64,000 nucleotides of DNA from Brachycybe producta (taxonomy: Eukaryota; Arthropoda; Diplopoda; Playtdesmida; Andrognathidae): contig JAUPFP010000006.1 in the NCBI GenBank assembly GCA_036925085.1, forward strand, positions 3,437,131 to 3,501,130. The letters are read 5' to 3'. Shown piece after piece: positions 1 to 64,000 of the stretch (positions within the stretch are counted from its first letter, which is position 1; the number at the start of each line of letters is the position of its first letter). The notes beneath the pieces were generated by a model. That model had not been told where the DNA came from. It saw nothing but the letters and a program-made list of their open reading frames with translations, and did no database searches. The translations under genes and the position numbers were made by a program.

Positions 1-564
1 TTGACATTCAACTGAAAACAAATACATTGAAAAAACAATACGTCATATATATGATACCATATGGGTGTCCTAAGATGGTGTCTTTCTAAATTACATTTGC
101 TATCAGTCCGCCATAATGGGTTAGAATTCTCGTTCATTTCCATGGACTATTGAGCCACAATTTTGGATTCGAAACTTGACTATATGATTGCAAATAATGC
201 CCTTTATTTATGTAATTTACAATTAGTTACCCTTTATAAGGTTTTATTACTATACAAGTGAGTATTGCAGTGACTCCCTACACAGGCTGAATTATCTATT
301 ACAGTGCTGCCATAATACAACGGGATTAAATACATTGTAAAGGCAATTGCACATTATATTCAAAAACAAAATAATTTACACTCACTGATAAGATTTTAAT
401 CACACATTAAAGACAAAAAGCAAATGAGTAATATAAATGCAATTAAAATAAATAAAAAGCTGAAATAAAATCAACCCTTCATTTTACAAAATAAAACGAT
501 TAAAAAAACCTAAGCATTCACAATTTGCGAATTACAATCACAGAAGTAGTTTTTTTTGTGTTTT
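1..564. other. Downstream region of the AA15 gene
   Basis: No coding exon recognised. The stretch lies 3' of the stop codon of the minus-strand AA15 monooxygenase gene and probably holds its 3' UTR. Two AATAAA hexamers read on the minus strand (203-208 and 243-248) could be its polyadenylation signals, which would give a 3' UTR of about 320-360 nt. The UTR assignment is inference; only the hexamers are seen. Confidence 0.4.
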
Positions 565-780
565 TTAAAATGGCCTTTTCATACCATAGAAATAATAAAG
601 AAACGAATCTGAAGAGTATGGCCTCATGTGAGCATGAGCATGGGCACTGTAATAACCGATCGCAACGTCAGCACAGTTTCTGTACGTCTCTTGGTTCCCA
701 CATCCCAATCCTGCAGTCCCATTGGGACAATTTCCCCAGAAGTTACCTGAAAATCAAAATCAATTAAATATTAGCCTATT

Positions 781-820
<40 letters not shown>

Positions 821-2172
821 GAATATCTTACCTGTGTACCAATGCCACTGTAAAAGACAATTCTTACAAGTTAATCTCTCTGGAAGTTTCAGACTAAAAT
901 CTTTAACAAAATCATGAGCAGGAGCCTCTTTGGGAATGTAATAGCGACTTTCGTAGCTGTCAGCAAAGGGTAAAACAGATTCTTCAAGACATTTCTGAAA
1001 ATTAAATCATAAACCACAGGTTGTGGTTGTTAAAAGTCCGCAAAAAATAATGATAAACTTTTTATGGTAATTTGAAATTAATAAAATTATATTTTTAAAA
1101 TAAAAGTATTTTAAAGATTTATTTTCAAAGTTTTATGTCGTGAAATTTTTTTTTTAGCAAATTCATCCAAATCATCTAGTTTTTAAGATGTTTTTGAACA
1201 GATAATTTTTAAACTCTGGTTATTTTTTTGTTTCAACAGTTAGACACAAAAGATAGATTGAAAGTTATAGAAACTAGAACGGGTAGCTGATTATTTAGAA
1301 ATATTATCAGGTTAATATCTTTTAAAATAAACGTTTTTACAAACGTTTAGACAAAAATAAAAAAATACATTTTCAAAATGATATGACAAGCTTATTTTAA
1401 AAAAAGATATCAACATGAATACATCCAGTGATTGAGCTACCCTTCTAGTTTCTAAGTTTCTTCTTAATTTGGCTCCTAAAAACAGAATAGCCAGTTTTCA
1501 AAGGGGTATTTAAACTCCATTTGGAGGCCTGTCGCAGAGGAACAAAAGATAAAAGTGCAGTATGCAAAATGCAATGTAAAAAAACTATGAATCTTATAAA
1601 ACAATTTTTTTTTCATGCATAACATTGAGTTCCATTAACTGTTTGTCTAAAAATCTGATTAACTTCTACATATAAAAATGAACCTAACCTCTGAAACTTC
1701 TTTCTTTGGATTCTGATATGGACAAAGTCTAAATTCATAGTAACCCCTATGGTTAGTGGACAAATAAATGGTGACAGTGATGACTTGTCCTGGGTTATAA
1801 GTACGGACCACGAGGCCATTCCCGTAATAACCACCCATTTCATGCTTTCTCGGTGAAGGTGTCGAATAATCATCTCCACAAACTCCACATTTTCCACCGT
1901 TCACGTCCCATTGTTTCTGAACGAGAAAAAATTAATTGACGTTAGCATTAAAATTCCTCTTTTGATAATAAAATATATCGAGAGAAATTGTATTAAAACC
2001 GTACAGTGATTCCACCGCAAAAGAGTTCATCATCATCGTAGTTTCGTGGATTCTCAAAGCCGTACCTCCACATGGTGTTACGTGCAGGTGGATCTATCAT
2101 TCGCCCGTGGGCCCATATCAGTTGCACTGGCAACACGCAACATCCCACAAAAAGATAGACCGCCAAATTCAT
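565..2172 (-). CDS. Secreted AA15-family lytic polysaccharide monooxygenase
   Basis: Copper-dependent oxidative cleavage of chitin or cellulose outside the cell is the known activity of family AA15. Four exons (2172-2005, 1916-1689, 994-832, 746-565) join in frame to 246 aa. Residues 1-21 form a signal peptide ending ...LIWA; cleavage exposes an N-terminal histidine (HGRMIDPPARNT), the first copper-brace residue. The second brace histidine is probably H81 in KHEMGG. Family hallmarks include FCGGITKQW, NGGKCGVCGD, CLLQWHWYTG, NFWGNCPNGTAGLGCGNQET and NCADVAI, with paired cysteines throughout. There is no carbohydrate-binding module or GPI-like tail, so this is a single-domain enzyme. A TATA box lies about 90 nt upstream. 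Substrate (chitin or cellulose) cannot be read from the sequence. Whether it serves food digestion or cuticle/tunic remodelling is unknown. Confidence 0.95.
783..816. repeat. (AAT)n microsatellite in AA15 intron 3
   Basis: About eleven uninterrupted AAT/TAA triplets lie between coding exons 3 and 4 of the AA15 gene. This is a simple repeat and probably polymorphic. Confidence 0.9.
1190..1520. repeat. Inverted-repeat element family A, copy in AA15 intron 2
   Basis: The left arm near 1266-1290 (GAAACTAGAACGGGTAGCTG) is mirrored by the right arm at 1425-1460 (GATTGAGCTACCCTTCTAG), with the internal palindromic AAAATAAAC/GTTTATTTT-type block between them. It lies wholly within an intron and has no coding capacity. 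Confidence 0.85.
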
Positions 2173-2256
2173 AATATAAACCCCCAGAGTGAAAATGAAA
2201 AAATGAAACGAAAAAAAAAAGCCGATTTTTCCATTCGTAACATTGTGTTGTTCTTT

Positions 2257-2266
2257 CTTTTATATA
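2257..2266 (-). promoter_or_regulatory. TATA box of the AA15 gene
   Basis: TATATAAAAG on the minus strand, about 85-95 nt upstream of the ATG. Position and match suggest a focused core promoter with transcription starting near 2230. This fits a tissue-specific secreted product. The start site itself is inferred. Confidence 0.6.
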
Positions 2267-3989
2267 CTCGGTTCGGATAATACATCCTAATACTTTATGT
2301 CAAACTGGGGCTAAAAAATCAACCAATCAGAAGAAAACTTTGTACCACACATGCTAATAAAAATGTAAAGTGATCTTTTTTTTTTTTCATTTTGGAGGAT
2401 AGAAAATTTTTGACAGGTGAGTGTTTGTTGTACAACAACAACAAAAAAAATAATTGTTCGAACACCGTCACCTTTCGTAACCAACCAAAAAATGAGTCAC
2501 GTTTCAGTAGGGACAAGAAAATTAATAATCATGAGAAGAAAAAAATATATAATGTCCACTTGAACTTGAAACTTTTTTTTCGCGGACAAAAAAGTAAAAG
2601 TTGTTTTAAAACGACATTTTTTTAAAAGGTGAAGTTTCAAATAAAAATGTAAAATTTAAACGTTTGTTTGCATTTTTCTTGTGACAAATATTAATTTTTC
2701 ATTACTCATGTAAAATATAATATATAGTTAACCCTTTGATTACAAATGACTGTTTGAGAGACTGTCCAAGAATTTTGTTGTCTAAAAAGTACGACAAGTT
2801 TTGACCGTTAACAGGGTCATTTATGGGTCAAAATTTTTTTTAGTACTTGATAAAAAAATTTTTTTTTAACAAGTTTCTGTTTCGTTAGTTACATTTTAAA
2901 AAAAGAAGAAGGTGAAAAAGAATAAGGAGGTGGTACGATGAACTGGCGCCAAAGGCAATTGAAAGGTGTTGTCAGATTTATTCTTTCCAGATCATTGACT
3001 TGAAAAGATTTTACGAAGGTGCGCCCAAAGAGCTTGTTTTCTGAGTGGTCACTCCTTATTACATGTTGTAAGAGTGACCAATCAGTGTTTGAGAACCAGA
3101 ACATAGGGTTCAAGAACTCGAGTACATAGATGACACGATATATAATATATTCACTCTCGAGACCTCGAAGAGTGAAAGTAAAAATCCTGGTACGAGAGAA
3201 AGCTAGAGGGGATGGAAGAGGGAGAGATGGAACGAGGAGGATCGAAGCCAATTTGCATTATTACGAGCTTCTAGACTTTTATCTCTACCTTTACCTATAT
3301 AATGATTCTCTTCATTATCCATGATCTTGAAAAATTATAATAAATGACTGTTGTAAATATTTATGACCAAAGGGTTAACAGGATTTTTTTTTTTTGTAAA
3401 AAAAAAACACGGTCAATAGCACACGAACACCCGCAGTTATTCAAAGGAAATTTACGATTCGAGTCCAGGCTAAAACGGTCGAACACTTTTCAAAGTCTCC
3501 TCGAAAAAGTAAAAGAACAAATGAAAAATGGGACCGTACTAAGGGACACAAAAGAGAAGAACAACATGTAGAAATGTTACACGATAATCATAAGAAGAAA
3601 AAAAAAACAAGAACGAGTTATGTCAAAACTATGTACAAAATGAGATAACTTTTTTTTTATTAAAGATTATGGAGAGAAAAAAATCTAAGAAAAACAAAAC
3701 TTGGAAAAAATAAACTTGTTTTCAAGTAAAAACAACAACTTCGGAGATTAAACGTTAAACGGAATCCACTTTTTTCTTTGAAAATACTAGCAAAAAAAAA
3801 TATACGAAACCAAAAAAAAAAAAAACAAGCTGAGTTTCGTAAAATTTTTCATAAAGATCATTCTTTGTGATGCGTTCTTTTGTTTAAGACAATGAAAATG
3901 ACCGCTGGCTACAAAAATAAAAGAAAAATAACGAGTACAAAATTAGAACTGACCAAAACGTTTCTCTTTTTTTCAACTTTAAATCAAGT

Positions 3990-4380
3990 TAAATTTGTCT
4001 TAAGATAGTTTATGAACAGCTGATTATTCTGTTTTTTCAGAAACACAAAATTACGAGTATATGTTTTAGAAACTAGAAGGGTAGCTGAATCACTCAATAG
4101 TAGTTTCATGTTGATATTTTTCAAAATAAACTTTTTATAGATAAAAACGATATTTTTATATCGTTTGCTTAAAAGTTTTAAGCTAAACTTAAATGCTTAA
4201 ACTTTTTTCAAACTCACATGAAAAGTTTATTTTGAAAGATTGACTGATTGAGCTACCATTCTAGTTTCTAATGTAGATTCTAGTTTCTTTTCATTTTGCA
4301 CATGAATAATCAAAAGTTCATGAGGCTTCATTTACACTTTAAAACCACCTTAAGTTCAGCTTAAACTGAAAACATCTCTG
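3990..4380. repeat. Inverted-repeat element family A, intergenic copy
   Basis: Left arm at about 4069 (GAAACTAGAAGGGTAGCTGA), right arm at 4243-4271 (GATTGAGCTACCATTCTAG). The outer left arm carries TTATTCTGTTTTTTCAG. No ORF. Confidence 0.85.
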
Positions 4381-4849
4381 GAAATATATAGGACCTCATT
4401 ACAGAACAAGTCATAAAATTGTGACAATCATACCTTATGATGTCACTTCTGGTGTGCCATTATTTTATAACAACCCTATTATTTGTGTACACCAGTAAAT
4501 GAATTCTATGACAGTCTTTGTCATAATAATATTTAATAAATTGCTTTTGTGACTGTTACAAGGTTATGAGCTTCTTATGACAATTTACTGTTACGTGACA
4601 GTCTTATTATCCTTCTCTAATGACCCCCACCCTGGTTATTCTTTAATTTAAAATGTTGAATTAAAAAAAAAACTTGAAAATATTTTATAAACTAGAATTT
4701 AAGTATTTGTTTATCACATTGGACTAGACTCGTGTTTTAAAATGAACAAATTTTCTGTTTTTGAATCATTAGCAGTTTGAAATTTTTGTTGGTCATAAAA
4801 CGTTTATTTTTAAAAATATTGAACATGAAAATCTCCTTAAGTTATTCAT

Positions 4850-5200
4850 CTGCTCTTATAGTTTGTTAACTCCTTCAATTTCTTTATACTTCTGAAATGC
4901 AGAGTTCAATTAAGTTCAAGTAAGATATTATATAAACAACTGCTTCTTCTTCCCGGAACAAAATTAAAAGAAATTAGAAAGGGATAGCTCAATCACTTAA
5001 GGGTATTTTCATGTTGATATCTCTCAAAATAAACTTTTTATAAACAAAAAGCTTATTTTGAAAAATGTCAACGTTAAAAATATCCTTTTAATCATTGAAC
5101 TACCCCCTCCTAGTTTCTAAAACAATTTCTAGTCTTTTCTTAATTTTGCTCCCGAAAAACATAATAACCAGAGTTTCAGGGACGTTTACACTTTTAAAAC
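4850..5200. repeat. Inverted-repeat element family A, intergenic copy
   Basis: Left arm around 4968 (GAAATTAGAAAGGGATAGCT), right arm about 5090-5122 (ACTACCCCCTCCTAGTTTCT), followed by the outer arm ending GAGTTTCAGGGACG. Somewhat diverged. Confidence 0.75.
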
Positions 5201-5292
5201 CATCCTAACAGCCGACAAAAAGTAATCTTCAAATTTTTAGTCTAAATTATTTCTATGAATTTTCATTTCTGAACAAAATAAGTGAAATGAAT

Positions 5293-8200
5293 TTACCTTA
5301 TGTGTTGCATGAGATCAGGAGACGGTTGACTCGTCCACCGAAGCTGATTTCGACTCGGAAGCGAAGGATGCGAAAAAACGCAATCGGATCTCGTGCAATT
5401 GATGCCGTAACGACACGGCTAAACAAAATACACAAGAAAGAAACAAAACAAAACACCAAACATCAGTTTCCATTTAAATTAAAAGTTCAATCCGCAACTT
5501 AAAAAACCTTTGGATGAAGAAAAGTGCAGTCGACATTGTTACATTTTGGAAAATTACGACACTGCACTTTGTGTGAAGGCTGCTGAGATGATGATGACAA
5601 CGACGACAATGATGATGATGATAAAGGCAGGACATGATTGGAACGACGATGGGCAAGTGGAGTTGAAACTGCAACTAGAACGATAAAAGAAACACATAAC
5701 GCATCTTTTCTCCTCCTTCCGATCGAAAAGTAAGCGATCAGAATTTTGTTCGTTCTTAAAAAGCTCGCTAAATCTTTTCTTTTTTTTATTACTTGGAGTC
5801 ATTTCTAGTGTAAGTTGCGTTTCATGGTTGTTCTGTTCTTTTGGCATATTCTTCGAAGCATGAGTGAAAGGACATTCGCGACGAGTGCAAGCCGAATCAA
5901 ACTTGCAATTTGGATGGACGTACAGACAACGAATGCCAAACTTACAATTTGGAAAAGCTCTGATTGAAAAGAAAAACGACAAAGTGATTAAAAATTAATA
6001 CCTATCAATTAATAAAGTATTATTATTATTATTATTAAAATTTTCAGTTTAAAATCCACATAAAATCTACTTATATTTTATCTTTCAGGAACACGAAAGT
6101 GTTTTAGAAACTAGAAAGGTAGTTCAATCACTTAAGAGTATTCTCATGTCGAAACTTTTTATGTCAGTTTCAAATTTATCCTAAATTTAAGCAGACAATT
6201 TTTTTTTAAATTTTGTCTATAAGAAGTTAATTTTGAAAAATACCAACACAAAATTTGAATTGCCATTTGGTTGTTAGTCAACGCTAAATTAACCACGGCT
6301 CATTTACCACGTGGGTTTTAGAAGCTAGAAGAGTCAATAAATCAAGATTTCATAGTCATATCTTTAAAAAAATAAATAACACAAAATAAATAAACTAAAA
6401 TTCGATAATAAAAAACGTCTGTTAAGATCGAAAAAACTTAAAATCACATTGTTTTAATATTGTCACTAAAAGCTTATTTTGAATAATATCAACAAGAAAA
6501 TACTCTTGAGTGATTGAGCCACGCTTCTAGTCTTTAAAACGCTTTTAACTTTATCCTAATGGTGTTTTAAAAATGCACAATAATCACAATTCAAGACCTG
6601 TTAAGACTTTAGATTAAAAATTAAATACTTTCACAATTAGAAGTTCTAAAATTAACTTAATTTATAAATTAAATAAACGTTTTTTTTTAAACAGGAATTC
6701 TTATATTTTTTGTTATAAATCGTTGTTTTGCGTACTTGCAAGACACTGTCGGATGTTGATAAGGACAACCGACGCCATTACGACACGAAGGCCAAAACCG
6801 ACATCTTTCGGTCAATTTCAGCCGCTTTCCCGACGACACATCTTCGCTTCCATCCGTAGAAGTGAACGTCTCTTGTTCTAAGAAAAGAAACAAACACAAG
6901 AAACAATTTTAACTTTCAGAAAATTTAAAAGTTACAAACACACGAAATTCCAAACAACCTTTTGGAATTGTCATTTCAGACTCATCTCCACCTGAATAAA
7001 GCGATTCACGATCAGACTGTAATTCCAAGTCATAATCGTCATTTGCTGTTATTTCAAGAGCCTCTTCCATATGAACGGTCCGTTCCGACTCATTCTGATC
7101 TAAATTCGAATACGAAGAAGCAAACATGTTTTCTGCGTCGACACCATCCAGAGTGATTATGAACTTTGGACTTGCTGTATTTGGAAGTGACCTTAAAATA
7201 AAAAAACAAAGCGACACGTGTCATATTGTGTGTTATCTTATCTGGAGAATGAGAGATAATTTACTCGATCTGAATCATCTCATTTTGATCTTCACACTGT
7301 TCTGGTGAGTACATCCGAGTCTGTTCGTTGTCTTCGTTTTCAACAGACATTTCTTCATAAGTAACATCCTGTACAGGATCTACAACGTCCTCACGAGGAA
7401 TCGGTGACGTACTTCTAGTAACAAGCTGTTTCTCTTGTTGCTGTGAACCTAATAAAAAAAGGTCTTTTCGTTGTAATTTATACACATTGAAACAATATCA
7501 GTCTAATTTTTCATTGATAATCATTAATAATCATTATGCAAAGAAACGTTTCAACCGAGCAAAACCAAATTGCAATATTCTGAATGAATTCGAACCATGA
7601 AAAAAACACAAACATTCACGAGAAAACAACATTAAGAATATGGTCCTTACGTGGTGCCAGCAATACTGCCCTTCGTTCCACATTGTAAGGACGAACCGAT
7701 GCAAGTTTATTTATGTTCGACTGTTCCATTAATTGTCGTTCTGATAAATACCGTTTCGTGAAGAGTTGTTGACTAGCTGAAGAGTTTTCTTCAGAAAAGA
7801 CACGGCGAAACATATTTGTTAAACATAAGAGTAAATTCTCACTCAATTCGACAAAAATAATTCGTCAACACTTCCATTGCATCGAATGGAAACACTTTTT
7901 AGATAACAATTACCTGTCATTATACGAGAAGACCCGAGAACCGATTTGTGAGCTTCATTTACTGCTTTCAGTAACAAAGCTTTGTTCGCTTGCCGTTCCG
8001 GTGGAACACTTGACCTTTCGATAAAAAACAAAAAGTTCTGATTCACGTCTCGTCCTCAAAGTAAAAACGTCTGATTGTACCTTCGTTGTGTGACCTGTAC
8101 AATGCTAGCCACACTTCCGATGACGGGATGCCGAGGATCGTATCCATCCTCCTCTTCTTCATCTTCCTGAGGAAATTGTCTTTGTAAGACGGCGCCGACC

Positions 8201-10065
8201 ATCGAGCTTGGAGCTTTACGTTTGCGAGAGCATATTTCTGGTGCGGGATAAGATTTTGACTGCGAAATATAACAAAAATAACATTTATAAATGTAATTAT
8301 CGATAGAAATCTATTCGTCGCACCACTTGAACAACATCCGGAGATGAAGTAGTAGTCCCATTTGCCCTGGAACCGATCGTCAAATTCAAAGGTTGCTGAT
8401 TTACGTTCGAAATGTTTTTCTCGTCCACCTTCAGTGTCGATATTCTTGTCCTATTCACGTGAGGTCTCGTAACAGCTTTTGGTTTGGAACTCGTATCTGG
8501 CAAACGAGGAACCGTACTCGGCGGCGGTGGTGGTGGGTGGATGATTGTCGGTTTCGTCAACTCGTCTACTTCTTTTATTTCGTCTGCAAAGATATCGTCT
8601 GTTTCTTGTTCGGCATCAATAGCCAAGACGTCATCTTGTGAATCCCCAGTCGCCACAGATGCATTCGTCTGGACAACGGCGGCGAGAGACACTTCGCTTG
8701 CTTTTTCGCTCGTACTCACTGCTTCTGTGTGTCCCTCAGCCGCCTTAACATCTGGTTCTTTATTTTTAGATTTGTTAGTTTTGTTGCGAGTTTTACTTCC
8801 TTCTGCAAGAAATAGACAAAGTAATTTCATTAATTTATGCAAAAGCGCAAGATCTACAACCATATGTACAAAAAAAAAATACTAAAATGCAAAATCTTTG
8901 AGAATGTTCATAAAAAAATTACACAAAAATCTGACAAAACACAAGAAAAAATATGTAGAAAATCGTATAAATCTATCAAAAAACTAAATTTTTTTTTAAA
9001 ATAATGCAGAAATCTGTTCGAAAACTATAAAAATAAACATAAACTTCAGAAAAAACAGCACACATTTTATGTAAAATGCAGAAATCTAAAAAAACCTGTA
9101 TAAATATTTACTGTAAAAGGCATAAAACCGCAGAAAGCTGCAAAGAATTAGCATAAAAATGCATTCAAAAGTAGTAGTTTGCAAAATTTATAGATGTATC
9201 TTTACAGTTTCTCAAATATTTGTGAAATTTCTACGTTTGAGCAATCTTTTCCACTGTCGATCTATAGCAACTTCTTACCTAAGGAAACTGACTGAAGTTT
9301 CTCCAAAACATCATGAAGCCTAGACAATAGAATAAAACAAGACGTTGACTTAAATTATAAAAAAAAAAAACTTTGAGGATTCCTTCAATTAGAAGCCACT
9401 TAGTCTCAATGCAAGAGTTGGTACACCCCTTTTTCCACTTACTGCGTGCCTTCGAAGCAACCTCAGCTTCGACTGTAGCACATTCTAATCAAAGGAATAC
9501 CCAAAGAATGAAGAGATAAACCCAGACATTCCGTTATTTATCAATTTATCAAACATTATCACATCACTTCCACATATTTCAATAGATGCGACATCGTACT
9601 AATGGATAAATCGCTAAATAACAGAACGTAATAGAAAAATACAAACCAATCGGTGAACGTTTCCGTGTTTTCACTCAAGAAAAGATTCAGATCTTCTGTC
9701 ATATTTGCTTTTGTTTTCTTGTTAGCAACCATAACCATAATGTAATCTGGTAATTCATCATCTGTTACAACAGATAAAAACAAAAAAAACCTCTTGGAAA
9801 CGGTCCTTTTTTTGTTCCAACTTGAAAACTTACCAACATACGCGTCCAACTCGATCAATTTCGCCTTAATTGCAGCCTTTAAAAAACAACGAATAAAGTT
9901 AAAACATTGTCATTTAACAACTTTGTTTCACTATTAATTAAGAAAAAAACTCAAATGTCGAAAAATGAACGAAATTTCGTGATATTGACTTAAGAAACGT
10001 TTCATTGCGTCCGGTTGTCAATTTACCTTGATTTTTTGAGCCACATCGTGTCCGAATCCGTCCAT
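5293..10065 (-). CDS. ZC3H14: ZC3H14/Nab2-type nuclear poly(A) RNA-binding zinc finger protein
   Basis: Binds polyadenosine RNA in the nucleus and limits poly(A) tail length, as known for ZC3H14/Nab2. Fourteen exons (10065-10027, 9876-9834, 9761-9647, 9319-9279, 8802-8324, 8259-8081, 8014-7914, 7788-7651, 7448-7265, 7191-6959, 6877-6736, 5959-5793, 5668-5508, 5418-5293) keep frame and give 715 aa, close to the human length. Residues 1-80 are the PWI-like Nab2 N-terminal fold (DDELPDYIMVMVANKK). The middle is acidic and Pro-rich with a PPPPPP run and a basic KRKAPSSMVGAV segment. The C-terminal third has five CCCH fingers: CRFWPSCRNGVGCPYQH, CKAFPNCKFGIRCLYVH, CKFDSACTRRECPFTH, CRNFPKCNNVDCTFLH and CRYGINCTRSDCVFSH. 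Introns 11-12 and others hold family A repeats. Least certain junctions are the donors of exon 10 (AAAG/GTTGTT) and exon 12. Confidence 0.95.
6060..6600. repeat. Two degraded family A copies in ZC3H14 intron 11
   Basis: A left arm at 6101-6130 (GAAACTAGAAAGGTAGTTCA), a second diverged left arm near 6315, and a right arm at 6506-6535 (GATTGAGCCACGCTTCTAG). Probably two nested or truncated copies inside the large intron between the exons at 5959 and 6736. Confidence 0.7.
8885..9175. repeat. Degenerate CTGCAGAAATCTGCATAAAA-type repeat in ZC3H14 intron 4
   Basis: Run of imperfect roughly 20-35 nt units built on AATGCAGAAATCTG, CATAAAAATGC and AAACTGTAAA words. The same vocabulary fills introns of COA6, TBC1D16 and DCAF5 in this window. 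No coding frame. Confidence 0.7.
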
Positions 10066-11656
10066 AACTTCTCTTATTGCTTTTCAAATAGGTTAAAATG
10101 AATCTATTTCCAATAAAGTTAAATTAAATCCACTTATTTCTTATTTTATATGCAACTTTTTCCCGTCATAATACAAATGCAATAAATGTGTATAAGCTTA
10201 ACAGCCGCCGCTTATCTTCATTTTTGATAAAGCGGCGCTCAGCCGCTGCGAACAAAATTCTGAAAAGCGCGCGAAATTTGTAAATAATAAAAAAATACCT
10301 TTATTTAGAAATTCCTTTCCCCCCTAATTATTAGCTATCTAGGCGCGCGCCTAGAGCCACATATTTTTACGGGCCGTTAATTTAAAGCATTTTCAAAATT
10401 ATTTAAAATTTATTAAAAATCTTTTAAATTTTTAAAACACTTTTCAATTTCTACTTAAATCAGTTTATGAACAACTAATATTCGAACTTTGCTTCTGCTG
10501 TCTTTCAGATACAAACCTCAAACACTTAATGGTATTTTCATTTTGTTTTCTTTCAAAATAAAACTTTTTCAAGACCAAAAAAATAAAAAATATCGTCTGC
10601 TTAAAGTTGTATCATTTTCAAAGTGAAAGAAGTAAAATATCAACATAAAAATACCGTTAAGTGATTGCACTACCCTCTTCTAGTTTCTAAAACTCTTCAT
10701 TTTGCACTTGAAAGACAGAATAACCAGAATTCGAGATGCCTTTACACCTCAAAAGTTACTTCAGAATTACCAAGACTAGGGCTAGGGCTAGGGCTGAAAA
10801 AAAAAACTTTTAAGAGGCAAAATTAAGATTAAGAAAAAATTGTCCAACACCAGGGGTCCCAAAATCTTACAGCTCCTTGGGCTTCAAAGAACCGACATGA
10901 ATTGAAACAACTGCCAAGCACATCACCCTCCATCCATTACCATACCAAACATCAAACATATTTAAAAATAAGTTGCAATTACAAACAATTTCCACATAAA
11001 AGTTGCAATAAATTACTATATATTTAATAATTAATGGCTGTTTTGATCAATTTGATACATGAATAAGTTATTAGCACCTTAAAATATTATATTGTAACTG
11101 TGTTATGAATATTGTATATGTGGTCCCTTTAACACTGTTATAAGTTAACATATTAATCTCTTAATGGCCCGTTACCATTGAGTTAAAATAAGAAGAAAAA
11201 AATGACATTCCTCATCCTATTCTGGACCTAATGAAAACAAGGGCCATAAATGCAAATATAAAGCTCTTGTTAATTATATTTTAAAATCTATGATCGTGTG
11301 TGTTCAACGCAATCGACATTCAAAAACAACTAGCTAGTATACATTCGACGGTTACGTTTGGTCCCTTACAAACAAATCAACAGTCTTTTCAACTCTTATT
11401 ACGATGAAACTTGAAACTGACTACAGGAAGAAGGATGATGGAGGAAAAAGAGGTTTAAAATCTGATCTTACGAGATAAGCAAAACAACTACGAGGGGGGG
11501 GGGAGCTACAAGTAAATGGTAGCAGCTTTGTCACACTCGAACAACTTATCTTCCATTTCAAAGGCTTCATCAAAAGCACACAAACACGATTCTGCTAAAA
11601 GTGACGAAGATTAAACAGTTCTAAATATTAACAAAAAAAAAAATACGCACGCTTTC
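10066..11656. other. Intergenic region between ZC3H14 and the SLC24 gene
   Basis: No exon recognised. A GC-richer patch at 10200-10370 (GCCGCCGC, AAGCGCGCG, AGGCGCGCGCCTAG palindrome at about 10341) lies just upstream of the ZC3H14 start and may be its promoter. A family A copy follows at about 10490-10745, then three AGGGCT units near 10776-10796. The last 500 nt probably are the 3' UTR of the exchanger gene. Confidence 0.5.
10490..10745. repeat. Inverted-repeat element family A, diverged copy
   Basis: The right arm at 10655-10690 (GATTGCACTACCCTCTTCTAG) and the outer arm with AAAGACAGAATAACCAGAAT are clear. The left arm is eroded. Confidence 0.65.
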
Positions 11657-14600
11657 TCATTCGTCACATTCGGGAAGATTGACAAATCCAAACACATTGA
11701 ATTCAATAAGAATAGAAAAGAAGAGAAACACGACGTAGGAAGCGAGTAAAATGTAACCCAAACGCTTAGTCAACAGCCAATGCGATGAATGAATCAACAA
11801 AACCTGAAATGTTTTTTTTTAAAAAAGTAAACAATCGAAGCTGAGACATTCGAATACAAAATCAAACACTAAGCAACATTGACGTACTGTTACAACGATC
11901 GAGAGAAATAACAATAGAACATTGTAGACCAAACCTCTGCTGTTAATAGGCACCTGTGCCAAAACAGAAACGTAAATAACTTATCACTAATTAAATGAAT
12001 TGATCAATGAATGAATAAACCGGAATTCCAGAGTCGTAAATAGCCGATCTAAAGAACCACGGAAGAGCTAGTCCAACCAAGATGTCGAAAACATTGCTTC
12101 CGATCGAGTTTGCAACAGCCATATCACCCAATCCTAACAAAAAAAAACAATTTAAGAAACGATGACGGGAAAATCAAATCAAATTAAAAGAACAATTCGA
12201 CCTTGTTTGGCTACGAGAAGACTCGTATAGGCGTCGGGAACGCTCGTTCCAGCAGCCAGGAAGGTTATCCCCATGATGGTATCGGGAATACCAAAAGTAT
12301 AGCCAACAAGAGTGACCATCCAAATGAGTACATAAGAGAAGATTGCGATCCAAAGCATCGCAACGAAGAACGTTGCTAGAAAATAACGTTCCCAAGTCGC
12401 ATTTCGGCAATCTGGTATCGTATAGTGAAGAGTAGCGAGAACTGGTATCCTGATGAACCATACGGTGACTGTCAAAAGACCCTGATCAGCTTGCCGAAAA
12501 AAAGAAAACAACCAAAATACGTTTACAACGAATACTCGATGAGTCCGATGACCAGAGCGTTTGGACGAGCGTCGTTGTTATGAAAAGGCCTCAGTAAGGG
12601 TCAACTAGCCACAGAAGTTCCAAAAAAGTTGAATGATTCAAGAATTTTTAAAATTCCGAAAAATGGGAAAAATAATCAAGATGTTCTTTTGAAAAACAAC
12701 AATCATAAAACTAGAAAACCTGAAAGTATGCGCGCCCTAGGACCCTTAAAAAATGCAAATACTCCACTGATGGTCAAGTTAAGATCGTGACAATATTTAC
12801 CGACTGTCGGCGCTTTTTTCCAAGCCTCTCTAGTTTCCTTCGATACTTCTCGGCTCAAGAATTAAACAAGAACATACATCCGGTTAACGTACAACAATAT
12901 TAACTAATACAAATCAATAATTATATACCTGAACCCCTTAGTATTCGAATAGTGGCTTTCGTTTATGACTATAGATTTGTTTGGATATCCTTCTCGACGA
13001 ATATAACGAAACTGAGAAAAGAAGAAGAAAAACCGATGTAAAATAAGAACTAAATTATGAGAGACGCCCTCAAACTAAAAAACGAACCCAACCTCGACGA
13101 TGATCCTTTTAGCAGCAAAGCGAAATCGCGTGTAAGGTCTAAAGTAACGTGTCGTCATCATTTTCAAAGCAGCCTCATACAAAGACATTTTACGAGGATA
13201 ATCTCGAATGATCTCGTCTAGATCTAATTGGCTCGGGTCTTCGTTCTTCCAAGAAATGTTTTCTTCGGCTACGTCGTTATTAAATTGTACTGCAAGTTTT
13301 AAACAAAGAAAACACTCGATCGTAGTTGATTGCGTCTTTAAACACCTTGCAGCGAGCAGTCGTACCGTAACTGCTACGTATCTGTTTATCGTCGTGCGTT
13401 AGAATTCCCTGCGTACATTCATCGTCCATAAAACCGAGTCTCGTATTCTCAGTGAGAAAACGACGTATTTTAAAGCTATACCTATTTAAACACATCATTT
13501 AATATGCAGATATAAGAGAACGATGAAATTGAATTCGTTTTAGATGAAAATTTAAGAAAAGACTGTTAGAGACTAGAAAATAACTAGAAAATTAAGATGG
13601 TTTTAAAGTGTAGACACCCTTGGAACTCTGGATATTGTGTCTTTCAGAATCGAAATTAGTGAAACGTGAAAGTGCTTTAGAAACTAGAAGGGTAGCTCAA
13701 TCACGTAAATTTATTTTCATTTTGATATTTTTTAAAATAAAATTTTTATGTCGGTTAACTAATAACCCAATTTTAAAAAGATTTAATTTAATTTTTGTTA
13801 GTAAGTTTATTCTGAAAGATAACAAGGAAATGCTATTAAATAATTCAGCTACCATTCCAGTTTCTAATACACTTTTAATTTCATCTTTGTGTTGCTCCAG
13901 AAATGCTGAATAAAGTAAAAAAAAAGCTAAAACACTAAAAAAAAACTATTAAAAACGTTCCCAAATTTTTAAATAAAAAACTGGTTAGAGATTAGCGGAT
14001 TCTAATTTGTCAGATAAAAAATTCTAGCCTTTAATCAGGCTTTTTGATTTGAAAAAGGAATCACTGTGTTTGTCAGCAAGTCAATTTAGTCCAGAAACTA
14101 CATAAGAGTTCACAAATGAAAAAACTCACTTTACTACGATAATGTAAAAGCCATAAACAATCAGCATCGTAAACGATTCGAAAGACGTGACGACACCGTC
14201 AAACATCACCTTTACAAATAAATACAAGATAAAACATTTTTTACGATAGACAAAAAACGATAAACGTTAACTTACAATAATAAGGATTAACACCGTAACT
14301 GCGTAACAAACGGAGTCTCTCCAAATAGTCCACCAAGATAAAGGCAAAGGCTGAAAAAAGATGATGAAAGACAATTTAGAACAGCATTTTATCACCAGGG
14401 TCGAAAAAAGACTCGATAGGAACAAGCACTTACTTTGCCACAAAGAACTGCGCAAAAACCGATGACAAAAAGCAAATTAAACACAGCCGATCCAACAATT
14501 GTTCCCGTCCCTACATCTCCCTTTGCAACGAAAACACCTGAAACCCACAACATAATTAAATACAAGGCATTAAAATGAAACACAAAATAAGACAACTAAT

Positions 14601-17600
14601 GATACCTAGAATGGAAGCGAAGAGTTCTGGAGCAGAACTTCCGGCTGCCATAAAAGTGGCACCAGCCACATCTTCACTCAAATGCATCTTCTGAGACAAC
14701 AAAAAACCAAACCCAAGCTTTAAATGAAGGCCGAAAACAACAATCCCACAAGTTCAATCCTAATTACGTCACAAATCTTCTCCATGGAAGCAACAAAATA
14801 CTCGTCACAAACTACGGCTAAAGCGTAGAACATGTAAACTCCAACGAGAATATGAATTATAACTGCGCCTTTTGCACGTAAGTTATTGCCAAAAATGTCA
14901 TCAGGAAACTCATGATAAGCTACAAATTACAAAAATTATGTCATCAATCGAAGAATACGAAAAACGGTGATTGGAATCAAGTATTGGAAACCTGGTTCTT
15001 CGCACATCATCTCGCTAGAAGGAGTACTTTCGACATCAGACTCAGAGGACGAACTAGAAAAGAATCGAGTAGACGTTGGCGTTGATGTGCTCTCTGTCGT
15101 CGACGTTAAAGTTTTATTCTTGTCTGTATGCACAATAGTTGCCTCGGTAGAAATAGAAGACGATGTGCTCAAGGTGGAGCTGGAAATCGTAGTCGACTGT
15201 GTTGAGCTGAATTTTGTTGTGGACTCCGTAGTTGAGGAAGAGGAGGACATCGCAGTGGAGATTGTAGAGCTGGCCGTTGAGCTAGGCACAGTAGAAGACG
15301 CAGTAGTAGTTGTAATAGAAGTAGTAGAGCTCGATTCACTCGATGACAAAGTCGAGCTCAAATTTGTGAGTTTCACCAGTGACTTTTCTACCAATTGCGT
15401 CGCCGCAATCTTCGTTTCTTGTGCTTCTTCCGTTCTGTTTCCAGAATTTTTCGAAGGCAAACTGTCATGAACAGTTTGCCGTTCCGATCGCCGATAATGC
15501 TGCTGTTGTTCGAGAATATCGCCACTTTTTCTCATTCCTAATAAAATAAAAATTGAAACTCTTTTATCAAGTGGGCTGTTTAAATGAAGAATGTCACACA
15601 CGCAAATTGTGCATTATTTACTAGTTTAGTACTTTTAACAAGTTTCATAACAAATGAGAATCCATGGATTCTCGTCTTTGACGTATTTGCAAAAGTGTTA
15701 TGCATTTCAACAATCGTTCATACTGCAACATGAAGGTGTTTTCTATTTTGTACATTTCCCTCTCCTCGTTAAAAAGTAGAATTTACTTTTTTAAGATGTT
15801 TTATGCATGAGTCACTTTCGAACTCTTTGCATTCTGCGTTTCAGAATGCGTTAAAAACTAAACGGAAACTGACTCACTTCATGATATTTTCAAGGTTTGA
15901 TAATTGTTCAAAATAAACTTTTTATACACAAATTTTTTTTAAAAAAATATCGTCTGTTCTAAAGTTGATTTATTTCTTAACATTAAAAAGCTTATTTTAA
16001 AATATATCAAACAAGAAATTCCTCTTAAGTGATTGAGTTACCCGTCTAGCTTCTAAAACACATTCAAGTTTCTGTTAATTTTGCTCCTGAAAGATAAGGA
16101 CGTTTACACTGGTAAAACAGCTCAATAACTTCTAAACTATTCGAATAATTTAAATTAATTAACAAACTATCTGAACACACTGTATTCAAAGTTTGTCCCG
16201 ATTTTCTTTAATATTAATGCCCTTAACCATAAGCAACAGAAAATAAACCTGATTCTTTCAAGTTTTCTTTGAATTTCTGAAACTTGAATAGTAACCGAAC
16301 CAAATAAAAGTAATTTAATGTTTGATATCTATCAGAAAAAAACTTTTTATGACAACTTGAAGAAAAAAAACCAACATTGTTTTTCAACTAGACGTTGCTG
16401 CAAAATTGGATTATTTTCAAATTGCTCATAAAATGTTCAATTTCAAAGATATCATCACGTAAACACCCTTATCTGATCCAGTTACTATTCTAGTTTTAAA
16501 GGGTCTTTAAAAATTTTCACTTTTATAAGAAAACAACAACAAAAAAACTTCCACCAAACTAAGGTTGAAATCAGAAATATTGGACCCTATTTTGGTCCTA
16601 ATGAGTACAGATTACGACCCAAAAAACGTGTTCAAAAACAGGGCTTTCGTAACAGAAAGAGGCTTTAATTTGATTCTGTGCCAGAAAATTAAGCATCAAA
16701 GCGAAAAAAATAAGATAAGACCATAAAAATAATAATAACGAAAACGAAAAGACCAATTCCGCATTATTTCATATATATATTCTTATTACCATAAAGAGAA
16801 AATAACTCTGAATATATTATTAGATGACTCTTGTGCTTAATTTATATATAATACTAACAAATATACAAAATGAAGTTTTAACTTAAAAGCAGTCAATTAA
16901 AGACTAATTAGCGCTATGACGCTATTTATCATCATTAGGGCTCAACTTCTTATGCAAAACGTCAAGGAAATGTTTCTCACACTGTGGCCCAATAGCCAAT
17001 TGTGAACTAACAAACCTCACTTAGAATAACCAATAATTATGTTTAATGAAAAACACTGGTTAGAGGCTAGAACTCTAGATGACAACTGACAGTAACTAGA
17101 CACATAGCTTCTAACCATCATTATTGATCAATGATCAGTTAAAGCATAATTGCAGCAGCAGCTCTAATGATGATTACTTCACAATTGGCACTTGGGGCAC
17201 CAAATTGAGAAACATTTGCTTGATATTTTGCAGAAAAACCCGAACACTAATCATCATTCATCATGACAAAAACCGATATTCTATTTGATGAAATTCAGGC
17301 CTTGTTATTATTCACTTGATTTAAATATCAAATGAATATGTTTTCTATTCAAATGAATAAAAAGACTATTGATAGATGGTAGGCAATCCCTTTAAAAGAG
17401 CAATCACACAATACATGTCCTTAATTCAGAAAAAAAAACCTCTTGAAAACATTTTCAATAGAAAATCAATCGAAAAGGGAAAAGTGAAAAACACTTAAAA
17501 ATAGAACCACTCATCTTTTTTTTCCTAATACATCACAAATTTCTTTTAAATAACCATTTGCCATTTTTATTTCACCTTAAAAAATGTCTATTCTACTTTG

Positions 17601-17995
17601 AAAATAAAAGGTAATAAAATTGGAGAGAAAAACAACCCGAAAAAAAAAAGAATTTACTCGTAAGAAATCTTACCACTTAAAACCTTCAACTTCAAGCCTC
17701 CATACAGGGTTCAACCTACTGAAATTATTTTTGAACACAAGATTTTTCCATATTATGGAAACCTGCTTCGGAGGTTTAAATTTGAAGTTCAAGTGCTAAG
17801 TGTGAACCTTGAATTTACTAAAAAATAGGAATTTGTAGGTGAATGAGTTAAAGATATTATTATACCTTCGAGAGAAAACATAATAGCCGTAAGAATGACA
17901 GTTAAGATGGTCAAGTGGACAGCTTTTCTCAAGAAAAACGAATTACGACCACAATGACGGTCAAGAATAATGTTCGTACCACCCATCATCATCAT
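11657..17995 (-). CDS. K+-dependent Na+/Ca2+ exchanger (SLC24/NCKX family)
   Basis: Plasma-membrane antiporter exporting Ca2+ plus K+ against Na+. Fifteen exons (17995-17866, 15537-14992, 14919-14768, 14690-14606, 14537-14434, 14350-14276, 14209-14130, 13481-13366, 13289-13093, 13011-12929, 12853-12801, 12489-12202, 12133-12021, 11953-11888, 11803-11657) give 744 aa. Residues about 25-43 are a signal anchor. Next comes a roughly 180 residue Ser/Thr-rich extracellular segment. The alpha-1 repeat has [17 protein letters not shown] (near 285) and the alpha-2 repeat [13 protein letters not shown] (near 614) followed by [19 protein letters not shown]. The acidic residues of APEL and VPD match the cation ligands known in NCKX. 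A cytosolic loop separates the two halves. The chain ends in a short helix and NLPECDE. Intron 1 is 2.3 kb and repeat-filled. Subtype (A1-A5) is not resolved. The donor at 13366 is the least certain junction. Confidence 0.95.
12575..12750. repeat. Dispersed repeat shared with 37.79-37.94 kb
   Basis: Lies in SLC24 intron 11. The words GCCTCAGTAAGGGTCAACTAG, ...CAAGAATTTTTAAAATTC and CGAAAAATG recur in the same order at 37788-37935 downstream of TBC1D16. No terminal inverted repeat evident. Confidence 0.6.
13560..13920. repeat. Inverted-repeat element family A in SLC24 intron 7
   Basis: Left arm 13676-13706 (GAAACTAGAAGGGTAGCTCA), right arm 13839-13868 (TTCAGCTACCATTCCAGTTT). The outer arm includes GGTTTTAAAGTGTAGACACC. 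Confidence 0.85.
15790..16110. repeat. Inverted-repeat element family A in SLC24 intron 1
   Basis: Right arm at 16024-16060 (GATTGAGTTACCCGTCTAG) and a diverged left arm near 15848, separated by the paired AATAAACTTTTTAT / AAAGCTTATTTTAAAA blocks. A further, more eroded copy seems to follow at about 16230-16520. Confidence 0.7.
16945..17250. repeat. Inverted-repeat element family G in SLC24 intron 1
   Basis: Ends: AAGGAAATGTTTCTCACACT near 16963 and its mirror GAGAAACATTTGCTTGATAT near 17210, followed inward by CAATTGTGAA / TTCACAATTGG. An inner pair (GGTTAGAGGCTAGAA / TAGCTTCTAACC) adds a second hairpin. A sister copy lies at about 60185-60490. Confidence 0.75.
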
Positions 17996-19089
17996 CACGA
18001 GAAAAAAAATTAATATATATTAAATATTCTAATTTATATTATGTTAAGACACAAATCCAAGAAGAATAAATAAATAAATAACATAGCCAACTACATTGTT
18101 AATTATATATAATCTCGCAAACAAGAAGAAGGATGAAAACACGACATTGATGATGAGGAATCAATGATGGGAGCCTTCAGTATTTTTAGTTTTATATTCC
18201 CTGCCGTCAATTCCTCTCTTTTCTATTAAAAACCCTAACTACAAGCAATGGACTCACTCGGTCTCACGTCAATTAACCCCACGCAGATACGAAACGAAAT
18301 ATATATCTCATCGTAGAAATTTCACGTAGCAACAGACTGCTATAACATAAAGTAATCGATGACAACTGCTTCTTAAACGCAGCATTTAAACTTAAAATAA
18401 CTATAAAAAATACTTCAGTTTTTTTTTAAAAAATATCAAGAGAAAAAAATAAATCATGTGGGTCTTAGGAAATTCGTTTAACACGAAAAAATATTACTGT
18501 CCCCTTCTATTTCACGTTAAACGAGTTCAACTGGATATTGAAACTGACTGACTACATCATTGTGGCTGAACTGTAATTTTAACTAATTTTTAACTACTTC
18601 AACCTGTATTTAAAACTGTTGCTTAAAAATAAAGGTAAACTTAAAACGTGACTTTCAAAAAAAAATTTCTATTGCATGTCTAGAAAGAATTTTTAAGCTC
18701 AACTTCGTCTTAAGTAACGTTTTAGACAATGCATAAATTAACGCATAAAATAATGCATTCAATGCATAAATTAACGCATAAAATGCGTAAACTGACGTCA
18801 CAGTTTAGAAGAAATTCGAAGTTTGTTAAAAACTAGAAAAGAAATTAACTGTGAATCTCAAAACGTTGATGCAATAAAAAAACAAATACGGGCTCGTACG
18901 ATAATTTTTAAACACTCGTAAAAATACCATCAGTCCATTAAATTATTCTAGTTTATTAGCGAACTTTCAATTGTTTCAAAGCTGCTTCTGAAACAAATTT
19001 TTACATCCATTTTGGAAATGTTTGTATAAATGATTAATATGAAGAAATACTATGAAACGGTTTTTGTCAAACGGCAAGTTTCAAAAATC

Positions 19090-19350
19090 CCTAACATAAA
19101 GACGTTCTCAGACAAACGACTTATAGTGGTCGATAGACTGAAAAAGTTTATCAGCGTGTGGATGAAACCGCCTACTTGAGTCGACAGCCCACTAGTGTTT
19201 AAGAAGTGGCACTACTAGTGTCGTTGAATGAACTAAAATAGTGGTCAAATCAAGTCGACTTGAGTGGTCGGTATTGGCCGCACGCCGACCACTTTTTGCA
19301 GCACATCTGAACTACTAAAAGTCGATCGCATGTGAATGCCCTAAAATAAA
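19090..19350. repeat. Inverted-repeat element family D, intergenic copy
   Basis: Left end CGACTTATAGTGGTCGATAG with ACTGAAAAAG; right end GACCACTTTTTGCAG ... ACTACTAAAAGTCGATCG, closing in AATGCCCTAAAA. Related copies are at 52690-52900 and, by the TTAGGGC end, at 20378-20690. Confidence 0.65.
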
Positions 19351-20377
19351 ACCGGAACACATCTACTAAAACGAAAGAAAAAACTGCAATTCTCATTATT
19401 TTTTATTTGTCTCTCATATAGCTAAGCCTAGGTGTAGTTTGTATAGGTTGACGGATATTCGCTTTCTATGGCAGTAACACACTACACAAAACTGGGAAAA
19501 CTCTTTTTAACAAGTCCCCTTAGAGTTATTTCCTCTCGCAGTCAATTTTAAAGAGTGATGACGACGTTCAGCCATCATGTTAATCTCCAACAAAACCAAT
19601 GTAGACAGTTTTATGAAGTAATTAACCTCGACATAAACCAACTGCTGCCGTCGTCATTCATTACTATGGTTAACCAAATTGCAATAAATGCACGAAATGC
19701 AATTTTTATGAAAAACTGTTAAATAATGCAAAACAATATTTGGCAAATTTTCTGATTATTTTACTAATTACGTCAGACAGGCAGCGTGACGTTATCCGAC
19801 TGCTTACGGATGTTAACCATTCGGACACGCGCGTTTTTGTAAAAAAAAAGTGCTAAAGAAAATCAAATCAACCGAAAGTCATGTAACAAGGAGAAAATTA
19901 CTTCCCAATCATAAATGGATCTTATTCAGACATCATCATCATCAATTACAAATCTTGCTAAAAAAAAACTGTCAGACGACAGAAAATTTCTCTAGTATAA
20001 ATGGAGTTTGATTACATAGAAAATGTTCCAACGAGCCACCACACCACAGTGGCGATACAACGATTGTGGTTGAGTCCTGCTACAAGTGGTGACCACCACC
20101 TGTTTGGTGACGATCGCACCAACAACAAACCGTAGTTTTATAGGGCCTTCTCCACACGAGCCACTGAATGGTTCGCCTGAAACAAGCCACGTTAACCAGA
20201 TCATGGAACTATTTTGTGACAACATAAAGTGGTCCATGTGAAGTCGACCTAACCCAATGCCAAATAAGATACTTGCTTCGTATAACTTAGTAACCAATGC
20301 AATAATTCAGTTTGCAAACAATTTTCGTAAACCTCGCAAGCCTTATGTCATTAACAGTTTCTGTCAGTTACATAGTT

Positions 20378-20690
20378 AGGGCCTTGGCACACACGCGCCT
20401 TTTCAGAGACTTTTTGGCGACAAACTAAAGTCGAGTTGTCGCTAACACCGAACAATTTCAAAACACGTTAGTGCTTTTAAAATCGCCTGTGTGCAAAGGA
20501 AAAACAATGTCGCCAGTTGCGGGATCAAACACCGTCCGGAGACAGACGTTGGAACGTGTTTTAAAAGTCGCCTGTATGCAAAGGTTGGCGTCTCTCCATA
20601 GAAAATACATTGTGACGACGGCCCTGCAACATTCGACTTCATGTTGTGTTTGAAAGTCATTCAAAAGTCGCCTGTCTTCCAATGCCCTAA
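20378..20690. repeat. TTAGGGC-ended inverted-repeat element
   Basis: Begins TTAGGGCCTTGGCACACACG and ends CTTCCAATGCCCTAA, the rough complement of the start. Internally TCGCCTGTGTGCAAAGG recurs as TCGCCTGTATGCAAAGG about 95 bp later, and a third time in part. No protein recognised in either strand. Confidence 0.6.
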
Positions 20691-21622
20691 GAGTGGTTGG
20701 TAGTCAAACACCCTGCCTATTGACTTATATTATTAAGGCCTAACACGATAGAAATAACCTTTTAAAAAAAAAAATTCCTGCTTCCACTGATTTCCTTGAG
20801 AAAAGGGCAATTTTCCCAAAATCAATTTCATTTCCTAAACTTTCCCTGATTTTTCAGGTCGGTATGAACCATGGACACCAAAATTCACAATTATCATCAT
20901 AAAAATGACAGAGAAAACGATTCGCTTTGATCAATTTCAAAGACAATCAGTAACCAATGCACGCGCTCAACGCATCAATTGACCGCTGTGTGTCGTAACC
21001 ATAAAATGACAACGACAGAATAATCAATAAAATAAAGACGCACCAAACAAATAAAAGTATCCATAACACTTTATAAAAAAAATACGCCAATTTCATCTCA
21101 TGAAAAAGAAAAACGGTGTCATAAAACTAGAAGAACTTACCATTTTTTTAAGCTTGAAACAATCCGAAAATTAAAATCAAAATAACATCAGGCGACAGAA
21201 ACAATCAAAATAAATGGCAGCCATCTTGGATTTTCAAAAAAAATCCATTACTCGACTGTGACGACACAAAAAAAAAAAATAAACTTCCGACACCGGACGC
21301 AAATGTCCTTTCTTTTCCGAAATCTCTAAGCGGAGTCACACAAATTTCCCTATCGAAAAGGACGAAGCTGCACACAACTGTTCAATGAATCTTCTTCTTC
21401 TTCTTAAGAAAAAAAACTTTAAAACGGAACACAAAGAAATTAGCCAGCAAATATTAAATTAAATCTCGTAATTAAATTAATCGAGTGAGAAACGAGAAAC
21501 AAAACTTTCAGTTTCGTAACAACATTCTCTTTACTTTCTCACATAAACGAAAAATCGAAAAAAAAAATAATAATATATTTACAAACATAAATGATAAATC
21601 AAATAAAACAAAGAAATGTACC

Positions 21623-24255
21623 TCATATTCCCCAGTTCTGTCTCGCATTATGGCGTCCACCAATATGTACCGGTGGCGCCGACACGGGCGCAGGAGGAGC
21701 GGGATAATGTGGTGGCGTTGCCGTCATCGCATAACTCGGAGGGTAACCCCCAGGTCCATATTGCGACGGATGTCCAGCCGCTGCCGGCGGATACGACATG
21801 GGATGTCTCGAACCATAAGGAACTGCAGAGTACGCTTGAGCCATTTGAGAAGCGTATCCTGGGGGTGGGTAAGGCGTTCCGTCATACCCTTGAATGTACT
21901 GAGGGGGAGGAGGTGGCGGAACAGGTGCCGGACCCTGTCCGTACTGATGGTGCGGTCCATCCACAACAGAATGAGCATCGGCCGGATATCCGGCATAAGA
22001 CGAGGAAGACGGATCGTACTGTTGAATGTATTGATCGAGTAGAGATGGGTATTTATAATTTGGAGGCATTTGTTGACCGGCCGCCGCTGCTGCAACCATA
22101 TGTGCTGACATAGAGTCCACCATCATCGTAGGCGGCATCGGTTGTTGTGGAGTTGCAAGAAGTGGAGCACGAGAAACAGACGGAATTGCGTGTTCCTCGC
22201 CCATATTGTCAACATAGTTTCCCATGATAACTTCACCACTGTTCGTTAACCCGGGAGACGTCTGATCGAGAGAGAGACGTAATATCGTAACTCAGAATGG
22301 GACAGCAACATTTTCAAATTCGATTTTTAAGGGATTTTTTTTTGTAGATTGAAAGATATATCATGAAAGTATTGGTTCGATTTCAATTATTTTCAAAATA
22401 TCGCCACCCGTTAAAAACGAATACCTTTTTGACTCGTTATAAAAAAGAGACTCACCAATCTCTGTTTTCGAGATGGTCCCGCCATCGATGGTTGAGAAAG
22501 TAAATTTGGAACGTTGGCTTGATTCTGATCGGCCGTTCTCGCACGATTATTCGGTGGCGGCGTTACGGGAGGTGATACGGCGGCGGCAGCTGACGCTCCA
22601 GAACTAGAATACAGATCTAGAACCTGATGGCAAACGTCTAAAAAAAAGATAAAATAATCACAACTGAGTAACAAAAAACCGTCTTGCCATTTGTCCCAGT
22701 CGATCATACCTTCAAGAAGTTCTTGAGAAATGTTTTCGACGAACATGTCCCACCACCGTTGATGCCTCTGATGTCGACCACTCCAGTCGACAACTTCAAA
22801 TTTTGATAACTTGCTAGCGAGATACATCAACGCAATCGCAATGATCTCGGGCTCCCACTGAAGGCAAAGCGTAGTGAACAGGCTACTAATGCAACGACAA
22901 AAGTCATACTCATCAAGAAAAGATACAAATCGGATCAGAATAAAACATCGAAACGTGAAAAAATGGCCGAAACATGTGTAACGCGTGAAAAGACACAACT
23001 GACTTATGCCACATGAATAAATGTACGTTTTCTTATTTCTCCGCAGTCTTTAATGATTTCCGCATTTTTTCGGTACATTACCGTTCAGCGCCTATAAATA
23101 ATATGTCTTTTTCCGCCTATTAAATGGTTTCTGCGCAAATTAAATGGTTATCCGCGTTTTCGCCGCGTATTTTCTAGCGTATTAAGTGATTTTGTTTTTA
23201 AATCACGTTTACATGTTTTAATCTGAGCGAAGAAATAGTTTCTACAAGAAACGACAACAAAAATGACGAAAAACAAACCTATCGTTAACAAACGTCCAAG
23301 CCATCTGAACCATAGATTCGATCTTCTCTTTATCTCCTACATAAACACAAAACGATTGTAAACACAAAAGGAAATCTTAATTTCTTTCTCATCCTCGTAC
23401 CCTTAAGACACTTAGCATATTTCAGAAGAAACTTATAAGGATGATTGACTTGAAGGTCAAACTTAATCGTCTGTAAAAGAATCCTTTCCAAGGTCATGAC
23501 CTCTTCCTGAACAAACAAAAGCACCCAGAGTTAAGAAAAGAACGTAAGATGTTCGTTTGAGATCAAAATTTGCGTGCAAAAACCTTCGGATCTTCTCCGA
23601 ATTGAGCAAACTGATGATCAGAAAGTAGTGATCGAGCCGCTTTGATAATATCTTTGCATTTCTTTGGTGTTTCTTCTACTTTTCCAGCTAGAAAAAGACA
23701 GCAGCAAGCCGTGACCTGAAACATATGTGGTTCGCTTGTAAGAAAAACCCAAATAATACAAGTCAAGACTGACTTACATATCGAGGAAAGTGTTTAAATG
23801 AATGGAACATGTAAAAACGGTGAAAATAGACGATTCCGGTTGCTAGAGTCTCGTAATGCCGTCTTTAAAGTGGTAGTTAAGGATATCAACTTTGTTTCAA
23901 GGCTTGAAACTAGAAAAGTATTCAAAAATAATCACTTAGAAGTAATTTCATGACTGATATCTATCAAAGTATACGTTTTTAAGGTGTTTACTGATGCTAT
24001 ACAATTTCAAAGTAATCATGAAATCTCTTTTCGGTGATTCATTTTACTTTTCTAGTTTCAAACACAGCATTATTTCGCCAGTTTGTCTCTGTATAGTCGT
24101 TTTACGAAAGGATACAGCCCCATTTTCGTTCCCGTATTCATGATGAACCTTGCTCCTTCCTTTCTGTATCTTGCCTCAACTTCAGGATCTATTCCATCCT
24201 TAACTGAAGGAGTGGAAAGCCTTAGATCCTTCCGATCGTAATACCAGCAAGGCAT
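21623..24255 (-). CDS. CCNK: Cyclin K, regulatory subunit of CDK12/CDK13
   Basis: Partner of CDK12/13, which phosphorylate the RNA polymerase II C-terminal domain. Eight exons (24255-24116, 23862-23778, 23715-23584, 23506-23401, 23336-23279, 22882-22710, 22637-22456, 22261-21623) give 504 aa. The sequence opens [11 protein letters not shown], then two cyclin folds: [95 protein letters not shown] and [16 protein letters not shown]. The C-terminal half is Pro/Gly/Tyr/Met-rich low complexity ([19 protein letters not shown]) as in known cyclin K. The ATG chosen is the first in the first recognisable exon; an upstream non-coding exon near 24.76 kb is plausible, and a spliced N-terminal extension cannot be excluded. 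Confidence 0.95.
23870..24065. repeat. Short diverged family A-like inverted repeat in CCNK intron 1
   Basis: Arms TTGAAACTAGAAAAGTA (about 23887) and TACTTTTCTAGTTTCAA (about 24043-24060) are near-perfect complements, with a second internal pair ATTTCATGACTGATAT / AATCATGAAATC. It fills almost all of the intron between exons 1 and 2. Confidence 0.75.
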
Positions 24256-24756
24256 TGCCTCTTCCGGTCCTAAAACGACAAAATAGGGCAGCAAGAAAAA
24301 GTGGCGGAGGAGGAAGAGGGGAAACAAGATAAGTAGAAATTGGAGGATAGAAAGAGGGTAGAAAAGATTAAGAGGTGATTTACTATAAGAAACACAACAT
24401 AAAATTTGAATGATGTCAACTTTGTGTAAAATTTGACCATCTTAAAGGTCCAAAGAGTAGGAATTACTTTTGTGTTTTCTCTGCTTTCTCTCCATGCACA
24501 ACTCTCAACTCACCACCCACCTAACGAGCGCATTCGAGCGGCTTCTTCTTGTGCTTCTTTTAAGCCGCCGATTTCTCTCTTTCTTCCTCTCTGCGTCTTG
24601 CAGATAACTCTTACTGACTTCAAATGATACTTTAAACGAACCGCAAATGAAAACTGTTTTGTTTTGAACTTTTAAAACTTGTATTAAAGCGACCACGTCT
24701 TCAAAAACACGACAAACATCACAAAGAAACAACAAAGCGAGTCCACAGAATCAGAA

Positions 24757-24765
24757 CGCCATCTT
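24757..24765 (-). promoter_or_regulatory. AAGATGGCG (YY1-type) motif upstream of CCNK
   Basis: AAGATGGCG on the minus strand, about 500 nt upstream of the CCNK start. In animals this motif marks YY1-type promoters near the transcription start. The ATG within it would open a three-codon upstream frame (ATG GCG TTC TGA). The start site is inferred, not shown. Confidence 0.4.
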
Positions 24766-25076
24766 GAAATTTACATTAAAATGAAAATAGCTCGAGAAGA
24801 AATAAAAGCGGACACTGAGATTCGTTACATGTATCTATGTATAGGTGACGCATTAATCGTTTACAAAATTATCTGTTAATAATTTGTAAATTCTAACCGC
24901 GCCGTCTATTTGTAAAAGCGTATAACTAATGCAAGTGTTGAGTGTCCTTTACAATGCAAATGAAGAAAAAGATGAATGTTGAGAAAGATCACGTGTTAGT
25001 AACATTCCGTTACTCATCAATGTATTTAGCACTATGACATCATGATTGTATATTTTCATAGACTATACAATCAATA

Positions 25077-25092
25077 AGCGTGACGTCACGCT
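25077..25092. promoter_or_regulatory. CRE palindrome AGCGTGACGTCACGCT
   Basis: Perfect 16 bp palindrome containing TGACGTCA, the consensus for CREB/ATF bZIP factors, in the divergent CCNK-BCKDHA interval. It sits at the edge of a family C repeat, so it may have arrived with the repeat or be its insertion point. Confidence 0.5.
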
Positions 25093-25114
25093 TTTGGTTG
25101 AATAATTTTTTTTT

Positions 25115-25340
25115 AATAACTTAGGGGGACGATATAAAAGAAAATCATCATGTACAAGATTCGCAAAGATTCACCGACATTCAGAGCTCAGTCTACGCAT
25201 CTTAAGCCGGTTTACTTTTTAACCGCATTTTACTAGCTACTGATAATCAAAATAAATTTAGGAAATCTAGTAAAACATAGATAAAAATTAAAACGACTTG
25301 CCATGCTGAACAAGATTTGCCCCTGTGTCGCCCCTTTTGA
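25115..25340. repeat. Family C repeats, two copies head to head
   Basis: The first half reads, on the minus strand, GTGAATC ... GTACATGATGATTTTC then GTCCCCCTAAG. The second half reads AAAACGACTTGCCATG ... GTCGCCCCTTTTGAGG. The same AAAACG-TTGCCATA ... GTACATGATTTTCTTC ... GTCGTCCCCCTT order recurs at 31.34, 38.12, 56.51 and 56.66 kb. Confidence 0.6.
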
Positions 25341-25511
25341 GGTTTTTTTTTGGTTGTAAGCCGATGTTGTTGTAATCGGTGGCGGCGACTAACTAAATAA
25401 ATGACTTGGCGGCTGCCTTTTAGTTTTTGAAGGTTACAAATTTACATAAAAGTCACACAAAGTATCAATTTAAATAAAAATTTCGAATGCTATTCCCATT
25501 AAAAATTATAA

Positions 25512-27708
25512 ATGACGTCCAATACGATGATTACTAGACATCTGAATAGAATTACACGCCTGTTAAACAGGAGAACGTCAAATGCGTACGACATAAACAC
25601 GAAAGACGTATTGTTCCCCTTCAATCACCTGTTGCTTTTCAAGGTATACTTTTGTGTTGTTTTGTTTTCAACGTATTTTGTTTGAAATTAAGTACATTTT
25701 AACGATTTTATTGTTTAGACAAAGAGCACTGTAGCCCAGAATCATAATCCGGATACGAGTAGACCAGATTTTCTAGGCTCAAAGTCAAACTGGACGCAGA
25801 AACTTCAATTTCTGAAACCCGATCTCTACGATGGAATTCCAGTTTATAGGGTCATGGACAGAAAGGGAAATATTCTGGACGTCACGCAGGATCCTAAAGT
25901 ATATCAACCGTTTTTATGAGATAACCGATCAGTAATCAACCTTCTTTTTTGTTAACGAATCGATTTAGTTGGAGGAAGAAATGGTTATCAAAATGTATCA
26001 CAAGATGACCACTCTTAACACAATGGACAGAATTCTTTATGAATCTCAAAGACAGGGAAGAATCTCCTTCTATATGACAAACTACGGAGAAGAAGGAACA
26101 CACGTCGGAAGTGCCGCTGCACTGGACGATCGAGATCTCGTTTTTGGACAATATCGAGAAGCTGGTAAAAATCGGAATCGACTTTAAAGAGAAGGTTTAC
26201 TGTAAAGTGTATTTTCTAACAGCAAAAATTTTGTTAGGTGTTTTAATGTGGCGAGGATTTTCTATAGAGCAATTCATGAACCAATGTTATGGAAACTGCG
26301 ATGATTTGACGAAAGGTCGACAGATGCCGGTTCACTACGGAATCAAAGACCTGAAATTTATGTCTATTTCTTCGCCGCTTGCTACTCAGATGCCACAAGG
26401 TTTGTCATCATAATCACGCTGTTGATTGTGTTTGATGTATTGAATCTGTTGTTTTCTCTTTTCAGCCGTCGGATCGGCTTATGCTTACAAAAGGGCTCAC
26501 AAAGATCTCTGTGTTGTTTGTTACTTTGGCGAGGGAGCGTCCAGCGAAGGAGACGCTCATGCTGCCTTCAACTTTGCTGCCACTTTGGAATGTCCAATCA
26601 TTTTCTTTTGGTTAATAAATACATAAAAAATATATAATTTCCTTTAAAAGTGGTTTTCAAGTGTAAATGACGCTCCTCGAACACAATTAAGAGAAACTTA
26701 AAGAGTGTTTTAGAAACTAGAACGGTAGCTGAATCATGTGATAATTTTTTCAAGTTGATATCTTTTAAAATAAACTTATGGCCGTTGAAAAATGCCCCAC
26801 TTTAAACAGACGATATTTTTTGTCTATAAATAGTTTATTTTGAAAGATTTTGAATATAAAAATGCTCTTACGTGATTGAGCTACCCTTTAGTTTCTGAAA
26901 CCCTTTTATTTCTTAATTTTGCTTCTGAAAGATAGAAAATAAGTAAGAGTTTGAAGATCATTTATACTTTAAAACCACTTTAACCTTAACGTTTACAGTC
27001 GCAACAACGGATACGCGATATCAACCCCAACGCACGAGCAATACAGAGGGGACGGAATAGCTGGACGAGGACCCGCTTACGGCATTGCATCTATTAGAGT
27101 CGATGGCAACGACACGTTGGCCGTTTATAACGTTACAAAAGCTGCTCGACGAATAGCGGTCGACGAGTGTCGACCGGTGCTCATCGAAGCAATGACCTAC
27201 AGGTTGTTTTAGATTTCATATAAACGGGAATATTTTTGTTTACGATGATTAAAATCGGTGGTAAAATCATTTCAGGTTAGGTCATCACAGCACTTCGGAC
27301 GACAGCACCGCTTATCGATCAGTTGACGAAGTTCGACATTGGGATAAAGTGGATCATCCGATATCTCGGTTGAGAAACTATATGGTCAATCAAGGTTGGT
27401 GGGACGACGAAAAAGAGAAGAAATGGAAGGACGAATCGAAAGAACTGGTTAGATATATATGAATATATAGCAAATTATACCGAGACGGAAACCAATATTT
27501 GTGCGTTTTTTTCTTACCAAAGGTAATGCAAGCGTTCGTTCGAGCCGAGAAACGAAAGAAGCCGAACATAAAGCACCTGTTCGAAGACGTGTACGACGTA
27601 ATGCCCGAACACATAGCGGAACAGATGAACGAAATGAAAGCTCACGTTGAATCTTACAAAGAACAATATCCGCTGAAATACTTTGAAGATAACGAAATAA
27701 AGACTTAA
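25512..27708 (+). CDS. BCKDHA: Branched-chain 2-oxoacid dehydrogenase E1 alpha, mitochondrial
   Basis: Thiamine diphosphate-dependent decarboxylation of the 2-oxoacids from Leu, Ile and Val, as the E1 alpha subunit of the mitochondrial BCKDH complex. Eight exons (25512-25643, 25719-25898, 25969-26164, 26238-26399, 26466-26610, 26999-27202, 27276-27447, 27523-27708) give 458 aa. Residues 1-30 are Arg-rich without acids, a matrix targeting peptide. Conserved blocks: [45 protein letters not shown], the ThDP motif [18 protein letters not shown] (from 245) ending at N274-N275, and the phospho-loop [19 protein letters not shown], where S347 and S355 match the kinase sites of the human protein. Intron 5 carries a family A element. 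No missing catalytic residue noted. Confidence 0.97.
26655..26990. repeat. Inverted-repeat element family A in BCKDHA intron 5
   Basis: Left arm 26708-26738 (GAAACTAGAACGGTAGCTGA), right arm 26870-26900 (GATTGAGCTACCCTTTAGTT). It accounts for nearly the whole length of the intron. Confidence 0.85.
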
Positions 27709-28127
27709 AATACATTGCGGGGTCAGAAGAGAGAGAGAGAAAGATTTTAATATTTTTTTTTACGGGTATCCAGGTACTGCTTTGTATCGGAATCATTCCA
27801 TAAGGGTTTAAAAATATATATATATAAAATATATGATATAAAACAATTAAAATTTTATAAAATGATAATTATTTTTGTAAATTTTGCTACTATTTTAACA
27901 GAAAAAATAATGATTAAAAAGTATTAATTTCTTTTAAGTTGGGTTCGATTGATTTATTCGGACGCCGTTTGACCTCAACCTGAAAACAAATACAAGGCGC
28001 ATTGTATTTTGTGAAAATAAATCATTTTTATGAGTGATTTTAATCAAGTCTTTAACTATTTTGTAATTAATCGTGCATAAAAAGCAATTAATGGGTCCAT
28101 GCTACAGTGAAACCAATACCTGCCTTA

Positions 28128-28322
28128 TTATAAGAAGCTTTGTGACGTCAGAAGGCGTTGAATAATTGTACGATTTTGTCATTTTTTTCTTACAAAGAAG
28201 GGGTGATAACAAAATAAATTGTTTAAATTGTTGAAATATTATCCCTTATCTATCCGACTAAATGACACAATCCTAAATTTTACGTCCATCCCAATGACGT
28301 CACAAGATTCTTCTACGATGAG
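28128..28322. repeat. Inverted-repeat element family B, copy 1
   Basis: Left arm TAAGAAGCTTTGTGACGTCA near 28131 pairs with the right arm TGACGTCACAAGATTCTTCT at 28295. Both arms carry TGACGTCA. Sister copies at 45608-45832 and 51597-51822. Confidence 0.75.
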
Positions 28323-28639
28323 GATACCAATCAAATGCTCTGGTAAAGTCTACGTGGCTTATATAACTTATTAGTAAAACATTGTACAAATTTACATCGT
28401 TATGGCTCCACATTTCCGGTAACTGAACAAAATTTAAAATGAAAACGTTCAGTTACTATTCTAGTTTCTAACGCATTTTCAATTTGTCCCTATCTTTACA
28501 AAAATCAGCTGTTAATAAAACAACTTTTAAAAATTGTTTCTTGTGTAATTTTTCTTGCTTTAAACTGTGTTGAATAAATAAATTTAAATTTTATCAGCTC
28601 AAATTACCTTAGTATTTTTAGTGTCTTTTGATTATTCTT

Positions 28640-28930
28640 TTATTTCTGGTGTCAAATTAAAAGAAAACTAGAAAGTGTTTTAGAAACTAGAAGGGTAGCT
28701 CCATCACTTAAAGGATGTTTTCATGTTGATATTATTCAAAATAAGCTTTTTATGTTAGAATTTGAAAATGGCCGAAACAATAAAGCAAACAATAAAAAGT
28801 TTATTTTAAAAGATATCAACATGAAAATACCTTTAAGTGACTGAACTACTATTCTAGTTTATAAAACACTTTTTTGTTTTCTCTTAAATTTTCTTTCATA
28901 ACGACAGAATTACCAGAATACGAAAATCAG
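28640..28930. repeat. Inverted-repeat element family A
   Basis: Left arm 28680-28708 (GAAACTAGAAGGGTAGCTCC), right arm 28835-28867 (GACTGAACTACTATTCTAG), with paired ATTATTCAAAATAAGC / GTTTATTTTAAAAGAT blocks. Confidence 0.85.
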
Positions 28931-29609
28931 CTTGTTCATAAACCACAGTAAAGACTTTTTTTAAATTTTTGTTATAAAAATGTTTATTTTGAAACATATC
29001 AATGTGTTAAACGAATTTCGTGTTAACTGTTTATATTATTTTCAAAGTTCTAAACGTGGAGACAAAGTATGAAAAATATGTACAGAAATAGTTTCTAAAA
29101 TATTTTTCAACTAAAAATAGTTTTTTTAAAAGTCAAGGGCAGAAGCCGCAAAAGCAGCAAGAAAATAATCAAAAGTTATTGAAATTTACAAAGAGAGTGG
29201 CAAAGTGACGACGAAATAAATGACAAAGTGTATCCGGTATAGGTGTTTTTTTTTTACATATCGGCTTCGGCGGCTTACTTCTCTTTTAAACTCTTCTTAT
29301 TTCTTCAGACTTTTGCCAAAATTTGACGATAACTTTCTATTTCAGTTGACACCTCAGTGGTGTTATCTTAACACTCCGGTGTTGTCATTCTCATAATCCA
29401 AGATCGTCGTAAAGTTTGGCAAACTTATTTTTAAAACATAAAAACAGCTTAAAAGAAAATTCCTTACATTTAGTCATCATATTCACACATTAAACTAAAC
29501 TAACTACATAAAAACTAACTAAACTAACAACAGTCATCTGTCAAAACTGTCATAAAGGCTTTATTTTCAAAGATTTTAAATTTTTTTTTACTAATGTTGT
29601 GTGGAATAA

Positions 29610-29960
29610 TTCTTTAAAATGATTTATGAACAGCTGGTTTTCGAACTCTTTATTATTTCTGTCTTTCAGAAAAACAAAATTAAGTTAAACTAGACAGTTT
29701 TAGAAACTAGAAGGGTAGTCCAATCAATTCAAGGCATTTTCATGTGGATTTCTTTCAAAATAAAAACTTCTGCTTAAAAGTTGTGTAACTTTTCAACACA
29801 ACATAAAAAGCTTATTTTAAAAGATATCAAACATGAAACTGTACTAAGTGATTGAGTTGCAATTCTAGCTTCTAAAACACATACAAGTTTCACTCCATTT
29901 TGCTCCTGAAAAATACAGAATTAACCGGAGTTTGAGAGATGTTTCTACTTTTAATATTTT
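29610..29960. repeat. Inverted-repeat element family A
   Basis: The outer arm TTATGAACAGCTGGTTTTCG ... TTTCTGTCTTTCAG, then GAAACTAGAAGGGTAGTCCA at about 29702; right arm 29848-29880. The outer right arm GAAAAATACAGAATTAACCG mirrors the acceptor-like sequence. Confidence 0.85.
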
Positions 29961-30274
29961 TCATAGTTATCAGCGTACGATTTAACTCATTTTTTCTCTC
30001 TCAATTTTTTTAGCTTATTTTCGTAGCAATATTTATAATTGAACTAAAATAGAACCGCAAAAACGCGTGGTAAAAATGCAATCACAACTATACACGTTGA
30101 AAGTTACGTTAAAAAGATATGAGAAAATTGCTTCATAAATGCAAAATATTTGCCCAAAAGCTGAAACTCTTTTGTTATTTTGGCAAACGAATATAGTATA
30201 AAAATGCAATTACTAGTTTCAAAACAGAAAACTACAAAACAAAAGCGTTAAAATAACAATTAACAGGCGTTTTT

Positions 30275-30280
30275 TTTATT
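30275..30280 (-). promoter_or_regulatory. AATAAA polyadenylation signal of COA6
   Basis: AATAAA read on the minus strand 81 nt past the COA6 stop codon, an ordinary spacing for a short 3' UTR. Confidence 0.5.
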
Positions 30281-30360
30281 TGCCATTTCATGCGCTAAAT
30301 AATAATCTTAAGACAAATTTCATTCTCCCTTTAATTGATTAATAATGAATTTCTATAAAC

Positions 30361-31019
30361 TTAAGTTTTTCTTTTGTTACTACTACTTTTATCATCGTCG
30401 ATTGGTTCGTACCCTTCGTTCTCGATCTTGTCTTTGAATTTCAGGTAGTTTCGCTTCCTATCAAAGTGTTTCACCTGAATGGCAAATAAATTAGAACACG
30501 AAAAAGAGAAAGATTTCATCAGGGTCTTCCTAAAACGCAGAAAATTTACAAAAAAAAAAAAACTACAAGAAATCAGCATGAATATTTTCAGGAACTGTAG
30601 AACTTTTACAGAATCAAGCTGATTCAAGCAGAATTCTGCAAAAAAATCAGTGTAAATGTTACCAAAAACTGTAGAAATCTTGCAAAATTCTGCAAGAAGC
30701 GGCAGAAATTTGCAGAAGCTGTGCAAAAATACAAAAACAAAATAAACATGAATTTGCAACAAACAGCTGAGACCTACAGTAAAAGTAGAGAAACCGGTTG
30801 ACTTCTGTATAATTTCTCTGCGTTTTAAGAATTCCGTGACTGAAATAAATGGTTCATTTCGTTTATGTACATTACCCATTGGCTCGGACATTCTGTTTCG
30901 TATTTGGTCCTAAATTCGGTACATTTGGAATTATCATCACTGTGCAAATCCAAACATTCCCAGTAACGATCTCGAGAATCCCAACACCTTTTTCTTTCTT
31001 CTTTGTTCGGAAACGACAT
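30361..31019 (-). CDS. COA6: COA6, cytochrome c oxidase assembly factor
   Basis: Copper delivery and redox factor for maturation of the Cu-A site of cytochrome c oxidase, acting in the mitochondrial intermembrane space. Two exons (31019-30876 and 30474-30361) encode 85 aa. Twin motif: C12-x9-C22 (CWDSRDRYWEC) and C33-x10-C44 (CTEFRTKYETEC), followed by PSQWVKHFDRKRNYLKFKDK, which matches the family's conserved C-terminal helix. There is no cleavable presequence, as expected for a protein imported and oxidised by the MIA40 pathway. The ATG at 31019 is the first in frame. The intron (30475-30875) is filled with degenerate CTGCAGAAATC repeats. Divergent from TBC1D16 1.4 kb away. Confidence 0.96.
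30535..30790. repeat. Degenerate CTGCAGAAATC repeat in the COA6 intron
   Basis: Recurring words such as AACTGTAGAAATCTTGC, AATTCTGCAAGAAG and CAGAAATTTGCAGAAG in units of roughly 25-35 nt. Same vocabulary as the introns of ZC3H14, TBC1D16 and DCAF5. Confidence 0.7.
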
Positions 31020-31329
31020 CACAAGTCATCAACCAACCACACAAACTAAAAAAAACTCAAGGAATAACCTGAAATTTAATAATTTTTTCAGTATTTTATG
31101 ACAAACATTTGAGGTCTTCCACGAGTTCCATGGAACATAGACGAATCCACATGGTCGCATGACGTCATCAACCGTCTCCTCCTCTATAATAATGTAACAA
31201 ACCTACATTAAAGTCAAAGAAAGTGCAGCCATCTAGTGGTCACAAAAGAAATTACAATTAAAAAAGCGCCAATTTCAAGGGAAACAACATAGAAGGTAAA
31301 TCTCGAGCGGTAATAATAGCCGTTTTATT

Positions 31330-31475
31330 TTTTATCCACATTTTACTGAATATTCAGAACAGAATTAAATTGTGTATATCAATAAAAACTCTTATAAAAA
31401 GTAAAACGACTTGCCATACATACGACGATATGCTGCGAATTTCGTACGTGATTTTCTTCCATTCGTCCCCCTTAG
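31330..31475. repeat. Family C repeat
   Basis: CCACATTTTACTGAATATTC ... AAAACGACTTGCCATACATA ... GTACGTGATTTTCTTCCATT then CGTCCCCCTTA. Followed 25 bp later by ACGTGACGTCACT. Confidence 0.65.
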
Positions 31476-31803
31476 CTAATTCACCGCATTATATATACGT
31501 GACGTCACTCAATTAGACAAATCGATGGATAAAGAAATGTGCTGTGACGTACATAGTTCAAAAAACTGCATGGCGATGATGTCGCCATCTACTATCATTA
31601 TACCTAAGTTCATATAGTTCTGCTCCAGATGATACATTACTGATAAATTGAATATTATCAAAGAAATTTCAATATTTCCACATCGAAATTGATACCAAGC
31701 CATTAGAAATGATCAAATACAATTTATAAATCATTTACAAGTAAAAAAAGCGGTAAATTCTGACATAAAAATAAAACTTTATTAAATAGGGCCAGCAAAA
31801 AGA

Positions 31804-31999
31804 GACAGGTATCTGTAGACAGCTTCAGAATTTGTTTGGCTCCGCCCTTTTATGAGCGTCATCAATTTCTAATTGGTTTGTTACTAAGTCTGACGTGACA
31901 TGCCCCGCTCGTTTTATTTCTAATTGGTCAATATTTGGTTTGACGCCCATAAAAAGGCTGAGCCAAAGAAATTCTGAAGCTGTTTACTGATGCCTTTCA
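31804..31999. repeat. Inverted-repeat element family E, copy 1
   Basis: Left end AGACAGGTATCTGTAGACAG ... GGCTCCGCCCTTTTATGAGC, right end GCCCATAAAAAGGCTGAGCC ... CTGAAGCTGTTTACTGATGC. Arms of about 58 bp with few mismatches. Sister copy at 56310-56460. Confidence 0.85.
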
Positions 32000-32466
32000 G
32001 AAAGAGAGAATGAGAAAGAAAAAAAAAAAGAACGCTTTATTTTCGCTCAGTAAAAGCTGTTCTTTGCTTTGCGATGAAGTTTGTTTGTCAATATTTCAGG
32101 GGGTGTTTTTACCTGTCATCATATGACCCCTATTTATAAAAAAAAATATATATTAAGCTGTTTGTTTACACGTTGAACTTGGAGAGGGCCGGGGGATGCT
32201 GCTATTAATGATACCTTGTGGTGGCTACTACGGTGACTTTTCTACCTTATTTAGGGTATATTTGTGTTTTTTTCGTATTCTTCTAATGCGAAGAACTCGT
32301 TTTAAATCATTTCTCAATATTAGATCGGTTTTTTTTTCATTGATTTTTTTTAACACTTGAATAGAAGTTCCATATGTTGTTGTTGTTGATCTTATGAATG
32401 GAATTTTTTTTTTGTGTATCGTTTTTTTTTTAATTTAGTTGTGACATCGATTGAACAGATTCCGTA

Positions 32467-35400
32467 ATGATGTTTGGTCTTTTACGTCAAGCGTCGTCTC
32501 TTCTCGGTATAAGTCAAGACGGAGAAGAAGAGACGAAAACGACGTTGAAAAAGACGAATGTGACCGAAGAAGGAGAGGTTATCTTTTGTAAGAACAACGT
32601 CTGTGTCCATCCACCTGTTCCTCTACGAAGTGAACCAGAACACCGTCCAGGATATCTTACTATAAGGCTACAGAATGAAGTGGTATTATTATTATTATTA
32701 TTATTAGAACCAATTCTAAGCATCTTATTAATAGATTTTTTTTATAAAACATAAAATTGTTGAAAAAATTGCGTGAAATTAAAAAAAACGGGTAGAAACT
32801 GCAGAAATCTAAAATGAAATTGCAGTAAAATATAATAATTATGCATAAATTTAGAAGAATCTGAGCAGAAAAAAATAAAAACAACTGCATGAAAATTAAA
32901 GTGAAACCTTACCGAGAAATCTGAAAAAAAAAATCTGCATAAAAATACAAAACATTTATTTAGTAAACTGTAAAAATATGCAGAAATTTCAAAGAATCTG
33001 CGAAAAATTAAGTAATTTGAAAGCATATATTGCAGTAAACTGTAAAACAAATGTAAAAATGTGGAAGAATCAGTAGAACAATTAAAGAAAAGTGCAAACA
33101 ATCTGCAGGAAACAGCAAAAACTATAAAAAAATGCAGGAATTTATATCTACAAACATAATAAAGACCATATAGTCACATTCATTGTACTTTTCTTGAAAA
33201 GGGAACCGATGCAACACTCGTTCTCACTTGGATTCCGAACTCCTCGCTGAAGAAGAATTCGAGGAGTATCGAGAACAGAACTTCAGCATCTCAGTTTGTA
33301 TTCCATATTGACCTTTTATTTGCAGTCATAATGAATTACATCTTTTGCTTTTGTTATAGATCTCCGTGTCGTAGTTCTCGTAGTAGCGCTTATCCAAGTC
33401 CTCGTCGTTCTCCTCGTCATTCGTTACCATCAATTTATCTAGGAGACACTTCACCAGATTTTATATACGACTATGGACAAACTTTAGAAGAGATTCCGTC
33501 ATTTACAAAACCGAGTCGTTCATCGAATCCATTGGAAGCTGAATGTATGAGGATAAGACGACGTTACAGTTCGATGTCATCGACGAACTCGTCCATTATC
33601 GGCCCAGAAGAAGTTTCCGAAGCATTAGAAGCAATGATATCTGGTCTAAATGACGTAGAGTTTGAAAAGGAAATTAAAACAAACGATGAAACTAAAAACG
33701 AAACGAAGGAGAAACGTAAAGACGAGATTTTAGAGGCGAAGTCCATGGAAAGGACGAGATCCGCTTCTTGTTCTATGATACGAAAGACTGATTTGAAACT
33801 AGTTTTGTATCGAGAGCCGAACGGTAACGATACATCGTTATCGGTCACACCGAACATTTCGATAACTTCTTGCCATCGAGAGAATGCGAAGAGCGAAGCT
33901 TCTTCTTTGAACGAATCGATTACGTCCAACTGTGATCTCGAATCTCCTTCGGAGCGAGAAACCAATAGTCGTGATGTAGATTATAACGACCAGTATTCTT
34001 CTTCTTCCCTTGGCTCGTATTACATGGAGGGAACTCCGGAATCGTTGGCTGCCGTTCATAAGTTGCATTTTCCAGAACAGAACGTAGCGATTCAACCGGA
34101 GACACCTAGTCTCAGTCCTAGTCGTAGATCGAGACAACCTTGTAGTTTGTTCTCTGTCGATTTAGCTCAAATGAAATCGTTGAGGCTTTTCTTTAGTAAC
34201 AAGGAATGTACTTGCGGTCAACTCGTGATCGCGAGTAGAGAAAGTCAGTACAAAATTCTTCACTTTCATCACGGAGGTCTCAATAAACTTGCAAAAGAGT
34301 TCGAGAAATGGGATATTTTCATCAAACCAAAAGCAAAGGTGGTTCTAAACGTTATTCGATTTGCAACTGACAAACTTTATACTTAATCTTGCTTTTTCTT
34401 CTTCTTTGGTTGTATTTTTATTATCCTCCAGAGCGATAACGTTCCTTATCGTCAATTCTCGATATCGCGTCCTCAAGTCACTAAAGAAGAATGTCATCCC
34501 GAAGAAGGTCTTTACGAAGTTGTTGACGAAGAAGCTTGGATGTCTTACTTCAACGACGACGGACAGATCGAAGAAGATTTCCATTTGAGAAAGGTTATTG
34601 ATATTTACTGAATATAAGTGGGTTTTGGTGAAATGATTACAAATAAGATGTTTTATGAACAGCTGTTTTTAAATTCTGGTTATTCTGCGCGTTTCATAAT
34701 AAAGAGAAATTGAAAGTTTGTTAGAAATTAGAATTGTAGCTGAATCAATTAATTTAGTATTTTCATGTTGATATCTTTTAATATTAACTTTTTATATCCA
34801 AAAATTAAAAAAAATATAGTTTGTTTAAAGTTGGATGATTTTCTCAAACTGACATAAAGAAGCTCATTTTTAAAAAAAATGAAACATTAAAATACTATTA
34901 GTGATTCAGCTACCCTTCTAGTATCTAAAACACTTTCAAAGTTTCTCTTTAAAATGTTTATGAACGGAAGAACAACACTAATAAGAGAAAGTGAAAGATT
35001 AGAAACTAGAAGGGTAGCTCAATCAACTAAGTGTATTTTCATTTTTGATATCTTTAATTATATATCGTCAATAAGTTTGTAAAACGTAATCGTTCACAAT
35101 TGTGATTTTCAAGGCAATATTTTTCGGTGGTTTGGACACGAGTATACGAAGAGACGCGTGGCCTTTTCTGTTGCATTATTATCCTTTTCTTTCCACTTGG
35201 GACGAGAGAGAACTAATCAGGACTGAGCGTTACCTCGAATACGCATCCATAAGAAAGAAGAGGTTAAAAAGGGGGACGGTGTTTAAATCAAGTCACTATT
35301 GGAACATTTGTTATAATCAAGTCCCGTTTTACAATTCAGAGAAATGATGAACGAGATCGAACGAGAAATTTTCTGGAGAAACATTCAGTGTACAGTGGAG

Positions 35401-36940
35401 AAAGACGTCGTAAGAACGGATCGTTCGAATCCGTTCTTCGTAGGTGACAATAATCCGAATTTAGAACTCATGAGGTTGGTTTGGTGGAGAAACGAAAATA
35501 CGATTTAACTGGACTTGAAAAACATGTTTTCTATTTTTCTTTCAAAGAAACATCTTATTGAATTATGCCATTTATAATCCAACTATGGGATACACTCAGG
35601 GAATGTCCGATCTTTTGGCTCCGATACTAACCGAAGTTCAAAACGAATCGGATTCGTTCTGGTGTTTTGTCGGTTTGATGCAACGTACAATCTTCATCAG
35701 TTCGCCAAGGGACAACGACATGGACAAACACTTGGTTAACATCACGATTGGAAGAATATCGAAGTTGTAAATTTCTTTTTAATTAGTTCATACTTAATAT
35801 TGTTTTTCCTCAGAACTTTATACGTGAGTTGATCCGACTGATGGTTCCCAAGTTTCACGGTCATCTTCAGGATCATTGTGACGCGATGGAACTTCTTTTC
35901 TGTCACCGTTGGATTCTTCTTTGCTTCAAGGTACGGTTTAGAAACAAAAGAAAGAAGATTGAATCGTTTTTCTGTTTCTCAACAAATATTTTTTATAAAT
36001 GTATAAAGATAGGTTTTATTGAGTTACCTTTCTAGTTTCTAAAACACTTTTAATCTCTTTTCAAATTGTATAACAAACAGCTGATTTTCGAACTGTGATT
36101 ATTCTGTCTTTCAGAAAAGCAATTTTATGGGAATCTAGAAAGTATTTTAGAAACTAGAAGGCTACGTAGCTGAATCATTTAATAGTATTTTTATGTTGAT
36201 ATCTTTCAAAATAAACTTTTTATAGATGAAAATTTAAAAAATATCGTCTGCTTAAAGTTGGTTCATTTTCAAACCAGTCATAAAAAGCTTATTTTGAAAG
36301 ATCATCATCAACATGAAAATAACGTTAAGTGATCGAGCTACCCTTCTAGTTTCTAAAACACTTTCAAGTTTCTTTAAATTTGCTTGTAAAAGACAACAAG
36401 AATTTTAAAAGATAACGCCATGTTATTTAACTATTCTAGTTTTTAACATACTTTGAAATTGTGTTTTAATCCACAGCGAGAGTTTCCAGACAGTGATGCC
36501 CTTCGCATGTGGGAATCATGTTGGGCTCATTATCAGACCGATTACTTCCATTTGTTTCTTTGTGTTGCCATAATCGCCATTTACGGCGAAGATGTCATCG
36601 AACAGAACATGAATCCGGACGAAATGCTTCTCTATTTCAGCAGTTTATCGCTGCACATGAACGGTGATCTAGTTCTAAGAAAGGTACCCAACAATATATA
36701 TATACGATTATAATTGGACGGTTTAACTTTTTTTCTCCTCTTTGTTTTTTCAAAAAGGCTCGTGGTCTTTTACATCAATTCCGTCAAAGGCCGAGCATTC
36801 CTTGTACTCTTCAAGGTCTTTGTGAAATGTGTGGACATGGAATGTGGGACAGTGGACATGTTCCAGTCATTCAGTGTGTTGGACACGATGGAACGAACGC
36901 CAGTTCCTGCCCTAACGGAGGAGACATTAAGATGCCGTAA
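32467..36940 (+). CDS. TBC1D16: TBC1D16, Rab GTPase-activating protein
   Basis: TBC-domain GAP; the human protein acts on Rab4A in receptor recycling. Ten exons (32467-32682, 33202-33293, 33360-34338, 34432-34593, 35114-35262, 35340-35474, 35548-35734, 35814-35930, 36477-36683, 36758-36940) give 808 aa against 767 in human. The N-terminus carries VIFCKNNVCVHPP and LVLTWIPNSS. A long Ser/Arg-rich low-complexity stretch follows, then LRLFFSNKECTCGQLVIASR and FHFHHGGLNKL. The TBC domain has KAIFFGGLDTSIRRDAWPFL, the arginine finger in KDVVRTDR (R558), the glutamine finger in GYTQGMSD (Q595), ESDSFWCFVGLMQ, CHRWILLCFKREFP and WAHYQTDYFHLF. The C-terminus has a Cys-rich LCEMCGHGMWDSGH block as in human. 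Both catalytic fingers are present, so an active GAP is expected. Confidence 0.97.
32684..32708. repeat. (ATT)n microsatellite at TBC1D16 exon 1 donor
   Basis: About eight TTA/ATT triplets begin within the donor GTATTATTATT itself, so length changes here would sit directly beside the 5' splice site. Confidence 0.85.
32760..33140. repeat. Degenerate CTGCAGAAATC repeat in TBC1D16 intron 1
   Basis: Repeated words: AAACTGCAGAAATCTAAAA, AATTGCAGTAAAATATA, AAATCTGCATAAAAATAC, GTAAACTGTAAAA and AATATGCAGAAATTTC. Fills most of the intron. Confidence 0.75.
34620..35085. repeat. Family A elements in TBC1D16 intron 4 (one full, one truncated)
   Basis: First copy: outer arm ATGAACAGCTGTTTTTAAAT, left arm near 34727, right arm 34900-34932 (GATTCAGCTACCCTTCTAG). 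A second left arm at about 34988 (GAAACTAGAAGGGTAGCTCA) has no right arm and stops shortly before the exon 5 acceptor at 35113. Confidence 0.8.
36010..36460. repeat. Family A elements in TBC1D16 intron 8
   Basis: A solo right arm (TTGAGTTACCTTTCTAGTTT, near 36021) precedes a full copy with left arm near 36151 (GAAACTAGAAGGCTACGTAG) and right arm 36328-36361. The acceptor-like TTATTCTGTCTTTCAG is at about 36100-36115. Confidence 0.85.
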
Positions 36941-37784
36941 AAAATCTCGTCATATCCAAAATTTATTTCAGATCTAGTCTTAAAATTTGTTACCAAAGAA
37001 GACGAAAAAAAAAACATGCCAAAAATTTAAAGAAAGAATTGTGAAACTCCAAACTGATTTGCGTGTGATTATCTTGAATTCTGAGCCATTTTACAAGATT
37101 TTGCCATTTACATTTAAATTGCCATTGTATAATAATTAATATATTTATAAGAATATTTATATATATATATGTGATTATACGCTATATACAGTATTATACT
37201 TAATAAGTCATTATTCATTGGGACCATGTTTAAATTAGATCAAGAGAGTAGAGAGAGAGAGAAAGAAAGAAATTTAATGAGTTTTTTGGGTGATAAAAAC
37301 ATTTATTATATTTATTATATATTAATGAATGTGATCACTTTTTTGTATGTTGTACGTTAAAAAAGTTTGTCTATTAAATTTAAAGATTCAATTATATTTC
37401 TGCTCGAAATAATTTCTGGTATGAGTGAAAATAACTTGTTTTTATCTATTTTTTTGTATTTGAGAATTTGTATTTGTTTTTTTGAAAATCACACAAAAAA
37501 GGGCCTTTTCTTCTAGGTGTCATTCATTTTTACAAAAAAACATTTAAACAAAAATTGTGTTTCAATCTTCTCTTAAATTATATGGGGAGATTATAACCAG
37601 CCCCAGTTTATATTATTTTCTTTTTAAGAGTAGAAGATACATGAGAATTTCCTTTTAGGGTTAAGTTTGGATATATGTTTCTAGTTTCATTTAAAATTTC
37701 ATTAATTTCTACTTAGTTGTTTATTTTTTAGAAAATGTTTCGTGTTCAATCTCGAAAAAAATATTTAAACATTCAGAAAAATCA

Positions 37785-37940
37785 AAAAAAGCCTCAGGAG
37801 GGCTCAACTAGCAACAAAAAGCTTCATAAAGTGGATTTAAGAATTTTTTAAAATTCTGAAAAATGTAGAATATTAGGTCCATGAAAACTCGAAAACATTT
37901 AATTGCTCTAATAATATAAAGGCCCTAGGGAAGGCTCAAC
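37785..37940. repeat. Dispersed repeat shared with 12.58-12.75 kb
   Basis: GCCTCAGGAGGGCTCAACTAG-like start, then AAGAATTTTTTAAAATTCTG and AAAAATGTAGAAT in the same order as in SLC24 intron 11. A second GGCTCAACTGCCGCC follows at 37932. Confidence 0.6.
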
Positions 37941-38109
37941 TGCCGCCAAACTTTTTAAAATTCTGCTTGAAGCTTTAATTTTCCAATCCACCACTAGGAT
38001 CGCTGTTGAGTCTTGAAAAATGAGGTGGATATACCCCATTGAGCGAACCTATGAGGAAAAGCCGTAAACTTAACCATTATAACGGTAACGACACAGCAGC
38101 GAGGGTGAA

Positions 38110-38300
38110 TCAAGTACAGTATGTCAAGACATTTTACTTTGTATTCGCGTTTAATCAAAAATCAGTTCTATTTCGAGTGTCCAGTAAAACGTGGATAAAA
38201 ACGAAAACAGCTTTCCAAACATGTACTCTGCTGTGAATCTCTATGAATCTTTATGAATCTCGTACATGATTTTCTTGTATGTCGTCTCCATTGAACTTTG
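38110..38300. repeat. Family C repeat
   Basis: TCAAGACATTTTACTTTGTA ... AGTAAAACGTGGATAAAAAC ... GAATCTCGTACATGATTTTC ... GTATGTCGTCTCCATTGAAC. The unit CTATGAATCTTTATGAATCT is duplicated internally. Confidence 0.65.
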
Positions 38301-38359
38301 CCACCATTTCATTTGCTGCGCATGCGTAAATCCACAGACGAATTAGTAATATTAAAAAA

Positions 38360-38370
38360 AAGATGGCGGC
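38360..38370 (+). promoter_or_regulatory. AAGATGGCGGC (YY1-type) promoter motif of NAA30
   Basis: Exact AAGATGGCGGC about 240 nt upstream of the NAA30 ATG, the form known for YY1-bound housekeeping promoters, where it lies at or just after the start site. Function here is inferred. Confidence 0.5.
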
Positions 38371-38556
38371 GTCGATAGAAAGTAAAATAGGTGAAAAATC
38401 TTAACTTTCTAAATATTAAAACAAACGTTGAAATACTTACGTTTGTATTTCTACGAAGTTGATTAGGAAGAGAAGCTAAAGACCGACCATCGGAGGAGAG
38501 CGCTCCATTCTCGAGAATAAAAGTGTGGCCTTAAATAATCCGTAAGCACAAAAAAA

Positions 38557-38583
38557 ATGATGGAACTGATGATGATAATATAA
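38557..38583 (+). other. Short upstream ORF ahead of NAA30
   Basis: ATG ATG GAA CTG ATG ATG ATA ATA TAA: eight codons ending 26 nt before the main ATG. If the leader starts at the upstream AAGATGGCGGC, ribosomes would meet this frame first. Its four ATGs in eight codons are unusual. A GA repeat (38584-38604) fills the gap to the start codon. Confidence 0.5.
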
Positions 38584-38609
38584 GGAGAGAGAGAGAGAGA
38601 GAGAAAAAA

Positions 38610-39140
38610 ATGGAACCGTTTTCACTTTCATCATCGTCTTCTACTTCTACGACGACGACGAATTCCATTCAAATTGGAGGAATGGACGGAACGAATCACA
38701 CAAATTCTCTTCCTAATCATAAAGACGATGACGTATTAGTAGTAGCCAATGCAATACGCGATAAATTACGGCTCGTAGACGAGGTCAAAGGAGCAAACGG
38801 ATTTTGTTTACTAGGAGGAGGTGAAGGAGGAGGAGGAGGGAGTTCAGGATCGGGATCAGATTCTTCAGATTATGTGAATCGAATCGAAAACGGTTTCACT
38901 AAACTGGATAATAACCATGACGTCATTTGGTCGGACGAACAACGTCAGAATCATCATCATTGCAATACTACTAGTCCAGAAGAAGCGAAAGAAACGACGA
39001 CAAAACTTATGGGACCTTATAGAATGCCGCCCACTCAAATTCAAAAACAGAACGAACTAAAGAAACAAAAAATCGTCACTTGTTTATCTGAACCGGAAGT
39101 TCATCTGGCTAATACGGTGGTCAATAATCACCATCGTTAT

Positions 39141-39176
<36 letters not shown>

Positions 39177-40606
39177 AATCATCATCATCATCCTCCTTAT
39201 CATCATCAACACCAAGAAAAGCCTCCTCCTCCTCCTCCTCTTCTATTTCCTTCTTCTTCTTCTTCAATTAACAATTGTACTTATTCAAACGGTGGACGAT
39301 GTTGCGACCAAACGAACCTAAAAGAAGAAGGTGGAATTCGTTACGAGGCTTACGAATCTGAAAGACAGATGCCGGACATCATGAGACTCATACAGAAGGA
39401 TCTATCCGAACCGTACTCTATTTACACGTACAGATATTTCATCCACAACTGGCCCAAACTTTGCTTCCTTGTACGGTTTCAAATGTCTTCCATTCATATT
39501 GCTACGAAATGCAGAAGAAGAAGAAAACCTAGAGAGAACGCTTACAAAACTAATTTCAAAGTTTTATTTTGAAACTAGAAAGAACAAACATAATTTTCAC
39601 AATAATATCTTTCAAAGTAAACTTTAAATGGCCATATTTTAAACTTGACAGTTTTCAAAATGCAATTGAAAGTTTATTTTCAAACAAATAACGTCATGAA
39701 AACCTAACTAAAGTGGAAACTGTTTAAGACGAAATGGATGGGATTGGAATCATTTTTTTTTTTTAAATTAAATAAACTTTTATGCTGTTTTAAGGAACCG
39801 AACTGCAAATATATTTCGTGTTAAACGGTTTCCACTGTATACTATTGAAAACCGTTTAACACGAAATTAAACAGACTGGAATATTTTTTTTTAGTGTTAA
39901 ATGGAATAATTTGTATGTGAACCAAAAATATATTTCGTGTTATCCGAATTTTTCATATTAAACGGTTTTCACCGTGTGTAAATTCGTTTACGTTACTAGT
40001 TTCAAATATTGAAAATTCTTTCATAATTTACTGTAAAAAGCATTTTCAATAGTTTTTTTTTTTAATTTTGCTACTGTGTTCAAAAATAAACAATTTTTCA
40101 TAATAAATTATTTTGTTTGCCTCGTTTTCAGGCAGTTGACGGAACTCGATGTGTTGGGGCCATTGTTTGCAAACTGGATCTTCATAAGAATGTCATTCAA
40201 AGAGGTTATATAGCAATGTTGGCCGTAGACGAGAACTACAGGAAGAAGAAAATAGGTTTTCCTTTCTCTTCATCGTCGCTTTTTCTAACCTCGTCTCGTA
40301 ACATTCTTAACGTTCTTTTTCAGGATCCAACTTGGTACTAAAAGCGATACAGGCAATGGTAACGGACGATGCAGACGAAGTACGAAACTTTAAAAACGAT
40401 TATGGTTACGTTTTACAATACTCACGATTATTACTTTTTTTCGTTTTGAAAAAATGATTAAAAAAAAGGTCGTTCTAGAGACTGAAGTATCGAATAAACC
40501 CGCACTGAAACTGTACGAGAACTTGGGTTTCGTCCGTGATAAACGACTTTTCAGGTACTATTTGAACGGAGTCGATGCACTACGATTGAAACTCTGGTTA
40601 CGATGA
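38610..40606 (+). CDS. NAA30: NAA30, catalytic subunit of the NatC N-terminal acetyltransferase
   Basis: Transfers acetyl from acetyl-CoA to N-terminal Met followed by hydrophobic residues, on ribosomes with NAA35 and NAA38. Four exons (38610-39470, 40132-40255, 40324-40379, 40469-40606) encode 392 aa. Residues about 245-392 form the GNAT domain: [75 protein letters not shown] (CoA-binding R-x-x-x-x-G), [20 protein letters not shown] and [20 protein letters not shown]. The last 45 residues are nearly the same as in vertebrates. The N-terminal 245 residues are low complexity: Ser/Thr runs, a Gly-rich stretch, 12 glutamines, His runs and six prolines. The glutamine tract is coded mostly by CAG and may vary in length. 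Confidence 0.96.
39142..39175 (+). repeat. CAG/CAA tract coding polyglutamine in NAA30
   Basis: Roughly nine CAG followed by three or four CAA codons, then an AAT and a CAT (His) run. A coding microsatellite within the disordered N-terminus. Confidence 0.9.
39813..39867. repeat. 19 bp perfect hairpin in NAA30 intron 1
   Basis: ATTTCGTGTTAAACGGTTT (39813-39831) and its exact complement (39849-39867) flank a 17 nt loop. Further ATTTCGTGTTA...CGAAT and ATTAAACGGTTTTCACCGT pieces follow to about 39985, and a related piece sits at 61975-62010. Confidence 0.8.
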
Positions 40607-40812
40607 TGATGACGACAATGACGATTTTTGTGGTTTCTTGCAAACTGAAAATGAAGCGAAACGAAAGCGGCGCTTCGTCCCAACGAATATGAAAAAAATA
40701 AAAAAACTGAAGGGACAATCGGCACTTTCGTGTTTTGTTTTCGTTATTTTTTTTGTTTGTTGACTTTTTGCTTCAAAAGCAGAAGTTGATCTTGTAAATG
40801 TAAAGAAATTTA

Positions 40813-40818
40813 AATAAA
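40813..40818 (+). promoter_or_regulatory. AATAAA polyadenylation signal of NAA30
   Basis: Canonical hexamer 207 nt past the NAA30 stop, in AT-rich sequence. Confidence 0.45.
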
Positions 40819-41031
40819 AAATTTAAAAAATGTATGTAGAAGAAATTTGGAGAAAAAAAACGAACAAGAAAAAAAAAGGAATGTTGTATTAAATATTGAA
40901 AAATGAAAGAAGAAAAACATTGAAAAAATTGTTAAAACTTGTGTAATATATTAAAATGAAAATATCTTTGAAAAATAATTGTCCTTTTAATTTTCTTTAT
41001 ATTATAATTTTCTTTATATTATATTTATAAT

Positions 41032-41095
41032 AAAAAAAAAGACACAAATAATAACGAATACTTCAGTATTCGTTATTATTTGTGCCTTTTTTTTT
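41032..41095. repeat. Near-perfect 31 bp-arm hairpin downstream of NAA30
   Basis: Nine A then GACACAAATAATAACGAATACT, a 2 nt loop (TC), then AGTATTCGTTATTATTTGTGCC and nine T. One mismatch across 31 pairs. It directly abuts the TTAGGGC element that follows. Confidence 0.95.
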
Positions 41096-41295
41096 AGGGC
41101 CATGGCACACAAAACCAATTTTGGTAGTCGATTTCAAATGCAAAATGTTGCACATGGCTGGGCTGTGCTAAAAATGTATTGCTACAAAAAGAACTAAGAA
41201 GATTACCTTGGCACACAAGTGTTAACTCAAGTGTCTTCATTTTGCAGACAAAATCGACCATCAAAAGCAGTGATATCCCATAGGGCCTTAAAGTG
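41094..41295. repeat. TTAGGGC-ended inverted-repeat element
   Basis: Starts TTTAGGGCCATGGCACACAA and ends CCCATAGGGCCTTAAAG. Inner arms TTTTGGTAGTCGATTTCAAA / CAAAATCGACCATCAAAA pair well. Related to 20378-20690. Confidence 0.65.
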
Positions 41296-41299
41296 TAAA

Positions 41300-41900
41300 C
41301 ACTCCTTGAACTTCTGTTGTCTTTTAGGAGCAAAAATTAAGATTAATTAACTTGAAAGTGTTTAGAAACTAGAAGGATAGCTCAAATCATCTAAGGGGTT
41401 TTTTATGTTTTGATATCTTTCAAAATAAGCTTTTTCTGTGCGCTTGAAAATTACCCAACTTTTAGCAGATATTTTTTATTTTTGTTTACAAAAGTTTATT
41501 TTGAAAGATACCAGCATGAAAATAATTCTAAATGTTGCAGCAGCTACAAGTTCTAGTTTCTAACACTTTTCAATTTTTTCTTAAGTTCGTTTTAAATTTT
41601 AAACACCCCTTGAACTCTGGTTATTATTGTTTTCAGAAAGCAAAAATTAAGAGAAATTTGAAAACTAAAAAGGTAGCTCAGTCACTTAATGGTATTTTCA
41701 TGTTGGTATCTTTTTAAATGTCTATTTTTGTCATTTTTTTAAATGTCATTTTTTGTCTAAAAAAGTTTATTTCAAATTTATCAGCATGAAGATACTCTTA
41801 AGTGATTGAGCTACCATTCTCGTTTCTAAAATACTTTCATAGTTTTTCTTTTTTTTTTTCATCTGAAAGACAGAATAATCAAAGAGTTCAAAAATCATCT
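41300..41900. repeat. Two tandem family A elements
   Basis: Copy one: left arm near 41363 (GAAACTAGAAGGATAGCTCA), right arm near 41540 (AGTTCTAGTTTCTAACAC). Copy two: left arm near 41660 (GAAAACTAAAAAGGTAGCTC), right arm near 41800 (GATTGAGCTACCATTCTCG). Same orientation, back to back. Confidence 0.8.
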
Positions 41901-42055
41901 GAAAATAAAACAACTTTTAAGAAACTGACAAACTATTGAGAAATAAATTTCCAAACATACACAAAAACTAACGTTTATGATCATAAAATGGAATGATATG
42001 AGTGTCATTTTCTAAGAAACATTCAACATTAATCACTAAATCGTAATTACCTAAT

Positions 42056-45000
42056 TCACTTTTTTTCTCTACCGTCCGATCCAACCGTAATCTTTAAGTA
42101 GATCGTATCGTTAATCAAATATTTGTCGCACTCTTCAACTAAAGCATGCGGCGCAAACTTAGAAATTCCAGACCCGACATTAATATCCGTTTGAGGTTTC
42201 TGAAAACTTCCTAACGTATGATTTGGTAGAAAAGCCTCTTTGATGTTCTCTTTGTTGTTCGGATTCTTTTGATCTATAAGAACGATGGTCACCTTACGTT
42301 TGAACGGCCACGAAAGGATATCGTCCCATGGTCCCTTCATTATGCATACAAACACGGACAGATGAGATCCACGCCCATCTCCGTCACCTCCCAGAAATAC
42401 TTTGCTGCACATTTTGTATCCGTAACGATCTGTAAAGAAAGGTTCGCTAACCATGGAAGGATGTCGTCCGGACATGGACTCTGCTTTACGATGACGATAA
42501 TCATTAATCTTCCAAACGAGAACACCATCGTGGTTGTTTATAGACAACGTCTGAATCTCAAGTTCTTGTCTGTCGACTCTTAATTTCAAATCGTGGACCA
42601 TATCTTTAACAAAACGGAATATGATCATAACATTTAACGTAATTTTAAAGCGAAAACGCCTTTTGAAGCTCTGATTATTCTGTCTTTCAGGTGCAAATGA
42701 ATATAAGCTTGAATGGGTTTTAGAAACTAGAAGGGTAGCTCAATTACTTCAAGGTACTTTTCTGCAGAAGAAGAGTTCGAGAGGCGTTTAAGCTATTTTT
42801 ATGTTGATACCTTTCAAAATAAGCTTTTTATTTGAGTTAAGCAGACCTTAGTTTTTACTATTTGTCTATAAAAATGTTCATTTTGAAAGACATCAACATT
42901 AAAATACCTTAAGTTATTGAGCTATCCTTCTAGTTTTTAAAACACTTCCTCGTTTCTCTTAATTTTACTCTTCTGAAAGACAGAATAACCAGAGTTCGAA
43001 AATCAGCTGTTCATAAAAGATCTTTAACTAACGGAAACGAGAACTTCTTTCTTTACCGATTAAGATGTTGTTCTCTTTTAACTCTTGAGCTAGACTTTTC
43101 TGATGTGTTTCGTGTCCATCTGTCGTACTTTCAACGTCGGCAGATCGTTCTTTGTCTTCCGAACTCTCTTTCAGTCCCGTCTCGTGCATCGTGAACAACT
43201 TATGAACGTAAACCTTCGAAAACAGAAAAAAACAACCGTAGGAAAAAATTGTAAGATGACCGAATGATGAAATTTCTCTTTCTTTTACTTGCAAATTAGC
43301 AACTTTTTCCATCAGTCCATCGTTAGTTTCTCTCAATCGATCGAACTGTTTCAATATCTCTTTCATTCCGTGACGAAATGCGTAATTTTCGTTTTGAAGC
43401 AACTAGAAAAAACTAAATCTAGTAAAAAAAAAACTTAAGATTTATATGAAAAACAGAACAAACCAAAATATCTCCTTTCGATTCTTGCATCAAGATATCA
43501 AATTGAAGATTAAGAAACGAATAAAGATCAGCCATCAGTTTGAAATGTTGCAACATATCGCTCTCGTGTTCCTCCAAGTTCTTTCCGTTTCCCTAAAATA
43601 GAGTCAGTCGCTTTAATTCTAGTTTAAAAGTGTAAACGACCCTTTAACCCTGGTTATTTTATCTTTTAGGAGCAAAATGAAGAGAACTTGAAATCGGTTT
43701 AAAAACTAGAACAGTAGCTCAATCACTTACGGGTATTTTCATTTTGATATACTTCAAAATAAAGGATTAAGACATTTTCAATTTCTCTCTTCTTAAACGC
43801 AGAAAACCCAAGTGAAAAATTAAATTAAATGAACATCGATGGCAACTCACTCTAAAGTCGCATCCAAGATGTTCGTATTTACAAGGAAACAATCGAATCT
43901 GACAAACTTTAAGATGTTCGGGAATCTTTCATAAAAAAATAAAGAAATCGATTGAATTTACAACGGGAAAAAAAACTTTTTTTTCTATAACCGAAGAAAA
44001 CCTCGGCTCGTATGATTCCTTCCTTTCCACATCGATTCGGACAATCGACGATCATTTGTTGACAATCACTCAAATGATTCTGTGAAAAAAAAAAACAAAT
44101 AAATAACTAAAGCTATGAAACTGTCGATCATTTTCGACAAGTGGTGTAGAAGAACCTGTTCGAAAGCTAAGACGAAATCTTGTTTACAGAAGTCACAGGT
44201 GACAGTCCGATGCGTGCAAACGAACCTTAGATGATTCTGAAGGTCATTTATACCAACGAGCCGTTTGCAACCCTGTGGACATTTGATCGTAGCTTTGTCA
44301 CAACTTTTTACGTGTCTCTGTTCGAAATAAGACAGAAAAAATGTGACTAAAATTTATTGATATTCTACGTCTTGAATACCAATTTACAAACTAGAAGCGT
44401 AACTGATTCCCGTCACTATATTTTCATGTTGATATCTTGTAAAATAAGCTTTGTATGTCAGTTTTTTTTATCTATAAAAAGTTTATTTTGAAAGATATAA
44501 ACATGAAAACATTATTAAGTGATTTAGCTACCGTTCTAGTTTCTAAAACATTTTCAAATGTGTTGCTACTGAAACCAAGAGCTTATTCAGAAAAATCTGA
44601 ATCCAAAAACGAAAATCTCGAATTTTAAATTGTCCAACAAAAAAATCTATTTTTAAAGATATATGAACAATAAAATTTTTTAAGTGTTTCAATTACTCTT
44701 CTAGTCAATAAATATCTTTCAATTTCTTCTTGACATTGGGTATGTAACGCAAAATAATTATTCTCCTTCATTCGTATATTTTTCAAAAAAAAAAAACTAT
44801 CTTTAAATCAATAACAGAAAACGAATTTCAAACATCAAATAATAACCGTAATATATTGAAGTTTGACAACATCGTTGCATCCGTTAGATCGAAACGGACA
44901 TTGAACATTTAGATTATCAACTTTCTTCCGCATTTTCTCGTTTTCTTTCATCTGAAAAAAAAATGCAAGAAAAGGAGAATGATTAAAAAGAAACGCTTCG

Positions 45001-45275
45001 TACATATCTTATGACTGTGAAAGAATGAAGTATACTTGGCCCTTGACAATGGGCACGTCATCAACAGGACATCGTAAGTCGTTTCTAGGTCCATCGACGT
45101 TCTTTTTGACTGGTCCATTTAGACATTCAGAACAGAAAAGATGACCACAAGTTGCGGTCAACGCTTCAACGCAGATATTTTGACAGAAATTACATCGTAA
45201 TTCGTTAAGCAACGAAATAGGATCAGTAAATTTGAAACTTTTCACCAGAAAACTGAGATCTGATCTTTCTGTCAT
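42056..45275 (-). CDS. TRAF-family adaptor/E3 ligase (TRAF3/5-like)
   Basis: TNF-receptor/Toll-pathway signalling adaptor in the cytosol. Nine exons (45275-45036, 44951-44847, 44317-44156, 44079-44002, 43925-43851, 43592-43464, 43402-43289, 43213-43057, 42603-42056) give 535 aa. The RING (C28, C31, C43, H45, C48, C51, C69, D72) has the CP-x-D ending typical of TRAFs. TRAF zinc fingers follow (CPFRSNGCNDVVKLQYIT, CPQGCKRLVGINDLQNH, CDFCKQDFVLAF, CPNRCGKEGIIRAE, CKYEHLGCDF). Next come a coiled coil (about 240-375) and a MATH/TRAF-C domain (about 379-533) with GVLVWKINDY, SEPFFTDRYGYKMC, GSHLSVFVCIMKGPWDD, WPFKRKVTIVLID and NDTIYLKITV. GVLVWKINDYRHRK resembles TRAF3/5 more than TRAF6; the exact orthologue is unresolved. 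Divergent from DCAF5. Confidence 0.93.
42650..43020. repeat. Family A element in the last intron of the TRAF gene
   Basis: TTATTCTGTCTTTCAG at 42676-42691, left arm near 42721 (GAAACTAGAAGGGTAGCTCA), right arm near 42911 (ATTGAGCTATCCTTCTAG), then GAAAGACAGAATAACCAGAG and CAGCTGTTCATAAAAGATCT. Confidence 0.9.
43610..43775. repeat. Half copy of family A in TRAF intron 5
   Basis: Left half only: GTTTAAAAGTGTAAACGACC, TTATTTTATCTTTTAGGAGC, then AAAACTAGAACAGTAGCTCA and ATTTTGATATACTTCAAAAT. No right arm. Confidence 0.75.
44370..44730. repeat. Family A element plus solo right arm in TRAF intron 2
   Basis: Left arm near 44385 (CAAACTAGAAGCGTAACTGA), right arm 44518-44549 (GATTTAGCTACCGTTCTAG). 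A solo right-arm-like piece follows near 44690 (ATTACTCTTCTAGTCAAT). Confidence 0.75.
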
Positions 45276-46328
45276 CGTTTTCGTTAACTAAAAAGTTAAA
45301 AGTTCAAAGGTTAAAATGATACGAAACGTTTTGATACTGACTTAATTCGAATGGGAGTGGCTCAAAAAAGACAATTTCAGCTGGTTTTCATAGCTTTAAA
45401 CGATTACTAACACGACTTGATTCACTTTAAATGAGAAATAACTGTTCTAATCGTTTATAAGGATAAAATCATACTTGATATGCAAAGATTACAAGAAGAA
45501 GACACGGAAATTTGACATCTTTAAACCATTTTTATCACTTCACGTACGATTACAGATCACACAGATTGCTCCGAGCGAAACCAATCTCCATAAATATACT
45601 TATCGCGGCGTAAGAAGAAGCTGTGTGACGTAAGAAGGGTTGACTAAAAAGTTAGAATTTTGTCTAAATAAAAAGGTTACTAGAATGACAAGTCAATGCC
45701 AGAACTCTTTTGTTTAAACCTTTGAAAACGTTTGTTATCAATTATCATACCTTTACGAACAGATTTAATAACATGACCTTAAAATTACTTTAACTCCTCC
45801 GACGTCAAAGCTTCTCCTTACAACGAGGCAAGTATAACCATAACATTTTCTTCAATTCGCATATGGAAACAACTTTCCACGTGACTTTGTTTACATCGCA
45901 TGGTGGCGCTATATATTATAAACGAGTCGACTAGCCGTTGATCGTCAGCTGAGAATAAATACCAATTTTTAGATGCGTACATTTGTTAAAACAATAATGA
46001 AAATAAAAGGAAATCATTATTTTTTAACATAACATACCCCACGTCATATTGAATTTAAAATAAAAATATAAAGATAACAATACAATAAGAATTACTCATC
46101 GGCGAAGCGCCGCCGAATATAGCCTCTAAGTCTTGTTTTGCACAAGGCAGCGACTAACATCACGTCTAATTTCCGTAATTGATGGAGTTATGGCGATTGG
46201 ATTTTGTGTCTTTTTTGCACGTTTTGTCGCATAATTCCGAATTTCACGCTAAATTTACTTATTCGATAGCTAATTAGTATGTTCTAAATAATAATACAGA
46301 AACTGACAAATAGAATAATCTAGAAATA
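45276..46328. other. Divergent upstream region of TRAF and DCAF5 genes
   Basis: Non-coding interval of about 1 kb. A family B inverted-repeat element occupies 45608-45832. A GC-rich dyad CGGCGAAGCGCCGCCG (about 46099-46114) lies 215 nt ahead of the DCAF5 ATG and could be promoter DNA. No TATA box seen. Confidence 0.5.
45608..45832. repeat. Inverted-repeat element family B, copy 2
   Basis: Left arm GTAAGAAGAAGCTGTGTGAC with GTAAGAAGGGTTGAC; right arm CTCCGACGTCAAAGCTTCTC with CTTACAACG. Less well preserved than the copy at 51.6 kb. Confidence 0.7.
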
Positions 46329-49300
46329 ATGGATGTTTTAACGACGAATCCAGATTCTTTGAGAATCTCTCAAACGATTCGTTATATAAATGAAAGACAA
46401 ATGGGTTTCAATCCACATTCTTCGGTTCAACTGATGAGATCTAAGTTAAATAATGCTAGAAATTTATTTCGTAAAGACCTTTATTCGCATTATGGATGTG
46501 TCAATGCCATTGAATTTAGCAATGAGGGAGATTGGTTGGTTTCTGGTAAGGAAATCGACACCCAAATTAGTTCAACTTCATAGTAGATGTCCCATATAAT
46601 GGTTTTTAAGACTCACTTTTTAACTTGTCAAATGACCGAAATATGAGCCATATTTAGATCATTTGACAAAGTCATATTTCCCAATCAAGAAATAAAGATT
46701 TTCTTAAAAAATTTGCAAAAAAAATAGACATTCTAGTGAAGAATCATATAATTTCTGCATAAAAAGGGAGTAATTATATGTAAAACTTATCTGAACTATC
46801 AGAAAACTAAAAGAAATAACAGAAATCTTAAGTAAACTTGCAGAAATAGTGTTGAAAACCTGAAACAAGATGCAAAGAAAACTATTTTTCTTTGAAATTT
46901 CAATTGAAATTTGTAGGAATATTGAGTAAAGTGTAAAAAAAATAGTAATCCGAAATAAATTTTCTAAAACATTCACATGAAACTTGCAAAAATCTACAAA
47001 CTACATATAAACCTGACTAAAATAAAGAAATCTATGAAGAAGAAAAAAAGTTAAATTTTTGAGATTCTTAATAAGATGTCATTAAAAGGGCAGATGTCCG
47101 ACTAGAACACGAGAAAACGATCTTTAGAAAGTCGTTTTCTTCCAGCATTATCTGCAATGAAACAACTGTATGTTATAGGTGGCGATGACCGTCGTGTTTT
47201 GCTGTGGAACGTTGAAAGAGCGATTCATGGCTCGGAAAAACCAGCTTCAATGAAAGGAGAACACAGTAGCAACATTTTCTGCCTCAGTTTTGATAACGAA
47301 AACTCGAAGATTTTCAGTGCAGGTATACAAGAAAAACGATTGAAAAAACTAAAACGAACTGACTTCGATTATTTCTCTTCCGTTTTTTTTGTTTAGGAAA
47401 CGATGAACAAGTGATCGTACACGACACTCGAACGTAATTGTGTCATAACTTTCGACTAATAATTAAAGCGAAAAACACAAGTGTTTTAACTCGTTTTTTT
47501 TTTTCCTTTTCAGAGGAGAAACATTGGACGTTTTCAATCATGAAGAAGCTGTTTACGGAATCTCAGTCGATCCGTTAAATAGTAATGTTTACGCGAGCGC
47601 CTGCGACGATGGACGCGTTCTAATCTGGGACATACGAGAGCCACCTAGCAATGGTTTGAAACCTTAAATAACCATTATTTCTTTTCGTCTTTTGTGTTCA
47701 AATCATGATTCTTTCTTTCTTTCTCGTTTTCAGATCCATTTTGCTTAGCGAGTTATTCGTCTGCCTTCCACGCTGTTATGTATAATCCGATGGAACCAAG
47801 ACTCCTTGCGACAGCCAATTCCAAAGAAGGAGTCAGTTTATGGGACGTTCGACACCCAAAAAGGCATTAATATCATTGTTTCGTCTGATCTACATTTTTT
47901 TTAGTCTCGTTATATTCTCTTTGGTTCCAGTTTGTTGATGAAGTATGGTGGTTCCGTTCCAGTTCAGAGTTGTATGTCAGTTCGGTTCAATCGTAACGGA
48001 ACTCAGATCTTGGCTCTCCGTCGTCGTCTTCCTCCAATTCTTTTCGACGTTCATTCTACGACCGACGTTTGTCAGTTCGATCAAATTGGATATTATAACT
48101 CTTGTACAATGAAGAGTTGTTGTTTCGCTGGCGATAACGATCAGTTTGTTTGTTCCGGTTCGGACGACTTCAATCTCTATATCTGGAAGATTCCCGAGGA
48201 AGGAAATGGTTCACGTAAGGATGTTGTTATTTCTATCCTCGTAATCATGTCTCGTTCCGTTTCCGCTTACGAGGAGATGTTTTTTCTGCTTATTTTTGTA
48301 GAGAACTGGGTGGAAACGGCTCATATGGCACTTAGAGGACATCGATCCATTGTCAATCAAGTTCGTTTCAATCCGTCAAATTGTCTTCTTGCTTCGTCCG
48401 GTGTTGAAAAGATAGTCAAGGTACATTTCCTAGTTTGATTTGTTATAATTTAAAAGTGTTTCGTTTACTCTTTCATTCTTTTTTGACAGTTCTGGAGCCC
48501 ATTTGCGATTCCTAGTTCGTCTGGTGGACTGTCGAGAAGTGCGTTTTCGTTAGATAAGAGACGAAAGGTTTACAGCCACCTTGAATACATCAACATGGTG
48601 ATGCACAGTGGTCAAGTGATGACTCATGACTATAGTCACAAATCGACTAAAGAGGACTCTAGAATGATGGCCTTTTTCGACTCGTTGGTTCAACGAGAGA
48701 TAGAAGGACTTGCGTCTGACAGTAGCCTTTCGAGTGCAAACAGTGATAGTTGGCTTTATAACGTGGCCGGAACCGCAATTCTTTCGGATCTCGCTTCGAG
48801 TTCCGACGGAAGTTCAGACGATGACGGAGGAAACCGTCCGACTGATGGCGGTGACGGTCGTTCCGATCAATTGAGTCCGCTCACGGTTGCTTACGCTAAC
48901 GCTATAGCCTCTCGCACTGGCTGGAACTTTGATCCTCCAGACGAAGAATCGACGACCGAAGCTCCAGACGAAAGAAGAAGTTCAGAAACTAACGCGGCAG
49001 CAGAAGAAGTTAACTCTAGAGGTGTCGGTGGAGACTCTGACAGCCAACAATCTGTCACAAATACAATCTCTTGGTTGATCCGACAGAAACGGCAACAATT
49101 GTTACAATCGGCTACGGAAAAACGAAAGCGCGAGTCAGAAAGTAGCGAAAGGTCTTCACGAAGGACGTCTACCGAAAGGAAGTCTAGTTCCAGAGCCACG
49201 AATAGCAGAATGTCACCAACGACATCTACATCGGAACACTTAGAATCATCATCATCTTCCTCTTGTTCTCCGGTTATGTCGTCGTCCGAAGCAACAGCTC

Positions 49301-49905
49301 TCGAGGTCAGCAGCAATAGCAGCGCATCTTCCTCTTCATCTTCTTCCTCGCCCACATCACTCACGCTCCAATCATCTCCATCTAGCCCAAGCTTAGACGA
49401 TGAAGGAACGTCCGAAAGGCACCTCTCTAATCGCGGACTCCATATCGAATTGGCATCCAATGATGGAATTGATCGGAGGAAGGTGTTTCGCAAGCGCAGA
49501 ACTAGAATACTACAAGATCTTTCCGATTCCGATTCTGGTATGGATGATGAGGCGTCGCCACGTCGTAAGAAGTTTTGTACTCGATCGAAAAGGATTGAAG
49601 ATCTCGACGTGATCGAAACGAAATTGGAAAACGAAACGAACGTGGAAGAAATACCGACGGCGACATTGGCAGATTCCGTCATAAACTCAAAAAGGGTTAC
49701 TACGAGTCTGTCAGAAGAGCACGGAGAAACTAGTGGTAGCGCAAGTACACCGGACAGCGGTATCATCGTACCACAGGATTCCGAATCTAAGAAATTATCG
49801 AACGAGACACCGGAAGTGACCTCGACGAGGTTTAAACGAATCAGAATGCGAGGGAATGGTGGTCAGCGTCAATATCGTAGCCGATCCAACAGAGAATGTA
49901 ATTAA
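46329..49905 (+). CDS. DCAF5: DCAF5, WD-repeat substrate receptor of CUL4-DDB1 ubiquitin ligase
   Basis: Recruits substrates to the CUL4-DDB1 E3 ligase in the nucleus. Eight exons (46329-46545, 47179-47322, 47397-47433, 47514-47653, 47734-47863, 47931-48214, 48302-48420, 48490-49905) give 828 aa. Residues about 40-400 hold the WD propeller: FRKDLYSHYGCVNAIEFSN, VSGGDDRRVLLWNVERAIHG, KGEHSSNIFCLSF, GNDEQVIVHDTR, NHEEAVYGISVDP, DDGRVLIWDIREPP, FNPMEPRLLATANSKEGV-like LLATANSKEGVSLWDVR, MSVRFNRNGTQILALRRRLP, SCTMKSCCFAGDNDQFVCSG and GHRSIVNQVRFNPSN. After SRMMAFFDSLVQREIEG the tail is Ser/Glu/Arg-rich and disordered, as in human DCAF5. Intron 5 must use a GC donor (AG/GCATTA), since reading on meets TAA at once. 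Confidence 0.96.
46690..47050. repeat. Degenerate TGCAGAAATC-type repeat in DCAF5 intron 1
   Basis: Words AATTTCTGCATAAAAAG, AACTTGCAGAAATAGTG, AGAAATCTTAAGTAAAC and AAACTTGCAAAAATCTAC recur in loose units, matching the intronic repeats of ZC3H14, COA6 and TBC1D16. Confidence 0.65.
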
Positions 49906-50151
49906 GATTTTGACGAATTTTCTCTTCTTCGTACAATTCGCTTTGTTTTTTTAAGCGTCTTATTTTATTTTTGAAAACCTTTTTTGTTTTGTTTAACAGA
50001 GATTGAAGCATGTTTTTTTTCTTCCCCCGACATCCCCTCGTTAGATTTGTGTTATTTCTTTTTCTCACTTGTTAAATGAAAATTGTTTTTCAGAAACTTA
50101 AATTTAGTTTCATTTTTTTTCTCTATTGTATCATTAACACTTAAGTTGCTG

Positions 50152-50157
50152 AATAAA
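50152..50157 (+). promoter_or_regulatory. AATAAA polyadenylation signal of DCAF5
   Basis: Canonical hexamer 247 nt past the DCAF5 stop codon. Confidence 0.55.
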
Positions 50158-50213
50158 TTTACAAATAGATCTCAAATATTTAATGAAAAACTTCCTTCCC
50201 TCATTATTGAGAA

Positions 50214-50382
50214 ATAAAGTAGAATTTTGATTACCCGGATCTCGATAATCCACACTTCCGGTTAATTTCGACGAGCTTTTATCTTAATATAAATGTTGTT
50301 TAATTATTATCCGGACATTCGATAATCCGGACCAAGTCTGGTTCCATTTATACCGGATAATCAAGATTCTACTGTATAAGAA
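50214..50382. mobile_element. Tigger/pogo-like MITE
   Basis: Ends GTAGAATTTTGATTACCCGG and, on the other strand, ACAGTAGAATCTTGATTATC, i.e. inverted copies of the TAGAATCTTGATTATCCGG type known from pogo/Tigger elements of the Tc1-mariner superfamily. CGATAATCC recurs internally. At about 170 bp it cannot code a transposase. It sits between two convergent 3' UTRs. Confidence 0.75.
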
Positions 50383-50397
50383 ATATTTTTTTTAACT

Positions 50398-50403
50398 TTT
50401 ATT
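50398..50403 (-). promoter_or_regulatory. AATAAA polyadenylation signal of NSMCE1
   Basis: AATAAA on the minus strand only 7 nt after the stop codon, which would make a very short 3' UTR. Confidence 0.5.
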
Positions 50404-50409
50404 TCACTT

Positions 50410-52268
50410 TTAACGAGGCTTTTTGTTTTCTTTCGTATTTTGCGATTTCTTTCTTGTTTTTCCTTGGCTAGTTCCCGGCTGTGAAATGGAACTGTCACCT
50501 CTCGACCAAAGGGCATTACAAACTGGACAAGATTGACGTTCCTTATTTTTGAAAAGACGACTGATGCAGTGCGAATGTAACTTTGCATCACATTGGATAC
50601 AGTTTTTACCCTAAAATACAAAACACGTTTAATTAATACTTAAAAAAAAATAGTTTAAGCTGGTTATCAACTGTAAATGCCGCCGCTCCAACCATAGTTA
50701 ATCTGAGTTCAGGAGCAAAATCGTAACTCAATCACTTACGAGGCTACTTTCACGTTAACATCTTTTAGAATCAACATTTTATATCAGTTTGAAAAAGATC
50801 CAACTTTAAGTGATTGAGCTACCCTTCTCGTTTTTAAAACACTTTTAATTTCTCCTTAGTGTTTTCCTTCTGAATCTGCAGAATAACCACAATTCGAACA
50901 AAAATAAGCTGTCCATAAAATATCTTAAGATCGAAGAAGTTTACTTTGAGAACTAGTTGTTTGCATAGATGACAAGATGTGATGTCGTCCGGAAACATTT
51001 CTTTAATGTATTGAGTAAACTCCATTATGGTCAAAGCACTCAATGAGATTTTTCCACCTTTCTATATAAAAAAAAAGCATTTGTTAAAATTGCCTGAACA
51101 AAAAAGAAACCTTTTAAGTTATAAAAGAACCTCTATGATCCATTTTCCTTCGACCAGACGTTTCAGAAGATTCTGTCCATCGTATTTCGACATCGGTTTA
51201 CTAAGATCATCCATTATGTTCAGAGCTGCGATCGAAGAGATGACGCCGTTATCTGACTGGACAATGACTTCAATCTACAAGCAAACAAGATCATTCGATC
51301 AAATATGGGATTTTCGTTTCGTCGTCGTCTAACCAACCAATTTTTGAAAGAACTCCAGTTCTACGTTGTTGTAGTTCAATGCCGCGAGACTCAAAGGACC
51401 TTCGTAACAGTTGACGATAGCGTAAAACTGAGTTCCGTCTTCTTCGTCAACTCCTTTACGGATTTCCATTCGAAATGGCATTATGGCACGGTTAATTGTT
51501 TGTATCAAGGACACGATGGCTGTACCAAAGTCCTCTTCTTGTCCTTTGAAACACAGCAAAGGTAGAAACAATATTGTAGCGCCCCATATATTCACCTCAC
51601 TGTAAGATGAAGCTAGTGACGTCAGAGGGGTTGACGTACAATTCAGAATTGTCATTCAGTCTGATAGAAAAAAATGATATGAAACGTTTTCAACAGTTTA
51701 AACAAAAGCGTTCTTGCCTTCTTTTGTTATTACACCTTTTTAATGAAGACAAACATGACACAAGCCTAAATTTATTTTGAACCCCTCTGACGTCACAAGC
51801 TTCATCTTTACGGAGAGCAACTGTATCTTTTAATCTTTGATAGTTGCATAGACAATTTTCGTTATAGCTTTAAAATGGCCTTTTTTTTATCACAATTTAA
51901 CACTTGCCACAACGTTACGACAATTTGTCATTAGAATAATGCTCTGGTCAAGTCTACGTCGTTAATTACGGCTCAAGAATTGTTAATACTCAAAAGTGAC
52001 GTCAAATAGCTTTCAATGAATAAATCTAGAAAGGCAATTATGACATTCTTTACAACAATAACGTATCCCTCTAATCACATCATTTCTTTTCTCCCGTAAC
52101 GTACGCAGCGTGTAGTTAACCAGAGCATAATAATAATCATTGATCACCTTCTTCACAACACAATTGGAATAATTCCTTCACTTCGCTTCCATTGCAAATT
52201 TTACGACACATCATTCCCTGAAGAAATTTACGATGTACGTTTCCGTATGCAGTAGTCGTTTGACTCAT
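50410..52268 (-). CDS. NSMCE1: NSMCE1, SMC5/6 complex RING subunit
   Basis: Nse1 RING-type E3 subunit of the SMC5/6 complex in DNA repair and genome maintenance, acting in the nucleus with MAGE-type Nse3. Five exons (52268-52148, 51543-51338, 51274-51131, 51061-50945, 50610-50410) give 262 aa against 266 in human. Conserved blocks: NVHRKFLQGMMCRKICNGSE, LIQTINRAIMPFRMEIRKG, EEDGTQFYAIVNCYEG, NNVELEFFQKLIEVIV, LVEGKWIIEKGGKISLSALT and IMEFTQYIKEMFPDDITSC. The C-terminal variant RING reads CHLCKQLVLKGKNCIQCDAK, LHSHCISRLFKN and CPVCNALW, a C4HC3-type pattern. The Ser/Lys-rich tail (SSISQPGTSQGKTRKK) parallels the human tail. Intron 1 holds two inverted-repeat elements. Head to head with AP5M1. 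Confidence 0.95.
50690..50935. repeat. Family A element, diverged, in NSMCE1 intron 4
   Basis: Right arm near 50806 (GATTGAGCTACCCTTCTCG) and outer arm AATCTGCAGAATAACCACAA; the left side is reduced to ATCGTAACTCAATCACTTAC. Confidence 0.7.
51597..51822. repeat. Inverted-repeat element family B, copy 3 (best preserved)
   Basis: Left arm AAGATGAAGCTAGTGACGTC then AGAGGGGTTGA; right arm GAACCCCTCTGACGTCACAA then GCTTCATCTTT. Arms of about 33 bp with one or two mismatches, each carrying TGACGTCA (51617-51624, 51788-51795). Lies in NSMCE1 intron 1. Confidence 0.9.
51938..52136. repeat. GCTCTGGT-ended inverted repeat in NSMCE1 intron 1
   Basis: AATGCTCTGGTCAAGTCTAC at the left pairs with GTGTAGTTAACCAGAGCATA at the right. 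AAATGCTCTGGTAAAGTCTA also follows the family B copy at 28.33 kb, so the two elements may travel side by side. Confidence 0.6.
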
Positions 52269-52576
52269 ATTTAAACATATATACTTAAAAATTACTTATA
52301 TTTCAGTTTAAAGTCGAATAAAAACGTAACAACAAAGTGAATAAGCATAGCCACCTTATATACATAATACAGAGTCTATGGAGACTATGGAATAAGATAA
52401 TTTTCGCGGGGAAAAAAAAACACAAAGATGGCGCTACCTGTACAGCATCCGGTTACAGTTCCGGTCTAACTTTAGCGCTATTTCTCTGTCGTCTGCTACG
52501 AAGTACACATGGCCTATTTACTGCATAATTAAACTTGTGTTTTGGGCTTTTTTTAATAGAAATATTCGTAATAAAG
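52269..52576. promoter_or_regulatory. Shared divergent promoter of NSMCE1 and AP5M1
   Basis: Only 308 nt separate the two start codons. AAGATGGCG (52425-52433) lies in the middle, in the sense direction of AP5M1. No TATA box. A compact, probably bidirectional housekeeping promoter; this is inferred from spacing and motif. Confidence 0.6.
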
Positions 52577-55500
52577 ATGCGTATTAGAGGTATATGGATA
52601 GTAAGATATGGATATGAAGAGAAAAGTGTCATTTATCGAAGGTAACATTAAAAAATGTAAACGTAATGAAGTCAAGTTATAAAATTTGACACAGAGGATC
52701 GACTTTTAGTGGTCGATGTGAACTGTAAAAGTGGTCCAAATGGACTACAAAAAGTGGTCGAGATGGACTACAAAAAGCCTTCAGCGATTATTATAAAGTG
52801 GTCATGGTCAGTGGTTTTATAATGATCAGTTCTGGTCAAACTCCGACCACTTTTTGCAGTTTTAATATATCAACCACTAAAAGTCGCTCGTCTCTACGCT
52901 CTAATAAGATATATTTGTTGTTTTCTAGGTTGTTTTCAAACGTTGAAAACCACGCAAAACGTTTACAAAAGGAGAAATACGTGTCTTTGCCAACAAACCA
53001 AGAAATACTAACAGGAATTGTGTCTCAGTTCCGATCGGTCGAAGATAACAAATCGATTGTACAAAAATATATTTCCTGATTCAATTACTTAATATTGATT
53101 GAAATTTAACATTGTTTTTATGACCTAGAATTATAAAGAAGGTCGAGACGGTTGCGATAAATTTACTACGGCTCCAATTTACGATGTTTTCTTCGATAAA
53201 ACCGAAAAAACTCTTCAATTTATAATAATTCGCAAAGTACGACGAATTAAAATTTTTAAGAAATTTTACTCAAAAGTCTTTCGATTTTTTTCTAACTGTT
53301 TTATCTTCTCTAGAAATATCATTTGTTTTGCTGTTTGCCACTGAAGACAGAATGTGATTTAAAAAAGTTAGTTTCCCTGTTTTTTAAAAAAAGATTTCAG
53401 GTCATAGTTAAGATGATTTTGTATTTTAGGAGCAAAACTAAGAAGAAATTAAAACTGTTTTAGAAACTAAAACGGGTAGCTGAATCTATTAATAGTATTT
53501 TCATGTTGATATCTTTCAAAATAAACTTTTTGTAGATAAAAATTAAATTAAATATCGTCCGCTTAAAGTTGGGTGATTTTCAAACAGAACTAAAAAGCTT
53601 ATTTTGAAATATATCAACATGAAAATATACACAAGTGTTTGAGTTACCCTTCTACTTTCTAAACCACTTTCAATGTTTCTCTTGACTTGATCAGAGTTTT
53701 AGGGTCGTTTCCACTTTAAATCAGCAAAATTGCATTTTATTTCCGTTTCAGTTCAGAATCCACTTTAGGATTAGAAATCTTGATGTCCATAACAGAGTTT
53801 CTGGACCCTCTTTCGCGCGATACGAATGTATACTGAAGAAATAACTAAGAAATATAGAAACGACAAAACATACATTGTTACCTTTTTTCCCCATTTTTTT
53901 ATAAACACAGGCAGAAGATCCAAAATTTATTGATTTGGACACGTTTCTTGATGTTGCCATTCCTCTGGGACGTCCCATAGACATGGATCCTTCCGTAGTT
54001 CGTGATAAGCTACAAAATAAAACAGTCAACCATCAACTTCAGACAAGAGTAAAATATGAAATGCAAACTTTAAAAAACCTGAATAGTTTAAAAATAAGAA
54101 CAAATTTGTTTATTATTTTAGCAACCGGCTTGGAAACCGATTCTTCCTCACAAAGTTAAATCACACACTTCGATAATCATAACGGAGTCTGTCAAATCAG
54201 TTCAGGTTTAACTTAAAATCAGAGAAGACAAAAAATATAAATCAGAAATGAGGAACTGATTTTTTTCATTCTTTTCAGTACGATCGGACAGAAGTTCCAG
54301 ATGTCGTGGACTTATTTGGATCGATATCATGCCATTCGTTACTCGAAGGACCAACTACCGAGGTTACGCTGACCCTTACGCACGACGATCCAAAGTTAAA
54401 ACTTTCTTTGGAAAATCTAGCTTTTCATCCTTGCGTATCGTCAATCGGTTTGACATTTGATGCTGTTTTTCTAAATTGTTTGCCTTATGATATTATTTCT
54501 ATGCAGATAAACTTGGATCCGATTGCCACAAATTACGTTTTATGCCTCCGAACTACAAATTCGTTCTATGTAGTTACGTTTTGCCACAGATTAACGAAAT
54601 GCCGATCTGTGGTGTTTTTAAAATGCGAGTAAGTCCCAATGTATATTTTTTTTAAAAAATATTAAAATCTTTAATTGCAATTTTACTTTAATTTTCTTTT
54701 TCAAGGGACATAAAATTGTTGATTTTTTACTTCAGCTTAAACTGGGAAGTAGATCGAAAAATTCTTTCGAATATTTTGAAGTTACGATTCCTTTCTTCAA
54801 CAGGTAAGTCGTTGAAAGAAAACTTAACGGTGGTTTTAGAGTGTAAACGTTTCCTCAACTCTAGTTATTCTATCTTTCAGTTGCAAAATTAATAGGAACT
54901 TGGAAGTGTTTTAGAAACTAGACAGGTTTAAGGCTATTTTCATATGGATATCGTTTAAAATAAACTTTTTATGTCAGTTTAAAAATGACCCAACATTAAG
55001 CAGACTATTTTTTAAAACTATTGTCTATAAGAAAAAAGTTTATTTTGAAAGATAATAACATGAAAATACTATTAAGTGATTCAGCAACCGTTCTAGTTTC
55101 TATCATGCTTTCAATTTCTTCTTAAAACATCTTAATCAAAATAAATTTAATGAATTTACAATCTTTTTATTTAAAAAAGAGGCAAAATCACACAAGCCGA
55201 TCTGAGACCGACTTGCGGAATGGCGAACGTATCACAACAGAGGCAAAGTATCGTTTGGAATGTCGGTAATAATTACAATTCCGAACGACAGCTTTTCTAA
55301 ATAACCTTTTTTAATACTAATTTTAATTATATCTCAGGTTATAAATTTCCGAATAAAACTCTGGACGTTTCACTTAAAGGAACGGTCGTGTTTGACTTTA
55401 ATGTACCAGTGGATCATCATCCATCGGATGAGGAGGATCCATTCGTTTCGTTTTGTGTTGGATTAAATTGTTACGCTAAGGTATAGTGGGGGGCAGTTAC

Positions 55501-55827
55501 AGGGTGAGCTATCATAATTATAATTTTAAATCTTTCAATCCGTTTTATGTTTTATCAATTATAGTTGTCGTTTCGAACAAAAATGTTCGTCTACAGTTTA
55601 TGCAACATTGATGTTAAAAACGTTCATCTTTCATCAGATTTCAAACACAAATTTTCAATAGGTTCACTTTTATTTTAAGTATTAAGTTTATTAGACGATT
55701 TTTTGTTTTAAATTTCGATTTTTTTTATCTCTTCAATATTTTAGACAGAATATTTGAGAGTTCAGATTGCAAGATTTGGAATTCTTACGGAGACGTTCCT
55801 AGTCTCGTGGTAAAAAAAAGGTTATGA
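52577..55827 (+). CDS. AP5M1: AP5M1, mu subunit of adaptor protein complex 5
   Basis: Medium subunit of AP-5, which works with spatacsin/spastizin in retrieval from late endosomes. Fourteen exons (52577-52641, 52929-53058, 53129-53236, 53314-53366, 53752-53827, 53911-54048, 54122-54205, 54279-54447, 54507-54628, 54706-54803, 55180-55265, 55338-55480, 55565-55661, 55745-55827) give 483 aa, against 490 in human. The N-terminal longin-like part starts MRIRGIWIVRYG. The mu-homology domain begins after PAWKPILPHKVKSHTSIIIT and shows SVKSVQYDRTEVPDVVDLF, LAFHPCVSSI, SKNSFEYFEVTIPFFNRGKI, GYKFPNKTLDVSLKGTVVF and SSDCKIWNSYGDVPS. AP-5 has been lost in several model invertebrates, so its presence narrows the host lineage. 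Introns 1, 4 and 10 hold repeat elements. Confidence 0.94.
52690..52900. repeat. Inverted-repeat element family D in AP5M1 intron 1
   Basis: Left CGACTTTTAGTGGTCGATGT with AAAAAGTGGTC words; right GACCACTTTTTGCAG and CAACCACTAAAAGTCGCTCG. The GTGGTC word is repeated directly several times inside. Sister of 19090-19350. Confidence 0.8.
53400..53725. repeat. Family A element in AP5M1 intron 4
   Basis: Left arm near 53462 (GAAACTAAAACGGGTAGCTG), right arm 53634-53665 (GAGTTACCCTTCTACTTTCT), paired TCTTTCAAAATAAACTTTTT / AAAAAGCTTATTTTGAAA blocks. Confidence 0.85.
54825..55140. repeat. Family A element in AP5M1 intron 10
   Basis: Outer arm GGTTTTAGAGTGTAAACGTT and TTATTCTATCTTTCAGTTGC, left arm near 54915, right arm 55075-55104 (GATTCAGCAACCGTTCTAG). 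Confidence 0.85.
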
Positions 55828-55969
55828 CCTCATATATAACAATGGACTGCTTTGATTAATTATTATTATAATTATATCATAATTGTAAAACATTTCTTTA
55901 AATAATATCAATATAGTATATATTTCAATAATCAATTAAAATTTTAACTATTTAAAATACAGTCAGGAG

Positions 55970-56050
55970 CAACTCGAAGATGTTTTAGAAACTAGAAGAG
56001 TTATAAATAAAAGGTAAAAAAGATTGTAAAATAAGTTGTCTTTTTTTTTT
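55970..56050. repeat. Fragment of family A
   Basis: Only GTTTTAGAAACTAGAAGAG with the following AAAATAAG word remains. Confidence 0.55.
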
Positions 56051-56309
56051 ATCTAAAAAGGAACTCAATCTGCACCAAAAATATAATATTAAATTATCAG
56101 TAAATATCAATTTGAGTAACGTATTTCTGTCTTGTGTAATCATTGAATCAATGATTAATTCGTTATTAATTTATTGCAATATTCGTCATATACAAATTAA
56201 TTGAGGAGGGGGAAGAATAAGTGGGCGGAACTATCTTGTGACGTGTATTTGTATATGTTATGCAATTCTGTGACGTCAGATATACTCCAGTCCTTATCAA
56301 GGCTGGCGA

Positions 56310-56460
56310 ACAGGTATCTGTAGACAGCTTCAGAATTTCTTAGGCTCCACCCTTTTATGAGCGTCAGACCAAGTATCAGCCAATTGGAAATAAAAGACCG
56401 ACGCTCATAAAAGGGCGGAGCCAAAGACATGCTGAAGCTGTCTACAGATGCCTGTGACAG
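56310..56460. repeat. Inverted-repeat element family E, copy 2
   Basis: ACAGGTATCTGTAGACAGCT ... CCACCCTTTTATGAGCGTCA at left; GACGCTCATAAAAGGGCGGA ... AGCTGTCTACAGATGCCTGT at right. Arms of about 60 bp make up most of the 150 bp. Confidence 0.9.
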
Positions 56461-56504
56461 GCGATACAACGGGTAAATCTCAGTACTGTAAAGCAAGCCT
56501 GGTC

Positions 56505-56810
56505 CTGGGAATCCAGTAAAACGCGGATAAAACAGTAAAATGGCTTTCCATATATGCGATCTACTGTGAATCTTTCTAAATCTTAGTGAATCTCGTACAT
56601 GATTTTCTTCAATGTCGGCCCCCTTCAGGGCAAGTCGTTTACGTTTTTAATCGCGTTTTTGCTAGATTTCAAGAATTCAATTCTATTCTGAGTGCCCAGT
56701 TAAACGCAAATAAAAAGTAAAACGGTTTGCCATACATATGCTATGTTGTAAATCTTAGTGAATCTCTTAAATGATTTTCTTCTATGTCGTCCCCCTTGAT
56801 CCGTATACAT
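56505..56810. repeat. Two tandem family C repeats
   Basis: First: CCAGTAAAACGCGGATAAAA ... AGTGAATCTCGTACATGATT ... GTCGGCCCCCTTCAG. Second: CCAGTTAAACGCAAATAAAA ... AACGGTTTGCCATACATATG ... AATGATTTTCTTCTATGTCG then TCCCCCTTGA. Same orientation. Confidence 0.75.
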
Positions 56811-57101
56811 GTAAATATAAAGAAAAATACTATCTTCAAATGACAGTGACGGCCGCCAGCCGCCAACAATGAATAATATAACTTGTTTAAAATATTATTA
56901 AAAACTAACATTTTCATGTCTAAACACTCTACACTTATTTTAAGCAACATAAACTTAAAATAATTTTTCTCAAAAAAAAAATTTCGTATAAAATTTTTTT
57001 ACAAAGAAAAAAAAAACGCAAATAAATACGTCATTTACAAATACGCCGATATTAAAAAGAACAAGCCGCCGATACCGCCTAAACATCCTTTCTAGCTACA
57101 T

Positions 57102-57300
57102 GCAGTTAGAAATAGGGGAGAACTTCAGTTGGCTCCGCCCTTGTTATGACGACCAGCAACTTCTAATTGGTTGGTTATGTAGTCTGACGTCACATTCTCC
57201 GCCCATTTCAACGTCGAACCACACAACAAACCAAATAGAAGTTGCCGGTCGTCATAACAAGGGCGGAGCCAACTGAAGTTCTCCCCTATTTCTAACTGCC
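57102..57300. repeat. Inverted repeat with roughly 72 bp arms
   Basis: Left arm 57102-57174 and right arm 57228-57300 are complements with about two mismatches (CCAGC/CCGGC and TAATT/TATTT positions). They begin GCAGTTAGAAATAGGGGAGA and contain TTGGCTCCGCCCTTGTTATG. The 53 bp centre holds TGACGTCA (57185-57192). The GGCTCCGCCC core is shared with family E. The high arm identity suggests recent origin. Confidence 0.95.
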
Positions 57301-57888
57301 TGTTCCTTTCTAGCCTCTCAGCAGACGCCACACTTATCCTCGCATCATACCGTTCTTAGTATAATAGATTTTTTTCTCCTTTTATTCTGAGAAATGTAAT
57401 GGTTCGGTTGTATTTGTAATATAAGTGTGGAGGTGTCATATATATATATATACATAAAGGGAACACGTTCTCATTGTGACTGTAATACACGCGAACGCGG
57501 GTTTAATTTTATTGTGAAAAGTGTGTGTGTTTGCATCTGTCATTATATCTTAGACTAAGATTATATTAGCCTCCTCACATCCTACTAAACTAATATGTAC
57601 GCAAAGAAAAACGTGAATGCTAAGAAGAGCTACGACACATGGAGGAGAAGAAAGACAACCGAATGAAAAAACAGACAATAATTACGGACCCCCCCACTGC
57701 AAACCATTTCTTGTGAGTTTTAAAGATGACGTCATTAAATCTTAATCATCTTATATACATGCATATGCATATATATTAGGATTAAAACCCCTTAAGTAAA
57801 CACCCTGTAATTGACCCCTCCCTACTCTCCTTAACCTCCTCCAACTCGAAACAACTAAAAGAAAAACACACAGATTAAAATGAAAGAT

Positions 57889-57911
57889 AAGTCTCTCTCT
57901 CTCTCTCTCTT
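57889..57911. repeat. (CT)n microsatellite
   Basis: Uninterrupted TC/CT dinucleotides. Similar tracts lie at 58101-58125 and 59974-59997. Confidence 0.85.
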
Positions 57912-58670
57912 TTCATATATATATTTCTTAAGAATAAACAGAGAAAGAAGGAAGAAATTTTCACTTTCTCTTTTCCTTTCTCTCCTCCTCCACCCACCTT
58001 TGCATTTTACCGATTGACTTCCTTTGGTTGTCATGACAACCGGCGTCACATACATAGCTTGCACGTGGCTCTCTTGTCTTCCGTGCCTGATGACGTTATT
58101 TCTCTCTCTCTCTCTCTCTCTCTCTGCAGTGATGTGTCAGAACTTTTGACACGTCACAGCCTCGGGTGAAGGACGGTCCTCTCGTGTTAATGTACGTGCT
58201 TACTCGTCCTTGCGCGCGTGTCTTGTTAAACACGTCCTAGTGTCAAATAAAGAGAGAAATCATTCATTTTGTACGATTATTTTAGAAAATAAAAATTGTT
58301 GATTCTTTGTATTGTTTTAAAATCCACACACATTTGACTTGACTTCTTCTTCTTAGACAATTTGCAAAATGTCATGTTTAATTGGCTCGTTGTTTCAGGC
58401 ATTGTGTACATTGCGTATAATTTATTCAAACCGTCAAAAGTGTGGATTTTTATACAACGAAATCGATACACACACATTTGGCGATAAACGTGCACGTGCA
58501 CGCGCGATCGAAAAACGGTTATTATCAAAGTTGGTCATTATGGCGGTTATGCCGCGTTTATAGTCGGACATTACACTATATGATGTTTTTTTTCTCAAAC
58601 TCAAAGAAAAGACTGTAAACAATTACAATATGGGCGGGGGCGGGGCAATATCGAAAATAACCGGTTGGGG

Positions 58671-59328
58671 GTCACTACAGCTACCAAAAATAGGGGAACG
58701 AAACGGGGCGCCAAATAAGCGCCAAATTGAACAAACGCCAAACTGAATAAGCGCCAAATGGAACAAACGCCAAACTGAATAACCGCCACATTTTTGGCTT
58801 TTATTCAGTTTGGCGTTTCTTCCATTTGGCGCTTATTCAGTTTGGCGTTTGTTCCATGTGGCGTTAATTCAGTTTGGCGGTTATTCAGGTTTTTTGTAAA
58901 TTCTGATGGTCCAAATATTGTGAGCTTTTATAGACGTCAGACTGTGCAGATTTACAAACAGAACATGCTAACCTAACCTAACCATGTGTTTATCACATTT
59001 TGGCACTTATTCAGTTTGGCGCTTGTTCAGTTTGGCGCTTGTTCAGTTTGGCGTTTGTTCCATTTGGCGTTTATTCAGTTTGGCGTTTGTTCAATTTGGC
59101 GCTTGTTCAATTTGGCGCTTGATCAGCGCCACCAACAAAATATAGATATTTTTTTATTACTTTCTCCTCATTACAGCTAAAAAACAACCCTTTCTCCCTA
59201 ACCTAACCGAACCTTACCGATCCTAACCGAACCTTACCGAACATAATGAAACCTAACTGAACCGAATGTAATCTAAACTAAACGTATTGATAAATAAAAA
59301 GGCCTATATTTTTGGTAGCTGTAGTGAG
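58671..59328. mobile_element. TIR element with TTTGGCGC repeat arrays
   Basis: Perfect 20 bp terminal inverted repeats: CACTACAGCTACCAAAAATA at 58673-58692 and its complement at 59307-59326. Inside, an 18 bp-scale unit (TTTGGCGC/T then TTATTCAG or TTGTTCAA) is arrayed on the minus strand at 58708-58793, on the plus strand at 58796-58890, and again on plus at 59005-59122. TTTGGCGC, or its complement, occurs exactly eight times (58708, 58719, 58751, 58825, 59015, 59031, 59095, 59111), and TTTGGCGT/G variants fill the remainder. A CCTAACCGAACCTTACCGA repeat lies at 59203-59260. No transposase: non-autonomous. The superfamily is not identified, and a clear target duplication was not seen. Confidence 0.85.
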
Positions 59329-60184
59329 CCAGTCCCAAATAACTGACTATAAACACGTCATAATTACACAAAGACGTAACTATGACACAAGTCCACCTGA
59401 TATATTATACCTTTATAATAAGAGAGGGGGGGATTCTTTTTTATGAGTAGAGGGAGAGAGAGAGAAAGGAACCGTGCCATATGACACAGATACAAACATA
59501 TTTGATTTTCAGTATTATGTTTGAAAACAAACAAAAAGACAATAATATCACTACAAATGTGGCTCATAATACAAATAATTGTTAATTATTATTATACTAA
59601 ATGAGAGAGAAATGTATTGAATTTGTCTTTTGACCTTGACCGCAATTGACCATATTGCACTCAAAAAGGAGGAGAAAAAAAAAAAATGAAAAGAAAACGC
59701 GACACAATTTTCACACATTGACGCCTCCTCCTCCACTTCATAGACAGAAATAGAGAGAGAGAGGCTACAAATGGTAGTTGCCATAGCAACCGTTTATGTC
59801 TTGACTTCAATTTTATTATCTCCCTCCCTCTCTCCCTCCATCCGCCATCATAATCATCAATATTGGTCTCCAAACTCATCTATTTATAATGTTTATAATT
59901 ATGATGATTAATAAAGATTTTTTTGTTGTCTGTAATTTACAATCTTCAATCGGGTCATTGACCTTTCTCCCTTGCTCTCTCTCTCTCTCTCTCTCTGTCT
60001 GTCTGTTGTAAATGATGGACTTTAATAATGTCATTCATTATGGTCATTAGGACTCAAGTTCAAATAGTAAGGAAACGTGTGTCACTGGACATGGGAGTCA
60101 AATTTAGAATAAATTAGAATTTGGTTTAAAAAGTAGAAGAGTTAACTCAATCACTAAGGTTCGAATTTTTATGCAAAAATATCA

Positions 60185-60490
60185 AAAGCAATAATGTGGC
60201 CCAAATATGTGGCCCCAAGTGCTAATTGTGAAATAATAATCATCATCATTAGACAGCAACCACAATTATGTTTTTATGTAATCAAAGAAACTGGTTAGAG
60301 GCTAATGTTTGGTTACTTTCAGTTATAAACTAGAAAGTTCTAGCTTCTAACCAGTATTTTTGATTGATATTACTCAAGAATTGTTGTTTGATCTCGAGAA
60401 ACGCTGAATTATTACTTCATAATTATTGATATTTGGGCCACAGATTGAGAAACATTTGCTTTGATATTTTTTTCATAAAAATCCGAGCTC
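60185..60490. repeat. Inverted-repeat element family G, copy 2
   Basis: AATGTGGCCCAAATATGTGG ... GCTAATTGTGAAATAAT at left; CTTCATAATTATTGATATTT ... GAGAAACATTTGCTTTGATA at right, with inner GGTTAGAGGCTAATG / TCTAGCTTCTAACC. Matches 16945-17250. Confidence 0.75.
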
Positions 60491-60499
60491 TATTTGACA

Positions 60500-60680
60500 A
60501 TTACTTAAGAGTATTTTTTTACATTTGATATTTTTTCAAAATAAAACATTTTATAGACAAAAAAATATCTGCTTTTAAAATAAAGTAGGGTCATTTTCAA
60601 AGTAACATAAAGGGCTTATTTTGAAAGAAAAAAAAAATAACACGTAAGTAGGCCCTTGAGGGGTTGGAGGAGGCAAAATT
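60500..60680. repeat. Diverged family A core
   Basis: TTACTTAAGAGTATTTTTTT, TTTTTTCAAAATAAAACATT and GGGCTTATTTTGAAAGAAA. The outer arms are largely lost. Confidence 0.5.
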
Positions 60681-61034
60681 AGCCTCATTGCATGTTATAA
60701 ACAGCCCGAATTTGAAGAGAAAAAAACCAGGAAATTATGTCAAGAGAATGAAGATGATGACAAGACATAAAAAGTATTTGATTTTCACAAACAAAATTCC
60801 TTTTGTGTGATTTTTCCTAGAAAAGAATGAAAACAAAAAGAGAAATACCGAAAATCTGGCTTTTGAGTACAATTATTAAAACCGCACGCAAAGTGGGACA
60901 CAGATTATAGTCATTTCATACTTTCACTAGACAAAGTAGGCCAAAAAAGAGAAATCTCTTAATCTGGTGTAATAATAAGTTAATAGCATTTTGTAAATAC
61001 AGGTAGAAACAAAATACCTAAGCTGAATTTACTT

Positions 61035-61325
61035 TTAAGTTGTTTTATGAACACAGATGATTTTCAGAAGAGCAAAACTAGAAAGTGTTTTAGAAACTAG
61101 AAGAGTAGTACAGCTCAATCACTCAAGGAAACATTTTCACCTTTTTTAGATATCTTTCAAAATTAACCTTTTTATTGACAAAAATTTAAAAAAATATTTT
61201 CTTCAGCTTTTTAAAGTAAGTTGATTTTGAAACTCATAAAAAGTTTATTTTGAAAGATTTATCAACGTGATTGAAGCTATCCTTCTAGTTTCTAAAAATC
61301 TTTTAAAAATTACCTTGTTCATTAA
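61035..61325. repeat. Family A element
   Basis: Left arm near 61091 (GAAACTAGAAGAGTAGTACA), right arm 61268-61300 (GAAGCTATCCTTCTAGTTTC). Confidence 0.8.
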
Positions 61326-61359
61326 CCATCTTAAATGAATTTCGTGTTATTTTAGGGTA

Positions 61360-61946
61360 TTTCTAATACCTAGTACAACACACCTGATAATTTAAATGTA
61401 TTTAAATAATAAACGTGTTCTACAGAGCCTCGTGAAGGACAAACAAACAATAAGTCGTCGAATTCAATTTATTCAGTTAATTAATCTGAAAATATTGAGT
61501 TAATATTGATTTAGTAAATTTCAATTTAAAATATTAATAATAAAGTCAATTTATATTTGGTTTACGTGTCCTTAACTGGATTCCGTATAATTCACCTAAA
61601 CACATTTAATTTGAATTCATTTAACTCATGTGTGTACAGTACAAGGTATTATACCTAGTTTACACCTGATAATTTAAATGCATTTAAATAATAAACGTGT
61701 TCTACAGAGCCCTGTGAAGGACAAATATACACAATTTATTCAGTTAATTAATCTGAAAATATTGAGTTAATAATTAAATATAAAATATATAAACTATTGA
61801 CAAAATATTGATTTAGTATTTTTCAATTTAAAATATTAATAATAAAGTCAATTTTTATTTGTGTTCATGTGTCCTTAACTGGATTCCGTATAATTCACAC
61901 CTAAACACATTTAAATTTGAATTCATTTAACTCCCTGTGTGTACAA
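61360..61946. repeat. Tandem duplication of a roughly 285 bp AT-rich unit
   Basis: Unit 1 (about 61360-61646) and unit 2 (about 61651-61946) share, in order, TACCTAGT, CACCTGATAATTTAAATG, AATAATAAACGTGTTCTACA, GTGAAGGACAAA, TTATTCAGTTAATTAATCTG, ATATTAATAATAAAGTCAAT, GTCCTTAACTGGATTCCGTA and CTAAACACATTTAA. They differ by short indels. No ORF. Confidence 0.9.
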
Positions 61947-62299
61947 GGGTGTAAGGGACCTGGGATCGGAAAATATGTTTCGCATTATCCGAATTTTCGT
62001 GTTAAATGGTTGCATGTGTGTGTGTTTGATGTTATTCAGAAGAATTTCTATTGGGAGTTGTTGTTTTTTTTTCCCGGTCTAAAACAAACTTGACACCATT
62101 TTTGTGTGTGTGTGTTTAAGTGTTTTCTTACAACATTTGCGTACAAACCAAACCTTCTCCTCATAATATAAATGAATCTGAATTCCGAATAAATACTTAC
62201 ATCTGGAACTTTCGAAGTTCTTTTTGTCTCTTTTCAATGCTAGTAGTCAGTAGGTTCTTCTTCAGGCATGTCTTTCGTAAACAGGTGATTTTAGAATTC

Positions 62300-62860
62300 T
62301 GGGTAATAAGCAGAAATTGAAAGTATCTTAGAAACTAGAACGGTACTAGCTGAATCAGTGAATTTCAATGGTTAGGTTTTTGATATCTTACAAAATAAAA
62401 CTTTTTATGGGATAAAAATTAATAAAAATATATTCAGAGCTTTTGAATTTGCTCCATTTTTTTCAAACTCTTGCCAATTAAAAAGTTTATTTTAAAAGAT
62501 ATCAACATAAAAATTACTCTTAAGATGGTTTTATGAACAAAAGCTGATTTTCAAACTTGTCTTTCAGACCAGATAAATTTCAAAAAGAAACTAGAAAGTG
62601 TTTTTAAAAGTAGAAAAGGCAGTTAAATCATTATTTTCATGTTGATATCTTTCAAAATAAACTTTTACTAGAACATATATTGTCTACTTTAAAGTTGGGT
62701 CATTTTCAAACTCACATAAAAAGCTTATTTTGAAAGATCTCGATCTGAAAACAACCATTAAGTGATTGAGCTACCCTTTCTAGTTTGTAATACCGCTTTC
62801 AAGTTTCTGTTAATTTTGGTTTTTAAAGACTAGAATTAACCAGAGTTCAAGGGATGCGTT
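62300..62860. repeat. Two family A elements upstream of LPGAT1
   Basis: First: left arm near 62331 (GAAACTAGAACGGTACTAGC), ending in ATCAACATAAAAATTACTCT. Second: AAGCTGATTTTCAAACTTGT and CTTTCAG near 62565, diverged left arm near 62605, right arm 62761-62790 (GATTGAGCTACCCTTTCTAG). Confidence 0.8.
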
Positions 62861-63070
62861 GCACTTCACCACTCACTTCTCAGTTGAAGTTTAAATTTTC
62901 TGTTCTCGATTACAAATTTCAGTCCCGTTCCTTGTGGAGAAGTTCACTTTGATGCCGATGTCGTCCACTCATTAGAATCCGATCGTAAGAAAACAATAAC
63001 AACGACAACTGTAACGAACAGCAGTAGTACTAGTAGTAGTGGTGGTGGTGGTGGTAACGACACAATCAGG

Positions 63071-64000
63071 ATGAAGGTGGACCAGATGTACATTTGGTAC
63101 ATCTTGCGTTCCATTCTGAGGTTCGTTTTCGTCCTTGCGAACAACCTCTACTGTATTCCAACACATGCCATTTGGATGTTCTTCCTTTTACCACTTCTAC
63201 ATTTCAATCCTGTTCTGTACTGGTACATCGAGGGACCCATCTTTAAGGCCCTTTTGCTTATGGTCGCTGCCTGGGGATGGACAGCCGGTTACAGATGTCA
63301 GTTTTTTCTACTTTTAAACATGTAGCGAGGTTCCGTAATAGATTCCTTTGTTTGTTTTTTTACAGACTACGAAGTCGGTGAAGATGTCTCGTCTTGCTAC
63401 AACAAGGAATGTCTCGTCCTAGCCAATCACCAATCGACAGGAGACGTTCCTTCGCTGATGGCCGCCTTTCAGAATAAAGGGACCGTCGTTGATGACATGA
63501 TGTGGATCATGGATCGCATGTTCAAGTATACGAACTTCGGACTCGTGTCTTGGATTCACGGAGATTTCTTCATTCAGGCCGGAAAGGACACAAGACAGTC
63601 CGAATTGACCCGTCTCAGAGATCACATGTTGGACGTTTACTGTACACGGAAACGGAAGTGGATCGTTCTATTTCCGGAAGGAGGATTCCTACGTAAACGG
63701 AAAGAATCGAGTCAAAGGTTTATGACGAGTCGATCGAATACTTTTTTTTTTTATCTTCCACCCGCCGTTCTCACCGTTTTGGTCATTATTGTCGTTACAG
63801 ATATGCGAAGAAGAACGATCTTCCGGTTCTGGAATACGTAACGATACCTCGTATCGGTGCCTTGCACTCCATCGTAAGCACTCTTCATCCGAATTCGGCA
63901 GAATCGAAATCGCAGCAAGAATCGGATCTTGGCTCCGATCATCAGAAAGTGGAACCGTTGAAGTGGATCATCGACGTTACGATCGGTTATCCGAAAGGAA
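63071..64000 (+). CDS. LPGAT1: LPGAT1, lysophospholipid acyltransferase (5' part, cut by the window)
   Basis: ER membrane acyltransferase that reacylates lysophospholipids (lysophosphatidylglycerol and related substrates in the known family). Three exons are seen (63071-63296, 63366-63717, 63801 onward), coding 259 residues before the window ends. The N-terminal hydrophobic segments ([20 protein letters not shown]) are followed by [12 protein letters not shown], the acyltransferase motif NHQSTGD (H-x4-D), [45 protein letters not shown] (the FPEGG block), [20 protein letters not shown] and [14 protein letters not shown]. The frame stays open upstream of the chosen ATG to an acceptor near 62935 (TTTCAG/TCCCGTTCC), so the true start may be in an earlier exon. 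The ATG used aligns best with the human N-terminus. Confidence 0.93.

Follow-up and report, generated by a model that had tools for sequence, protein, structure and literature searches.

Introduction

Tm1, a Mutator/Foldback element of root-knot nematodes, has a Phantom-like transposase, MITE-like non-autonomous copies and target-site duplications (TSDs) of 8–10 bp, most often 9 bp (PMC3169594; this and the other cited papers are drawn on as excerpts). Tetris, from Drosophila virilis, is a non-autonomous foldback element with internal tandem repeats and TSDs of 8–10 bp; the excerpted text reports three structurally complete copies and states that no autonomous copy was found (PMC4079207). Galileo, a member of the P superfamily, has terminal inverted repeats (TIRs) of 0.5–1.2 kb that are long and internally repetitive, and a P-type transposase whose THAP domain binds several sites in these repetitive ends (PMC3688188).

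Here we describe two elements in the window, the whole 64,000-nt stretch of DNA from Brachycybe producta that was analyzed. The original prediction had described a non-autonomous element carrying an array of E2F-type sites; the label was right, but there are two elements, one nested in the other, rather than one. Taking all the sequence evidence together, we consider it likely that both are non-autonomous cut-and-paste DNA transposons, and that the octamers (TTTGGCGC) lie in an inner, foldback-like element of 16-bp repeats, with the repeats as putative transposase sites. This family offers a useful setting in which to ask why recognition units have multiplied in foldback transposons, a question that the authors of the Galileo study describe as untested for Foldback and Phantom (PMC3688188).

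The structure of the inner element is Foldback-like, as are those of Tm1, Tetris and Galileo. Like Tm1, it has asymmetric 7-bp tips outside tandem repeats (~14 bp in Tm1), which build up inverted ends that vary in length, and its copies are MITE-like and non-autonomous. By contrast with Tm1, its TSDs are 8 bp, its repeats differ, no transposase has been linked to it, and its spacer contains a TTAGG-type tract of a kind that the excerpt on Tm1 does not mention (PMC3169594). Its 16-bp unit is far shorter than TIR-220, the internal repeat of Tetris (PMC4079207). The unit and end sequences were not found in a literature search of open-licence text, repeat databases being outside its scope, and Rfam gave no match at the gathering score. 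Judged against open-licence text only, the inner element is a new family within a structural class already known. With Galileo it shares long inverted ends that are internally repetitive. Galileo TSDs are 7 bp, and its end sequences are other than those of the inner element.

An array element inserted into a second transposon

The coordinates of both elements and their parts are listed in Table 1. Nine exact copies of TTTGGCGC occur over the whole window, and eight of these lie within 411 bp (58708–59118), just as had been described; the mean in 100 dinucleotide-shuffled windows was 1.08, with a maximum of 4. About ten one-base variants had also been claimed; we counted nine, which together with the eight exact copies bring the inner element to 17 matches at ≤1 mismatch. 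The repeats have a period of 16 bp, and not 18 bp as first thought, and alternate in dimers of 32 bp.

Table 1. Positions of the two nested elements and their parts within the window.
Feature	Position	Strand	Remarks
Left 8-bp target duplication of outer element (AAATAACC)	58655..58662		7/8 match with 59337–59344
Outer non-autonomous element (674 bp, insert included)	58663..59336	+	Ends GGTTGGGGGT-CACTACAGCTACC and GGGACTGGCT-CACTACAGCTACC
Left 20-bp inverted repeat	58673..58692	+	Subterminal motif of outer family
Left target duplication of inner element (AACGAAAC)	58697..58704		Site unbroken in other copies of the outer element
Inner foldback-like array element, 429 bp	58705..59133	+	Differs from other copies by rearrangement of the left tip and first unit
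Reverse array of five 16-bp units	58711..58790	-	
First forward array of six 16-bp units	58793..58888	+	
Spacer, 110 bp	58889..58998	+	Conserved core and CTAACC (TTAGG-type) tract
Second forward array of eight 16-bp units	58999..59126	+	
Right 7-bp tip of inner element, CGCCACC	59127..59133	+	Reverse complement GGTGGCG in 23/24 other copies
Right target duplication of inner element (AACAAAAT)	59134..59141		
Right 20-bp inverted repeat of outer element	59307..59326	-	
Right target duplication of outer element (AAATAACT)	59337..59344		

The perfect 20-bp inverted repeats that had been taken as the ends of the array element do exist, inside inverted arms of 24 nt that match at 96% (58669–58692 and 59307–59330), but they belong to the outer element, the ends of which lie farther out. 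Other copies of the outer element likewise extend past the 20-bp repeat, to true ends at GGTTGGGGGT and GGGACTGGCT, and the motif CACTACAGCTACC is repeated near the ends in most copies. The outer ends recur in four copies (L026, L033, L035 and L038), all with 8/8 target duplications. Across 27 rows of 8-bp outer flanks, some of which overlap within one locus, the match was 8/8 in five (the same four copies and L013 at position 1047), 7/8 in two (the window and L032), 6/8 in one, and ≤4/8 in 19; judging by the next bases, the end pattern had halted at an inner motif in many of these 19.

We next compared the insertion point among outer copies. It could be read in 18 rows, of which 15 have the uninterrupted sequence TAGGGG(G/A)AC(A/G)AAAT and three have variants of it; L034 is uninterrupted at the insertion point and diverges just after. 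TTTGGCG units were found in the window row and in none of the other 26. Because the other outer copies show an uninterrupted site and lack TTTGGCG units, we conclude that an outer copy served as the insertion target of the inner element.

A search with the entire element returned the same locus, a copy on contig C158 with the same flanks, and 38 other places (the best 40 of 2000 candidates were scored). Arrays and 20-bp inverted repeats thus lie together both here and in the C158 copy of the locus, as they would if they formed one transposon family. However, in the 38 other places that were scored, the best match to the query begins no earlier than position 28, which excludes the 20-bp repeats, and ends and target duplications are distinct for the two families. 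Together with the 26 array-free outer rows and the 15 of 18 uninterrupted sites, these observations led us to reject a single composite transposon, the probability of which we regard as negligible.

The window copy of the inner element consists of a reverse array, 2 nt, a forward array, a CTAACC-rich spacer and a second forward array, flanked by 8-bp duplications that have diverged to a 6/8 match (AACGAAAC and AACAAAAT). Its inverted arrays of short tandem repeats can fold back, with hairpin arms of 75 nt that are 91% complementary and a 6-nt loop. The predicted single-stranded DNA fold of the head-to-head arrays has an energy of −80.9 kcal/mol, as compared with −25.2 kcal/mol (sd 3.1) for 200 shuffled sequences (z −18), consistent with the long imperfect hairpin that had been anticipated.

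The inner element as a dispersed family

We searched the 295.3-Mb assembly (442 contigs) for the 20-bp repeat, the array and the inner right end at ≤2 mismatches; the figures are hits, not element counts. The 20-bp repeat gave 865+849 matches (reversed control, 0+1), an array 23-mer gave 4049+3872 (reversed control, 0), and a 23-mer from the inner right end gave 436+423 (reversed control, 0). Hence, the supposed ends are far from unique in the genome.

We then compared 24 other copies of the inner element in which both ends are present, leaving out the window locus and its C158 copy; having been selected through matches to the array or the ends, they do not form a random sample. The ends across oriented copies are GGGGCGA-CTGAATAAGCGCC and TTTGGCGCTTGATCAG-CGCCACC, with the tip GGGGCGA exact in 18/24 copies and GGTGGCG in 23/24. 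The 8-bp flanks matched at 8/8 in 11 copies, 7/8 in six and 6/8 in one; the remaining six, at ≤4/8, have no good target duplication. Among 552 mismatched flank pairs that served as a control, a single pair matched at 7/8 and none at 8/8. Duplication lengths of 7, 9 and 10 bp did not fit in 23 copies, except for 7/9 in L045 and the A-rich L047. The TSD length of 8 bp falls within the 8–10 bp of foldback elements. We conclude that copies of the inner element make up a dispersed family in which the ends are defined and 8 bp of target sequence are duplicated.

Copies range in length from 192 to 1654 bp and, among 23 of them, in content from 11 to 46 units. The reverse array precedes the forward array in all 23; a spacer is present in 20, and the other three are pure hairpins. 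The spacer core (67 bp) has a mean pairwise difference of 2.0% over 23 copies, suggesting that this well-bounded, high-copy family is apparently young.

Conservation of the octamer and the question of E2F

The original prediction held that the element disperses E2F-type sites. If so, the octamer should be better conserved than the remainder of the unit, and we therefore measured conservation over 631 units from 27 loci. These were collected at ≤4 mismatches to a consensus in which positions 8, 11, 15 and 16 are degenerate, a scan that somewhat favours the other positions. Position 8, within the octamer, was the least conserved of the 16 (0.61 bit), whereas positions 9–10 and 12–14, at 1.65–1.95 bit, were similar to positions 1–6 (1.67–1.92 bit). 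The E2F consensus TTTSSCGC fits 31% of the units, and TTTGGCGT is commoner than TTTGGCGC (224 versus 193). The octamer is thus not conserved above other positions of the unit, the very outcome that had been named in advance as refuting the idea, and we rejected the E2F octamer as the conserved feature.

Internal units largely switch between C and T at position 8. By contrast, terminal units keep TTTGGCGC in 21/24 copies at the left end and 22/24 at the right, a conservation favoured to some degree by the end patterns, which overlap the terminal unit and allow three substitutions. Since it is near-invariant only beside the termini, the octamer is best read as part of an end recognized by a transposase, in agreement with the fallback that had been offered, namely that the array serves a transposase unrelated to E2F. 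The resemblance of TTTGGCGC to E2F sites is most likely incidental.

We also considered whether host E2F/DP might bind the TTTGGCGC units, with the arrays acting as enhancers or as an E2F sponge. The window copy has its eight exact octamers, each of 23 other copies has 3–16 exact TTTSSCGC units, and plant transposons have been reported to amplify E2F sites, according to the excerpted text of a review (PMC12595863). Our literature search gave no match for a link between E2F and MITEs. Given the low information at position 8, the minority of units that fit the consensus, the excess of TTTGGCGT, the C/T alternation in internal units, and the placement of near-invariant octamers at the termini, we judge it very improbable that the element spreads functional sites of this kind. 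A tempting claim of E2F dispersal, which is unsupported, is thereby replaced by a well-bounded, high-copy foldback family.

Array length and a proposed mechanism

Within the element, the C6 and C158 copies of the locus differ in length by 48 bp, equal to three whole units, and also show an 11-bp indel at the left end; they are otherwise identical from window position 57933 to 60565. These copies most likely represent two haplotypes. At this one locus, therefore, array length has changed without any base substitution.

Such variation in unit number, with the two copies of the locus three units apart, might suggest an ordinary minisatellite or satellite that lies inside a transposon and has no role in movement. 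This explanation sits poorly with dispersed copies that have fixed tips and 8-bp target duplications, and with end units that belong to the inverted ends themselves. It is also hard to reconcile with the modular order of the element: a G-type unit precedes the spacer in 20/20 spacer-bearing copies and succeeds it in 17/20. We consider a passive satellite improbable.

We instead favour a model in which the arrays take part in transposition. A transposase supplied from elsewhere would recognize the 16-bp unit, which is found at both ends in inverted orientation, 7 bp in from the terminus. Arrays in the interior may provide extra binding sites that raise affinity or aid synapsis, for which the binding of several sites by Galileo transposase is a precedent (PMC3688188, as excerpted). 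Growth and shrinkage of the arrays would result from unequal exchange or from slippage during replication, which the hairpin may facilitate, and the match between TTTGGCGC and E2F sites would be a by-product of the recognition unit.

Candidate sources of transposase

Members of the Merlin superfamily share with the inner element a terminal GG and duplications of 8 or 9 bp (PMC8101967, as excerpted). The Merlin transposase domain DDE_Tnp_IS1595 (PF12762), by contrast, had no match in the assembly, which may be incomplete, and we rejected Merlin as a resident source of transposase.

The 8-bp TSD also falls within the 8–11 bp given for MULEs, with 8 bp in Spectre and 8–10 bp in Phantom, and minisatellites are noted in aphid Phantom and in Rehavkus (PMC6446971, as excerpted). 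MULE domains gave 21 matches in the genome, several of them in long frames. No inner or outer end motif was found in the stretches read around MULE matches, which comprise three loci holding 4/21 matches with their own ends partly covered. One further MULE match (C1:4996294) lies ~2.4 kb from an outer element (C1:4993359).

The three loci have features of their own. L060 (1514–5472) and L061 hold near-identical, intact-looking MULE copies (99.4% over 3980 nt) with the left end ACTAGCGTCTGGAGGC and a 21-bp minisatellite of their own that is broken by TTAGG-type spacers. L062 (1–6901) is a palindrome with 3.3-kb arms (99.7%) and two MULE frames in inverted orientation; inverted pairs of MULE matches resembling it also occur on C2 and C38. 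As partners of the inner or outer element, the L060/L061 pair and the L062 palindrome are unsupported by end motifs in the stretches read, which stop short of the L060/L061 right end and of the L062 outer limits.

hAT elements have TIRs that begin CA/TA-x-G, whereas the tips of the inner element begin with GG, although its 8-bp TSD would suit a hAT transposase. hAT domains are common in the genome, with at least 149 matches (the best 150 of 350 candidates were scored). In a comparison of their positions with the first 100 listed inner right ends, a hAT copy with an intact frame (C1:9613897) was located 4 kb away from one such end (C1:9618338). The latter is part of a complete short element flanked by an 8/8 duplication (CAAGCTTG); we regard the proximity as coincidental and rejected this hAT copy as an autonomous partner. 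Two other hAT matches on C1, both short frames, lie near inner elements, the match at 20207789 within <1 kb and that at 19780073 at ~5.5 kb.

Among the Merlin, MULE and hAT matches and stretches read, we found no transposase with the inner ends. Following the reasoning printed for Tetris (PMC4079207, as excerpted), we would name Mutator as a first guess for the superfamily, by analogy and with somewhat less than even confidence.

Telomere-type tracts and other features

TTAGG/CCTAA tracts adjoin or interrupt the arrays or motifs of the inner and outer families and of an intact-looking MULE. We observed a tract of this type (CTAACC) in the spacer of all 17 inner copies inspected, in the outer element of the window and several of its copies, and in the L060 MULE. 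The presence of the tract may conceivably not be due to chance: a process common to these elements, for instance telomere-type healing when the hairpin breaks, or the attraction of a protein that binds telomere repeats, might add or retain it and so make it a working part of the array transposons, an idea that we put forward as a long shot.

Large minisatellites of other kinds, some of them open in several frames, are present in L025, L048, L058 and L063. Within the window, 57125–57355 (−) and 56992–57276 (+) form an inverted pair whose frames share LEIGENFSWLRPCYDD, and part of this pair recurs in L056, beside a reverse-transcriptase-like frame. The window also contains host genes encoding a TRAF-type MATH domain (42056–42628; PF21355), Nse1 (51329–51655; PF07574) and, as one exon, an acyltransferase (63326–63841; PF01553).
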